Position numbers and translations under genes: made by a program. Below, piece by piece: positions 1 through 46,675 of a stretch of DNA of 46,675 nt (its first letter is position 1; each line of letters opens with the position of its first letter). The notes beneath the pieces were generated by a model. It saw only the letters and a program-made list of their open reading frames with translations. It was not told the DNA's origin and did not search any database. This DNA is from a virus: IMG/VR virus record IMGVR_UViG_3300005917_000003, positions 1 to 46,675 of that record; one strand, 5' to 3'.

Positions 1-50
1 ACAGGTGGAGCCAACGGCAACCGCCTTCAAGTAGAAATTCCTTCAGGCAT
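1..50. repeat. Left copy of 50-base terminal direct repeat
   Basis: These 50 bases are identical to the last 50 bases of the window (46626-46675). The reading frame that enters here continues the ORF beginning at 46599 without interruption. The repeat is therefore best explained as the overlap left when a circular, or circularly permuted, phage genome was assembled. A true short terminal repeat is possible but less likely, because it lies inside a coding sequence. Confidence 0.95.
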
Positions 51-378
51 GACTGGTGTTAAATTGATGAAGTGGAAAGTTAAGAATGCTAAAGCTATCG
101 AAGAAGCTACTGCTTTGACTCCTGAAGTTGAGCCTGATATTCCTGTTATTGGTTATAAGTATAATAAGACCTCAAAGAGAGTTGACGTTCTTGTTGACGG
201 TGAAGTCAGGGGTGATGTATCTTCAGATGATGTTCCTTATCTTACTAGCAGGAGTAGGGATGAGATATGGTCTGGTAGGGTGATTCAATTTGTGAAAGAG
301 CTTGGTATAAAAGATTATAAATTGGGATGGTATACCAATGGGAACGGTTGTGCAGTTAAAGACACCCCCAAAGTATGA
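1..378 (+). CDS. Hypothetical early protein, 3' part (gene crosses the junction)
   Basis: This is the main part of a 134-residue protein whose ATG is at 46599. Starting at the ATG at position 49 would lose 25 in-frame residues, among them VTGGANGNRLQVEIPSG. I do not recognise the family. The middle, around YKYNKTSKRVDVLVDGEV, looks like beta strands and the C-terminal half is mixed alpha/beta. There is no signal peptide, membrane segment or metal motif. It is the first gene after the early promoter at 46566, and its stop overlaps the next ATG (ATGA at 375-378), so it probably heads the early operon. A host-takeover role would be a guess from position alone. Confidence 0.85.
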   Translation, partial: TGGANGNRLQVEIPSGMTGVKLMKWKVKNAKAIEEATALTPEVEPDIPVIGYKYNKTSKRVDVLVDGEVRGDVSSDDVPYLTSRSRDEIWSGRVIQFVKELGIKDYKLGWYTNGNGCAVKDTPKV

Positions 379-725
379 AACCACACCGCCTAGACCCCGA
401 ACAAGAACGCTACGATGCAATAAAAGCATTAGAGCCGTTGCCCTTAGAATGCCCTACTTGTAGTATTATGTATGATGACTTCGGCTTTGAGGTAGTTAAT
501 CCTGACAACTGGGAGAAGATGAATCAGAGTTGTGATGAGTGCAGATCAATGGAGATTTACTACAAGCTAACCCATCAAGACTGCGAATCATTTATCAATC
601 TTTACAACCTCCAACGTCATTATCCTGAATACATCGCTAAGTTCTGGGTGTGGATGGCTGAGACTTTGAAGGTTGAAATCCATATCGCCAAAAGAGTAAT
701 CACTTTAATTGAGGAGGATAAATAA
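375..725 (+). CDS. Hypothetical protein with a CxxC...CxxC pair
   Basis: A 116-residue unknown protein. CPTC (about residues 26-29) and CDEC (about 53-56) form two CxxC knuckles 23 residues apart, as in a treble-clef or zinc-ribbon fold, so zinc binding is likely. The C-terminal half is helical. Many small phage zinc proteins bind nucleic acid or host enzymes, but nothing here tells which. It overlaps the upstream gene by ATGA and ends on the A of the next ATG. The next gene has a GAGGAGG-like ribosome site inside this gene's end. Confidence 0.8.
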   Translation: MKPHRLDPEQERYDAIKALEPLPLECPTCSIMYDDFGFEVVNPDNWEKMNQSCDECRSMEIYYKLTHQDCESFINLYNLQRHYPEYIAKFWVWMAETLKVEIHIAKRVITLIEEDK

Positions 726-937
726 TGGGAATTACAACAAAATACCTAGAGGATGTAAAAAGGGCTATGCTTACTATCGGGATAGATATAACACTAACAG
801 AGGTTCATTCTACAATACTATTCCATGAAAGAATGAAAACAACTGGAGATAGCTTTTCTATTAAGGATGCTATTGATATACATTATGAGCTTAAAGATTA
901 TGGCTGGGGAGAATTGGCATTTAAAGAATCAAAATAA
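725..937 (+). CDS. Hypothetical protein (70 aa)
   Basis: A small soluble alpha-helical protein of unknown function. The start is supported by a GAGGAGG ribosome site about 7 bases upstream (711-717) and by one-base coupling to the preceding stop. No motif or membrane segment is visible. It is co-transcribed with the other short early genes and its stop abuts the next start at 937. Confidence 0.75.
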   Translation: MGITTKYLEDVKRAMLTIGIDITLTEVHSTILFHERMKTTGDSFSIKDAIDIHYELKDYGWGELAFKESK

Positions 938-1167
938 TGAGAGTACCATTCAACAACTTCTTTCGTAAGATCATGGGTAAAAAGGAAACCTTAGATCAGA
1001 AGGTAAACAAACCAGCAGAGCAAGTCAAACTTGAAAAGCTGGTCAGGAAACCACCTAAAAAGAATCGCCCTATTCCTTACACCTTCAATGATGCTCAATC
1101 AAAAGTCAGACGGCAAAGAAACATCAAAGCCAGGATTCAGAAAAACTCAAGGAGGACAAACAGATGA
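937..1167 (+). CDS. Hypothetical strongly basic protein (76 aa)
   Basis: About a third of the residues are Lys or Arg, ending in a run that includes KVRRQRNIKARIQKNSRR. This composition suggests binding to nucleic acid or another polyanion, but no domain is recognised. There is no membrane segment. It overlaps the next gene by 4 bases, and AAGGAGG inside its end serves as the ribosome site of that gene. Confidence 0.7.
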   Translation: MRVPFNNFFRKIMGKKETLDQKVNKPAEQVKLEKLVRKPPKKNRPIPYTFNDAQSKVRRQRNIKARIQKNSRRTNR

Positions 1168-1355
1168 ACTTTAGAGAATACTACCAAAACCTAGAAGCCA
1201 AAGAGTGTAGAAAGTTAAGGGATCGGATAATCAAAGAGTGTGATATATCGCCATTCAGTTTTTACCCGAAATTAGTTGGCAAGCTCCAATGGACTAAACT
1301 TGAGAAAGAACAAATCGTAAGGATCACAAAAATCAGTATAACAAAATTATTCTAA
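1164..1355 (+). CDS. Hypothetical protein (63 aa)
   Basis: A short helical, basic protein (NFREYYQNLEAKECRKLRDR) of unknown function, immediately upstream of the ERF-type annealing gene. The ATG is preceded by AAGGAGGACAAACAG, a strong Shine-Dalgarno sequence. Its stop lies one base before the ERF start, so translational coupling and a link to the recombination genes are plausible but unproven. Confidence 0.7.
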   Translation: MNFREYYQNLEAKECRKLRDRIIKECDISPFSFYPKLVGKLQWTKLEKEQIVRITKISITKLF

Positions 1356-1356
1356 C

Positions 1357-1986
1357 ATGGAAACAAGGAAAATCTATCAAAGTCTGATGAACATCAATAA
1401 GGAAATAACCTTTATTGGTAAGAATCAGAAAAACCAATCACAGAACTTTAAATTTAGGGGGATAGATGATATTCTCAACGAGTTGCATAGATTATTCTCT
1501 AAGCACAAAGTTCTTGTCATCCCTAAAGTTACCAACCTAACGAGAGAAGAAAGAACCACCGCTAAAGGAACTGTACTATTTTACACACACCTTACGGTTG
1601 ACTTTCATTTCACCGCTCTGGATGGCTCTGACATCGTCTGTACGATCATTGGAGAGTCGATGGATAGTGGAGACAAGGGAACTAACAAGTGCCTGTCAAT
1701 CGCTTTAAAATACGCTTTACTTCAGATGTTTCTAATCCCCACCGAAGAACAGAAAGACCCTGACTCTGAAACCCACGAAGTGAAAGCTAAAGTACTATCT
1801 GATATTGGGTTTTCAAAAGCCTTAAAGAGACTCTCTGAAGGTGAGATTGAGATCATTGAGAAGCTGGAATCAGCCTACACTTTATCTGATGCTCAACGCA
1901 AGGCAGTAGCCGAAGCAACAAACCCGTTGAAGATCGAGAAAGTAAAAGTAAAAGTTAACGTACCAAAGGAAGGGCAATTAGTATGA
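1357..1986 (+). CDS. erf: ERF-family single-strand annealing protein
   Basis: 209 residues. The N-terminal two thirds fit the ERF superfamily of phage recombinases. Visible are FKFRGIDDILNELHRLF (about residues 31-47), a beta region around residues 55-85, and the family core GESMDSGDKGTNKCLSIALK followed by YALLQMFLIPTEE. ERF proteins form rings on single-stranded DNA and anneal complementary strands, acting with an exonuclease. Here the next gene is a YqaJ-type exonuclease and the one after has an SSB-like tail, so the three make a lambda-Red-like module. The C-terminal 50 residues are linker and basic tail. It overlaps the exonuclease by 4 bases. Confidence 0.9.
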   Translation: METRKIYQSLMNINKEITFIGKNQKNQSQNFKFRGIDDILNELHRLFSKHKVLVIPKVTNLTREERTTAKGTVLFYTHLTVDFHFTALDGSDIVCTIIGESMDSGDKGTNKCLSIALKYALLQMFLIPTEEQKDPDSETHEVKAKVLSDIGFSKALKRLSEGEIEIIEKLESAYTLSDAQRKAVAEATNPLKIEKVKVKVNVPKEGQLV

Positions 1987-2609
1987 CCGAGCAACGCACA
2001 GCAGAATGGTTTCAATCCCGTTATGGGAAGTTCACAGGCTCACAGATCAGTAAGCTAATGAAGTCGGGTCGCAAGAAAGATCAGGTGTTTTCTGATACCG
2101 CAATGACTTACATCTATGATGTGATAGCTGAAATCCTAACTAACGGAAAGAGTGCCGAAGCCAAAGAGTTTACATCGAAAGCAACCGACTGGGGCAACGA
2201 CCACGAGGATGAAGCCAGAGAAGTATATCAGCAATTCACGGGGGACATAGTAGATGACGTTGGATTTGTTCAATTAGGCGATCACTTCGGTGCATCTCCT
2301 GATGGCTTAGTAGGCAAGGACGGAGTACTCGAAATAAAATGCCCATTTAATACTTCAAACCACGTTAAACATTTACTAGCTGAAACCCCTGAAGATTTAC
2401 CTCAAGAGTATTATTACCAGATGATGGCTGAACTCCTGGCAACGGGTCGCAAGTGGGTGGACTTTGTTTCTTACGATCCCAGATGTGATGAGAGAACTTG
2501 CTTGAAGGTTATGAGAATCGAAAGGGATGAAGAAGTGATGGAAGCTTTAAGAGAGAGAATACAATTAGCAACTGAATTATTAACTAACATAATTGAAAAA
2601 TGGAACTAA
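1983..2609 (+). CDS. YqaJ/lambda-exonuclease-type recombination nuclease
   Basis: 208 residues with the PD-(D/E)XK motif order of YqaJ viral recombinases. RTAEWFQSRYGKFTGSQI is at the N-terminus, WGNDHEDEAREVY at about residues 70-82, the catalytic GASPDGLVGKDGVLEIKCP at about 101-119 (D, then ExK), and QEYYYQMMAELLATG at about 138-152. The family degrades one strand of duplex ends 5' to 3' to give tails for the annealing partner. It lies between the ERF protein and the SSB-like protein with overlaps at both ends, as expected for a recombination cassette. Confidence 0.9.
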   Translation: MTEQRTAEWFQSRYGKFTGSQISKLMKSGRKKDQVFSDTAMTYIYDVIAEILTNGKSAEAKEFTSKATDWGNDHEDEAREVYQQFTGDIVDDVGFVQLGDHFGASPDGLVGKDGVLEIKCPFNTSNHVKHLLAETPEDLPQEYYYQMMAELLATGRKWVDFVSYDPRCDERTCLKVMRIERDEEVMEALRERIQLATELLTNIIEKWN

Positions 2610-2848
2610 TCAACATCAAAATCAACGTGCAGAAGATCATCAAAGAGAATCTGTACAAAGGTGAAAAAGGCACATATTTAGATTGTGTATTAATCCCGAC
2701 ACCTCAATCAAAGTTCGGCAAGGATTACGCAGTAGTTCAAAAGACCCCACAGGGAGAGGATACTATCTTTCTAGGAGATGCCACTATTTACGAAACCAAA
2801 AAAGAGCAAACCGATGAGCCAGAAGAAGAATCCGATCTCCCTTTCTGA
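2600..2848 (+). CDS. Small protein with SSB-like acidic C-terminal tip
   Basis: 82 residues. A beta-rich body (INIKINVQKIIKENLYKG ... YAVVQKTP) is followed by an acidic tail ending EEESDLPF. This tip closely resembles the DDDIPF-type end of bacterial single-stranded DNA-binding proteins, which recruits host repair and replication proteins. Position directly after the ERF and exonuclease genes supports a single-strand binding or recruiting role. An OB fold cannot be shown from the sequence alone and the protein is shorter than typical SSBs. It overlaps both neighbours. Confidence 0.65.
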   Translation: MELINIKINVQKIIKENLYKGEKGTYLDCVLIPTPQSKFGKDYAVVQKTPQGEDTIFLGDATIYETKKEQTDEPEEESDLPF

Positions 2849-3110
2849 TGTAGAGAAAGCCTACGCAGAACCCATTAACCCAGAGAATCCCTTTGAGCGT
2901 CTTGCTATTCTAATGAGATACAGCATCCAGGAGATGAACAAGTTCGGTGATCGGGTAGAAGTGATGGATTTAGAGATGATAGTAGACAGAAGCTCAAGAC
3001 AACAGGATGAGATAATGTATAGCTGGTTCGAGTGTCCTAGATGCGAGGAAGTAAACGTTCCTTTAAGAGCTAACTATTGTCCTGATTGTGGACAGAAATT
3101 GAAATGGTAA
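2814..3110 (+). CDS. Hypothetical zinc-ribbon protein (98 aa)
   Basis: The start is placed at the ATG at 2814 (MSQKKNPISL), which overlaps the upstream gene by 35 bases. An earlier ATG at 2778 would give a longer overlap and a less natural N-terminus. The N-terminal part is helical. The C-terminus is a clear zinc ribbon, CPRC ... CPDCGQKLKW, with two CxxC knuckles about 15 residues apart. The target is unknown. It is conserved in orientation with the recombination genes and probably binds nucleic acid or protein. Confidence 0.75.
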   Translation: MSQKKNPISLSDVEKAYAEPINPENPFERLAILMRYSIQEMNKFGDRVEVMDLEMIVDRSSRQQDEIMYSWFECPRCEEVNVPLRANYCPDCGQKLKW

Positions 3111-3114
3111 CCAA

Positions 3115-3663
3115 ATGCAAACAGATATATTTAATTCAGCAAGATTTAACGGATCAGATTACATCCCAGAAGTCGATGATAAAAGACTCAGAGGTCAGAT
3201 CAAAAGAGTATGGGAATGTATGAAGGACGAAAGGTGGAGAACCTTAAATCAAATCTCTATAATAACAGGAGATCCAGAAGCATCTATTTCGGCTCAATTA
3301 CGTCATCTAAGGAAGGCTAGGTTTGGGGGTCATATTATCCTCAAGCGGAACATGGGAGATCGGGAGAAGGGCTTATTTGAATACCAACTTGTAATAAACA
3401 ACCAGCCAGCCATGAAAGAACAACAGACATATCCTATTGTGTGGCAAAGAATTAAGGATGGTGATTATTGGGATGCAAGTTGTAATAATCATTTGATAGC
3501 TGATATGTGTAAAATAAATATTCAAGACAAACCCTTTAAATGTAATTGTATATTCAAACCACATAAAATTGAAGCAGATACATTTGAAGAAGCCAAGACA
3601 GCCGTTGAACAAGCATTTCATTCCTTTATACGGGATGTAACAAAACAAGGAGGTGACAAATGA
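3115..3663 (+). CDS. Winged-helix protein fused to a duplicated 'KEQQ' module
   Basis: 182 residues in two parts. Residues about 24-95 look like a winged helix (IKRVWECMKDERWRTLNQIS, then a recognition-helix-like SISAQLRHLRKARFGG). Residues 100-176 start with MKEQQTYPI and end TAVEQAFHSFIRDV, matching the N-terminal part of the separate protein at 4559. The internal ATG at 3412 corresponds to that protein's start codon, and 32 bases around it are identical (3408-3439 and 4555-4586). This is therefore probably a fusion made by tandem duplication. DNA binding is inferred; the KEQQ module's role is unknown. Confidence 0.7.
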   Translation: MQTDIFNSARFNGSDYIPEVDDKRLRGQIKRVWECMKDERWRTLNQISIITGDPEASISAQLRHLRKARFGGHIILKRNMGDREKGLFEYQLVINNQPAMKEQQTYPIVWQRIKDGDYWDASCNNHLIADMCKINIQDKPFKCNCIFKPHKIEADTFEEAKTAVEQAFHSFIRDVTKQGGDK

Positions 3664-3953
3664 CATTAAGAGAACAGTATGAAAAAGAGAATCCCGAAAA
3701 ACAACTTGTTGCAGTTTGCCATCATGTAGCTGCATTTACAGATGAGTATGTCGAATGGCTTGAATCAAAGCTACTGGATGTGATGCCATGTCCACCTGAT
3801 TGGAAGGGGTGTGATAGTTGTAAATATGTTTTGATAGAAATACGAAGTCACGGAGAATTAAGATGTCAAAGATTCGACATATTTATGACACATCAATTAG
3901 TTGACGAAACAACCTCTTGCATCCACCATTCAGAAAGAAAGGAGGAGGGATGA
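3660..3953 (+). CDS. Hypothetical Cys-rich early protein (97 aa)
   Basis: Unknown function. It begins MTLREQYEKENPEK, followed by YVEWLESKLLDVMPCPPD and several Cys/His residues (CDSC, CIHH) that could bind zinc. 'DVMPCPPD' recurs in the protein at 4559 and 25 bases coding for it are identical there (3777-3801 and 4777-4801). Similar PCPP motifs occur in the 5240 protein. The start has a strong AAGGAGG ribosome site 7 bases upstream and overlaps the previous stop. Confidence 0.7.
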   Translation: MTLREQYEKENPEKQLVAVCHHVAAFTDEYVEWLESKLLDVMPCPPDWKGCDSCKYVLIEIRSHGELRCQRFDIFMTHQLVDETTSCIHHSERKEEG

Positions 3954-4291
3954 GCATAAAGCGATTTAAGTGTTGGCTATTCGGACATAGGATAAACACC
4001 TACCTAATAGAACATACAAATCAAAAGGAATGTACCCGATGTGGGGAAATATTAACGGTGTGGTCTATCTATACTGTTGATGATTATTTAGAACAAACAA
4101 AAGGAGTAAAAATGGAGAAAGAGTTTAACATGACCTGTTTAGTTACAGGCAAAAAAGACAATCTAAGAATGCACGCCATGCGTAATGACAATGGAGATAT
4201 GATAGGGTGGGTATTCTTACATGAAGATACACAAATAGAAGACCTGAATGCCAATGTAGAGTGGGAGTTTAAATCACAATGTCCAGAATAA
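3950..4291 (+). CDS. DUF1660-like zinc protein (113 aa)
   Basis: The start is set at the ATG at 3950 because it follows a very strong GGAGGAGG and overlaps the previous stop (ATGA). The N-terminal 30 residues, FKCWLFGHRI ... CTRCGE, match the phage DUF1660 pattern (Cys, GH, then CxxCG), a small zinc-binding unit. The remaining 70 residues after an internal Met (MEKEFNMTCLV) are an unrecognised alpha/beta segment and could be a second small domain. Function unknown. Confidence 0.7.
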   Translation: MSIKRFKCWLFGHRINTYLIEHTNQKECTRCGEILTVWSIYTVDDYLEQTKGVKMEKEFNMTCLVTGKKDNLRMHAMRNDNGDMIGWVFLHEDTQIEDLNANVEWEFKSQCPE

Positions 4292-4303
4292 AAAGGAGGA
4301 TGG

Positions 4304-4546
4304 ATGACCTATAAAGAATATACAGAAGGAATGGACATGAAACAATTCCAAAGAGTTGCCGAAATAAGTTATTATAATAGCAACTATTATATAGGATTAA
4401 CTCCTTATGATTTATTATATGGTCTGTCAGATGATGATAATACAACGGAATGGTATTTGATTAAAAATCTGAAACTGACTTATTTAGGTGAATCTTATTG
4501 TCGTGAAGATGAAAAATTACATAGATATGAAACACCATGTACTTAA
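4304..4546 (+). CDS. Hypothetical protein (80 aa)
   Basis: A soluble Tyr- and Asp-rich protein (SYYNSNYYIGLTPYDLLYG) of unknown function. The start follows AAGGAGGATGG at short spacing. No domain is recognised. It lies between two members of the cassette of small, modular early genes. Confidence 0.65.
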   Translation: MTYKEYTEGMDMKQFQRVAEISYYNSNYYIGLTPYDLLYGLSDDDNTTEWYLIKNLKLTYLGESYCREDEKLHRYETPCT

Positions 4547-4558
4547 AGAAAGGAAGCC

Positions 4559-5110
4559 ATGAAAGAACAACAGACATATCCTATTGAGTGGGAGAAGAAT
4601 AGAGTTGCTTACTGTAATAATAATTTTATAGGTATGGTTATCTATGAGCTTACGTATTGGTTTGCAAAAAACATACATGGAGACCCCATTAATGGTAAAC
4701 ACTCGTATAGGGGTGATTTTAAAACAGAAGAACTAGCAATGTCAGCCGTTGAGGATGCTTTCCGTTCCTTTATTCGGGATGTGATGCCATGTCCACCTGA
4801 TAAGGGCGTGGCTAACTTAATTCGTAAGATTGAGATACATATTGAAACAACAAAAGAGTGTATTGAGAACTGCAATATCAAGGGTTATGTAAAAGAAGTA
4901 TTAGATCAAGAAATTGATTTATATGGAATAATTATTGCACATCTCAATCAAGGTAACCAATGTCCACCTGTGCTGACAGATGATAATATAAAAGATAAAG
5001 CTACTGCATTTGCAGATTGGCTCTCTGATAATGGCTATTGGAAACATTGTGACGAAGAGGAGTGGTACTATCAACTTGATAAAGGAGAGGTGAAATTGGA
5101 TGAGCTTTGA
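4559..5110 (+). CDS. Hypothetical protein with 'KEQQ' module and PCPP motif
   Basis: 183 residues. Residues 1-76 (MKEQQTYPIEW ... AVEDAFRSFIRDV) are paralogous to the C-terminal half of the winged-helix fusion at 3115. They are followed at once by the MPCPPDKG motif shared with the 3660 gene. The rest is a helical segment (NLIRKIEIHIETTKECIEN) and an acidic tail (WLSDNGYWKHCDEEEWYYQL). It therefore looks like a mosaic of units found in neighbouring genes. Function unknown. The ribosome site is AAAGGAAG. Confidence 0.7.
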   Translation: MKEQQTYPIEWEKNRVAYCNNNFIGMVIYELTYWFAKNIHGDPINGKHSYRGDFKTEELAMSAVEDAFRSFIRDVMPCPPDKGVANLIRKIEIHIETTKECIENCNIKGYVKEVLDQEIDLYGIIIAHLNQGNQCPPVLTDDNIKDKATAFADWLSDNGYWKHCDEEEWYYQLDKGEVKLDEL

Positions 5111-5131
5111 GATAGATATCTTTCAGAGAAG

Positions 5132-5188
5132 ATGGCAGAAAAAGTAATTCAAATGAAGAAACCAATAAGAAGAAAGGATGAGGGATGA
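5132..5188 (+). CDS. Possible tiny ORF (18 aa)
   Basis: ATG at 5132 encodes MAEKVIQMKKPIRRKDEG and its stop overlaps the next tiny ORF by ATGA. The 130-base interval between the genes at 4559 and 5240 contains only this and its neighbour. Either may be a real micro-protein or decay of another small early gene. There is no independent support beyond coupling and a purine-rich leader. Confidence 0.2.
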   Translation: MAEKVIQMKKPIRRKDEG

Positions 5189-5253
5189 AAATAAACAATG
5201 TAAAACCTTATATATGTATAACCTTTAAACCCAATTATTATGACAAAATTTAG
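5185..5253 (+). CDS. Possible tiny ORF (22 aa)
   Basis: ATG at 5185 follows AGAAAGGATGAGGG, a good ribosome site resembling the one at 3935-3949. It encodes MKINNVKPYICITFKPNYYD and two more residues, ending inside the next gene (start 5240). It may be translated to couple ribosomes into the 5240 gene. Evidence is weak. Confidence 0.25.
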   Translation: MKINNVKPYICITFKPNYYDKI

Positions 5254-5533
5254 AGAAGAATTAATCAATTCGTTGAACATTCACAGCATGGAAAATGGCA
5301 GCGACACACCTGATTTTATCCTTGCACAGTTTTTGCTTGGGTCACTTGAAATCTTTGATAAGGCAGTAGTACGGAGAGAGAAATGGTATGGTAGAATAGA
5401 ACAGCCAGTAGAAACTTCAAAAAAAGATAATCTGAAGATGGGAACCCCACCTATTATTACAAGCCAAGTTGCTCAATGGCCGCCAGAAGGGATGCCTTTG
5501 GATGCTCCATGCCCACCAAAAAGTAAGGAATAA
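5240..5533 (+). CDS. Hypothetical phage protein of the 'ENGSDTPDFILA' type
   Basis: 97 residues. The N-terminal segment LNIHSMENGSDTPDFILAQF followed by LLGSLEIFDKAVVRREKWYG resembles a widespread phage and prophage family of unknown function; this is recalled, not searched. The C-terminal third is Pro-rich and ends with another PCPP motif (DAPCPPKSKE), echoing the genes at 3660 and 4559. The next gene starts immediately after the stop. Confidence 0.7.
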   Translation: MTKFREELINSLNIHSMENGSDTPDFILAQFLLGSLEIFDKAVVRREKWYGRIEQPVETSKKDNLKMGTPPIITSQVAQWPPEGMPLDAPCPPKSKE

Positions 5534-5907
5534 TGGAATTAAAAGAGAAACTTGAAGGAATAGCCAGAATGACTAATGATATGGGGATTATCAATCCGCA
5601 CGATGCCAAACTCCTACTGGAAGCAATAGCTGATGTAGAGAAGATGAGAGAGGAGATTGAAAACACAATAAAAGGACTGCAAAGTAAACATGATGTCTTT
5701 TTAGGTACTAAGGGAGAATCGCATAGACAATCATTTAAACATGGATTGAGTTGGGCGATTGAATCAATTAGAATGATATTAGACCAACCAGACAGCCCAC
5801 CACAAGATAAGTTTGGTGATTGTAGTAAGCTGGAAGAGGCATATCGGAAGATAAGACAAGAGGTATCGGAATCACCCTATAACGCAGACCCTCACCATAA
5901 AAGATAA
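5533..5907 (+). CDS. Hypothetical helical protein (124 aa)
   Basis: Predominantly helical with short coiled-coil potential (LEAIADVEKMREEIENTIKG). The middle contains ETHR-like text (GESHRQSFKHGLSWAIESIR) and a SPPQDK segment that loosely recalls the PCPPDK motif of its neighbours. No enzymatic motif. Function unknown. It abuts the 5240 gene (one-base overlap) and lies 3 bases before the glycosyltransferase. Confidence 0.65.
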   Translation: MELKEKLEGIARMTNDMGIINPHDAKLLLEAIADVEKMREEIENTIKGLQSKHDVFLGTKGESHRQSFKHGLSWAIESIRMILDQPDSPPQDKFGDCSKLEEAYRKIRQEVSESPYNADPHHKR

Positions 5908-5910
5908 CGT

Positions 5911-6885
5911 ATGAAAAACATAATCATCTACACCAACAGAAGCACTTTCATAGCCAGAGATATTGAGATGCTGAAATCAGATGAGTGGTATTTCGATAAC
6001 AAAAAGACATGGATTTTGATGAGTTTCTGGCAACAGATAATACACTTCGCATGGACTAGATACGATAATTATATCATCTGGTTCGGGGATTACCACGCTT
6101 TGATCCCAGTTTTATTCTCCAGGTTATTCAAACGGAAGTCATTTATCGTTGTCGCTGGGTTCGATGCAATGAGTATTCCTGAAATTAACTACGGGATATT
6201 CTACAAGAAAGGACTCCGACAATGGATGGTTAAGAAGGCTTATAAATTATGCACAAAGATTCTTCCTGTGGATAGCTCATTGATGTACGGCTTTAACGAG
6301 TATAACCACCAACCAACAGGACTGTTACACTTCATGCCTAAAATCAATCCAGATAAGATCAAGGTTATCAAGCAAGGAATTGATACCAATAAGTGGAAGC
6401 CGAAGAACATATTAAGACCTTACGACTTTATCACCGTAGGGAACATAAACAACGGTCAGACTTACTACCGCAAAGGAATAGATGTATTTATGAAGATGGC
6501 ACGGATGATGCCTGATAAGATATTCCTTGTCGTGGGGTACGAGCAATACACTAACCAAAACATTCACTCCTTTGGGTTCTTGCCTATCAGCCAAGTCAAG
6601 AGATTAATGAACCGCTCAAAGGTTTACTGTCAGTTCTCTCTAGCTGAAGGGATACCCAATACTTTAATCGAAGCAATGGCTATGGGGTGCGTTCCTTGCG
6701 TTACTGATGTGAATGGGATGAGTAGGATCGTTGGAGATACGGGGGTCGTTATAAGCGACAAGAAAGAGATATATCCAGGTATGTTCAAAGCGTTGGTGAT
6801 GTCGAATAAAGAATCAATCGAAAGAGTCAAGATAGTAGATACGAAGGTACGGAAACAAGAATTTAAAAAGATAGGTATAGTATGA
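5911..6885 (+). CDS. GT4-type (GT-B fold) glycosyltransferase
   Basis: 324 residues. The C-terminal half has the donor-binding pattern of family 4 glycosyltransferases: KVIKQGIDTNKWKP (about 151-164), RKGIDVFMKMA, then AEGIPNTLIEAMAMGCVPCV with the E-x7-E signature. The N-terminal half is the variable acceptor domain. Such enzymes move a sugar from an activated donor to an acceptor glycan, protein or base. The acceptor cannot be told here; candidates are the host envelope polysaccharide, a virion protein or modified phage DNA. It has no membrane segment and sits oddly among small early genes. The next gene overlaps it by 4 bases. Confidence 0.88.
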   Translation: MKNIIIYTNRSTFIARDIEMLKSDEWYFDNKKTWILMSFWQQIIHFAWTRYDNYIIWFGDYHALIPVLFSRLFKRKSFIVVAGFDAMSIPEINYGIFYKKGLRQWMVKKAYKLCTKILPVDSSLMYGFNEYNHQPTGLLHFMPKINPDKIKVIKQGIDTNKWKPKNILRPYDFITVGNINNGQTYYRKGIDVFMKMARMMPDKIFLVVGYEQYTNQNIHSFGFLPISQVKRLMNRSKVYCQFSLAEGIPNTLIEAMAMGCVPCVTDVNGMSRIVGDTGVVISDKKEIYPGMFKALVMSNKESIERVKIVDTKVRKQEFKKIGIV

Positions 6886-7085
6886 TCCAAGTAACCAAAG
6901 TAAGAATCCACTACGTCAACGGAGTCGTAGTTCATAAGAGCCAACGCAAAGCCAACAGGACCTTTGCCAACGATGAGGGAGTAACGGCATACAGAGCAGA
7001 GATCAAAGCCCGATACGATGACAAAAAGACCATCAGAGGCAAGAAGTTCGACCACGTTGAAATCCTATTCGATATAAAATGTTAA
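6882..7085 (+). CDS. Hypothetical basic protein (67 aa)
   Basis: A small basic beta-rich protein (VTKVRIHYVNGVVVHKSQRK) of unknown function and last gene of the early operon. It overlaps the glycosyltransferase by ATGA. Its end runs into a 10-base tandem repeat and the promoter for the replication block. Confidence 0.65.
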   Translation: MIQVTKVRIHYVNGVVVHKSQRKANRTFANDEGVTAYRAEIKARYDDKKTIRGKKFDHVEILFDIKC

Positions 7086-7098
7086 ATAATGTTAAATT
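7079..7098. repeat. Two tandem ATGTTAAAT(A/T) units
   Basis: The 10-base unit ATGTTAAATA is followed directly by ATGTTAAATT. The interval up to 7200 is very AT-rich and precedes the replication-initiator gene, so it could include an iteron or unwinding element. Two units are too few to call an origin. Confidence 0.35.
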
Positions 7099-7124
7099 TT
7101 AGACCACCTTTCAGGTTTCTTCTA

Positions 7125-7132
7125 TATATTTG
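7125..7132 (+). promoter_or_regulatory. Perfect TAnnTTTG -7 box without a clear -33
   Basis: TATATTTG matches the Bacteroidetes -7 consensus TAnnTTTG exactly, but no TTG or TTTAC lies at the usual distance upstream. It is 48 bases upstream of the better-supported -7 box at 7173 and may be a second start point or chance in AT-rich DNA. Confidence 0.3.
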
Positions 7133-7139
7133 CTCTGGA

Positions 7140-7180
7140 AAAATAACACTTGACAAAAGCTAAAAAATGTTGTATCTTGT
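7140..7180 (+). promoter_or_regulatory. Promoter P1 of the replication block
   Basis: AAAATAACACTTGAC (7140-7154) is followed after exactly 18 bases by TATCTTGT (7173-7180), a partial match to TAnnTTTG. The same 15-base element, with T for G, and the same 18-base spacer occur at 12587 and 17625. The predicted transcript start is near 7184, giving a short leader before the ORF at 7203. Confidence 0.7.
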
Positions 7181-7202
7181 AAATAAGCTATTAAGAAACT
7201 GT

Positions 7203-7319
7203 ATGAAAAAACAAGTAAACAAATCCCTACCTATGGTTCCTGACTACGAAAGTACTCAGGCTGGTTCCTATGCAGTACCAGATAGCAACCTACGGGTGGG
7301 GTTTTTTTGTTATGAGTAA
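7203..7319 (+). CDS. Putative 38-residue leader ORF
   Basis: ATG at 7203, about 20 bases after the predicted transcript start, opens MKKQVNKSLPMVPDYESTQ, continues to VGFFCYE, and stops at 7317 inside the first codons of the initiator gene (start 7312). The overlap suggests translational coupling. Its 3' end contains GGGTGGGG followed by seven T's, so the leader could also have an attenuator-like role. No family is recognised. Confidence 0.4.
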   Translation: MKKQVNKSLPMVPDYESTQAGSYAVPDSNLRVGFFCYE

Positions 7320-8220
7320 AGATACATTTTATTTCTCGCACGATTTTAATGCGAGGTCAGACAGGAAGATGATAAATCTTCAGACGAAACACGGGATGTA
7401 TGGTGTTGGAATCTATTGGTGTATTATTGAAATGCTATTTGAAGAAGCTGGATACTTGAGCCGAGATTATGATAGTATTGCGTTTGAATTACGGACTGAA
7501 TACGATGGTATAAAATCCGTAGTAGAGGACTTTAATCTGTTTCAGTTCGATGATGATAACTTCTGGAGTGAAAGTTGCATTGAAAGGATGAAAAAGAGGA
7601 TGGAGGTGAGTGATTCAGCCCGTGAGAACGTTAATAAACGATGGGATAAATACAGACGTAATACGTCCGTAGAACAAACGAAAGAGATTGGTAATACTAT
7701 AAAGGAAAGGGAAGGAGAGAAAAAGAAAACAGAGAAGAAGAAATTTATACCCCCTGTATTGAGTGATGTTATAATATTTTTTAATGAAAATGGATACACT
7801 AAAGACCATGCCGATAAAGTATTTAAATATTATAGTGAAGCTGAATGGATAGATAGTAAAGGAAAGTCTGTAAGTAATTGGAAACAGAAAATGAGGGGTA
7901 ATTGGTTTAAGGATGATGGGAAGTTGCCTTTAATTGATCCTGAAGTTTTCTATCAGAAAGAGGTTGATGGATCGGATGGTGATGAATCATATAGGAAATA
8001 CACCGCTTATATATATGGTGACAATAGCCAGGGTCGGGAGTATAAAGGAATATTGTCAATCACAGAGCAGTTAACATTCAATGAATTTAAAAAGCTACGG
8101 CAACACGCTAGTAATAATAATAAGAACTTATCGAATGTCTTAGATGCTATTGAGAGTAAACACACCTACACGGATGGTGCAAAGTCGTTATACGCTATTA
8201 TAAAGAAATTCATAGGATGA
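7312..8220 (+). CDS. Lin1244/Lin1753-type (DUF4373) replication initiator-like protein
   Basis: 302 residues from the ATG at 7312. The upstream in-frame ATG at 7270 would place the T-rich tract inside the gene and add residues atypical of the family. The N-terminus MSKDTFYFSHDFNARSD, then KMINLQTKHGMYGVGIYWCI and EMLFEEAGYL, is the DUF4373 (Lin1244/Lin1753-like) winged-helix domain of phage replication proteins. A low-complexity KEREGEKKKTEKKK linker at about residues 130-145 leads to a DnaD-like second domain (YTKDHADKVFKYYSEAEW). It probably binds the origin and helps load the DnaB-like protein encoded two genes downstream. Confidence 0.85.
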   Translation: MSKDTFYFSHDFNARSDRKMINLQTKHGMYGVGIYWCIIEMLFEEAGYLSRDYDSIAFELRTEYDGIKSVVEDFNLFQFDDDNFWSESCIERMKKRMEVSDSARENVNKRWDKYRRNTSVEQTKEIGNTIKEREGEKKKTEKKKFIPPVLSDVIIFFNENGYTKDHADKVFKYYSEAEWIDSKGKSVSNWKQKMRGNWFKDDGKLPLIDPEVFYQKEVDGSDGDESYRKYTAYIYGDNSQGREYKGILSITEQLTFNEFKKLRQHASNNNKNLSNVLDAIESKHTYTDGAKSLYAIIKKFIG

Positions 8221-8549
8221 GCTTTACAACAAACACAAACGCTCCTGATATGCTTCTGGATATAATCGCAGAGGTAGGAAGTGTACTGGCGAGATCGAAA
8301 GACTCTGACTCAAGCAAGTTCTGGATTCGTGTATTAGGTGTGATGAAGTACTCATTTGCGTACATGAATGACTTGGGATGGATCCTACAAAAGAATGAAA
8401 TCTTAGAAGCTGAGAACAGGTTTTTGAAATCATACTCCGTAGAACTTCAATCTAGGTTGGATAAATACGAGGTGATAGAAACCGAAAAGCTTAACGGATC
8501 ATTTGACGAAACGGTTAAAAAAGTGGAGGCATACATTGGAAGAAAATAA
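8217..8549 (+). CDS. Hypothetical coiled-coil protein (110 aa)
   Basis: Mainly helical, with a likely coiled coil in the middle and C-terminal half (LQKNEILEAENRFLKSYSVE). It lies between the initiator-like gene and the DnaB-like gene, overlapping both, so a helicase-loader or accessory role is possible but not shown. Its 3' end contains GTGGAGG, the ribosome site for the next gene. Confidence 0.65.
   Translation: MSFTTNTNAPDMLLDIIAEVGSVLARSKDSDSSKFWIRVLGVMKYSFAYMNDLGWILQKNEILEAENRFLKSYSVELQSRLDKYEVIETEKLNGSFDETVKKVEAYIGRK
8523..8538 (+). promoter_or_regulatory. Ribosome site deciding a TTG start
   Basis: GTGGAGG at 8523-8529 is followed after 6 bases by TTG at 8536. The helicase-like gene has no ATG before its conserved core (first Met near residue 50), so this TTG is its most probable start. 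Confidence 0.65.
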
Positions 8550-9480
8550 TATACTGCTCCCTGAGATCGTAAGCGATGATTTAGATATACGTCCTATATC
8601 GGGTTGGTTTGATGAGTGGGTGCTTGGTATTAAAGAGGAGCAGAACAAAATTAGCCTGAAGTTCCCTTTGTTAGATCACGAAATGAAGGGCAAACTCAGA
8701 GGGAAGTTAGGTGTAATCATTCACTACGGGGGTACGAAAAAGAGTTTGTTAGCTCAGAACATTGCTCATCATAATATCTTCTACAACAAATTGAGAGTGA
8801 TTTATTCATCAATGGAGATGGGAGTAGTTGAATTGGGGAGTCGGTTTATTAACATCCAGGTGGACTTTAACGACCAGCAGAAACAAGCAAGTGAGGTACT
8901 GGAAGAAACCTATAAGACCGATCCAAAGTACGTCCTAGACCTCTTAAATGGAATTGTAGCTGATTCGTACAATGACAAACTTCAGATCACTCAAAACTCT
9001 GGATTGACCTGTGATGAATATAAAACCCTACTGGAGAGAGTTGAAACCAATACAGGCTCAACAGATATACTAATCGTGGATGGACTTTCAATGATGGGTG
9101 GTAAAGGAACGGAACTTGAGTTAGCGAATATGCACACCAGAGGGTTGAAAGAGTTAGCCAAAGATCGTAACATTCTAGTCCTTTGTATTGTTCACGCTTC
9201 ACGGGGTGGAGATAAGCACCAAAGAGATGTATCAAAGTTCGCCAGAGGATCGGAAAAGATTATAGACAACTGCGATTTCTATATTTGCCCTTCGTTGATA
9301 ATTGATGACATTGATAACTACCGAAAGGATATAGGCTATTTGAGAATGGTAAACAAAAGAGGATCTGGAAACGTGGTGGATCTGATTTACTCCTTTACTC
9401 CTAAACGACTTATGATGGATCAAACCACATACAGCCCGAAAGACTTTGACAACAAAATGAAAAACGATAATAACTTCTGA
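8536..9480 (+). CDS. DnaB-like RecA-fold ATPase / replicative helicase
   Basis: 314 residues from TTG at 8536. It has the C-terminal helicase-domain motifs of DnaB: a P-loop position at GVIIHYGGTKKSLL (residues 59-72), the DnaB-typical SSMEM (91-95), Walker B ILIVDGLSMM (Asp182) and VLCIVHASRGG in place of the SQLNR segment. The P-loop reads GGTKKS, so the usual Gly before Lys is replaced by Lys. There is no N-terminal DnaB domain. It probably unwinds DNA, or remodels the host helicase, together with the initiator two genes upstream. RadA/RecA-like recombinase is the alternative. Confidence 0.8.
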   Translation: MEENNILLPEIVSDDLDIRPISGWFDEWVLGIKEEQNKISLKFPLLDHEMKGKLRGKLGVIIHYGGTKKSLLAQNIAHHNIFYNKLRVIYSSMEMGVVELGSRFINIQVDFNDQQKQASEVLEETYKTDPKYVLDLLNGIVADSYNDKLQITQNSGLTCDEYKTLLERVETNTGSTDILIVDGLSMMGGKGTELELANMHTRGLKELAKDRNILVLCIVHASRGGDKHQRDVSKFARGSEKIIDNCDFYICPSLIIDDIDNYRKDIGYLRMVNKRGSGNVVDLIYSFTPKRLMMDQTTYSPKDFDNKMKNDNNF

Positions 9481-9481
9481 T

Positions 9482-10261
9482 ATGAAAGTAAACAAGATAT
9501 ACTGTGAGGATTGCTTGGATACTATGGGAAGGATGCCAGATGGATATATTGATCTTACTGTCACATCCCCACCGTATGATGGTTTGAGAGATTATAAAGG
9601 ATACTCTTTTGACTTTGAGAGTATAGATAAAGAGTTATTCAGGGTAACAAAACAAGGTGGGGTGGTTGTCTGGGTTGTTGGTGATGCTACTGTGGATGGG
9701 AGTAAAACTGGAACATCATTTAAACAAGCATTGTATTTTAAAGAGATTGGATTTAATCTCCATGACACTATGATATATCAAAAAGAACCGAGATACCCAG
9801 ATAATGTAAGATATTGGAATGCTATTGAGTATATGTTTATATTATCAAAAGGGACTCCCAAGTCATTTAATCAAATAAAAGATATTAAGATAAATATAAA
9901 TAATTTAGGAAAGAAGGTCACCTATAAGAATAGAGGTAAAAATGGGGTCTTAAAAGAAAATAAGGTTATAACATCCAGCCCGTTTAAATCTAGGAATAAT
10001 GTATGGTTATACTCAAGTGACTCATTACAAGAGGAAATAAATCATCCAGCAGTATTCCCCGTCAAGTTAGTAAAGGATCACATCTATTCATGGAGCAATG
10101 AAGGTGATTTAGTTTATGATCCATTTATGGGGAGTGGAACAACGGCAAAGGGTGCTCATCACCTGAAAAGAAACTGGATAGGTAGTGAGATAAGCCAAGA
10201 GTATGTTGATATAGCAAACAAGAGGATTGATCCATACCTAAGACAAACAACACTATTATGA
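9482..10261 (+). CDS. DNA methyltransferase (N4-cytosine/N6-adenine type)
   Basis: 259 residues with the amino-methyltransferase motifs: TSPPY at residues 28-32 (catalytic) and DPFMGSGTT near residues 213-221 (SAM binding), in beta-class order. TSPPY is more usual for N4-cytosine enzymes, but N6-adenine members exist. A central segment of about 60 residues (residues 130-175) is Lys/Asn-rich and is likely the recognition region. No nuclease partner is adjacent, so it is a solitary enzyme, probably protecting phage DNA from host restriction. Confidence 0.9.
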   Translation: MKVNKIYCEDCLDTMGRMPDGYIDLTVTSPPYDGLRDYKGYSFDFESIDKELFRVTKQGGVVVWVVGDATVDGSKTGTSFKQALYFKEIGFNLHDTMIYQKEPRYPDNVRYWNAIEYMFILSKGTPKSFNQIKDIKININNLGKKVTYKNRGKNGVLKENKVITSSPFKSRNNVWLYSSDSLQEEINHPAVFPVKLVKDHIYSWSNEGDLVYDPFMGSGTTAKGAHHLKRNWIGSEISQEYVDIANKRIDPYLRQTTLL

Positions 10262-10557
10262 AAAAACCAAACGAGATTCCGTATTCGCCTTACGCTCAGT
10301 TTCATTTAGCATTAAAAGGCTGGGATGTCTTTTATAATACCAGAAAAATGTGTAAATTTGAACTCTGGGAGCGACATCGGCATAATCGAACCCATGTTGA
10401 GCAGTTAAAGCGAAGGGAGCATCCGCAGTATTTGTTTAAGATGAATCCAGCGTATCATAACTTTTTGAGAGAACACGACCTAAAACAAAGGAAAGACTAT
10501 GAAAGGCAAAAGAAATTACCGAAAGGAAAGCGATCGACTTTTCTCCTTGTTGGTTAG
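10258..10557 (+). CDS. Hypothetical basic protein (99 aa)
   Basis: His/Arg/Lys-rich protein (FELWERHRHNRTHVEQLKRR) of unknown function. It overlaps the methyltransferase stop by ATGA and the following NinG-like gene by 59 bases. There are no cysteines beyond one and no membrane segment. The C-terminal basic stretch suggests nucleic-acid contact. Confidence 0.6.
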   Translation: MKKPNEIPYSPYAQFHLALKGWDVFYNTRKMCKFELWERHRHNRTHVEQLKRREHPQYLFKMNPAYHNFLREHDLKQRKDYERQKKLPKGKRSTFLLVG

Positions 10558-10897
10558 GCAGTCTAACGCTGACGAGGAAGGGATAGTAACCTGTTGCACT
10601 TGTGGTAAGACAGGGCATTGGAGGAAGTTTCATCTGGGTCATTTTATGCCACGCCAACATCAGGCAACTAGGTTTGACCGAATGAATACCGATGTTCAAT
10701 GTGTGAAATGCAACAGTTTTAATGAAGGAGAGCAGTACGCTTATGGTAAATATCTAGATATAACCTACGGAGAAGGGACTGCTAACGATATGTATATGAG
10801 AAGCAAGGTGGCTTATCCCCGAAAGGAGATAGACTTCAAATGGCTAGTAGCAGAGTTCACGGATGAATTAACAGAGAAAGGATACCTATGCAGATGA
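10499..10897 (+). CDS. ninG: NinG/Rap-like recombination nuclease
   Basis: 132 residues with the NinG pattern: CCTCGKTGHWRKFHLGHFMP (about residues 32-51), RFDRMNTDVQCVKCNSFNEG (about 58-77) and a C-terminal YGKYLDITYGEGTAND. Lambda NinG (Rap) is a zinc-containing endonuclease that cuts D-loop and Holliday-type junctions during annealing-based recombination. This fits the ERF and YqaJ genes of the early operon, though they are 8 kb away. It starts inside the previous gene and overlaps the next by 10 bases. Confidence 0.88.
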   Translation: MKGKRNYRKESDRLFSLLVRQSNADEEGIVTCCTCGKTGHWRKFHLGHFMPRQHQATRFDRMNTDVQCVKCNSFNEGEQYAYGKYLDITYGEGTANDMYMRSKVAYPRKEIDFKWLVAEFTDELTEKGYLCR

Positions 10898-11274
10898 TCT
10901 CCCCCTATGTAGTTCCAGGCTTATCATTTAAGCCAATGCCAAAGCACCACCCCACGAAAAGAGGTACGTTTAAAATGGTTCGGGCGGTTTGTGCTGAGTA
11001 TAATATATCCCCGATGCAGATCCACTCCGCTTCAAGACATCGACCTCACGTTATCGGTAGGCAGGTATTACAAACGATACTCAGGATGCTTACTCCAATG
11101 ACCTTAGAGCAGATTGGAATGGTTGTAGGTAGGCGGGATCATGCAACGGTAGGCTACGCCATCAATCAGGTGAAAGGTCTGTATCAGGTGGATACGACGT
11201 ACCGCAATAAGGTAAACAATATCTTACACAAAATAGACGCTACTCATTTGGAGGCTAAATTTATGGAGACATGA
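10888..11274 (+). CDS. Stand-alone DnaA domain IV-like DNA-binding protein
   Basis: 128 residues. The second half matches the DnaA C-terminal domain: SRHRPHVIGRQVLQTILRML (about 48-67), then TLEQIGMVVGRRDHATVGYA with the RDHxTV signature that contacts DnaA boxes. The ATPase domain and the DnaB-binding N-terminus of DnaA are absent, so it cannot act as a full initiator. It may bind DnaA boxes on phage or host DNA, either to direct replication or to block the host origin. It overlaps NinG and the next gene. Confidence 0.85.
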   Translation: MQMISPYVVPGLSFKPMPKHHPTKRGTFKMVRAVCAEYNISPMQIHSASRHRPHVIGRQVLQTILRMLTPMTLEQIGMVVGRRDHATVGYAINQVKGLYQVDTTYRNKVNNILHKIDATHLEAKFMET

Positions 11275-11621
11275 AAGAGAAATTCTTTAAAGAAGTCTTA
11301 ATACCTCTGATAGAAAGAGGTGAGCAGTCGGTAGCGATGATTGAATTAGTAACCGACACCTATGGCTATGATGAAACCATCAACCAAGAGAGAACGAGAA
11401 TAGTAACTCAAGAACTTATAAACCTAAAACATGATTATGAAGGACTTAATATTGACGAAATCACAACGAGATTCAAAAGAATCATCGGAGAAAACCCTGC
11501 TGTTAAACCATCGGCACATCGTAAAGTTTACCGTTGGATCAGGGCAACAGCGAAAAGTCTTCTTAGACGAGTTAATAGTCTTGGAAGAAAACGAGAAGGC
11601 GATCAAGATCAAGGGGCTTGA
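11271..11621 (+). CDS. Hypothetical protein (116 aa), long overlap with next ORF
   Basis: A helical basic protein of unknown function (VAMIELVTDTYGYDETINQE near the N-terminus). Its last 190 bases overlap the ORF at 11431 in another frame. The first 75 residues look natural; the tail (RRVNSLGRKREGDQDQGA) is less so. Either the genes truly overlap, or a frameshift (+1 or an assembly indel) joins this N-terminal part to the C-terminal part of the next. Confidence 0.6.
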   Translation: MKEKFFKEVLIPLIERGEQSVAMIELVTDTYGYDETINQERTRIVTQELINLKHDYEGLNIDEITTRFKRIIGENPAVKPSAHRKVYRWIRATAKSLLRRVNSLGRKREGDQDQGA

Positions 11622-11745
11622 GACGGGGGTACATTGGCACGAGAAGGACTTCATCAATAACAGCGTGAAAGTGTTGTTTAGGATCCCGTTCAAGAAAAAG
11701 ACAGTAAGAGACAGTTTGAAATTATGGTTAGTAAAACACCTGTAA
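11431..11745 (+). CDS. Hypothetical protein (104 aa)
   Basis: Unknown function. The first 28 residues (MIMKDLILTKSQRDSKESSE ...) overlap the previous gene and look unusual. From VKFTVGSGQQRKVFLDELIV onward it reads as a normal small beta-rich basic protein, ending KLWLVKHL. The C-terminus LVKHL is repeated in the next protein. The true start is uncertain: no ribosome site precedes 11431 or 11437. Confidence 0.55.
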   Translation: MIMKDLILTKSQRDSKESSEKTLLLNHRHIVKFTVGSGQQRKVFLDELIVLEENEKAIKIKGLETGVHWHEKDFINNSVKVLFRIPFKKKTVRDSLKLWLVKHL

Positions 11746-11746
11746 G

Positions 11747-12031
11747 ATGAAAATAAGAATCAACGATTACATCCTAGAGCAAGAGGTGGCTGGTATTGCC
11801 CAATGGAACATATACAGAGTTATCTATATAAAGGAGTCTAAGGTATTCGCCAACATAGGCAAAGAGGTCATAAATAATCTCGCTTATGCCGTTTCACTTC
11901 CAAGAGCCGTTGAGATTATATCTACTGATACGACTATCGGGATAGATGAGATAAAGACCCTAAAGGAGTATGTAGAGGATTACAATAAGATAGTAGCAGG
12001 GATCACAGATCAACTAGTAAAGCACTTATGA
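11747..12031 (+). CDS. Hypothetical protein (94 aa)
   Basis: An alpha/beta protein of unknown function (IRINDYILEQEVAGIAQWNI). It ends TDQLVKHL, the same last five residues as the previous gene, which may reflect duplication of gene ends or a shared interaction tail. It overlaps the GT25-like gene by 4 bases. Confidence 0.65.
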   Translation: MKIRINDYILEQEVAGIAQWNIYRVIYIKESKVFANIGKEVINNLAYAVSLPRAVEIISTDTTIGIDEIKTLKEYVEDYNKIVAGITDQLVKHL

Positions 12032-12576
12032 ATCCATTTAACCACATAGAGCATATATTTTTAATCAACCTACCTGAGAGAACAGATAGACTCATGGATT
12101 CCCTTTACGAGGTGGAGAAGATAGGACTCAAACAAAGGGTGGCAGTCGTTGAAGGGTTAAAACCTGGACACATGGGATTTATTGAAGCCACATATAACAT
12201 CCTTTCAGGGGTAGACCGAACCACTCTGATTTTAGGAGATGACATCAAGTTCATTAATACCCCGTTAAAGACGTTTGAGGTGGCGTACAAGGAGATCAGT
12301 CTTGAGGACTGGGATTTACTATATCTTGGTGCATCGCCTCAACAGAAGCTCCTGAAACGCTACGACAACTGGTATCTACTAAAGTACGGGCTGACATCTC
12401 ACGCTATTGTATATCACAGAAGGATAATCCCTACGGTGGTTAAGATGCTAGAGTCTTTTTTAAACAAGCCCTCGAAACTAGACCACCTGCTTTTGAATTG
12501 GATACAGCCAAACTATACCTGTCTGCTAATCGACCCTATGATATGCACTCAACGTCCTAAAATACTAGATATTTAG
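12028..12576 (+). CDS. GT25-like glycosyltransferase
   Basis: 182 residues. The N-terminus HIEHIFLINLPERTDRLMDS, then RVAVVEGLKPGHMGFIEA and LILGDDIKF (Asp71-Asp72, in the place of the EDD motif), is the pattern of family 25 enzymes, which act in lipopolysaccharide and collagen-type glycosylation. It is a little shorter than usual (about 200-250). The donor and acceptor are unknown. It closes the replication block; its stop is 10 bases before the next promoter element. Confidence 0.75.
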   Translation: MNPFNHIEHIFLINLPERTDRLMDSLYEVEKIGLKQRVAVVEGLKPGHMGFIEATYNILSGVDRTTLILGDDIKFINTPLKTFEVAYKEISLEDWDLLYLGASPQQKLLKRYDNWYLLKYGLTSHAIVYHRRIIPTVVKMLESFLNKPSKLDHLLLNWIQPNYTCLLIDPMICTQRPKILDI

Positions 12577-12586
12577 GGCATGAAAT

Positions 12587-12627
12587 AAAATAACACTTTA
12601 CTTTGTAACGAAAAATGCTTACCTTTG
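12587..12627 (+). promoter_or_regulatory. Promoter P2
   Basis: AAAATAACACTTTAC (12587-12601), 18 bases, then TACCTTTG (12620-12627), a perfect TAnnTTTG -7 box. The 17 bases ending at 12601 are identical to those ending at 17639. The expected transcript start, about 4 bases after the box, coincides with the ATG at 12632, so the first message may be leaderless. Confidence 0.75.
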
Positions 12628-12631
12628 TTAA

Positions 12632-12727
12632 ATGAAAGAATCACTAGACTTAATCATCATCGCTATATATGTAACCATAGGGCTGATCTTCTTCGTGAGA
12701 GCTTTAATACGAACTTTAATAAGATGA
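12632..12727 (+). CDS. Small single-span membrane protein (31 aa)
   Basis: ATG at 12632 encodes MKESLDLIIIAIYVTIGLIF and a basic tail (VRALIRTLIR). It is almost entirely one membrane helix with a positively charged C-terminus. The stop overlaps the next ATG (ATGA at 12724-12727). A longer ORF in another frame from 12625 would begin inside the -7 box and is therefore rejected. Function unknown. Confidence 0.6.
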   Translation: MKESLDLIIIAIYVTIGLIFFVRALIRTLIR

Positions 12728-12891
12728 AACCAACGAAACTAGAGAAGCTACCTAACTGGGAAGAAACCCACAAGAGGATGATGAGGTGGACATTCGACTG
12801 TCCTAACGAGGAAGATTTAAGGATGGATGAAGATAAGATCAGGGAGCAGATGGAGAAATCAGAGAACGCAAAAGTAAAGCTATGCAGATAA
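12724..12891 (+). CDS. Hypothetical charged protein (55 aa)
   Basis: The start is set at the ATG at 12724, coupled to the membrane-protein stop. It begins MKPTKLEKLPNWEETHKRMM and ends NAKVKLCR, a hydrophilic helical protein of unknown function. It overlaps the following gene by 10 bases. Confidence 0.6.
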   Translation: MKPTKLEKLPNWEETHKRMMRWTFDCPNEEDLRMDEDKIREQMEKSENAKVKLCR

Positions 12892-13238
12892 TACCCGCAA
12901 TCTTAGAGAACATCACAAGTAGGAAGGACAAAACATTCAAGCTTACATTTGGCACAAATGAATGTAGCCCAGATCAAGTCAAGGAGATTGTAAAGACCCT
13001 CAATGACTTCGTATTCCTAGCAATGAAAAAGGATAACTTCAAAACAGAGGAAGTAAAGATACTTGAGAACCTGGAAAGTGAATACGAGGACACCAGCAAG
13101 AGCCAAGCCCAACGTATCAGATCGGTTCTGTTTCTCCTCTGGAAGCAAGGCAACGGGGGATACGAAGATTTCAATATGTTTTATCAACATCACACCGAGA
13201 AGATAATAACGCATCTAAAAAACAAACTAGACCCATGA
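12882..13238 (+). CDS. Hypothetical phage protein (118 aa)
   Basis: The N-terminus MQIIPAILENITSRKDKTFK, then LTFGTNECSPDQVKEI, resembles a recurrent phage family of unknown function often encoded near replication or recombination genes; this is recalled, not searched. The remainder is helical (QAQRIRSVLFLLWKQ ... MFYQHHTEKIITHLK). No catalytic residues are recognised. Confidence 0.65.
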   Translation: MQIIPAILENITSRKDKTFKLTFGTNECSPDQVKEIVKTLNDFVFLAMKKDNFKTEEVKILENLESEYEDTSKSQAQRIRSVLFLLWKQGNGGYEDFNMFYQHHTEKIITHLKNKLDP

Positions 13239-13477
13239 TAGCTTACCATTGTCATAATTGTGCCTGTGAGATAGCAACTACTTACACCCAGATAGAAGAT
13301 AGAATATATTGCCCTGTCTGTGCTTCTACGCTATTCTGCCAACCAGAAGACATAGAGAACCCTTATTTGAATCCAGACCATCATAAGGAGTGGGAGCTAT
13401 TCCTGAGAGGGTTCGATGAGATACAAGCAAGGACACGGGAGCAGATACTACGAAAGTTGTTTAACATTCAAAGATAA
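13235..13477 (+). CDS. Hypothetical zinc-ribbon protein (80 aa)
   Basis: Two knuckles, CHNC (residues 6-9) and CPVC (about 27-30), with an intervening beta hairpin form a zinc ribbon; the C-terminal half is acidic and then helical (HHKEWELFLRGFDEIQAR). The role is unknown. It overlaps the preceding gene by ATGA. Confidence 0.7.
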   Translation: MIAYHCHNCACEIATTYTQIEDRIYCPVCASTLFCQPEDIENPYLNPDHHKEWELFLRGFDEIQARTREQILRKLFNIQR

Positions 13478-13481
13478 AGAC

Positions 13482-13598
13482 ATGAGCGAACAAAAGAAAT
13501 TTCCCACAATCGTATTCCTATTAGGGATCACAGTAGGGATGTTACTCTATCAGGCATTACCCGTAATTAAACAAGCAGTTATATACATACTACCATGA
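13482..13598 (+). CDS. Small membrane protein (38 aa)
   Basis: The ATG at 13482 gives MSEQKKFPTIVFLLGITVGM and a continuing hydrophobic segment ending IKQAVIYILP. It has one long or two short membrane helices. The longer in-frame version from 13416 overlaps the zinc-ribbon gene and adds a non-natural N-terminus. It overlaps the next gene by ATGA. Function unknown. Confidence 0.6.
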   Translation: MSEQKKFPTIVFLLGITVGMLLYQALPVIKQAVIYILP

Positions 13599-13858
13599 AA
13601 AACGAACCAGCATTCCCGTGTGAAACAATCACAGAAGATCAAAAGCCGTGGGAAGCTAACCTCCATCCAGGTATGTCCAAACGCTACTGGACTGCCGTAA
13701 TGATAGCACAGGGGTACCTTAGTGGGGTAATGGGAAATAAGGAGATGAGTATAAGGGCGAATGAAGAAGCTGCCGAGGATAAGAAGAAGCTCGGTAAGCT
13801 AATAGCAGAACAATCATTTGTAATGGCTGATTACCTTATAAAACAAGAGAACGAATGA
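13595..13858 (+). CDS. Hypothetical phage protein (87 aa)
   Basis: MKNEPAFPCETITEDQKPWE followed by LHPGMSKRYWTAVMIAQGYL resembles a common phage family with a 'EPAFP ... GMT.RDYFA' pattern and no known function. It is soluble and helical after residue 25. It overlaps both neighbours by 4 bases. Confidence 0.65.
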   Translation: MKNEPAFPCETITEDQKPWEANLHPGMSKRYWTAVMIAQGYLSGVMGNKEMSIRANEEAAEDKKKLGKLIAEQSFVMADYLIKQENE

Positions 13859-14025
13859 AACTATTCTTCATTACCACGACACTTGAATTAAATATAGAGC
13901 AGATTGTATCTATTGAGAGATCCGACTTTACAATAAGAGTCCGTATGTCAAATGGAGATGAGCATTGTATAAACATAGATCAGTATAGTGCTATGATAGT
14001 TGAATATGACTTATTGAGAAAATAG
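13855..14025 (+). CDS. Hypothetical protein (56 aa)
   Basis: A short gene between 13858 and 14060 that fills an otherwise empty interval. ATG at 13855 (ATGA overlap) encodes MKLFFITTTLELNIEQIVSI and continues to TAG at 14023. The sequence is beta-rich (IERSDFTIRVRMSNGDEH) and looks like a small single-domain protein. No family is recognised. Confidence 0.55.
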   Translation: MKLFFITTTLELNIEQIVSIERSDFTIRVRMSNGDEHCINIDQYSAMIVEYDLLRK

Positions 14026-14059
14026 AAACTTTAGAAACGAATAAACTTTAAGTGTGTAA

Positions 14060-15238
14060 ATGAAAATATCAAAGATAAAACTAAACAAAGACAACCCCAG
14101 ACTGATAAAGGATGAGCGGTTCAAGAGACTTATTGACTCCATTAAGGACTTCCCTAAGATGATGTCGCTCCGTCCCATCGTAATAGATGCAGAAGGTACG
14201 ATACTAGGCGGTAATATGCGATATAAGGCACTCAAAGAGTTAGGATATAAAGACATCCCAGATGACTGGGTGAAGCAAGCACAGGAGCTTACAGACGATG
14301 AGCGTGAAAGGTTCATAATAGAAGACAACGTTCCTTTTGGTGATTGGGATTGGACTATACTAGAAAGCGAATGGGATCAAGATAAACTCATAGAGTGGGG
14401 CCTGGAGCTTCCTGACGATTGGGGAAGTGAACCAGAAGAAGGATTAACGGATGATGATGCTATCCCAGATGAGGTAGATCCGATATGTAAACTTGGAGAC
14501 CTGTGGCAACTCGGAGATCATAGGTTGCTCTGTGGCGATAGCACAAAGGCCGAAGATGTTGAAAGACTAATGGACGGGGAGAAGGCGGATATGGTGTTTA
14601 CAAGTCCTCCATATAATGCAGGAAAGACGCCAACAGAATTAAAGGCTGGTAAAAAATCGAAGTATCTAAACGACCTAGATAATAAAAGCAGTACAGAATA
14701 TCTTTCACTATTAGAGTCATCAACTCTTATAGCTTTAGAATATTGTCAATATGTGTTTGTAAATGTACAGAGTTTATCTGGTAATAAATTATCATTAATT
14801 GACTTTCTTTATGATATGAAGTCGAAATACGCAGAGACTATTATCTGGGATAAGCAAACAGCACAACCGGCTATGGCTGAGAATGTTCTAAACTCTCAGT
14901 ATGAGTACATACATTGTTTTAGCCAAAAGTCAAACCGCCATATTGGCACAAGGTATTTCAGGGGAACACTATCTAATGTAATAAATATCAGCAAACAGTC
15001 AGAGAATAAGATAAAAGAGCATAATGCTATATTCCCAACTAGCCTTGCATTGCACTTTGTAGAAAATTTTAGCGACTCATCAATATATGATCCGTTTATT
15101 GGGTCAGGCACAACCCTAATTGCTTGCGAAAAACTATCTCGCAAATGCTACGGCATGGAACTTGATCCACACTACTGTGATGTGATAATAAAACGATGGG
15201 AAGACTTCACAGGAAATAAGGCAGTTAAACAAAAATAA
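14060..15238 (+). CDS. ParB-like domain fused to DNA methyltransferase
   Basis: 392 residues. Residues 1-65 form a ParB/Srx-type domain (DNPRLIKDERFKRLIDSIKD; LRPIVIDAEGTILGGNMRYK with the GG.xR motif). A linker is followed by a methyltransferase with TSPPY at 181-185 and DPFIGSGTT near 344-352. ParB-methyltransferase fusions are common in phages next to the terminase. The enzyme probably methylates N6-adenine or N4-cytosine in phage DNA before packaging. Whether the ParB part hydrolyses CTP, cuts DNA or only recognises sequence is not visible. It precedes the terminase genes by 13 bases. Confidence 0.88.
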   Translation: MKISKIKLNKDNPRLIKDERFKRLIDSIKDFPKMMSLRPIVIDAEGTILGGNMRYKALKELGYKDIPDDWVKQAQELTDDERERFIIEDNVPFGDWDWTILESEWDQDKLIEWGLELPDDWGSEPEEGLTDDDAIPDEVDPICKLGDLWQLGDHRLLCGDSTKAEDVERLMDGEKADMVFTSPPYNAGKTPTELKAGKKSKYLNDLDNKSSTEYLSLLESSTLIALEYCQYVFVNVQSLSGNKLSLIDFLYDMKSKYAETIIWDKQTAQPAMAENVLNSQYEYIHCFSQKSNRHIGTRYFRGTLSNVINISKQSENKIKEHNAIFPTSLALHFVENFSDSSIYDPFIGSGTTLIACEKLSRKCYGMELDPHYCDVIIKRWEDFTGNKAVKQK

Positions 15239-15251
15239 AACAATAATAGAA

Positions 15252-15626
15252 ATGGGAAGACCAGGAGGAGCACCAGAGAACTTGAAGCCATGCAAGAAAG
15301 GTGAAACGAATAACCCAAATGGCAGACCGAAAGGAAGACGCAATATGTCTACTATTCTAAAGGAGATGTTGTGTGAGAAGATAGATGTTATCATTGACGG
15401 GAAGAAGGTAAAGAGGGAGTTCCAGGATGTCATTATAAGGAAGCTGCTAAAGAAGGCAAACGATGGGGATATAAAAGCCATCATAGAGATATTCGACAGG
15501 ATGGAAGGAAAATCCAAGCAGTCAATGGAAGTAATTATGCCCGAAAGGCAGATAATAGAAACCAGCGAACCCCTATTTGATGATCCAGAATACAACAGCA
15601 GTCGACAAGATAAAGACCCTGACTAA
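15252..15626 (+). CDS. Putative terminase small subunit (DUF5681-like)
   Basis: 124 residues. The N-terminus LKPCKKGETNNPNGRPKGRR is the DUF5681 motif ('GNPxGRPKG') found in proteins directly upstream of large terminases. The rest is helical (VIIRKLLKKANDGDIKAIIE), and it overlaps the large-subunit gene by 47 bases. DNA recognition for packaging is inferred from order and basic N-terminus, not from a proven fold. Confidence 0.7.
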   Translation: MGRPGGAPENLKPCKKGETNNPNGRPKGRRNMSTILKEMLCEKIDVIIDGKKVKREFQDVIIRKLLKKANDGDIKAIIEIFDRMEGKSKQSMEVIMPERQIIETSEPLFDDPEYNSSRQDKDPD

Positions 15627-16752
15627 AAAGAAGCGGGTTGTTCAGGGCGGGACATCAGCAGGGAAGACGATAGCTATTCTAGTTTGGCTTATATCGTATG
15701 CAGCTAAGTATCCCCGTAAGGAAATATCAGTCATCTCAGAAACTATCCCGCATCTTCGCAGAGGAGCATTAAAGGACTTCCTGAAGATTATGGCTGAAAC
15801 AAAGCAATTCAAAACAAGCAGCTATAACAAGTCGTTAATGAAGTATATCTTTGCGAATGGATCATACATTGAGTTCTTTTCAGCAGACCAGGAAGGTAGA
15901 TTAACAGGAGCAAGGCGGGATGTTTTATACATCAATGAAGCCAACAACGTTAACTGGCAAGCGTATCATCAGTTAGCGATAAGAACCAACGAGATTATCT
16001 GGATAGACTTCAACCCTGTTAGTGAGTTCTGGGTCCATACGGAGCTTCAGAGAGACGAAGATACCGAAACCCTTATACTCACCTACCTTGATAACGAAGT
16101 GCTGAACGATAGCATCAAACACGATATAGAACAAGCAAGGGAGAAGGCAAAGGACTCAAGTTACTGGGCGAACTGGTGGATGGTTTACGGATTAGGGATG
16201 GTCGGAAAGATCGAAGGACTGATCTACACAGACTGGCACCAGATCAACGATGCAGAGTTTCCCTTCAATGATACTCAGTTCTTTGCAATAGACTGGGGTT
16301 TCTCTAATTCTCCTACCGTGATGATAAGGATCGTATTCAAGAAGGATTGTGTCTATGTCCATCAGGAAATCTACCAGACAGGATTGAGTAACGCTGTACT
16401 GATTAACATGATAAAGAGTCTAGGAGTTAGAAGGGAATTGATAATAGCTGATAGCGAAAACCCAAAGGATATATCTGAACTGGCAGACAACGGTCTGAAT
16501 GTAAAAGGCTCAATCAAGTTTCCAGGATATGTAAATAAAGCCATTGAGAACCTACAAGCGAAGAAGATATATGTAACCAAGTCAAGTACAAACCTGATAA
16601 AGGAACTGAGAAGCTATACCTGGATGTACGATAAAAAGAAAAACGAATACATCAACACCCCTGTAAAGGAACACGATCACGCTTTAGATGCGATGAAAGA
16701 CGCTTGTTATATACTAGGACATTCGATACGAAAGATTAAACAACACAACTGA
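15580..16752 (+). CDS. terL: Terminase large subunit
   Basis: 390 residues; ATG at 15580 (a TTG is one codon upstream). Walker A is GGTSAGKT (about residues 23-30) and the Walker B region is DVLYINEAN (about 111-119). The C-terminal RNase H-like nuclease shows FFAIDWGFSNSPTVM, IIADSENPKDI and HDHALDAMKDA with the acidic residues expected. This is the phage DNA-packaging ATPase and nuclease of the Terminase_3 type, pumping DNA into the prohead through the portal at 18461. It overlaps the small subunit. Confidence 0.95.
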   Translation: MIQNTTAVDKIKTLTKKKRVVQGGTSAGKTIAILVWLISYAAKYPRKEISVISETIPHLRRGALKDFLKIMAETKQFKTSSYNKSLMKYIFANGSYIEFFSADQEGRLTGARRDVLYINEANNVNWQAYHQLAIRTNEIIWIDFNPVSEFWVHTELQRDEDTETLILTYLDNEVLNDSIKHDIEQAREKAKDSSYWANWWMVYGLGMVGKIEGLIYTDWHQINDAEFPFNDTQFFAIDWGFSNSPTVMIRIVFKKDCVYVHQEIYQTGLSNAVLINMIKSLGVRRELIIADSENPKDISELADNGLNVKGSIKFPGYVNKAIENLQAKKIYVTKSSTNLIKELRSYTWMYDKKKNEYINTPVKEHDHALDAMKDACYILGHSIRKIKQHN

Positions 16753-16822
16753 TGAAAGGATACACCACTAAGGACTGCTATCTCGTAAAGGTTTTATGAT
16801 GATAATAAAGAAAGGAAAAACC

Positions 16823-17068
16823 ATGAAAAAGAAGGATATGAAAGTAGTTTGGAAAAGAGAAGAAGATTCGTTTTATAGGTATGACAACATTGCATGGTAT
16901 GGTAAATACCGTATTGGGTTTATACAGAACCGTTCAGGTGGATTCGGCTGGTTCGCATTAGGCATGGAGTTCTATGAAGACACGGATACTATTGAGAACG
17001 CAAGGAAGAATATAGAGGAGTACTTCCATGAATTTAGAGTGTATATAGCAAAAGGAGATACCAAATGA
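16823..17068 (+). CDS. Hypothetical protein (81 aa)
   Basis: The ATG at 16823 is chosen because AAAGAAAGG lies just upstream; an earlier ATG at 16796 would add MMIIKKGKT. Tyr/Trp-rich (VVWKREEDSFYRYDNIAWYG) and beta-rich, with a helical C-terminus. Unknown function. It lies between the terminase and a small membrane protein. Confidence 0.6.
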   Translation: MKKKDMKVVWKREEDSFYRYDNIAWYGKYRIGFIQNRSGGFGWFALGMEFYEDTDTIENARKNIEEYFHEFRVYIAKGDTK

Positions 17069-17208
17069 AAAAGAAAGACATGTTTCTCGTCAGCATCGCA
17101 GTCTTATTCTCACCTATGATCTTCACCGTTCTATTCTTGTGGTGGCTCGGACTATGTATATTCACATTACTAGGATATATATTTAAACCTTTAAAGCGAA
17201 AGATATGA
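17065..17208 (+). CDS. Small membrane protein (47 aa)
   Basis: ATG at 17065 (ATGA overlap) encodes MKKKDMFLVSIAVLFSPMIF followed by a second hydrophobic run (LFLWWLGLCIFTLLGYIF) and a basic end KPLKRKI. Two closely spaced membrane helices or one long one. A holin-like role cannot be excluded, but better holin candidates lie in the lysis region. Confidence 0.6.
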   Translation: MKKKDMFLVSIAVLFSPMIFTVLFLWWLGLCIFTLLGYIFKPLKRKI

Positions 17209-17417
17209 CATTAAAAGCAACACCATTACAGACTGAAGCAGAACTTCTAGAATCAAAAACACCTAATCATAAGGCAAATAGTCAAGAGCTTATCGACCTT
17301 GCTTTCTATTTAGAGGGAATGTATAAGGGTCAGGGTAATCTGTTACCATTAGGGACAATACATCTTGAAAACCTTTGGGCTGTTATTAAGGTAATGCAAG
17401 AGAAGGAAAGATGCTGA
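17205..17417 (+). CDS. Hypothetical protein (70 aa)
   Basis: Helical protein (ELIDLAFYLEGMYKGQGNLL) of unknown function; the last gene before the terminator at 17466. It overlaps the membrane-protein gene by ATGA. Confidence 0.6.
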   Translation: MTLKATPLQTEAELLESKTPNHKANSQELIDLAFYLEGMYKGQGNLLPLGTIHLENLWAVIKVMQEKERC

Positions 17418-17465
17418 AACCTTTGAAAGACATGAGGGGATGACCTCTGTCAAATAAAAGCCGTA

Positions 17466-17497
17466 AGCAGGGGCAGGGGTAACTCCCTGCTTTTTTG
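17466..17497 (+). terminator. Rho-independent terminator
   Basis: AAGCAGGG and CCCTGCTT can pair around a 12-base loop, or the inner GCAGGG and CCCTGC around a 6-base loop, followed by six T's. It ends the terminase operon and insulates it from the virion promoter 130 bases downstream. Confidence 0.85.
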
Positions 17498-17507
17498 TTT
17501 CTATGTA

Positions 17508-17532
17508 GGAACAAAACACCGCATTTTGTTTC
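17508..17532. repeat. Inverted repeat between terminator and virion promoter
   Basis: GGAACAAAA (17508-17516) and TTTTGTTTC (17524-17532) are complementary apart from one G-T pair, around a 7-base loop. The rest of 17498-17624 holds no ORF. It could be an operator, an RNA hairpin or part of a minus-strand terminator. Confidence 0.4.
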
Positions 17533-17624
17533 TATCTGTAAACATTAGCCTTTATTTTCAGGATTAAAATGTAAACACAGGACTGCTCTAAAATCTCACA
17601 ACCCTTTCATACTTAATCGAATAT

Positions 17625-17665
17625 AAAATAACACTTTACAAGCAAGGCGATATTAGTTATATTTA
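17625..17665 (+). promoter_or_regulatory. Promoter P3 of the virion operon
   Basis: AAAATAACACTTTAC (17625-17639), an 18-base spacer, then TATATTTA (17658-17665), one base off TAnnTTTG. The upstream 17 bases are identical to P2. The transcript start near 17669 leaves a leader of about 20 bases before the structural gene at 17690. Confidence 0.75.
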
Positions 17666-17689
17666 AGTCAAACCTTAAACATATTTGAT

Positions 17690-18301
17690 ATGAGCTTAAC
17701 TTGCACTTGCCCCACAGCGACATCTATTAGCAACATTACCGCTATCACTTGTCCAGAGAATGTCGGTCAGATCCAGAAGATGGTATTTGCCCGAAGCATT
17801 GACATAGCAGACGTTGCCACTGCCATCCTGGCTTTAACGTGGACTAACTTGTTTGCTGCTGCCGATGACACTCACGCTGTACCTACCCCGTTGATTGATA
17901 ACCCCGTTATTGAATTTGGAGCGATCATCACAGTAGGATCAGGAAACGAAGTTAGAAACGGCATCCCGAAGGTAGTTGGATCAGAGCCAACTAAGTTCTC
18001 CTTTACCTTACGTACATTCCCAGTAGCTACGATAAGGAGTATGAAAGAACTGATGTGTGAGCCTGACCTTGAGGTTATCTTTGTAAATGAAGATGGCTAC
18101 TTGATTCACACGGTAGACGCTGCAACAGGGATACTTGTTGAAGGATTCCCAGTTAGTGAGTACTGGATCTCTGATAAGAAGATTGGCGGATTCAACGCAC
18201 TTGATGAACACATGATGGAGTTCTCAATGCCTGAGAATTGGAGCGACTATCTTACTATCACAGACCCCACAGCGAACTTCAACCCTTTAACCGATTGGTA
18301 A
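17690..18301 (+). CDS. Probable virion structural protein (tail-tube candidate)
   Basis: 203 residues beginning MSLTCTCPTATSISNITAIT and rich in beta-forming residues, with CPENVGQIQKMVFAR. It is the first gene of the virion operon, with its own promoter and terminator-insulated start, as expected for an abundant structural protein. No other gene between capsid and tape measure looks like a major tail protein, so tail tube is my first guess. The fold is not proven; a head decoration protein is the alternative. Confidence 0.6.
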   Translation: MSLTCTCPTATSISNITAITCPENVGQIQKMVFARSIDIADVATAILALTWTNLFAAADDTHAVPTPLIDNPVIEFGAIITVGSGNEVRNGIPKVVGSEPTKFSFTLRTFPVATIRSMKELMCEPDLEVIFVNEDGYLIHTVDAATGILVEGFPVSEYWISDKKIGGFNALDEHMMEFSMPENWSDYLTITDPTANFNPLTDW

Positions 18302-18513
18302 TGGCTAAGAAGAAAATTCTGATGAGGGGTTCTGTAAGCGGTACAGAGCAGATGGTAGATTTGCAATATGCCCAGAGAATCCTTCAATGGCAAGAGAGCC
18401 ACCCGAAGAATGAGGTTTGGGAACTCGTTGGAGATGAATACATATTTGACACTGGGACAAATGAACTTAAGCGAAACACAAATAAGCGATCTACTTCAGA
18501 ACCCACAACATAA
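18301..18513 (+). CDS. Hypothetical virion-operon protein (70 aa)
   Basis: Starts MAKKKILMRGSVSGTEQMVD at the ATG directly after the previous stop. Basic at both ends and mixed alpha/beta. Its last 53 bases overlap the portal start. Unknown; a small head or tail accessory protein is likely from position. Confidence 0.6.
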   Translation: MAKKKILMRGSVSGTEQMVDLQYAQRILQWQESHPKNEVWELVGDEYIFDTGTNELKRNTNKRSTSEPTT

Positions 18514-20143
18514 GAGGGAGCTAGAAGCATCAGAGCTACACCATAGGAGGCTGTCGTTTCATTCAGATGTTATACTGAAGAAGCTTCATGCCTCTCGGTA
18601 TGTAGATACGTTCTTTATGTGGATCTCAGAGTTACTGCCAGAAGATAAGAAGAACCGTGTAGAGTCAATGATGAGCTATCCATTAGCAACTAACGAGCTT
18701 ACGAAGGATATATTCATGGCTCTTGAAAGGGTTTGGTACGCTAAGGACTACGTTGAAAAGTATGTGTTTGCTTCGGATGAGTACGAGAGTGATTTCACCT
18801 TGTATCTAAAGAGCTTAAACACTAAGCACCTGTGGCAAGTGGAATCCTGGTCAGCTTTAAAGACCTCAATAGATTCGGTTGTTGTGGTAGACCTTCCAGA
18901 GATTCAGCTAACAGACAGACCAGAGCCGTACTTTTACTTCATCCAACCGAGTGAGATCATTGATATGAAGGTTGATGAGGTGAACGACATGGAGTACATC
19001 ATCTTCAAGCATAAGGACTCTGAAGGTAATATAGTCTTGTTAGTTTATGATTCGATCTCCATGCGAAAGTATGAATACGAAGACCGAAAGAAAGGTGCTT
19101 TGTTGGCAGATGTTCAACATGGATTAGGATACTGTCCCGCTAGGATGTTCTGGAGTGATAAGCTACAAGATGGAAACTACATCAACAAGCGAAGCCCTAT
19201 CACAGACTCGTTAGGGGATTTAGACTGGCTGCTGTTCTTTAAGACCTCAAAGAAGCTCTTAGATATGCACGCTGCCTATCCTATCTACATCACTTATGAG
19301 ATAGAGCAAGACAATGAGAGTGAAGATAAGCCCACGTGGTGGGAAGGTCAGGAGAAGGCAACAACACACAAGGGTAAAGGTTTAATGGGGGCTGGATCGT
19401 TTATGACAGTACCGCCTCCGCTAACGGGTCAGGCTGATATGATGGCAAACCCTGTCCAGGTAGTACCAGCAGAGATCGAAGCGTGCCAGTACTCGGTTGA
19501 AGAAACCACTCGCTTAGAGTTAGACATATACACCTCAAGCGTGGGTGCAAGTGGGGAGTTGCTAGAGAATGAAGCTGTAAACGAAAAGCAAGTCGAAGCA
19601 GCATTTAAGAGTAGGGAAGAAGTGCTGATGAATATCGCAAGGAACTACCAGCAGATCATGTGCTGGACTTACTCCACATTGGCAAGGTTAAGATATGACA
19701 TCTTCTTTACCGAATGTTTAGTAGACTTCGGTGAGGACTTCTACCTAGAGACTGCCGAAGCGTTAATGGAAGCTTATTCCAACGCAAAGGAGAAGGGGGT
19801 TAATAGTTTAATCCTTGACACTATGAATGAGAAGATCAACGATGTAGCCTTTAAGCATAGAAAGAAAGACAGAGAGAGGGCAGAGATATACAAACATTTA
19901 GATCCGTTCCCTGAATTAACAACTCAGGAGGTAATGGAGATGAAGGATGTTCTCGACCCGATTGACATTAGAATAAAGATCAACCTATTGAAATACATAA
20001 GAATGTTTGAGCTTCAGTTTGGTGATATGATTGACTTCATCCCAAACAACTTTGAGCAGAAGATTACCAATATAAACCTAAAAATTCAAGAGTATGCAAT
20101 GCAACAAAAATCCGAATTACAGCCTCAAGGAGACAGAGCTTGA
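18461..20143 (+). CDS. Portal protein
   Basis: 560 residues from the ATG at 18461 (MNLSETQISDLLQNPQHKRE), preferred over further in-frame upstream codons that overlap the previous gene more. The body has portal-like features: HGLGYCPARMFWSD, FIQPSEIIDMKVDEV, a long wing region, then a helical stem (VNEKQVEAAFKSREEVLMNI) and crown. Length is typical. It forms the dodecameric channel in the capsid vertex through which the terminase at 15580 pumps DNA and to which neck proteins bind. Confidence 0.85.
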   Translation: MNLSETQISDLLQNPQHKRELEASELHHRRLSFHSDVILKKLHASRYVDTFFMWISELLPEDKKNRVESMMSYPLATNELTKDIFMALERVWYAKDYVEKYVFASDEYESDFTLYLKSLNTKHLWQVESWSALKTSIDSVVVVDLPEIQLTDRPEPYFYFIQPSEIIDMKVDEVNDMEYIIFKHKDSEGNIVLLVYDSISMRKYEYEDRKKGALLADVQHGLGYCPARMFWSDKLQDGNYINKRSPITDSLGDLDWLLFFKTSKKLLDMHAAYPIYITYEIEQDNESEDKPTWWEGQEKATTHKGKGLMGAGSFMTVPPPLTGQADMMANPVQVVPAEIEACQYSVEETTRLELDIYTSSVGASGELLENEAVNEKQVEAAFKSREEVLMNIARNYQQIMCWTYSTLARLRYDIFFTECLVDFGEDFYLETAEALMEAYSNAKEKGVNSLILDTMNEKINDVAFKHRKKDRERAEIYKHLDPFPELTTQEVMEMKDVLDPIDIRIKINLLKYIRMFELQFGDMIDFIPNNFEQKITNINLKIQEYAMQQKSELQPQGDRA

Positions 20144-20384
20144 TTCGTACCATTTACTATTGACGTTTAAAATTCATAGGGCAAAGGAGAAGGTCTATGA
20201 GGAACAAAAGAGAAAAGTGATTGTAAGCAAGAAGGACTTTCAGCAGATGAGAAAGCCAGAATCACAATCGGCTTGTGGATGGACTGAGTTAGTAATCCTT
20301 CACGATCCAACGATTAAGCCAGTACCCATCGAAACAGATGATCTGGCATTGAAACCAGGTAAACCATTAAAGAAAACAAAATGA
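20094..20384 (+). CDS. Hypothetical protein (96 aa)
   Basis: Overlaps the portal 3' end by 50 bases; a later start is possible. Residues 24-60 are a basic helix (IHRAKEKVYEEQKRKVIVSK) and the C-terminus is Pro/Lys-rich. Unknown function. It overlaps the following signal-peptide gene by 4 bases. Confidence 0.6.
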   Translation: MQCNKNPNYSLKETELDSYHLLLTFKIHRAKEKVYEEQKRKVIVSKKDFQQMRKPESQSACGWTELVILHDPTIKPVPIETDDLALKPGKPLKKTK

Positions 20385-20782
20385 AAAAGCTAATTCTTAT
20401 TTTAATCATGCTCCCATTCTTTGGGTTAGCTCAATCGGGAGCAAGACTGCACTATGACCAGTTAGTGACAGCAGACACCATAACAGCGGATACAGGTTAC
20501 ATATTAACCACTTCGGCTGATTATACGTATTTCCTGAATATGTCATGGGCTAGTACGACAACTTCTACAACTACTGTAACCTTGCAGACAACGGGAAACA
20601 ACGGATCAAGCTGGATCGCTGCTCCTGGATTCTCTGCCATAACTTTAAACTCGGTATCGGGCGAGACGGCATGGCAAGGGGCTTATATGCCAGGATATAA
20701 ATACAGGATGTATGTAGATGTAACGGCAACCGAAACGATAATCGTTAACGCATGGTACACCTTAAAAGTAAGACCACGGTGA
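20381..20782 (+). CDS. Secreted-type beta-sandwich protein (133 aa)
   Basis: The N-terminus MKKLILILIMLPFFGLAQ is a classic Bacteroidetes signal peptide with probable cleavage after the AQ. The mature part is a Thr-rich beta protein (TTTVTLQTTGNNGSSWIAAP ... YKYRMYVDVTATETIIVNAW). The same pattern occurs twice in the 23410 protein. Lying in the head operon it is probably a capsid-associated or host-surface protein, but the signal peptide is odd for a component assembled in the cytoplasm. Confidence 0.75.
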   Translation: MKKLILILIMLPFFGLAQSGARLHYDQLVTADTITADTGYILTTSADYTYFLNMSWASTTTSTTTVTLQTTGNNGSSWIAAPGFSAITLNSVSGETAWQGAYMPGYKYRMYVDVTATETIIVNAWYTLKVRPR

Positions 20783-23358
20783 AGAAACTAATCACAATCG
20801 CAATAATGCTCCTCTCAGTAGGGGTATTTGCACAGACAGGAGTAGTACAAGTTGAAGCAGATCCGATTGTGCGATTAACTCCTATGACCGTACCCTTCTC
20901 TTTAGAGGGAACTATTTACTATGATGCAGCTACTAACATGGTGAAGTACTACAACGGCTCTGCATGGGTATCGTTTGGGGTTGGTGGTGCTTCGATGGAT
21001 GTTGGGACGGCTGAGGGTCAAATGACATATTGGGATCATGCTACACAAACATGGAAGCCATCAAGCGAGACTAATTTGAAGTGGGATGCTGCTACAAGTA
21101 TATTGTTAGCTAATCAATTAAGTGTACCTGGAACAGGATCGCATTTCTATGATGCTGCTGCGAGTGCAAGTGTAGGGTTGGTTACTTTAAGCACAGACGG
21201 AACGCAACAGCTAGTTCTCAACGACCTAGATGCTGGCGATGCTCAAGAGCCATTCTGGTATTTTCAGAGTGCTAACAACGCATCAAAGGGAATCCTTTAC
21301 ATAGGCTATGCAGACCGATCCTCTGGTACGACAATGACTGGAGCAACCGATGTGATGATCGCAGACGCTTCATCATTAACTTTAGGATCAACACTTGGAA
21401 CAGGCACACAAGCCTTATATGCGGGGGCAACAACTGTCTCAACTCTAAATACCGGGCAAGGTGCAAATGAGCTATATGACATGGATCAGAATGTATTAAC
21501 CACTTCAGATGTAACATTTGGAACGCTAACGGTAACGACAACACTAAATACCGGGTCAATTACAACTTCAGGAGATGTTACATTTCAAAGCGGTAATGTA
21601 ATATCAAATGCAAGTGCCGATGACCTAACCTTTACGGGAAGATTCGGCTCTGATTATTATCAGTCTTTAACGGATATTGCCACAATGGACAGGCAGCATA
21701 TCATATCGGGTACCGGGAAAATGACAGGCGATGATCCATTTAATTCTAAGGATCAGATGCAAGGGGGGTTCTTTGGCATTCAACTAGGAGAAGGACTTGC
21801 AAAAACCGAAGTAAGGACATTAGTTGGAAGTGAAAGTAAGGCAACACTAGATAGAGATATGAGTAATGCTGCTTCATTTGTAGTCGGATCTTTCGATAAG
21901 GTAAGTATAAGAAAAACCACAGTATTTGCAGGGACGGCAATAGCAAATAAAACATTACTTGGAAGAGATAATACAGCAACTATCGCACAAGGATATAACT
22001 ATTATGCTGAGAAATCGGCAGCGGGATTTACAGCTTCTTCAATTTTAGGAACGGCTGCTAATACATGGGATTATGGATTTGATTTAAGTGGTGCCACTTT
22101 TAATACTGCTGAGATTAGAGGTAGTAATGGCGAAACTATTGATAACATCACTGATGGTAAATGGAACTTCGGTACAGCAAATCTAGGTATTACTGGAATC
22201 ATCACCGCAACAGGAGGTACATCTACCGAGTGGAATACTGCGTATGATAATAGTATAGCATCTGCTTCATTTGGGACGGGGACTGGGATTGTTACATTAA
22301 CACAGACTGATGCTGGAACTGTAACAGTAACCATTGATGACAGGTATTTTGTGATGGCAGACAGTAACACCAACGCCAACGCAGCCACAAAGAAATATAC
22401 TGATGACCTTCATGCTCTCCAATTCATAAAATCAGATAGTAACACGAATGCAAACGCTACGACTAAAAAGTATGTAGACGATCTTCACGCTCTCCAGTAT
22501 ATAATGTCCGACTCAAATACAAACGCTAATGCTACCACAAAGAAGTACGTGGACGATGCAATAAGTGGGGTTGGCTCTTCCCTCTGGACCGATGACGGGT
22601 CATCTACTTACCTGACAATAGACAGTGAACCGCTGGAATTAAGAAAGACAGGATTCGCTCACGGCATGACCGCACTCGGAAGTACTGATATGTATGGCAG
22701 GTTAAAGATTGGGGATGGTACTCACGGAGGAGTTACGATGTACGGGATAACAGATTACGCAAGCGATCATGGTATATCATTCAGGGCGGTAACAACCCAG
22801 GCAACACCTACGATAGCTCCTATGAATTTCTCAGTAGGGGATAAGTCAGCAACAACATGGGGTCCTTTAGGTGCTGGAAAATTAGGGTTTGAATGGAAGA
22901 ACAGTTCATTAGGATTGATGAGCCTGAACACCTCTGCATATTTGAGCTTCGGTGGAGAGTCACCATATCATCAAATATCTGTTTATGATGCAAATTCGGC
23001 AATGTGCTTAACAGACTCAGATATTAATACCAAAATATCAAGTGCCTCGGAAGCGCAGGATACTAATGCTGTATATATACTCACTAATGACGTAACCCCA
23101 GAGATAGGAATATCAGGTGGTGATGGAGATAACTGGGGGATGACAATAGATACCGATGACGGGGCGGTGTTTGAGAACGCCACAACGTACAACTTCGATG
23201 CGCCTGTGATTGCCACACGCATACAGCTTATCGCAGGGGACACGACAGGAGTAGGAAGTACGGCAGCGATAGGCACTATCGTTTACAAAACATCAGATGC
23301 TCACTTCTACGGACTGAAGGGCGGGACACCGCCAACCTGGGTGCAACTTGAAAATTAA
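20779..23358 (+). CDS. Signal-peptide fibre-like protein (859 aa)
   Basis: GTG at 20779 overlaps the previous stop (GTGA) and yields the signal peptide MKKLITIAIMLLSVGVFAQT; the ATG at 20752 would spoil it. The mature chain is Gly/Thr/Ser/Asn-rich beta fibre. 'GTIYYDAATNMVKYYNGSAW' is near the N-terminus and three 25-residue units (DSNTNANATTKKYVDDLHAL) lie at residues 527-594. The 'ATKKYVDD' text is typical of trimeric tail or head fibres. It ends with another YKTSDAHFYG...TPPTWVQLEN cap-like segment. It is probably a fibre displayed on the head or neck for host attachment. Confidence 0.65.
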   Translation: MKKLITIAIMLLSVGVFAQTGVVQVEADPIVRLTPMTVPFSLEGTIYYDAATNMVKYYNGSAWVSFGVGGASMDVGTAEGQMTYWDHATQTWKPSSETNLKWDAATSILLANQLSVPGTGSHFYDAAASASVGLVTLSTDGTQQLVLNDLDAGDAQEPFWYFQSANNASKGILYIGYADRSSGTTMTGATDVMIADASSLTLGSTLGTGTQALYAGATTVSTLNTGQGANELYDMDQNVLTTSDVTFGTLTVTTTLNTGSITTSGDVTFQSGNVISNASADDLTFTGRFGSDYYQSLTDIATMDRQHIISGTGKMTGDDPFNSKDQMQGGFFGIQLGEGLAKTEVRTLVGSESKATLDRDMSNAASFVVGSFDKVSIRKTTVFAGTAIANKTLLGRDNTATIAQGYNYYAEKSAAGFTASSILGTAANTWDYGFDLSGATFNTAEIRGSNGETIDNITDGKWNFGTANLGITGIITATGGTSTEWNTAYDNSIASASFGTGTGIVTLTQTDAGTVTVTIDDRYFVMADSNTNANAATKKYTDDLHALQFIKSDSNTNANATTKKYVDDLHALQYIMSDSNTNANATTKKYVDDAISGVGSSLWTDDGSSTYLTIDSEPLELRKTGFAHGMTALGSTDMYGRLKIGDGTHGGVTMYGITDYASDHGISFRAVTTQATPTIAPMNFSVGDKSATTWGPLGAGKLGFEWKNSSLGLMSLNTSAYLSFGGESPYHQISVYDANSAMCLTDSDINTKISSASEAQDTNAVYILTNDVTPEIGISGGDGDNWGMTIDTDDGAVFENATTYNFDAPVIATRIQLIAGDTTGVGSTAAIGTIVYKTSDAHFYGLKGGTPPTWVQLEN
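22357..22562 (+). repeat. Three 75-base tandem units within the fibre gene
   Basis: Units start at 22357, 22432 and 22507 (the last truncated) and encode (A/S)DSNTNANAxTKKYxDDLHAL with small changes. DNA differs mostly at third positions, so the units are old and kept by protein-level selection. They probably form a repeated coiled-coil/beta segment of a trimeric shaft. Confidence 0.85.
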
Positions 23359-23409
23359 ATAGCCTATAAATAGGAGATTACATATATCAACAACTTAAAT
23401 TAAAAACAA

Positions 23410-24177
23410 ATGAAAAAAGCAATGATCATCGTAGTAGGTTTGCTGATGGCTGTAATGTCCTACTCGCAGAACAATGCTGCCTGGTATTCGGCAGCTTACG
23501 ACACACTCACGGGAGCTGATACAGCATCAATGCAGTATCCTCAACCGATTCTAACGCCTTACGGCTATGCTATTCAACACGCATCAGTAAAGATTGCTGG
23601 TACAGGAGCTTCAACTGTAAGTTACATTCAAGGGTCTTTAGACGGATCTAATTGGGTGGACTTAGATACAATCCAAACGATAGCGAATGCCTCTGGATAT
23701 GCGACAGTAACAAGCGTAACTGGGCTTCTGTATCCTTATCTAAGGGTCTATGCCTTGCAAACAGGAACGGCTGAAACAACTAAGCAAAAGACTTACTTCC
23801 AGATTTATCCTGAAGTTGAGTTGTTTTATTTCCCAGCACCAGAAGTCTATACCGTAATAGATGCTGAAACCTTAACCAATACGGATACCTACTCTGGAGT
23901 CTATCCTAGATCGCTTAACGGGGTCTATGCGTATTCTTACCAGATTACGGATGCTGAAACATCAGGGACAGCAACAAGCACGGTAACGGTTCAAACATCT
24001 AACGACAACACGAACTGGACTACCTTACAAACTTATACTCTCACAACCGATACAACGATATTAGGGCAGAGTGTAACTGGTGATCTGGGTAAGTATATGA
24101 GAATCTATGTATCACAGGCTGGAACGGGAGTACAAGTTATCAATGGCTATGTGAAACTTTACTTGAGGAAATTTTAA
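23410..24177 (+). CDS. Secreted-type protein with two beta-sandwich repeats (255 aa)
   Basis: MKKAMIIVVGLLMAVMSYSQ is a Bacteroidetes signal peptide. Two similar domains follow: about 35-130 (STVSYIQGSLDGSNWVDLDT ... YPYLRVYALQTGTAETT) and 150-255 (STVTVQTSNDNTNWTTLQTY ... KYMRIYVSQAGTG). The shared 'SxDxxxW ... YxRxYxxxxGT' pattern also fits the single domain of the 20381 protein. Discoidin- or Ig-like surface domain is likely. Position between the fibre and scaffold genes suggests a head decoration or adhesion role. Confidence 0.7.
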   Translation: MKKAMIIVVGLLMAVMSYSQNNAAWYSAAYDTLTGADTASMQYPQPILTPYGYAIQHASVKIAGTGASTVSYIQGSLDGSNWVDLDTIQTIANASGYATVTSVTGLLYPYLRVYALQTGTAETTKQKTYFQIYPEVELFYFPAPEVYTVIDAETLTNTDTYSGVYPRSLNGVYAYSYQITDAETSGTATSTVTVQTSNDNTNWTTLQTYTLTTDTTILGQSVTGDLGKYMRIYVSQAGTGVQVINGYVKLYLRKF

Positions 24178-24207
24178 TCTAATTATAAACTAATACCAGG
24201 AGACGGT

Positions 24208-25107
24208 ATGAAAAAAGAACAAGTAATAGAATTATTTGAAAAGAACCCTGAAGCGGATCTCGTGGTGAGAACTGCCGATGAAGAAGCGACCTTCCTCGCT
24301 AATTTCAAGGAGCAAGAAATCGAAAAAGGAATCAAACCATTGATCGGGGATTTACATTCTCGTTATGAAGCAGACTTTGAGGGTATCGTAGGCACTAAGA
24401 AACCTGACGGAATGAAGGGTTACAAATGGATCAAAGATGAAGCCACGAAGCTCAAGACTGCATCAGATGAACTCTCATCAACTAAGGAGAAACTTGTTGA
24501 ACTTGAGGTTAAACTCAAAGACGGCAAGATAGACGAAGTAGCAAAGGAAAAGATAACTGATTTGCAAGGAGAAGTGAAACGGTTGGAGAAGCTACATAAG
24601 ACCTCTAAGGCTGATTGGGAAGAAGGAGTAAAGAAGGAACGTACAGAGTTTAAGAAGACACGGATCAAATCAGAACTGAATCATTCTATGGTAGGTTTTA
24701 AATTCCTACCTAAAGAGATCATCAATGACGAAGTCCGTGAGCCTTTCGTTAATAAAGTATTGGAGGACTTGGTTTCGATAGCCGACTTCAATGATGACGG
24801 GAAGTTAGTCTTTAAGAACACAGAAGGAGAGGTGATGCGTGGCACAGATGCCGCAGTTGTCACTCCGTTAGAGCTTTTACAATCTAAATTGAAACCTATT
24901 CTTGACAATGGCAAACAACAGCCAGGATTAGGAACGAAGGGAGAAGGTAAAGGCAAAGACGATACCCCTGTAACTGTCGAAGTTCCATCTACCGTGAACA
25001 CCCCGCTTAAATTAACAACGTACTTGCGTACAAACTTCCCTGATATGAAACCTCAATCGGATGAATATAAGGCTGTGTTTGCGAAGTACACTAAAGAAAT
25101 GCAGTAA
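24208..25107 (+). CDS. Capsid scaffolding protein
   Basis: 299 residues, highly charged, with a long coiled coil from about residues 85-150 (ELSSTKEKLVELEVKLKDGK), followed by a folded C-terminal part and a Pro/Gly-rich acidic-basic linker (GLGTKGEGKGKDDTPVTVEV). This is the typical layout of a phage scaffold, and it lies immediately upstream of the major capsid gene. It would nucleate prohead assembly and then leave or be digested; no protease gene is visible nearby. AGGAGA precedes the ATG. Confidence 0.8.
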   Translation: MKKEQVIELFEKNPEADLVVRTADEEATFLANFKEQEIEKGIKPLIGDLHSRYEADFEGIVGTKKPDGMKGYKWIKDEATKLKTASDELSSTKEKLVELEVKLKDGKIDEVAKEKITDLQGEVKRLEKLHKTSKADWEEGVKKERTEFKKTRIKSELNHSMVGFKFLPKEIINDEVREPFVNKVLEDLVSIADFNDDGKLVFKNTEGEVMRGTDAAVVTPLELLQSKLKPILDNGKQQPGLGTKGEGKGKDDTPVTVEVPSTVNTPLKLTTYLRTNFPDMKPQSDEYKAVFAKYTKEMQ

Positions 25108-25155
25108 GGTTAGGCGAAGCCCCTGTCAACTATGAACCTTTAATCTAATAATAAA

Positions 25156-26187
25156 ATGGCTTATTTAGCAGCAACAGTATTGGACTCCTACAGAGCGAAA
25201 TACGCAGACCAATCAATGGACTATTACGAACATCGTCCATCAGTTTATGGGGCTTTGGATGCTTACATGAAAGACACTCCTAACCTCGTTAATGCAGCCG
25301 AGCTTGAGAAAGCAAAGATGGCTGAAGATCATGCGGTAACTATACCTGTGATTAACAAAAAGACCTTTACAACTACTACAACTAGAAGCTGTACTGGTCT
25401 GACTAACTCTAATGTTTCCGCTTATGTTACCCCGACTTGGGCAACTAAGGCAGTAGGATTCCACATGGTTCCTTCTCAGTACGGAGATAACTACATTAAG
25501 TATCAAGATGACTTTAATAAGAAGATTTGGGATATGCAGTTGCATCTCCTGGCAGAGCTTGACACTTTAGCCTATACCGATTTGAACACCGACAAAGCAG
25601 CCGTCAACAATGCAGAGGACAATCCTTATGCAGTTGCTTCTGACACGATGGTAGTTCCTTTCGCAGACCGTGAGCAGTTCTTCAATGAGCTGGAGGCTAT
25701 TATGACCACGAATGATCTTTATGGTGGTTATAACATCGTAGGCTCACCAAGAGTGAATACCTTAGTACGTCATCTTTCTAATCAAGGATCGGCAAACGCT
25801 GAGAATTACTCTTATGAGTTCATGGGATATTCATTCCATTATAGCAATCGGGTAACCGTAGCTGCTGGAGACTTTGCAACAGTATTCGCAATGCCTACTG
25901 GCTCTTTAGGTTTCCTCACATGGATTGATCCTGACTCAAGGATGGGCAACACATCAACCGCTGGAAAAGAGTGGTCGACCATCTTCCTTCCTTTACTTGG
26001 GATCGAAGTAGGCTTACTCTATCAAAGCACTTGCGGTGATAATTCTACCGAAGCTGGAAACGGCTTTGAAGCTTCAATGATTGAAAACTTCAACTTCAGT
26101 TTTGATTATTCATTTATCGGAGCCTATAATAGTGACTCGACAACACTTCCTGGCACTATCTACAAAGCAGGTCTTTCAAAGACTTGA
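25156..26187 (+). CDS. Major capsid protein
   Basis: 343 residues. The gene lies between scaffold and neck genes with a strong terminator after it. Composition and pattern (YEHRPSVYGALDAYMKDTPN, WDMQLHLLAELDTLAYTDLN, NIVGSPRVNTLVRHLSNQGS, GSLGFLTWIDPDSRMGN) fit an HK97-fold major capsid protein. No N-terminal delta domain is seen, in line with the separate scaffold gene. Assignment rests on order, length and composition, since capsid sequences diverge rapidly. Confidence 0.8.
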   Translation: MAYLAATVLDSYRAKYADQSMDYYEHRPSVYGALDAYMKDTPNLVNAAELEKAKMAEDHAVTIPVINKKTFTTTTTRSCTGLTNSNVSAYVTPTWATKAVGFHMVPSQYGDNYIKYQDDFNKKIWDMQLHLLAELDTLAYTDLNTDKAAVNNAEDNPYAVASDTMVVPFADREQFFNELEAIMTTNDLYGGYNIVGSPRVNTLVRHLSNQGSANAENYSYEFMGYSFHYSNRVTVAAGDFATVFAMPTGSLGFLTWIDPDSRMGNTSTAGKEWSTIFLPLLGIEVGLLYQSTCGDNSTEAGNGFEASMIENFNFSFDYSFIGAYNSDSTTLPGTIYKAGLSKT

Positions 26188-26192
26188 TCCTA

Positions 26193-26227
26193 ACTGGGCA
26201 TCCCCTTCGGGGGGGTGTCCTTTTATT
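26193..26227 (+). terminator. Rho-independent terminator after the capsid gene
   Basis: GGGCATCCCC, a TTCG-type loop and a G-rich arm ending GTGTCC (one bulged G and some G-T pairs) are followed by TTTTATTTT. The 107-base gap to the next gene holds this terminator and an AT-rich stretch. Confidence 0.8.
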
Positions 26228-26282
26228 TTAAGTGTTAAGGACAATAAGCACTCATAAGTAAGCATTTTTCACAAGTTATAAG

Positions 26283-26290
26283 TATCTTTC
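26283..26290 (+). promoter_or_regulatory. Weak -7-like box TATCTTTC before neck genes
   Basis: TATCTTTC is one base from TAnnTTTG and lies just after the terminator, where a new start would be useful. There is no TTTAC at the 18-base spacing, and the ATG follows within 5 bases, so it is only tentative. A TTCACA direct repeat flanks it. Confidence 0.25.
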
Positions 26291-26294
26291 ACAG

Positions 26295-27608
26295 ATGATG
26301 TACGATGTAACCAAAATCCAGACCGCTTTCGCCAACCTAGTAGGGTGGAGAACCCCAAGCAATCCAGACTATCCTAGTCTGACATCGGCAACGACTACGA
26401 CAGATTCAGGGCTGTACTTCCAAGATCAGTACCCGTTCTTGTCGATAGAGAACATGGATGCCATCTGCGAGGACTTTGACAATATGGGAATAGCTGCATA
26501 CGCTGGTGGTACGACTTACGGAGCTGGTGATAAGGTAATCTCTAGTGGAACGGCTTACATCTCACTAGCAGCAGCAAACACAGGTAAAACACCCGCTTCT
26601 AACCCTACGTGGTGGAGGTCATTACTGGAGCAGTACCTATTGGACACAAACAAGCAAGTGGGGGTCATGGCTATTGAAGCTGTGTTAAGCAAAAAGAAAC
26701 TAACTAAATCGACTAAAGCACTATGGGATCAGGTGATGATCTTTGAGGGTGCTGGGTCTATGAGTTCAACAGTTATCAACGAAGGTAGATTCGTAGGATT
26801 GAAGGTAACCCCTGGTAAGTTCAACGGGATAGCAGTTAAATTAAACTATCTAGGCTTGCAGTTTACCCAGAATCAAACCGATCTAACTATCTACGTCTTT
26901 CATTCTTCACAGATAGACCCTGTTTATACTCAGAACGTAAGCACCACTAAAACGGCTAAAGCGTTTCAATGGGTAGCCCTTACAGATACCATGTTATACT
27001 ACTCGGATATAGACCAAACTACGGTAGCTAATCAGGTAGACTCTGGTGGATCTTATTTCATCGGCTACTATGAAGATGACATTACAGGACAAGCAATCGA
27101 AAAGCAATGGGACTACACTAAAAGCCCTTGCGAGAATTGTAATCAAGACGTATATAACAAGTACTCCTATAATATATACAACAAGTTCGCAAAAGTAGAA
27201 CCGATCTCTGTTGAGGCAGCAAGTTTAAACGGACACCTGATGTGGGACATCGAAGATACTTCATATCCTCAAGTGGGCAACTTTGGATTGAATCTTAATA
27301 TCTCCGTGCTGTGTGACATAACAGATATTTTAGTTACCGAAAAGGAACGCTTTACGCAGCTTGTAATGAAGTTCATGGCGGTGTTTGTCGCAAGGAAGAT
27401 AATGTACTCGAATAGGGTAAATAGAATCTCGGAGACGCTGAAGAAAGATATGGCTTTCGAGCTAAAGGGAGTAATAGACACCAACTTCTACGGCTTGGAA
27501 ACTGAGTTAAAGAGAGAGATAGATGCAGTTGATTTTGATATGAGTGAATTTAACTCTCCTTGTTTCAGACAGACGAACAACAAAAGCATTAGGATGAGTT
27601 CGATATAA
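26295..27608 (+). CDS. Virion head-tail protein with carbohydrate-binding-like insert (437 aa)
   Basis: Large structural protein after the capsid gene. Residues about 65-110 (AYAGGTTYGAGDKVISSGTA followed by YISLAAANTGKTPASNPTWW) resemble the small CBM5/12-like module that phage virion proteins often carry. The rest is beta-rich with a CENCNQDVYNKY stretch and a helical C-terminus (VMKFMAVFVARKIMYSNRVN). A neck or head-completion role is inferred from order. A sugar-binding insert here is unusual and could help adhesion to the envelope. Confidence 0.6.
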   Translation: MMYDVTKIQTAFANLVGWRTPSNPDYPSLTSATTTTDSGLYFQDQYPFLSIENMDAICEDFDNMGIAAYAGGTTYGAGDKVISSGTAYISLAAANTGKTPASNPTWWRSLLEQYLLDTNKQVGVMAIEAVLSKKKLTKSTKALWDQVMIFEGAGSMSSTVINEGRFVGLKVTPGKFNGIAVKLNYLGLQFTQNQTDLTIYVFHSSQIDPVYTQNVSTTKTAKAFQWVALTDTMLYYSDIDQTTVANQVDSGGSYFIGYYEDDITGQAIEKQWDYTKSPCENCNQDVYNKYSYNIYNKFAKVEPISVEAASLNGHLMWDIEDTSYPQVGNFGLNLNISVLCDITDILVTEKERFTQLVMKFMAVFVARKIMYSNRVNRISETLKKDMAFELKGVIDTNFYGLETELKREIDAVDFDMSEFNSPCFRQTNNKSIRMSSI

Positions 27609-27648
27609 TTTTCCACTAAGAGAGTGAAAAGAGTAAATAATTTCTACT

Positions 27649-28098
27649 ATGATCGAGGAACTAGAAGCGATGCAAAAGAGGATAGAGGTAGCAATCAAAG
27701 AGTTGCCAAACATCCTTAATGCCTCTCTCAAGGAAGTGGAATCTGAGATCATTCAGATGAACGTAGATCAGCAATTAAGAGGGAAAGATGCAAAAAACAA
27801 AAAGATCGGAAGGTACGCTAAAAGCACAAAGAAGTCCAGAAGACGCAAAGGATTACAAATCTCCTTCGTTGACCTGGAGGATACTAAGAACTACCACAGT
27901 AATTTTACTATCGCATACTTGGAGGATCGTATCGAACTGGCTTCTCCGAATACAACGTACTCTGTTTTCTTAGATAATATGTATGATGACCTGTTTGGAT
28001 TAACAAAGGCAAATAAAAAGATACTCCAGAAGTTAGTATCTCCGATTGCATCAAAGAAGTTAGATCCACTATTTAGAAAAGTAAGATCAGTAATATGA
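27649..28098 (+). CDS. Tail-completion/neck protein (HK97 gp10-like)
   Basis: 149 residues with an N-terminal helix, a basic segment (GRYAKSTKKSRRRKGLQISF), then DLEDTKNYHSNFTIAYLEDR and IFGL-type text (DDLFGLTKANKKILQKLV). This layout resembles HK97 gp10-like tail-completion proteins of Bacteroidetes phages. It sits between a neck gene and a tail-terminator candidate. Confidence is moderate because the family is diverse. Confidence 0.65.
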   Translation: MIEELEAMQKRIEVAIKELPNILNASLKEVESEIIQMNVDQQLRGKDAKNKKIGRYAKSTKKSRRRKGLQISFVDLEDTKNYHSNFTIAYLEDRIELASPNTTYSVFLDNMYDDLFGLTKANKKILQKLVSPIASKKLDPLFRKVRSVI

Positions 28099-28733
28099 GC
28101 CAAAAGAATCCCTCACCGACATTAGCCTTTACAGTAGGCACGGAAACCAACCTAAATAGGGCTATAAAGGGCATTGTAACGGCTTTAAATGATAATATCA
28201 CCTTACCTATTACCTTCTATGGTCAAGTGCAGCACAGGGTAGATTCTGACGAGAGGGTTTATCCAGGCATTTATCAGACCAATACTAAAGATTGGATCGA
28301 CCTTTTAGCTAACGATCAATGGAATGGCTACGGATTTATTGATGTAGATGACCCGATTCAGTACACGGCTCCTGACGCGGAGGAAGCTATCTCCCGTTGG
28401 AGGTATTCATTCATCAAGCAGAACATCGCTCTGGTGGTTTACGGGGACATTCAGAAGCTATTATTCGACAATAGTGATTCATCAGTAGACTGGAGATACA
28501 CCCTTCAAACGGTAAAGGATGAGATAGTGGAGATTCTAAGCAGAAAGATTCCTGGAGTGAAAGGTTTTTTTAACTTACAAAATGTTTATAGTCAGAAGGT
28601 TGAGGACTTGTTTAAAACCTACACGATAAAAGATCAGGGAGAATATGTATATTTGCCAAAGTTCGGTTTTCGTTTTGAGGGTGAACTTCAAGTAACAGAG
28701 CAATGCACATACGTAGCACCACCATCAGTTTAG
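28095..28733 (+). CDS. Tail terminator/neck protein candidate (212 aa)
   Basis: A soluble alpha/beta protein (NLNRAIKGIVTALNDNITLP near the N-terminus; YTLQTVKDEIVEILSRKI in the middle). It follows the gp10-like gene by a 4-base overlap, the place where a tail terminator or joining protein is normally encoded. No sequence signature proves this. It overlaps the GT2 gene by 31 bases. Confidence 0.5.
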   Translation: MSQKNPSPTLAFTVGTETNLNRAIKGIVTALNDNITLPITFYGQVQHRVDSDERVYPGIYQTNTKDWIDLLANDQWNGYGFIDVDDPIQYTAPDAEEAISRWRYSFIKQNIALVVYGDIQKLLFDNSDSSVDWRYTLQTVKDEIVEILSRKIPGVKGFFNLQNVYSQKVEDLFKTYTIKDQGEYVYLPKFGFRFEGELQVTEQCTYVAPPSV

Positions 28734-29554
28734 CAGCAGTTTTAATTGTAAAGAATGAATCTAAGGTAATCGAAAGATGCCTTAAAAGTATCCAAGATGC
28801 GGATGAGATTATCGTTCTGGATACGGGTTCAGTAGATTCCACCCCCGATATATGTATAAAGAATAAAGCTATTGTTTACTATGACAAGTGGCGGGATGAC
28901 TTTGCTGAAGCAAGGAATAAGGCTATCAGTTATTGTACATCTGATTGGATATTCACTATTGATGCAGATGAATATGTAACTTCTGGTACTATTGATTTCA
29001 TTAAAGAATATATCAAGAAGCACAAAGGAGATGTTTACACCTGTCACACCAGGACAGAAGAAGCGTTAGCAGTACAAGCGAGGGTGTACAAGAACGACCT
29101 TACTAGAATCTACTGGAAAGGTGCTGCTCACAATTACATCAACAGACAAGCAGACGGACATATCAATGTAGAAATAACCTCAACTAACGAAGGCTGGTCG
29201 TTTAACAACGATAGGGATAGGGGTATCAGAATCCTAAAGAAGTTCCTTAAAGACAACCCTAACGCACCGAGAGAGCTTTACTATTTAGGAAAGGAGTACA
29301 TATCTAGATGTAAATACGAATTAGCTATCTTCTACTTTAGTGAGGTGTGTGATTCATACCCGAACCCTGAAACCAGAGCAGATATACATCTATCAATGGC
29401 GAAGTGTTACATTCATCTAAAGAGGATGAGAAAGGCTATCAACCATCTCCACGAGGCTTTGAAGATTGACCCTGATATAATGGAGTGCTATCGCTTGTTA
29501 CATCGGTTAACAAAAAAAGGAATCTATGGAAAGCTTTCCCAAGTATGTAATTGA
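28703..29554 (+). CDS. GT2-family glycosyltransferase with TPR-like C-terminus
   Basis: 283 residues. The catalytic domain has LAAVLIVKNESKVIERCLKS, IIVLDTGSVDSTPDI, EARNKAISYCTSDWIFTIDA and the DxD at Asp87-Asp89, all GT2 (GT-A) hallmarks. Residues about 180-275 form two or three TPR-like helical pairs (ELYYLGKEYISRCKYELAIF; MAKCYIHLKRMRKAINHLHE). This resembles the SunS-like GT2-TPR group, some of which glycosylate proteins or peptides. Placement inside the tail genes makes modification of a virion or surface component plausible. Confidence 0.85.
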   Translation: MHIRSTTISLAAVLIVKNESKVIERCLKSIQDADEIIVLDTGSVDSTPDICIKNKAIVYYDKWRDDFAEARNKAISYCTSDWIFTIDADEYVTSGTIDFIKEYIKKHKGDVYTCHTRTEEALAVQARVYKNDLTRIYWKGAAHNYINRQADGHINVEITSTNEGWSFNNDRDRGIRILKKFLKDNPNAPRELYYLGKEYISRCKYELAIFYFSEVCDSYPNPETRADIHLSMAKCYIHLKRMRKAINHLHEALKIDPDIMECYRLLHRLTKKGIYGKLSQVCN

Positions 29555-29642
29555 GATTGCACCCTTGTTTCTAGTGTTCTGCTTTTGTATGCTAGTATGG
29601 ACAGGATGTTTCATTTGGTTAATAAACAAGAATAAGAAATGA
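29526..29642 (+). CDS. Small single-span membrane protein (38 aa)
   Basis: ATG at 29526, inside the GT2 end, encodes MESFPKYVIEIAPLFLVFCF and ends INKNKK, an N-out/C-in style membrane helix with a basic tail. Its stop overlaps the next ATG (ATGA at 29639-29642). The coupling supports translation. It could anchor the glycosyltransferase at the membrane, but that is speculation. Confidence 0.55.
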   Translation: MESFPKYVIEIAPLFLVFCFCMLVWTGCFIWLINKNKK

Positions 29643-29980
29643 AGGTTAAACACATAGTGCTTAATGATTACAGAAGGATGCGGTATTGGTTATCTGAATA
29701 CTATTCTGGTTATGATAGCCTAGATAAAGATGAAATTCTGGAGCTTATAAAGAAATTAGATTACAAATTAAGGGAAGCTGATAAAGGAATAAGTACACAT
29801 TCATATCCGAATGGTCAATATACTGGGATGCTAGAGCATTTCAAGGCAAATGTACTTAACTCTATTAGGCGGCACATGAAAAGAAAGGATACCATTATAT
29901 GTCCATCATGCCAACAAGAGAACTGCATAAATAACAAATCATGTATAAACTGTTATTTTGATTTCAATGGAAACGATTAA
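29639..29980 (+). CDS. Hypothetical zinc-ribbon protein (113 aa)
   Basis: Helical N-terminus (YRRMRYWLSEYYSGYDSLDK) and a C-terminal zinc ribbon: CPSC ... CINNKSCINC. Unknown function. It lies immediately before the tail-assembly chaperone gene and overlaps it by 14 bases. Confidence 0.65.
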   Translation: MKVKHIVLNDYRRMRYWLSEYYSGYDSLDKDEILELIKKLDYKLREADKGISTHSYPNGQYTGMLEHFKANVLNSIRRHMKRKDTIICPSCQQENCINNKSCINCYFDFNGND

Positions 29981-30383
29981 GAAAGGCTCTAAGTCTGTAA
30001 CCCTGTACGATGATCCTGAATGCCTCCCAGCGGATAACTATTACAGGTTTAATAAGTACCTACTTCTAGAAGGCTCAATCGGGAGTTCTTTAAATGACTT
30101 CGCAGAGAAACACCTTAATGCTTTATTTGTCCTGATTGAGAACGAGAAGAAACAGGAAGCCATTACTCAAGTCAATAATCTAAGGCAGTTGTTCCACATG
30201 ACCGCAAACGAGATCAATGTTAGTCAGTTAGCTTTCGCCTGTCTGGTTCATTCAATCAACGGGGTAAGAATAGAAGACTACTCCGAATCGGGGTTAAAGT
30301 GGATTGTCAATGAGATAGGTAAAATTGGGATAACCCAAAAGGAGTTAAAAAAAAAACATCTGAAGTATCAGCTCACATTGTAA
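29967..30383 (+). CDS. Tail-assembly chaperone, short (zero-frame) product
   Basis: 138 residues from the ATG at 29967 (METIKKGSKSVTLYDD). It is helical and ends at 30383 shortly after a run of ten A's at 30347-30356. In siphophages the two genes before the tape measure make chaperone G and, by -1 frameshifting, GT; the order, size and slippery run all fit here. Most ribosomes would make this short form. The tape measure starts 383 bases further on, and the interval is filled by the frameshift extension. Confidence 0.75.
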   Translation: METIKKGSKSVTLYDDPECLPADNYYRFNKYLLLEGSIGSSLNDFAEKHLNALFVLIENEKKQEAITQVNNLRQLFHMTANEINVSQLAFACLVHSINGVRIEDYSESGLKWIVNEIGKIGITQKELKKKHLKYQLTL

Positions 30384-30715
30384 CTCAAATTTCTATTCTA
30401 TATCCTGACGTTTATAACAACGCTGGAGAGAAAGTCCACCAAGCCCACCTCAAGAAACACATTTACCTTCTTACACAATCGGTTATTGATGACATTGACC
30501 GCACGGATGAGATCAAGAAGTCAGAGAAGTACTTTATATCTCAACTGAAGCCTAAAGAGTTCATGGGGGATGCTTCGGTAGAGCTTAAAATAGAGCGGGA
30601 CTTCGAGAAGCTTTGCATAATTTTAGAAAAACACTCCACTAGAGAGATCAAGAAACTAACAGTTAAAGAGTTCTATGCTTTGTTGCACTATATTAAGGAA
30701 AATAAAAACACCTAA
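29967..30715 (+). CDS. Tail-assembly chaperone, -1 frameshift fusion product
   Basis: The zero-frame codons TTA AAA AAA AAA CAT (30345-30359) allow an A AAA AAA slip. The -1 frame from 30356 is open for 119 codons to TAA at 30713. It encodes a natural-looking helical, charged protein (TSEVSAHIVTQISILYPDVY ... KLTVKEFYALLHYIKE) yet has no ATG near its beginning. The predicted fusion is about 249 residues. This is the expected G/GT arrangement that chaperones the tape-measure protein during tail-tube assembly. Confidence 0.75.
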
Positions 30716-30720
30716 ACCCC

Positions 30721-30751
30721 TTTACTTTTACTCTGAAATTGTTTATATTAC
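30721..30751 (+). promoter_or_regulatory. Promoter P4 before the tape measure gene
   Basis: TTTAC (30721-30725), 18 bases, TATATTAC (30744-30751). The core and the exact 18-base spacer match P1-P3, but the upstream AAAATAACAC part is only loosely kept (AAACCCC). It would give a leader of about 12 bases to the ATG at 30767. Weaker than P2 and P3. Confidence 0.5.
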
Positions 30752-30766
30752 ATAAATACCTTTTTT

Positions 30767-33700
30767 ATGCCCCCGATTTTCCATTCAGATATAGCAGAAG
30801 TAGAGAAGTTACAAGCTGAACTTTTAAAGCTATCCAAGATTCTCAAGCAGAATGCAAAGGATGAGATTAAACTTGCAACTGCTATCCAGAAGAAAACCAA
30901 AGCCACACGGGAAGAATTACAAGCTGCTGAAGAATTAGCTGCACGGCACAAGAAGACTACCGCTGCAATGAAGCAGACTAAGGATGCTATTGAGCGTCTA
31001 GCCCAAGAGAAGAAGGAGATGAACCGTGAGGGTGCTGCAAGGGCAAAGCAGATGGATCGGGAAATCTTCAAAGAGAAAGAGCTTCGTAAGGCATTGAACA
31101 TGGAGGTCAAATCTATACAGGATTTGATGACCAAGACTAACGCTATGGTTGCAGCCCGTAAGCGGTTAGATTTATCAACAGACAAAGGGAGAAGGGCAGA
31201 GAAGGCATATGCCAAACAGATAGCAGCAAATACTACCAAGCTAAAGAGATACGATGCCCTGATCGGAAGGCATCAAAGGAATGTAGGGAATTACACAAAG
31301 ACATTAGGAGGGTTAAAGGCTGGATACATAGCTGTGATGGCTGCTACTGTTGGTGCTATTGCTGGACTCAGAAGGTGGATTAATCTACACGCTGAGTTGT
31401 CAGATGCAATGGCTGATGTAAGAAAGACCACAGGATTAACGTGGAAAGAAGTACATAAACTAAACAAGGAACTATTAAAGATAAACACCAGAACTTCACA
31501 GAAGGAGCTTTTGGACTTATCTTTTGTTGCTGGTAAATTAGGTATCGAAGGCTCTGAGAATATATTAGGGTTTGTTCGTGCAGCCGATCAGATTGGGGTT
31601 GCATTAGGAAGGGAATTAGGAGATGTAGAAGAAGCCACAAGGGTAATCGGGAAGCTTACTGAGCTATTTGACCTGAAGGATGAGTTCGGGCTAGAGGAGT
31701 CAATGATTAAGATCGGCTCTGCTATCAACTCATTGGGGATGGCATCAACTGCATCTGAAGGATTCTTAGTGGAGTTCACCAAACGATTAGGTGGTATTGC
31801 TTCTCAGGCTAAGATAAGTGTATTTGATGTATTAGGACTTGGCTCTGCTTTGGATCAGTTAGGACAGACATCAGAGGTTTCTTCTACCGCTCTTTCACAG
31901 GTTATCGTTAAGTTGTTTCAGAATACCAGCAAGTTTGCAAAGATCGCTGGACTTGAAGTTGAGTCATTCTCAAGGCTCCTTCAGACCGATGCTAACGCAG
32001 CCATAGTCCAATTTGTTACAGCACTAGGAGATAACAATAAAGGGATGATGGCAATGGCGAAAGCCTTTGATCAAATGGGATTAGACGGGAAAAGAACTAT
32101 CGGAGTCCTTTCCGCTTTAGCTACAAACATTGACGTAGTAACAGAAGCACAGGAATTATCTAACGCAGAAGGAATAAAGGCGACATCAATAGCAAATGAA
32201 TTTGCCATTAAGAATGACACCCTTGCCGCCTCAATGGAAAGGACTACTAAGGCATGGACTTCGTTCATACAAAGCGAGGGAGTTGAAAAGTTCCTAAAGA
32301 ATTTATATGATGCCGCAACGGTTATACTAGGAGGTGCAGGGGCAGAGATAATAAAGCTACAAAAGGAACTTAAAGACAATGCAAGCTCAATAGCGATAAT
32401 AGAGGAGAACAACCTTTGGCTTCAGGGTCAAAACTTAGCAGCTCTGAAGGATAGGAATGCTGAGATCAAAGAAGAGCTACGGATAGTAAAGGAGATCGCA
32501 GAAGAAAGAAAGTTATCTGCTGAACGGTTTGCATTTCCGCTTGGTGGTAAAAAAGATTTCCTCCCATTAGGATTAGAAGAAGGTGGAGGAAGACCAGTAC
32601 CTGGTCCTGTTGCTCCAGGTAAGGTAGGTGATAAGATAGTTTTTGAGGTAAGTGAAGAAGAAAAAAAGAGGATAGCTAAGCTATTAGCTGAAAGAAAGAA
32701 AGCGGATGAGGAATATTATAAGTTCAAAAAGGATTTAGGGTTATTTACTATCCGTGAACTTTATGAAGCTGATGTAAAAGCGATAACTGAATCTAAGGAA
32801 TTTGCTTTATTAACGGATGATGAGAAGCAACAGGCACTCTTAAACAATAAGATGGAGTGGACTGAAAAGGCTATCAATCAAGAGAAGGCTTTAATAAAAC
32901 GAATGACTGGGCTGGGGACTAGTGCTGCATTTCCAGGACTACCAAAGAAGCTAGATAAGGTTGGTGAAGATACTACGGTTGCTACTGAGATTCTAGGAGT
33001 TGAAGCAGACCCAGAGAATATATTTGATACCGAGAAGTGGAAGAATACCTTTACTACAATGGCTGGTTATGCTCAGTTGTTTGGTAGTGCCGTTACGGAT
33101 GTTCTGGATATGGTTTCCCAAGCGAACAAACAGAAACTAGAGGAGGAGATGTTTGGGGTTCAGCAGAGGTATTCATTTGAATCCGAGCAACTAGATAAGC
33201 AGTTAAAGAATAAGACAATATCTCAGGCTGAATTTGATGCTAAGAAGTTAAAGCTCGATAAGAAACTAAAAGCTGATGAAGATAAGTTAAGGAAAGAGTT
33301 TGCCAAGAAAGAGCAACAGACCGCTATTATTAAAGCCGTCATCAATACAGCCGTAGGGGTTACTGGGTCGTTGGCTCAAGGTGGTATATTAGGAATCATA
33401 TTAGCAGCTATTACATTAGCTCTAGGCATCGCAGAGATAGCTACAATATCATCTCAGAAGTTCGCAAAGGGGGGACACCAGGAGTTAGGTAAGAAAGGAA
33501 AGACATTAACTGGCAAGCGTCACGATCAGGGTGGAGTTGATTTAGGTGAGGTTGGAACGGCTGAAGCTGGAGAGTATATGGGGATTCTTTCAAGGCAAGC
33601 CACAAGCAAGTATTCAGATATTCTCCCTACGGTGTTTGATTCTTTGAATGATCGTAGCTTTGAAAATGTATTTGCTATGAGTCCTATGGTTATCAAAGAA

Positions 33701-33823
33701 TCCAAATATCAAAAGAAGATGTATCAGGAAATGACCAAAGAGAAAACCCAGAATGAAACAACGGTAACGGACACGATGATTATAACCAGAAATGGTAACC
33801 ATATCAGCAAAGTATATTTATGA
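30767..33823 (+). CDS. Tape measure protein
   Basis: 1,018 residues, the second-longest gene. Residues 1-165 are a charged coiled coil (LQAELLKLSKILKQNAKDEI), then a TP901-type core (NLHAELSDAMADVRKTTGLT ... FVAGKLGIEGSENILGFVRA; SSTALSQVIVKLFQNTSKFA). A second coiled region follows, and at about residues 855-900 a hydrophobic segment (GSLAQGGILGIILAAITLAL) that may insert into the membrane. It sets tail length (roughly 0.15 nm per residue gives about 150 nm) and takes part in DNA entry. It ends with a Gly/Lys-rich region. Confidence 0.92.
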   Translation: MPPIFHSDIAEVEKLQAELLKLSKILKQNAKDEIKLATAIQKKTKATREELQAAEELAARHKKTTAAMKQTKDAIERLAQEKKEMNREGAARAKQMDREIFKEKELRKALNMEVKSIQDLMTKTNAMVAARKRLDLSTDKGRRAEKAYAKQIAANTTKLKRYDALIGRHQRNVGNYTKTLGGLKAGYIAVMAATVGAIAGLRRWINLHAELSDAMADVRKTTGLTWKEVHKLNKELLKINTRTSQKELLDLSFVAGKLGIEGSENILGFVRAADQIGVALGRELGDVEEATRVIGKLTELFDLKDEFGLEESMIKIGSAINSLGMASTASEGFLVEFTKRLGGIASQAKISVFDVLGLGSALDQLGQTSEVSSTALSQVIVKLFQNTSKFAKIAGLEVESFSRLLQTDANAAIVQFVTALGDNNKGMMAMAKAFDQMGLDGKRTIGVLSALATNIDVVTEAQELSNAEGIKATSIANEFAIKNDTLAASMERTTKAWTSFIQSEGVEKFLKNLYDAATVILGGAGAEIIKLQKELKDNASSIAIIEENNLWLQGQNLAALKDRNAEIKEELRIVKEIAEERKLSAERFAFPLGGKKDFLPLGLEEGGGRPVPGPVAPGKVGDKIVFEVSEEEKKRIAKLLAERKKADEEYYKFKKDLGLFTIRELYEADVKAITESKEFALLTDDEKQQALLNNKMEWTEKAINQEKALIKRMTGLGTSAAFPGLPKKLDKVGEDTTVATEILGVEADPENIFDTEKWKNTFTTMAGYAQLFGSAVTDVLDMVSQANKQKLEEEMFGVQQRYSFESEQLDKQLKNKTISQAEFDAKKLKLDKKLKADEDKLRKEFAKKEQQTAIIKAVINTAVGVTGSLAQGGILGIILAAITLALGIAEIATISSQKFAKGGHQELGKKGKTLTGKRHDQGGVDLGEVGTAEAGEYMGILSRQATSKYSDILPTVFDSLNDRSFENVFAMSPMVIKESKYQKKMYQEMTKEKTQNETTVTDTMIITRNGNHISKVYL

Positions 33824-35733
33824 TCTGTCATAATAAAATATATGTCCATGAGATAAGCTTCGATGCTGGTTCTAATTACACAGAAGTCCAGTTAGCGAAG
33901 TTTGTGAAGTTCCTTTGGAAGCGTAACATAAAAAAGAAGTACTATCAAATCACCTCAAGCAAGTGGAAGATAATACGCTCTCATGCTGCTGGTGTTTATG
34001 ATATTCTAAAAGATTACATTGATGACCCTGATTCTGTCTTGGCTCAGATCAAAGTTAGAACATGGCTGATGGAATTTGATGGGGTAACTCCTAAACGGGT
34101 CTACTTTGAGGGGTTGGTTAAATTATCAGATATTGATGTTGATGCAGACGGAGAAGCGATTGAATTAAGCCCTAACGCAGATGATCTTTATTTGTGGTAT
34201 GAATCCTTCAAGTCGGTTAAATACAACCCTCAGACTATCCTAACGATCAATACAGAGGTAACCTACGAGGGTACAGGAACGAAAAGAGTGATGTTTAATG
34301 ACGCTATCAAGCCCAATGGATTTGCTCTTTGTGCTGTGACTTTAGATGATTGGCAAGATGGAAGGAACTATATAATAACGGACTATGCTTATGATGACGG
34401 ATCTGCGGTAGGATCAGAAACTAATACTTGGGGATGGTGTAAAAATAACGCTGGGAAATATTACAGATGTAAGTCTGTTCATACGGCTGCTCCAGGAAAT
34501 GAGCCGCCAATAGGGGGTAACGCTGAATGGGATGAGGTTACGCCTCCTCCTGATTCTTATACGCAGTATATATCAGAAGTCCCGTTCGATGACTACTCTG
34601 ACGGTAATGGGATATACGACACAGATTACCCAGTAGTATCAGCAACAGTAAGCGGGTCCACAAACTGCGATGATGGTGATTTTTACCTAGAGGGGTGTTC
34701 ATCAGCAACCGAAGTCCAGACAGTAGCCACTCATGCTCGTAAACTAATAGACTTCTCAGGATCAGATGGGATATTGAATAAAATGTTAACCGAAGCGGGG
34801 CAGACGCTTACCTTAGTATCGAAGTTCTTTTCAGAAGCTACAAACCCCGCAAGTGAAATAGCTAACAAGTTGCTGAATTTAATCATCTGCACAAATGATG
34901 CTATCATCTACGGGGATAACACTTCAGATGAGAATGATGGGTTAAGCTTGGAGAATATATTTACCATCTTTAGAGAGGCGTTTAATTGTTATTGGTACAT
35001 TTCAGGAACGGATCTTATTATAGAGCATTTAAGGTTCTTTGAGAACGGATACACTTATGCCGCAGGATCAGCAGCGGTAGGGGTTAATCTAACTTTAGGT
35101 ACTTACCCAGCTAAGATAAACAACACGAAAGACCCTTATGAGAATAACAACTTGAATAAGTACTCTTATGGATCAATCAAGTTCCCTGAAAGAGAAGTTT
35201 TCAAGTTCGCTACTACATTAGGCACGGATGGTTATTTGGAATACACATCTAAAATTGTAGAAGTAGGCAAAGAAGATGAACATAACGCTCAGATTGTTTC
35301 AACAGATATTGAGATGGTTGTTAAATTCCCTACTCAGGTAGAAGATAACGGGTGGGCATTGATGGCTTGTGATCCTTCTAACGTAATTTGGAGGCGTGAC
35401 TCATATAAAGATGGCTACACTCCAGACGGTACGGTTGGCGATCTCTATACAGATGTAGTAAACGGAGAACTTTACTGGGATAACTTAATTACTGATTGGT
35501 GGAGATACGGCTGTGCGTTGACTAATATCAAGATAAATGGGACTCCATCGACTGCTTTGAGTTTGGAGAGAGGAAAGAAGCAAGAAAAAGTAAAGTTTCA
35601 ACGAAAGTCAGATATAGATGAAACAGAACTAATTGAAACACACATGGGAGAAGGAGAGATAGCCCAGATGGAAGTTGATACAGAGTCCGATTGGATAACC
35701 GTTTCACTTTTATATCCAACAGTAACACCATGA
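33820..35733 (+). CDS. Tail-tip/baseplate protein (637 aa)
   Basis: Follows the tape measure by a 4-base overlap, the usual place of distal tail and tail-associated proteins. The N-terminus (YVHEISFDAGSNYTEVQLAK, then KKKYYQITSSKWKIIRSHAA) is beta-rich. A short insert at about residues 217-240 (AGKYYRCKSVHTAAPGNEPP) resembles the carbohydrate-binding-like motif of the 26295 protein. Further on are receptor-binding-like segments rich in Tyr/Asp. I cannot name a specific family. Confidence 0.65.
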   Translation: MICHNKIYVHEISFDAGSNYTEVQLAKFVKFLWKRNIKKKYYQITSSKWKIIRSHAAGVYDILKDYIDDPDSVLAQIKVRTWLMEFDGVTPKRVYFEGLVKLSDIDVDADGEAIELSPNADDLYLWYESFKSVKYNPQTILTINTEVTYEGTGTKRVMFNDAIKPNGFALCAVTLDDWQDGRNYIITDYAYDDGSAVGSETNTWGWCKNNAGKYYRCKSVHTAAPGNEPPIGGNAEWDEVTPPPDSYTQYISEVPFDDYSDGNGIYDTDYPVVSATVSGSTNCDDGDFYLEGCSSATEVQTVATHARKLIDFSGSDGILNKMLTEAGQTLTLVSKFFSEATNPASEIANKLLNLIICTNDAIIYGDNTSDENDGLSLENIFTIFREAFNCYWYISGTDLIIEHLRFFENGYTYAAGSAAVGVNLTLGTYPAKINNTKDPYENNNLNKYSYGSIKFPEREVFKFATTLGTDGYLEYTSKIVEVGKEDEHNAQIVSTDIEMVVKFPTQVEDNGWALMACDPSNVIWRRDSYKDGYTPDGTVGDLYTDVVNGELYWDNLITDWWRYGCALTNIKINGTPSTALSLERGKKQEKVKFQRKSDIDETELIETHMGEGEIAQMEVDTESDWITVSLLYPTVTP

Positions 35734-36779
35734 AGAACCTAAATACAATAGTACCCTTTTACGATGCTGTAAGTGAGCAGTATAGATACAGGGATGACCA
35801 GCAGATCACTCGTAAGCAGTTAAGGTTGGTGTGTTCTACTTTAAGACTTCTGCCGTTTACTATCCGTAGGGCTACATCCACTGGAGTGGTTGCTAATATA
35901 CTGTTTAGAATTTATAGGGTATCAGATGGAACTTTGGTAAAGACTGCAACCCCAGCTACTCACTTGACTATCACAACGGGATCGACTTATGATTATATAA
36001 ACTATGTAGCTAATGCAGACTTCGCTACTGCATTGCCTTATGGGGAATACTACGTAAGGATCACAGACGAGTTCCCGACTCCTGATGTAGACTATTACTC
36101 AGATGTGTTTATGGTTGTTAGTGCAGTAACGGATTACATAAAAGTGGAGTTCTGGGATGATGAGCAATTAAATAACATTCCTGCTTCGTTTCATCAGTAT
36201 TTATATATTGATAACTCATACAAGACACCAGACTATATAAGAGAAGAAGAAGGGGAGAAGATAGACGGGATCATGTTAAAGCAAAAGCAGACCACTCAGA
36301 AGGTGTTGAATTTATATAACTTACTTACTCCTGAATATATGCTTGATTCGTTGATGACTTTACCGATGATAGACAACGTGAACGTAACGGATCTGCTTGC
36401 AGACTGCATGACACCTTTAGAGGTTCGGTTAAAAGATCCAGAATGGTTTTCAGATTTAGGGGGAGCGTATGCAAAATTAGACATCCAATTTGTAGAGTGG
36501 ATTGTCATCAAAAAGGGAGGATACAAAGAAGTGAATTGTAACTGTGGAAATGCAAGTAACTCAATCATCAATGCTGGTGATGAGGTCTTGACAGGAATGG
36601 TAAACAAATCGGTAATATATACAACCCCATTTGTAGGTATTAATTACGGCTTAACGGTCAGGTGTTATGACGACAACGGAAACTGGGTGGCTTACAATGT
36701 AACATCTCACACCACTTCTAATTTCGCCATAACAGCTTTAGAGGATGCAACAATAGACTGGATTGCAATAGAAGAATAA
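35730..36779 (+). CDS. Tail-tip protein (349 aa)
   Basis: Start at 35730 (ATGA overlap); an upstream in-frame ATG at 35691 lies within the previous gene. The chain is beta-rich at the N-terminus (VVANILFRIYRVSDGTLVKT), with Tyr-rich strands. The last third includes CNCGNASNSIINAGDEVLTG. Its place between a tail-tip gene and the long fibre suggests an adaptor or baseplate role. No named family recognised. Confidence 0.6.
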   Translation: MKNLNTIVPFYDAVSEQYRYRDDQQITRKQLRLVCSTLRLLPFTIRRATSTGVVANILFRIYRVSDGTLVKTATPATHLTITTGSTYDYINYVANADFATALPYGEYYVRITDEFPTPDVDYYSDVFMVVSAVTDYIKVEFWDDEQLNNIPASFHQYLYIDNSYKTPDYIREEEGEKIDGIMLKQKQTTQKVLNLYNLLTPEYMLDSLMTLPMIDNVNVTDLLADCMTPLEVRLKDPEWFSDLGGAYAKLDIQFVEWIVIKKGGYKEVNCNCGNASNSIINAGDEVLTGMVNKSVIYTTPFVGINYGLTVRCYDDNGNWVAYNVTSHTTSNFAITALEDATIDWIAIEE

Positions 36780-36790
36780 AACTATATAAC

Positions 36791-39700
36791 ATGAAAAAGA
36801 TACTATTATTTTTATTTATTTTCCTGAGCCTTTCAGGGTTTTCACAATGGAACATCAAGGTGGATACTGTTGATCTTTATAGGGGTGGTGAATTATACTA
36901 CCAGAGATCAGCTACGGACACGGTATTCTTAAATGCAGATACTATCCTATTAGGGGATGCTGGATTGTGGCAGCACGTAACCGAGCATGATGGTACTTAT
37001 CTTGAGTCTTTAACCGCTGATGATTCCTTGTTAATTGACGGGATTATCAAGTACAAAGGGATTAAGCAAAACGCTAATCGGGGGCTGAAGTTTGTAATGT
37101 GGAGACCCGCTGACTCCGTTATGTATTTGTCGGTTTACGATTTAGACTCATTAGGAACGATTATAACGGATTCGCTAATGATAACGGACATAATTTCAAC
37201 TACTCTTGTAGATTCATTAATGGTGTTAGTTATAGAGTACGGAGATTCGCTCGTCCAGTTTATAAGTACTGAGGATTTACAGGACTCTATTTTTGCGGAT
37301 TACACAACCATGCTAACTGACAGAACGGATGAATGGGTGCGGAATGATTCTATTAAGATAGATACAACCGTTACGAGAGTTTACGGGGCTGGGATTAACG
37401 TAGTAACAGGATCGCATCCAAATATAACGGTTACAGCAACGGAGGTAGATGGCTCAATTACAAACGAAGGTGATATAAGTGTAACGGCTGGTGGTGCTAA
37501 TACTTCTGTATTACACTCTAATACTTCTGGATCAACGGATGTAACGCTTTCGGGTAGTACATATTTAAACGTAACAGAAGCGGGTAATACGGTTACTTTC
37601 ACACCGACAGGATTACAGCCTACAATCACCCCAGCTAACGTAACCGCTGGCTCAAATAAAATAACGCTAGGTGGCACTCCAACTGGTGCCGCCTTGCAGG
37701 CATTTTCTATTGATGTGGATGAAACAAAGATCAACCATGACAACTTACTGAACTATGTGGGTGGGCAGCATTACCTACAACCTGACATTGATACAGTTAA
37801 TGATGACATTACGGGGATGTTAAAAGCTACTTCAGGAGTATTGGCTCAGGCAGTAGCTGGTGTTGACTACCCTGCTGCGCTTTGGGATACCACAGGAGGC
37901 ACCCCTACATTACGAACATTGCACCATGTCGATAATGGGAACATAATGGCTGCACAATTTGGGGTGGCTTTATATATCGACAGGGATACGGAGTACAGCC
38001 CGTTGGCAGCACCACCTAATGCGCTTTATGTCGGTGGCTATTCTGAATTTGATTCTGCCGTTGTTATGAAAAATATGGATACATTGGTAACGGTGCCGAC
38101 CTTTGCATTGACCTTGTCTGCAACCGGAGATACTGTTCTAAAATATCCCTGGCCGGAAGGTGAGGTGGTTGAGGATAGTGTGCAATGGCGGCTGGATGCG
38201 ACAACGGGTCGGATATTCCCAAAGAGCGACAAATCTATTGAATTGGTTAACACTACATCTGCTTCAACAGGGGTGATTTATAAAGAAGGGGAGTCGTTCA
38301 TTCATAATTTCGCAAACACCACACCGATTGGACACAATGTTTTTATCGGTGAGGGTGCCGGGAACTTTACAATGGATGGAACCACAAACCAAGCGAGTAA
38401 TAATACGATTGTTGGAACTGATGCTTTTAACGGCAATACGACAGGGGCGAGTAATATGGGAATTGGGTGGCAAGTATTAAAACTTAATACAACCGGATCG
38501 TGGAATTCCGCAATCGGAACTCAATCTATGATTGTAAATACAACCGGGTACGGTAATACGGCAAATGGAGTATCTGCATTAAGGTCAAACACAATTGGGT
38601 TTTATAATTTAGGTTTAGGGTACGCTTCTTTATATAGCAACACGACAGGATGGGGCAATATTGGAATTGGAGCAGCTACCGGATGGAATAACACCACCGG
38701 CACAGGTAATATATTTATCGGAGACTCTGCTGGATATAATGCATCGCAGAAGGTGGATGCAGTAAATTCAATGGCACTGGGTTCATATACCTATACAACC
38801 GCCTCAAATCAGTTTGTTTATGGGAATAGCAGTGTTACTCGCCATGAGTTTAACGGTGGTTCAGTCTTTGCACCGGATTTGGCAGTTGCAACAGGCGATA
38901 CTTCCGTTGGCTTTAATCCATTGACCGGGGAGTTTTATGCAAAAGAGGATGTTGCACTGGTTACACCGGCCAACGTAACAGTCGGTTCGACCAAAATTAC
39001 ACTAGCAGGCACTCCAACCGGTGCTGCATTGCAAGCGTTTTCCATTGATGTAGATGAAACAAAGATCAACCATGACAATCTATTGAATTGGGTCGCCGGC
39101 AAGCACTTTTTGCGTTCCGAAATAGATAGTGTAGATAAAGATATTCCATATACGTCAACATTGGAAAAAATGGTAATGATTGACACGGTAACAGGAATAA
39201 TTTACCGCCGATCACGGATACCCGTAGCGGTTGGCGATTCAATCGGAGAGATGTTATATTGGGATGGTGATAGTTGGGAACCGGCATACGGAAAGCACTT
39301 AATATGGGACCCGACACCGGGGAGCATGGGTATAAATTCATACACACCCAATGCAAGGCTGGAAGTGATTGGAGAGGATGAAGAAACGGCAATTATTGGC
39401 ATATCCTCTGGCGATAATTCCATTGGCGGTTACTTTGAGATTACAGGGGTTCCCGGTGATGGAACCGGATATGCAGTTTACGCTCACGGAGAGGAAGATG
39501 GAGGCGGTGCTTACGGAGTATGGGCGCAATCTGATTCAAGTGCTGGTATCGCTTTGTATGCCACAAGTCAAGACGGTACCGCCTTATCTGTTGCTGGTCG
39601 GGCGAACTTTTCGGATTACATTGAATTTGACCAAGCGGCTGCACCATCACCGACAACAGATAGATTGTACAATGTTTCGGGTGATCTGTTTTGGAACGGC

Positions 39701-41758
39701 ACAGAGGTAGGTGCTGCCACAAGTGGAAACATTGCAGATGGTGATACCACAAATGAAATGGCAGTGTGGAATGAAACGGCTGGAGAGTATCAGGCCACAA
39801 ACTACAACGGCTTAAACTTTGACCCTGCCACTAAATCCCTCTACGAAAACAGTAAGAAAGTAATCAACCACCAAGAGATCAACAACACGGTAGCAGATGG
39901 CAAGGGTATGTGGCTCGATGGGACTAACGATAATATTTCGTTAGGAACGGATACGGAACTTGATTTGGGAACGGGAGATGGCAGCTATTTTGTAAGATTC
40001 AAGAATACGGGAAATGATGCAGATTATAATTTCATCTTTGATGTGTTGGACGGTACGACTAATGACAGGCAAGAGATAATAATAGGAAATGGTGGATTGC
40101 TAAGACTATACATAAAGGAGAATAATGTTGCGAAGTATGCCGAAGGGACAACGGATGTAGGTGCAGATGGGTTGGTTCATTCAGTAGCGGGAACGATTGA
40201 TAGAAGTAGTGCGACAGGGTTAAAGATTTACCTTGACGGAAAAGAGGAGACATACGGGACACAGGAAGACCCGACTTCACTTACAGGAAGTATTGCATCA
40301 ACAGGTATTAAATATGTTGGAATTTCCCAAAATGGAACATCCTATCCATTCGCTGGATCAATCTACTCATTCAGTTATTGGAACATGGCCTTATCCGCCT
40401 CGGAGGTACTTGCGTTATCGGAGGGCGGTGCGACTCCTTATAAATATACGGGGGCGAGTAATGCGGAACTAACAAGCGGGACACTTACGATTGGGAAACA
40501 ATATAGAATAGTAGACTGGATAACGAATGATGACTTTACCAATATAGGTGGTACTAATGTGGATGGCAATGAATTTACTGCTACGGGAACCACACCCACC
40601 ACATGGACAAACAGTTCAGTAGTAATAAGAATAGGCGAAGTCCTATCGCTTGACCCAGCGGGGATGTCAACAGCAACGTGGTACGACCAGAGCGGTAACG
40701 GGATTGATGGAACGGTGAGTGGTGCGGTTGTAAGTAATATGCCAGAGAATACGATAGTGGGAAGATTCCTTGAAGCAATATCAGCAGAGAATACCTCCAT
40801 TTATTCTATAAGTTCAAGTAATGACAAATCTGCAGCTGCCGTAATAAGAAACATTGGGACACAGAATAACTACATTCTATTAGCAGCTTATGGTTCGACA
40901 CATGCTGGCACGTCATCTGGAATTACAAGGGCGGGATTGACAGAAATGTCATGGGGAAATAGTACGGGATTCTTCTTTCGTGGGATATCTAATGCACCTC
41001 TATACTTTGCTACAAATAATACGGTACGAATGACTGTTTTAGGTTCAGGCAACGTAGGCATAGGGACTGTTTCGCCGAGTCAATTATTAACAGTAGATAA
41101 TGGTACAAGTATAGGCACTTACACTACGTCAGGATGGGTTCATGCTTCAGACAGTACAATGAAAGAGAAAATTAAGCCATTACGGAATACGTTAGGTAAG
41201 ATACAGGCATTAAACGGCATTATGTTCGTTTGGAAAACAAAGGTTGGAACAGGAACAAATACAACCACAACAAAGAAAAAGCAGATTGGATATATTGCAC
41301 AGGAAGTTGAGCCAATTATCCCAGAGGCTGTTTTATACGATTCGGTTAATGATACATATTCAATGGCATATAGTCAAGTTATTCCTGTAATTACAGAAGC
41401 GATAAAGGAGCAATACCGAATCTCCACAATCACAACAGGGGGAACAGCAACGGATACATATACGGTTAATGACACTACGGGGATACCGAGAACAGCGTTA
41501 GCAGCTACGATATATTATAACTCCCCTACTGCGATAGACTTCGTGGCAGGGTACAAGCAGATAGGGAATGGTCAATATGACGGGCAAATTATATCTATTA
41601 CTAGCTTTAAAAACAACTATACGATAACGCTAGATCAGGGCGACAATGTGAAACTTGACGAGGGAGTGACGTGGGTAGGTGGCAAAGGTGATGAGATAGT
41701 ACTGAAGTGGGTTGAAGAACTTTCTAATTGGTATGAGAGGAGTAGGAGCGATAACTAA
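36791..41758 (+). CDS. Long tail fibre/spike with signal peptide, YadA-like, LamG and S74 parts
   Basis: 1,655 residues, the largest gene. Residues 1-19 (MKKILLFLFIFLSLSGFSQ) are a signal peptide. Residues 282-340 and 727-785 are a duplicated segment (ANVT.GS.KITL.GTPTGAAL). Between them, about 514-688, is a YadA-head-like repeat region (IGEGAGNFT, VGTDAFNGNTTG, IGDSAGYN). A LamG/concanavalin-like domain lies at about 1037-1212, a second DQSGNG segment near 1300, and an S74 intramolecular chaperone at about 1451-1543 (ASDSTMKEKIKPL; IGYIAQEVEPIIPEAV). About 110 residues follow the S74 part. It is the likely host-receptor fibre, trimerised and trimmed by the S74 domain. Confidence 0.8.
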   Translation: MKKILLFLFIFLSLSGFSQWNIKVDTVDLYRGGELYYQRSATDTVFLNADTILLGDAGLWQHVTEHDGTYLESLTADDSLLIDGIIKYKGIKQNANRGLKFVMWRPADSVMYLSVYDLDSLGTIITDSLMITDIISTTLVDSLMVLVIEYGDSLVQFISTEDLQDSIFADYTTMLTDRTDEWVRNDSIKIDTTVTRVYGAGINVVTGSHPNITVTATEVDGSITNEGDISVTAGGANTSVLHSNTSGSTDVTLSGSTYLNVTEAGNTVTFTPTGLQPTITPANVTAGSNKITLGGTPTGAALQAFSIDVDETKINHDNLLNYVGGQHYLQPDIDTVNDDITGMLKATSGVLAQAVAGVDYPAALWDTTGGTPTLRTLHHVDNGNIMAAQFGVALYIDRDTEYSPLAAPPNALYVGGYSEFDSAVVMKNMDTLVTVPTFALTLSATGDTVLKYPWPEGEVVEDSVQWRLDATTGRIFPKSDKSIELVNTTSASTGVIYKEGESFIHNFANTTPIGHNVFIGEGAGNFTMDGTTNQASNNTIVGTDAFNGNTTGASNMGIGWQVLKLNTTGSWNSAIGTQSMIVNTTGYGNTANGVSALRSNTIGFYNLGLGYASLYSNTTGWGNIGIGAATGWNNTTGTGNIFIGDSAGYNASQKVDAVNSMALGSYTYTTASNQFVYGNSSVTRHEFNGGSVFAPDLAVATGDTSVGFNPLTGEFYAKEDVALVTPANVTVGSTKITLAGTPTGAALQAFSIDVDETKINHDNLLNWVAGKHFLRSEIDSVDKDIPYTSTLEKMVMIDTVTGIIYRRSRIPVAVGDSIGEMLYWDGDSWEPAYGKHLIWDPTPGSMGINSYTPNARLEVIGEDEETAIIGISSGDNSIGGYFEITGVPGDGTGYAVYAHGEEDGGGAYGVWAQSDSSAGIALYATSQDGTALSVAGRANFSDYIEFDQAAAPSPTTDRLYNVSGDLFWNGTEVGAATSGNIADGDTTNEMAVWNETAGEYQATNYNGLNFDPATKSLYENSKKVINHQEINNTVADGKGMWLDGTNDNISLGTDTELDLGTGDGSYFVRFKNTGNDADYNFIFDVLDGTTNDRQEIIIGNGGLLRLYIKENNVAKYAEGTTDVGADGLVHSVAGTIDRSSATGLKIYLDGKEETYGTQEDPTSLTGSIASTGIKYVGISQNGTSYPFAGSIYSFSYWNMALSASEVLALSEGGATPYKYTGASNAELTSGTLTIGKQYRIVDWITNDDFTNIGGTNVDGNEFTATGTTPTTWTNSSVVIRIGEVLSLDPAGMSTATWYDQSGNGIDGTVSGAVVSNMPENTIVGRFLEAISAENTSIYSISSSNDKSAAAVIRNIGTQNNYILLAAYGSTHAGTSSGITRAGLTEMSWGNSTGFFFRGISNAPLYFATNNTVRMTVLGSGNVGIGTVSPSQLLTVDNGTSIGTYTTSGWVHASDSTMKEKIKPLRNTLGKIQALNGIMFVWKTKVGTGTNTTTTKKKQIGYIAQEVEPIIPEAVLYDSVNDTYSMAYSQVIPVITEAIKEQYRISTITTGGTATDTYTVNDTTGIPRTALAATIYYNSPTAIDFVAGYKQIGNGQYDGQIISITSFKNNYTITLDQGDNVKLDEGVTWVGGKGDEIVLKWVEELSNWYERSRSDN
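37634..37810 (+). repeat. Fibre duplicated segment, copy 1
   Basis: Encodes 59 residues starting ANVTAGSNKITLGGTPTGAA. Copy 2 at 38969-39145 shares most residues, including AFSIDVDETKINHDNLLN. The two copies flank the YadA-like insert. Confidence 0.85.
38969..39145 (+). repeat. Fibre duplicated segment, copy 2
   Basis: Encodes ANVTVGSTKITLAGTPTGAA and onwards, with the same 59-residue length as copy 1. Third positions differ, often towards G or C here, so this copy has a different history from copy 1. Confidence 0.85.
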
Positions 41759-42609
41759 TGAGAAACATACTATTCATATTATTGATTTTTTTGGTTGGGT
41801 GTAGTCCTGTGCCGATAAACGTGCTGGTGAACCCTCCAACGAATGATAAGCCTCCAACGGGGTTTATTATAGCTGATAGATACGAGTTCGCTACAGAGGC
41901 TGACAGACCGCCTAATAAGGATTTAAATACTTGTGCAGTATGGGGAGTGAATCATGTCCATCGTAGGGCAGGGGGAATGTACAATCCTGACGGTAGTCCT
42001 GTCCCTGCAAATGATCCTAGAAACTACTTTGAGAGCAACGCTGAACAGGCTAAATGGGTGAACGGGACGATAGCATTAGTAACTGATTTAAATAAGCACC
42101 CTGAGTCTTGTGGAGTTGTCGGCAGTTCGATTGCTACAATCAAGAACTACGATGCACCTGTATTTGTTTCAGCACGGATGAAGGTTGCTCCTAGAGGTGG
42201 TACGTATTGGACTGCGTTAGTAAGCTATAGTCCAAATGGTTGGCTTCCTGAATCGGATTTTCACGAATTTGAATGTACTGACAGTAAGGCATTTACAAGT
42301 TCAATACATAGGATAGTTGATGGCAAGCACGTAATGACCCACACTAAGAAATTTACCTTTCCCGTTGACCTGTCTGATAAATTCCATATTTATTCAGCAT
42401 TGGTACTGCCAAACAGTATGACAATCTACCTTGATAACGTAGCGATATGGACAATAAACGAAGTAGGATTAAACGTAGAACCTATTTACTTTATGATAGA
42501 AAATCAAATATACAGCAATTGCGATACAACCTTAATAAACGATTCCAATAAGGCAATAATGTTTCCAACCTCCGCATACGTGGATTGGATACGAATATAC
42601 AAACCATGA
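41758..42609 (+). CDS. GH16-like glycoside hydrolase lipoprotein
   Basis: 283 residues. MRNILFILLIFLVGC is a type II signal with the lipobox LVGC (Cys15). The mature part fits the GH16 jelly-roll: an ExDxxE catalytic motif ESDFHE (Glu165, Asp167, Glu170), a following SSIHRI, and FHIYSALVLPNSMTIYLDNV near the C-terminus as in laminarinases and other GH16. The enzyme would cleave beta-linked polysaccharide, as a surface lipoprotein or as a depolymerase if also carried by the virion. It directly overlaps the fibre stop (TAATG) and overlaps the next gene by 4 bases. Confidence 0.75.
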   Translation: MRNILFILLIFLVGCSPVPINVLVNPPTNDKPPTGFIIADRYEFATEADRPPNKDLNTCAVWGVNHVHRRAGGMYNPDGSPVPANDPRNYFESNAEQAKWVNGTIALVTDLNKHPESCGVVGSSIATIKNYDAPVFVSARMKVAPRGGTYWTALVSYSPNGWLPESDFHEFECTDSKAFTSSIHRIVDGKHVMTHTKKFTFPVDLSDKFHIYSALVLPNSMTIYLDNVAIWTINEVGLNVEPIYFMIENQIYSNCDTTLINDSNKAIMFPTSAYVDWIRIYKP

Positions 42610-43085
42610 AGAAGCTAATCATTTTGCTGATGCTCCTGTCCACGATAGGATTCAGCCAGACGGCTTCGATACCTGAGTTACAGGCGATGCCAAAAGAAAC
42701 CGTTATCATACCCGTAAATGTAGCAAATTGGGTGGAGATTGGAGCGTTGTCTATCTACATAGATTTCGACCCAACTGTGCTGAAGTTTTGTGGTTCTGAA
42801 TTATCTCAACCTGATATGATGATCGGAAACCAGGGTGGCCATATAATCTTAATATGGACAGCTACTCCTTCGGTTTCAGGTGGTGGGATAGTATGGAATA
42901 CATGGACATTTGACGGGACAATAGCACAGCTTTACTTCGAGGTTTACGGATCTTCTACATTAGACTTCACAAGCCAATGCGAGGTGGTGCAATTAATTCC
43001 ACCTAATACGCTTAATTATATTACTGTTCAGTATACAAACGGATCTATTTATATACCCATGAGGGGATGCACACGACTAAAATAA
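42606..43085 (+). CDS. Secreted cohesin-like protein (159 aa)
   Basis: Start at 42606 (ATGA overlap) gives the signal peptide MKKLIILLMLLSTIGFSQ. The mature part, KETVIIPVNVANWVEIGALS followed by IYIDFDPTVLKFCG and IILIWTATPSVSGGG, has the text pattern of cohesin or cohesin-like beta-sandwich domains. No dockerin is seen in the neighbouring GH16-like protein. It may be a small adhesin or surface-binding protein paired with the hydrolase. The C-terminus has three Cys residues. Confidence 0.6.
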   Translation: MKKLIILLMLLSTIGFSQTASIPELQAMPKETVIIPVNVANWVEIGALSIYIDFDPTVLKFCGSELSQPDMMIGNQGGHIILIWTATPSVSGGGIVWNTWTFDGTIAQLYFEVYGSSTLDFTSQCEVVQLIPPNTLNYITVQYTNGSIYIPMRGCTRLK

Positions 43086-43091
43086 ACTACC

Positions 43092-43304
43092 ATGATACGA
43101 CTAGACATCACTACAGGAGCTACAAGCACAATCGGATCTTTCATATTAGGCATGATCCCTACATTTACCCACGAAACGAAAGATGAAATCGTGTTCTTTT
43201 TTCAGGTAGGTGCTTTTTTAATAAGTATTATCGTTGGTGTATTAACGGCAATAAATATCTGTCATAAAATAAAAGAGAGACGAAGTATTAACAAAAACAA
43301 GTAA
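43092..43304 (+). CDS. Holin-like membrane protein (70 aa)
   Basis: One strong membrane helix (FFFQVGAFLISIIVGVLTAI), perhaps with a weaker N-terminal hydrophobic stretch (SFILGMIPTF), and a basic C-terminal tail (HKIKERRSINKNK). Size, charge and place ahead of the endolysin fit a holin or anti-holin. Confidence 0.55.
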   Translation: MIRLDITTGATSTIGSFILGMIPTFTHETKDEIVFFFQVGAFLISIIVGVLTAINICHKIKERRSINKNK

Positions 43305-43307
43305 GTT

Positions 43308-43538
43308 ATGAGTAATTTTAAAGACACAGTTACTACCATTTGCGGAGTTGTAGCTGGTATTGCAACAGCGATTATCGGAGTACTTGCAACAGGATCAATT
43401 ACATTACCAGGATGGGTATTAGTGATTGCAGTTATTCTTGAAGCGGTATCAATAGCTATTATCGGAGCTTTACAGGGTAGAAATGCAGATGGCTCACGGA
43501 AAACCCCAGCACAGATCGAAGCTCAAAAGACCGAGTAA
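43308..43538 (+). CDS. Putative holin (76 aa, two membrane helices)
   Basis: Hydrophobic segments TTICGVVAGIATAIIGVLA and LPGWVLVIAVILEAVSIAII with a charged tail (GRNADGSRKTPAQIEAQKTE). This is a class II holin layout. With the previous gene it probably forms a holin pair that releases or activates the M15 peptidase encoded at 43822. Confidence 0.65.
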   Translation: MSNFKDTVTTICGVVAGIATAIIGVLATGSITLPGWVLVIAVILEAVSIAIIGALQGRNADGSRKTPAQIEAQKTE

Positions 43539-43838
43539 ATGAGGATACTGATTGCCGACCAGAATGCAGATCAAAGGGAACTAATTAAACGTATCTACAC
43601 AGGTCATTGGATAAGGGAAGCCAAACATTCAACCGAAGTTTTAGCTAAGTGTAAAGACTTTGATTTAATCTTTACAGATGTTTGGTTTCCTGGACTCGGA
43701 GGGATGCTTTATTTGCATCAGCTCCATAAGAAAACAAAAGCTAAGATCGTATTAGTATCAACAGGAGAAAATCACGGGTGGAATGACTATATTCGCAAAC
43801 CTTTTAAGAGGGATCAAATCTATGACTACATCAAATGA
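43539..43838 (+). CDS. Stand-alone response-regulator receiver-like protein (99 aa)
   Basis: A CheY-like pattern: RILIADQNADQRELIKRIYT (first strand, with Asp7 but not the usual acidic pair), DLIFTDVWFPGLGGM with a phospho-acceptor candidate Asp47, KIVLVSTG with Ser74/Thr75, and YIRKPFKRDQI with Lys87. It is shorter than usual (about 120) and carries no output domain. It starts one base after the holin stop and overlaps the endolysin start, so it is co-expressed with lysis genes. Possible timer or host-signalling mimic; function not known. Confidence 0.75.
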   Translation: MRILIADQNADQRELIKRIYTGHWIREAKHSTEVLAKCKDFDLIFTDVWFPGLGGMLYLHQLHKKTKAKIVLVSTGENHGWNDYIRKPFKRDQIYDYIK

Positions 43839-44247
43839 GTTTGTCCTACACGACTATTTAGATTCTCAGATAGGTGCAAGGAATGGCTATGAAGAACAAT
43901 TCCAACCACCCGATCACATCATTGAGAACCTTAAAGAACTACACGAGAACCTAATCAAGCCGTTGATGGATTTCATGTACGGTGGAAAGTTTGTTATCTC
44001 GTCAGGTTATAGATGTCCAAGAGTAAATAAGAAGGCTGGCGGGGCTGGTCGATCCCAACACATGACAGGGATGGCTGTGGATTTAAAGTACGTTAGAGAT
44101 AACCAAATGGACAACGGGGAGATCATTAATACTTTAATAATGCTGGATCTTCCTTTCGATCAATGTATAGATGAATTTAATTTATCATGGGTGCATTTGT
44201 CCTTTGACCCATCTAGAAACAGAAGGCAGTTACTTAAAATAGGATAA
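43822..44247 (+). CDS. Peptidase M15-type endolysin
   Basis: The ATG at 43822 gives MTTSNEFVLHDYLDSQIGAR; an earlier ATG lies in the receiver gene. The M15_3 signature is present: FVISSGYRCPRVNKKAGGAG then S78-x-H80-x-x-G83-x-A85-x-D87 (SQHMTGMAVD) and a later SWVHLSFDP with the third zinc ligand. It is a zinc L,D- or D,D-peptidase that cuts peptidoglycan cross-bridges to lyse the cell. No signal peptide, so it depends on the holin. Confidence 0.88.
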   Translation: MTTSNEFVLHDYLDSQIGARNGYEEQFQPPDHIIENLKELHENLIKPLMDFMYGGKFVISSGYRCPRVNKKAGGAGRSQHMTGMAVDLKYVRDNQMDNGEIINTLIMLDLPFDQCIDEFNLSWVHLSFDPSRNRRQLLKIG

Positions 44248-45230
44248 TGAAGGTAGTAACAGATAAAGGGATTCTGGTCAGATCGTATATAGAACGATTC
44301 TCCCACACACCTAAACTTTCACTAGCCAGAAAAATCTATTCAGAGAATGCTTTACTATTTAAAGACGTTGAAGAAGCGAGGTCAATGATTCGTTATCATA
44401 CGGGTAAGACGGGTAGGAGGCATTTATGTAAAGATCCATCTAGTAAGCTAATCGGAGCGTGTGAATTACCTGAAAGTATCTGCAAAGAGTACGTAAGGTA
44501 TGAGATGCCAAAGGTTAACAATAAGATTCTTTGTTTATTTGATATTCACTTCCCCTTCCATGATAACAACATTCTAGAATTGGCTTTACAATATGGCAAG
44601 GATCACGGAGCTAATACTGTTCTATTGGGTGGTGATGTGGTTGATTTCTATTCTTTGAGTTGGTTTTCACACGAGCCTAACCTGTCCACCTTCCAACTGG
44701 AGAGAGAGATGTTCTGGCAGTTCTTAGATGTGATAGATCATTATATGCCTAATGCTAAAGTAATCTGGCAAGAGGGAAACCACGAGCGTAGGTACGAGAA
44801 CTACCTAATGAGTAAAGCTCCAGAGATATTCGATACAGAAGAATTTAAACTTGAGTTTCTATTTAAGTGCGAAGAATTGGGGGTTACTTATGTAGGAGAT
44901 AAGAGAGTAATAAAGATAGGTAAGATCAATTCAGTTCACGGGGATGAGTACGGCAACTCAATTAACACCCCTGTCAATGCTGCGAGAAACCTATTCTTAA
45001 AAGCTAAAGCCTGTGCAATAGAAGGACACTTTCACGCTACCTCAGAGCATACAGAAACGGACATAGATGGTAAGGTTATCACTTGTTGGAGTGTGGGTTG
45101 CTGTTGTGGGCTTCATCCTAAATACAGACCTTTGAACAGGTGGAATAATGGATTTGCGGAGATTGAACTTGAAAAGGATGGGAACTTTACGGTACACAAT
45201 CACAGAATAGTGAAAGGGAAAATAGTATGA
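44247..45230 (+). CDS. Calcineurin-like metallophosphoesterase
   Basis: 327 residues. The metal-binding motifs occur in order: CLFDIHFPFHD (DxH), LGGDVVDFYS (GDxxD), EGNHERRYENYL (GNHE), SVHGDEYGN and GHFHAT (GHxH). A 90-residue N-terminal extension with a basic patch (RSMIRYHTGKTGRRH) precedes the catalytic core, as in other phage members. The substrate may be a nucleic-acid end, cyclic nucleotide or phosphoprotein; the family is too broad to decide. Four-base overlap with the following gene. Confidence 0.88.
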   Translation: MKVVTDKGILVRSYIERFSHTPKLSLARKIYSENALLFKDVEEARSMIRYHTGKTGRRHLCKDPSSKLIGACELPESICKEYVRYEMPKVNNKILCLFDIHFPFHDNNILELALQYGKDHGANTVLLGGDVVDFYSLSWFSHEPNLSTFQLEREMFWQFLDVIDHYMPNAKVIWQEGNHERRYENYLMSKAPEIFDTEEFKLEFLFKCEELGVTYVGDKRVIKIGKINSVHGDEYGNSINTPVNAARNLFLKAKACAIEGHFHATSEHTETDIDGKVITCWSVGCCCGLHPKYRPLNRWNNGFAEIELEKDGNFTVHNHRIVKGKIV

Positions 45231-45910
45231 GCGGATTGAGTTTCATTTGGAAGGTTGTAGTTGTCATAGGATTGATTTTGATTCTAGGAACATCTACGGG
45301 ATTGGTAATCCAGTCATTTGGTAGAGCCAAAGAACGTAAACTCAAAGAGGTTGCTTTATTGGAACGGGATGAATGCCGAACCGCTCCATCTACTGAAGTG
45401 ATAATTCACGACTCTGTATTTATATATGATACTATCTTCATAAAATCCAAACCTATCTACCATGAGCCAGCAACACCCCCAACAGAGAGCCAAGTGGCGA
45501 AAGCTTGTTCAGCTAAATATTCAATCCCAGTTCGGTTCACAAAAGAAGGCGAAACGTGGCGTTTCCTTGCCACCTATACTATCAAAGATTGCTGGCTGGA
45601 AGATATGGAAATATCTAACGCTGTCCTACCAAAAAGAATTTCTATTCAAACCAAACAAATAGACACCTGCATCGCTAAACTCCCACAATACCGACCCGTA
45701 AACCATTGGCTACTTCAGGGAAGCGTAATAGGTAACAGTTTATCCAAGATGCCAAATGCTGATTTGATGGTTGGTTATTCTATTAAGGACTATTTCATTA
45801 TCAGTTTAGGTGGGGAGTACAACACTTATCATAATGAGTTATACGCTAAACTAAGCTTCGGAATATATTTAGACCCAGTTAGAAGAAGATTAACCAGACA
45901 AGGCAAATGA
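45227..45910 (+). CDS. Spanin-like envelope protein (227 aa)
   Basis: An N-terminal membrane helix (WKVVVVIGLILILGTSTGLV) is followed by a periplasmic region with two Cys (ECRT, KACSAK) and by C-terminal beta strands (DLMVGYSIKDYFIISLGGEY; ELYAKLSFGIYLDP). It lies just after the endolysin and phosphoesterase. One membrane anchor at the inner membrane and possible outer-membrane strands would fit a unimolecular spanin, but spanins share no sequence motif, so this rests on layout only. Confidence 0.5.
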   Translation: MSGLSFIWKVVVVIGLILILGTSTGLVIQSFGRAKERKLKEVALLERDECRTAPSTEVIIHDSVFIYDTIFIKSKPIYHEPATPPTESQVAKACSAKYSIPVRFTKEGETWRFLATYTIKDCWLEDMEISNAVLPKRISIQTKQIDTCIAKLPQYRPVNHWLLQGSVIGNSLSKMPNADLMVGYSIKDYFIISLGGEYNTYHNELYAKLSFGIYLDPVRRRLTRQGK

Positions 45911-46158
45911 GACACCTAACTAAAGAAGAATATAACGAGGTTATTAATAAGCAACTCGAACATCACAATGTGAAGATTGAGGATATAGGACACGAAGAAG
46001 GTTGGTATAATAAATACACCCAGACCGAAGCTCAACACGCAGAATGGAAAGCGTGGACAATAACCTATATAAGGAAGAAATGTCGAGTATCTAAAGTGTG
46101 GGCTGAAAGAACCTTCCCCTGGTTAGACTTAATGCACGGACTAAAAATCAAAGGATGA
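45907..46158 (+). CDS. Hypothetical protein (83 aa)
   Basis: A helical, His/Trp-rich soluble protein (YNEVINKQLEHHNVKIEDIG; WKAWTITYIRKKCRVSKVWA) of unknown function. Overlaps both neighbours by 4 bases. Confidence 0.65.
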   Translation: MRHLTKEEYNEVINKQLEHHNVKIEDIGHEEGWYNKYTQTEAQHAEWKAWTITYIRKKCRVSKVWAERTFPWLDLMHGLKIKG

Positions 46159-46400
46159 AGCCATGTCGTGACGAAGACCGCATCAGAAGACTTATTTCCG
46201 TTCACGAGAACCAGCAGATTGTTCTCAAATCTATGGTAGACTATCACCAAGTAAGAATTAATATGCTCACGGATTACGTTAGTGAGATCCGAAAGCCTGG
46301 ATTCAAATTCAAGAATCAGAGCATTATTATGAGCGAGAAGCCGAAACCCGACCATATTGTAATCGCCAGCAACACCTACACGGGAGAATCCTATCTTTAA
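46155..46400 (+). CDS. Hypothetical protein (81 aa)
   Basis: Basic helical N-terminus (RDEDRIRRLISVHENQQIVL), then a hydrophilic tail ending TYTGESYL. It is the last gene of the late region; the following 198 bases to the early gene have no ORF. Confidence 0.6.
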   Translation: MKPCRDEDRIRRLISVHENQQIVLKSMVDYHQVRINMLTDYVSEIRKPGFKFKNQSIIMSEKPKPDHIVIASNTYTGESYL

Positions 46401-46565
46401 GCATGCCCACAAGAGGTACAACGAACGATCTATTGAAAGTAGTATCCTAGTAGGTTTGAATATTAAAGTCCGTTAGACATCGTTATTTACTATATTATAA
46501 TAAGGTGGCTTGTTTATACCCAATATAAACTACATAATAAATAAGGTTTTTCGATTAGTTTAATG

Positions 46566-46573
46566 TACTTTTG
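46566..46573 (+). promoter_or_regulatory. Early promoter -7 box (TACTTTTG)
   Basis: TACTTTTG is a perfect TAnnTTTG box, 25 bases upstream of the ATG at 46599. There is no TTTAC or AAAATAACAC element at the distance used by P1-P3; only a T-run (46547-46551) lies near the -33 position. The absence suggests a different activation mode for early genes. The rest of 46401-46598 shows no hairpin or tRNA that I can see. Confidence 0.6.
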
Positions 46574-46598
46574 TTTTTCAATCAAATCTAAAAAAGCT

Positions 46599-46675
46599 AT
46601 GAAAACAATCGACAATGTCCAAGTAACAGGTGGAGCCAACGGCAACCGCCTTCAAGTAGAAATTCCTTCAGGCAT
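46599..46675 (+). CDS. Hypothetical early protein, 5' part
   Basis: ATG at 46599 opens MKTIDNVQVTGGANGNRLQV and reads, after the 50-base overlap, straight into the ORF at the start of the window (frame kept, stop at 376). The full protein is 134 residues. Confidence 0.85.
   Translation, partial: MKTIDNVQVTGGANGNRLQVEIPSG
46626..46675. repeat. Right copy of 50-base terminal direct repeat
   Basis: Identical to bases 1-50. It shows that the two ends of the window are adjacent in the genome. If this is assembly overlap, the unique length is 46,625 bases. Confidence 0.95.

Follow-up and report, generated by a model that had tools for sequence, protein, structure and literature searches.

Phage lysis timing is known to depend on holin accumulation, antiholins and membrane potential, and we know of no phage lysis cassette that contains a two-component signalling protein. 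Among the titles and abstracts returned by full-text searches of open-licence papers, none claimed receivers or response regulators in phage lysis cassettes. Among cellular proteins, the single-domain response regulators CheY, Spo0F and DivK consist of one receiver with no effector. Bacterial pseudo-receivers were defined by Bourret and colleagues (PMC12632262) as PF00072 matches without at least one of five active-site residues: both positions of the acid pair (DD) are acidic in 100% of true receivers, the metal is bound directly by the second position (DD2), and DD2 is non-acidic in about 80% of pseudo-receivers, which are expected to act without Asp phosphorylation. Among phage proteins, the small PIT4 of Pseudomonas phage LSL4 binds host histidine kinase domains (PMC10714779), and the cREC enzymes (cyclic-phosphate processing, receiver-like; PF20274) are frequently found in phages, where calcineurin-like phosphoesterases can be their neighbours (PMC7824862, PMC9503650). 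Stand-alone receivers were also published for the Alteromonas phages V22, A5 and R8W; in the available portions of these accounts they were labelled as auxiliary metabolic gene, 'PhoB' or host-recognition part, and no link to lysis was made.

The DNA analysed here (the window) was a viral stretch of 46,675 nucleotides (IMG/VR record IMGVR_UViG_3300005917_000003). A preliminary description, made from the letters alone, had noticed a 99-residue CheY-like receiver between its holin and endolysin genes, and had proposed a lysis-timing sensor or a sink for a host kinase, either of which, if true, would be a new type of lysis regulation. An identical copy of the receiver was found in a second assembly (contig L001, IMG/VR 3300023262_000007), which runs from the end of the window into its start with an overlap of about 50 bp (1-50 and 46626-46675). 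This join indicates that the phage genome, of about 46.6 kb, is covered almost in full by the window and is either a circle or circularly permuted. Over 8.1 kb, all five differences between the two assemblies fell within 36 bp (41492-41527) near the 3' end of the large tail gene, possibly as local hypervariation. The portal protein matched 75 records, 74 of them with a bacteroidete host name (including Croceibacter P2559S/Y, Flavobacterium and Bacteroides; 30-34% identity among the best matches), and this grouping with Bacteroidota phages makes a bacteroidete host probable.

In viral contigs, close homologues of the receiver, the endolysin and the metallophosphoesterase that follows it were found in the same phage only, and a single-protein search of genome contigs returned no homologue of the receiver. 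Of 15 records searched for PF00072, the same-phage contig alone matched; the 12 cultured phages used for comparison gave no match, and nor did the structural relatives L006 and L010. The structural-gene relatives L005-L012 stop short of the lysis region; as far as could be tested, the receiver is specific to this phage lineage. Many 'phage' receiver matches came from unannotated or bacterial-looking contigs and were given no weight.

Features of the receiver gene and its surroundings (window coordinates)
Feature	Coordinates	Strand	Evidence or remark
Large tail gene	36791-41758		upstream of lysis genes
GH16-like lectin/hydrolase	41758-42609		between tail gene and lysis genes; family match
Cohesin-like secreted protein	42585-43085		between tail gene and lysis genes; family match
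70-aa protein, one strong TM segment, second holin candidate	43092..43304	+	hydropathy peak 2.65; phrog_20 holin E=0.0027, weak
76-aa two-TM protein, holin candidate	43308..43538	+	hydropathy peaks 2.27, 2.80; phrog_3428 holin E=0.039, weak
Stand-alone (pseudo-)receiver, 99 aa	43539..43838	+	ATG...TGA; PF00072 profile, AlphaFold2 model, fold matches
D7 (DD1) codon	43557-43559	+	alignments
Q8 (DD2) codon	43560-43562	+	alignments
D47 (phospho-acceptor) codon	43677-43679	+	motif TD47VWFPGLGG
Site of missing helix alpha4 (beta4 69-74, loop, beta5 84-86)	43755..43790	+	AlphaFold2 secondary structure, alignments, spacing scans
S74 (T position) codon	43758-43760	+	alignments; beta4 ends at residue 74 in the model
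Y84 (K-3) codon	43788-43790	+	alignments
K87 codon	43797-43799	+	motif Y84IRK87PF
M15 peptidase endolysin	43822..44247	+	phrog_894 E=2.3e-25; PF08291 2e-13
Calcineurin-like metallophosphoesterase, after endolysin	44247..45230	+	phrog_221 1e-36; PF00149 2.9e-5
227-aa protein, N-terminal TM segment	45227..45910	+	hydropathy; no PHROG or Pfam match

The reported position between holin and endolysin genes was recovered, with a firm family match for the endolysin and, for the holin, weak matches together with two TM segments. The ATG of the receiver is the base directly after the stop codon of the 76-aa two-TM gene, and the receiver overlaps the endolysin start, as had been described, by 17 nt when the probable endolysin ATG is used (an alternative in-frame ATG lies at 43783). 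With the endolysin gene adjacent, this stand-alone receiver lies, like those of the Alteromonas phages described below, no more than two genes away from a lysis gene (holin, spanin or endolysin). From the gene order, it would be co-translated with the lysis proteins and expressed late, at lysis time. No histidine-kinase ATPase (HATPase_c) or Hpt domain was detected in the phage genome. The GH16-like and cohesin-like genes (41758-43085) are possibly more extra genes in the same stretch.

The PF00072 profile matched residues 3-98 of the 99-aa protein (E=2.6e-11; 44.1 bits, against a curated cut-off of 30.2), and an output domain is absent, in agreement with the preliminary description. PHROG matches included phrog_731 (1.3e-9), and these families also match other receivers. 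The best sequence match among solved structures was TrrA of Thermotoga (3a0r_B, E=7.5e-7; solved with the kinase ThkA), which differs in being cellular, with a longer beta4-beta5 segment and an intact active site. The phospho-acceptor Asp, the Thr/Ser and the Lys of a receiver are all present (D47, S74 and K87), the Asp and Lys in their expected motifs, and further receiver positions were recognised at P51 (D+4), G55 (D+8) and T75 (T+1); the T+1 residue is thus Thr rather than Ala or Gly. The single acidic residue noticed earlier at the metal site was also found: D7 is the sole acidic member of the acid pair, and DD2, the direct Mg ligand (Asp13 in CheY), is Gln8. The pair of acidic residues typical of phosphorylation-competent receivers is thus incomplete, and the protein is classed from its sequence as a pseudo-receiver by the definition of PMC12632262, via the Gln at DD2. 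Mg-dependent phosphotransfer by this protein would be unlikely, given Q8. The protein shares with the bacterial pseudo-receivers a PF00072 match, a lost active-site residue and a presumed action without Asp phosphorylation, and differs from them in being phage-encoded, stand-alone, apparently without helix alpha4, and located in a lysis operon.

Structure prediction, which had been suggested as a check, returned a receiver fold: the AlphaFold2 model, built from the sequence aligned with 17 other receivers, had pLDDT 89.8 and pTM 0.82, and the Z scores to solved receivers were about 14-15. With Foldseek and VIA-align, receivers were matched throughout (Z up to 15.3, rmsd 1.7 over 99 residues), including Spo0F (1nat; Z=15.0, rmsd 1.7 over 99 residues). 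The prediction from the single sequence was poor (pLDDT 50.7), so part of the good model's quality comes from the receiver alignment. In the model, strands occupy residues 2-6, 24-28, 43-47, 69-74 and 84-86 and helices residues 10-19, 31-40, 55-65 and 91-97, in the order beta1-alpha1-beta2-alpha2-beta3-alpha3-beta4-beta5-alpha5. Helix alpha4 is absent from the model, which accordingly lacks the five helices of the (beta-alpha)5 fold of the receiver superfamily, and beta4 and beta5 are connected by a loop of about nine residues. A ten-residue gap at alpha4 was also evident in the sequence alignments, apart from the model; the D-to-K distance is 40, against about 50 canonically, and the protein is net 14 residues short of the 110 matched Pfam positions. 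This predicted loss of alpha4 adds to the preliminary description. On its profile and overall predicted fold, the protein is a reduced, receiver-derived protein and not a canonical receiver; it shares the single receiver, the fold and the lack of an effector with CheY, Spo0F and DivK, and differs from them in the loss of DD2 and, in the model, of alpha4. It would illustrate the extent to which a receiver can be reduced and yet be retained by a phage.

These losses (DD2, alpha4 and the end of alpha5), together with the absence of homologues in the searches above, could also mean that the gene is a decaying, functionless fragment of a host-derived receiver gene. We consider this most unlikely, because the reading frame is intact with no frameshift, its codon use is like that of the other phage genes (0.058, within a range of 0.003-0.145), the beta-strand pattern of the model is clean, and the gene is packed among and overlaps others and is identical in the second assembly.

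The rarity of the short spacing was assessed with a degenerate DNA pattern (beta3-D-xxx-P-xxx-G ... [YF]-hydrophobic-x-K-P-F) with a D-to-K distance of 40 codons. In IMG/VR this pattern matched this phage only, and a looser version matched 29 viral stretches, among which the sole receiver, judged by eye, was that of this phage. Three stretches were matched in about 85,000 prokaryote genomes: one interrupted by N, one in a Lachnospiraceae OmpR-type regulator, and one in the C-terminal receiver of a larger, hybrid-kinase-like protein. With the canonical spacing of 50 and an added Gly constraint, 17 viral stretches were matched and all 17 were receivers; an out-of-frame control of the canonical-spacing pattern gave no matches in viral contigs.

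The metallophosphoesterase gene that follows the endolysin raised the question of a cREC domain, similar in size and related to receivers, that would partner this adjacent enzyme, as the neighbourhoods described for cREC proteins allow. This identity was rejected, and we regard it as extremely improbable: PF20274 was unmatched even at E<=10, whereas PF00072 matched strongly, the TM of 0.61 for a cREC model placed it well behind receivers (about 0.80) in the structure search, and no NAD/ADPr enzyme lay beside the receiver among the family matches made.

A search for receivers in the lysis regions of other phages, also suggested in the preliminary description, was positive, with cases in the Alteromonas phages PB15, XX1924, R9Y1-3, R8W, H4/4, A5 and V22. 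In PB15 the order is a hemolysin-like gene (phrog_937 1.8e-16), the receiver, an M15 endolysin (phrog_894 1.6e-31, the same PHROG as the endolysin that follows the receiver in the window) and a holin (phrog_3427 2.6e-40); the order in XX1924 is the same, with a DUF5675 protein in place of the endolysin. In R9Y1, a coiled-coil protein with one TM segment (1-TM) is followed by the receiver and an endolysin (phrog_315 1.1e-38), and in R9Y2 and R9Y3 a 97%-identical receiver adjoins an annotated lysozyme. R8W and H4/4 carry a class II holin (phrog_1356 7.3e-14), a 1-TM protein, the receiver, a membrane protein and the terminase. In A5 the receiver is followed by an Rz-like spanin (phrog_4297 2.9e-8), a two-TM protein and an annotated endolysin, and in V22 by an Rz-like protein (7e-6) and a two-TM protein. 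These receivers scored above the Pfam cut-off (H4/4 and R9Y2/3 were judged via close relatives), and the protein labelled 'PhoB' has 153 aa and no DNA-binding domain match. The loci come from phages of several morphotypes (L090 3687-5143; L091 1742-3237; L085 4127-5671; L087 3485-4851; L084 4131-6245; L082 10370-12039). The small 1-TM coiled-coil proteins of R8W and R9Y1 have the C-terminal motif L-x-x-L-x-x-H-L-x-N-Q-R in common.

Like the window protein, the Alteromonas proteins are single receivers with no output domain, located in the late region among lysis genes, and in every phage measured the receiver stop overlaps the start of the next gene, by 4 to 35 nt. They differ in length (125-153 aa), in having all or most of alpha4 and an intact DD pair, in being mostly extended at the C-terminus and preceded by a 1-TM coiled-coil protein, and in their gammaproteobacterial host. 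Most keep the full DD-D-T/S-K set and are preceded by a small membrane or coiled-coil protein. Chance co-location was estimated, on the back of an envelope, to be of the order of 4e-5 (five lineages: A5/V22, PB15/XX1924, R9Y, R8W/H4 and the window; about eight genes per genome near the lysis cluster, itself an estimate), a figure to be read with the partial homology of the Alteromonas receivers and with one counter-example, the stand-alone viral receiver L052, which has no clear lysis neighbour. Pseudo-receivers and single-domain receivers are kinds already known; it is the recurrent placement in lysis cassettes that merits attention. That unrelated Alteromonas phages also keep receivers beside lysis genes gives a hint of a possible link, made by phages, between lysis and host signalling, and the recurrence in cultured phages makes it directly testable whether receivers filed as auxiliary metabolic genes set lysis time.

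In a comparison with profiles built from equal numbers of sequences, two generic receiver profiles gave the window receiver scores of 47 and 31 bits, and the profile of the lysis-region receivers gave it 15 bits. This last profile includes the degenerate sequence of phage V19, a weakness of the 15-bit comparison. The window receiver is thus no closer to the Alteromonas lysis receivers and fits generic receivers better, which makes an independent capture probable, most likely from a receiver of NtrC/hybrid-kinase type. Such a separate capture would also suit a moron that alters host signalling, has no relation to lysis and sits in an insertion hot-spot between the tail-fibre and lysis/terminase genes. 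This is the main rival reading: morons gather at the ends of late operons, and the position of the gene would then carry no information about its function. The GH16-like and cohesin-like genes nearby are other apparent extra genes, the receiver is lineage-specific and absent from the cultured comparison phages, and V22 and A5 have a common host-recognition module to which their receivers belong, travelling with a tail-fibre module (PMC10579305). However, receivers lie among lysis genes in several phage types, each time with a stop that overlaps the next start, and such recurrence would be unexpected for random insertion; we consider the moron somewhat unlikely, though by no means negligible.

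The mechanisms first proposed, the lysis-timing sensor and the kinase sink, fared less well than the location, as both need phosphotransfer, yet the direct metal ligand is lost and alpha4 of the output face is gone in the model. Of the original interpretation, the receiver fold, the lysis location, the coupling to the endolysin gene and the recurrence in other phages were supported, and the two mechanisms stayed hypothetical. For a phosphorylation-dependent timer, a host kinase would phosphorylate D47 and the phospho-form would gate the holin or endolysin. Its residues D47, S74, K87, Y84, P51 and G55 are retained, the Alteromonas receivers mostly keep their active sites and follow a small membrane or coiled-coil protein, and lysis gene expression of the R. 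capsulatus gene transfer agent is under phosphorelay/CtrA control (PMC6363796). We nevertheless hold this reading to be very unlikely for the window protein, in which DD2 is Gln and T+1 is Thr75, and whose model lacks alpha4, which belongs to the Y-T coupled output face.

The Gln at the metal ligand and the predicted loss of alpha4 favour docking that is independent of phosphorylation. Most likely, the window receiver is produced along with the lysis proteins and acts by docking, not as a phospho-timer; that it is a pseudo-receiver standing alone, co-translated with the endolysin and holin-like genes and active late through docking, is a tentative reading to which we give slightly less than an even chance. 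It would be a poor phospho-acceptor and, with no DNA-binding output, presumably not a transcription factor. Receivers use alpha1 and the beta5-alpha5 face as the surface on kinase and Hpt helices. On the general pattern of receiver-kinase complexes, from which the docking surfaces were assigned, the alpha1 and beta5-alpha5 face for binding kinases or phosphotransfer proteins would be kept in the window protein, and the alpha4-beta5-alpha5 output/dimer face would be lost. Since the kinase/Hpt-binding face appears to be kept, the first choice of target would be, on the host side, a sensor kinase or a phosphotransfer protein, such as one responsive to envelope stress, held by a constitutive decoy at lysis time. 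A late decoy might, speculatively, silence the envelope-stress response during the build-up of the lysis proteins. PIT4 is a precedent, by its way of working, for a phage protein that binds histidine kinases (PMC10714779), although it is an early gene not described in a lysis cassette. We regard the putative host-kinase decoy as possible, though clearly short of probable, and a second choice, a putative adaptor to a lysis membrane protein, as quite unlikely. More broadly, phages of several families and hosts may repeatedly have put stand-alone receivers, often by a small membrane coiled-coil protein, into lysis operons as couplers of lysis and host phospho-signalling, with the window protein as an independent, phosphorylation-independent version without alpha4; this generalisation is rather unlikely to hold in full.

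Further receiver loci were observed or set aside during these searches. The PhoP-like gene of Stenotrophomonas phage Bhz63 was not counted, being longer (239 codons) and outside the lysis region. In phage V19 (L089 3727-4450), a degenerate receiver that has lost the phospho-Asp and the Lys and falls just below the PF00072 cut-off lies directly after a 1-TM coiled-coil protein; it was left out as a lysis-linked case, with its neighbours on the other strand, and is a second phage pseudo-receiver that adjoins a small membrane protein. An unrelated viral contig (L066 5257-5867) carries a stand-alone receiver (PF00072 1.7e-22) with a 4-nt overlap with an upstream 1-TM protein; this receiver also overlaps the start of the downstream terminase small subunit, and its link to lysis, a weak Rz-like match, is suggestive. 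DUF5675 (PF18925) was found beside the receivers of Alteromonas phages (L091 2438-2836; L082 12829-13236; L089 5027-5422), and may be a lysis enzyme, given that it takes the place of the M15 endolysin of PB15 in XX1924.
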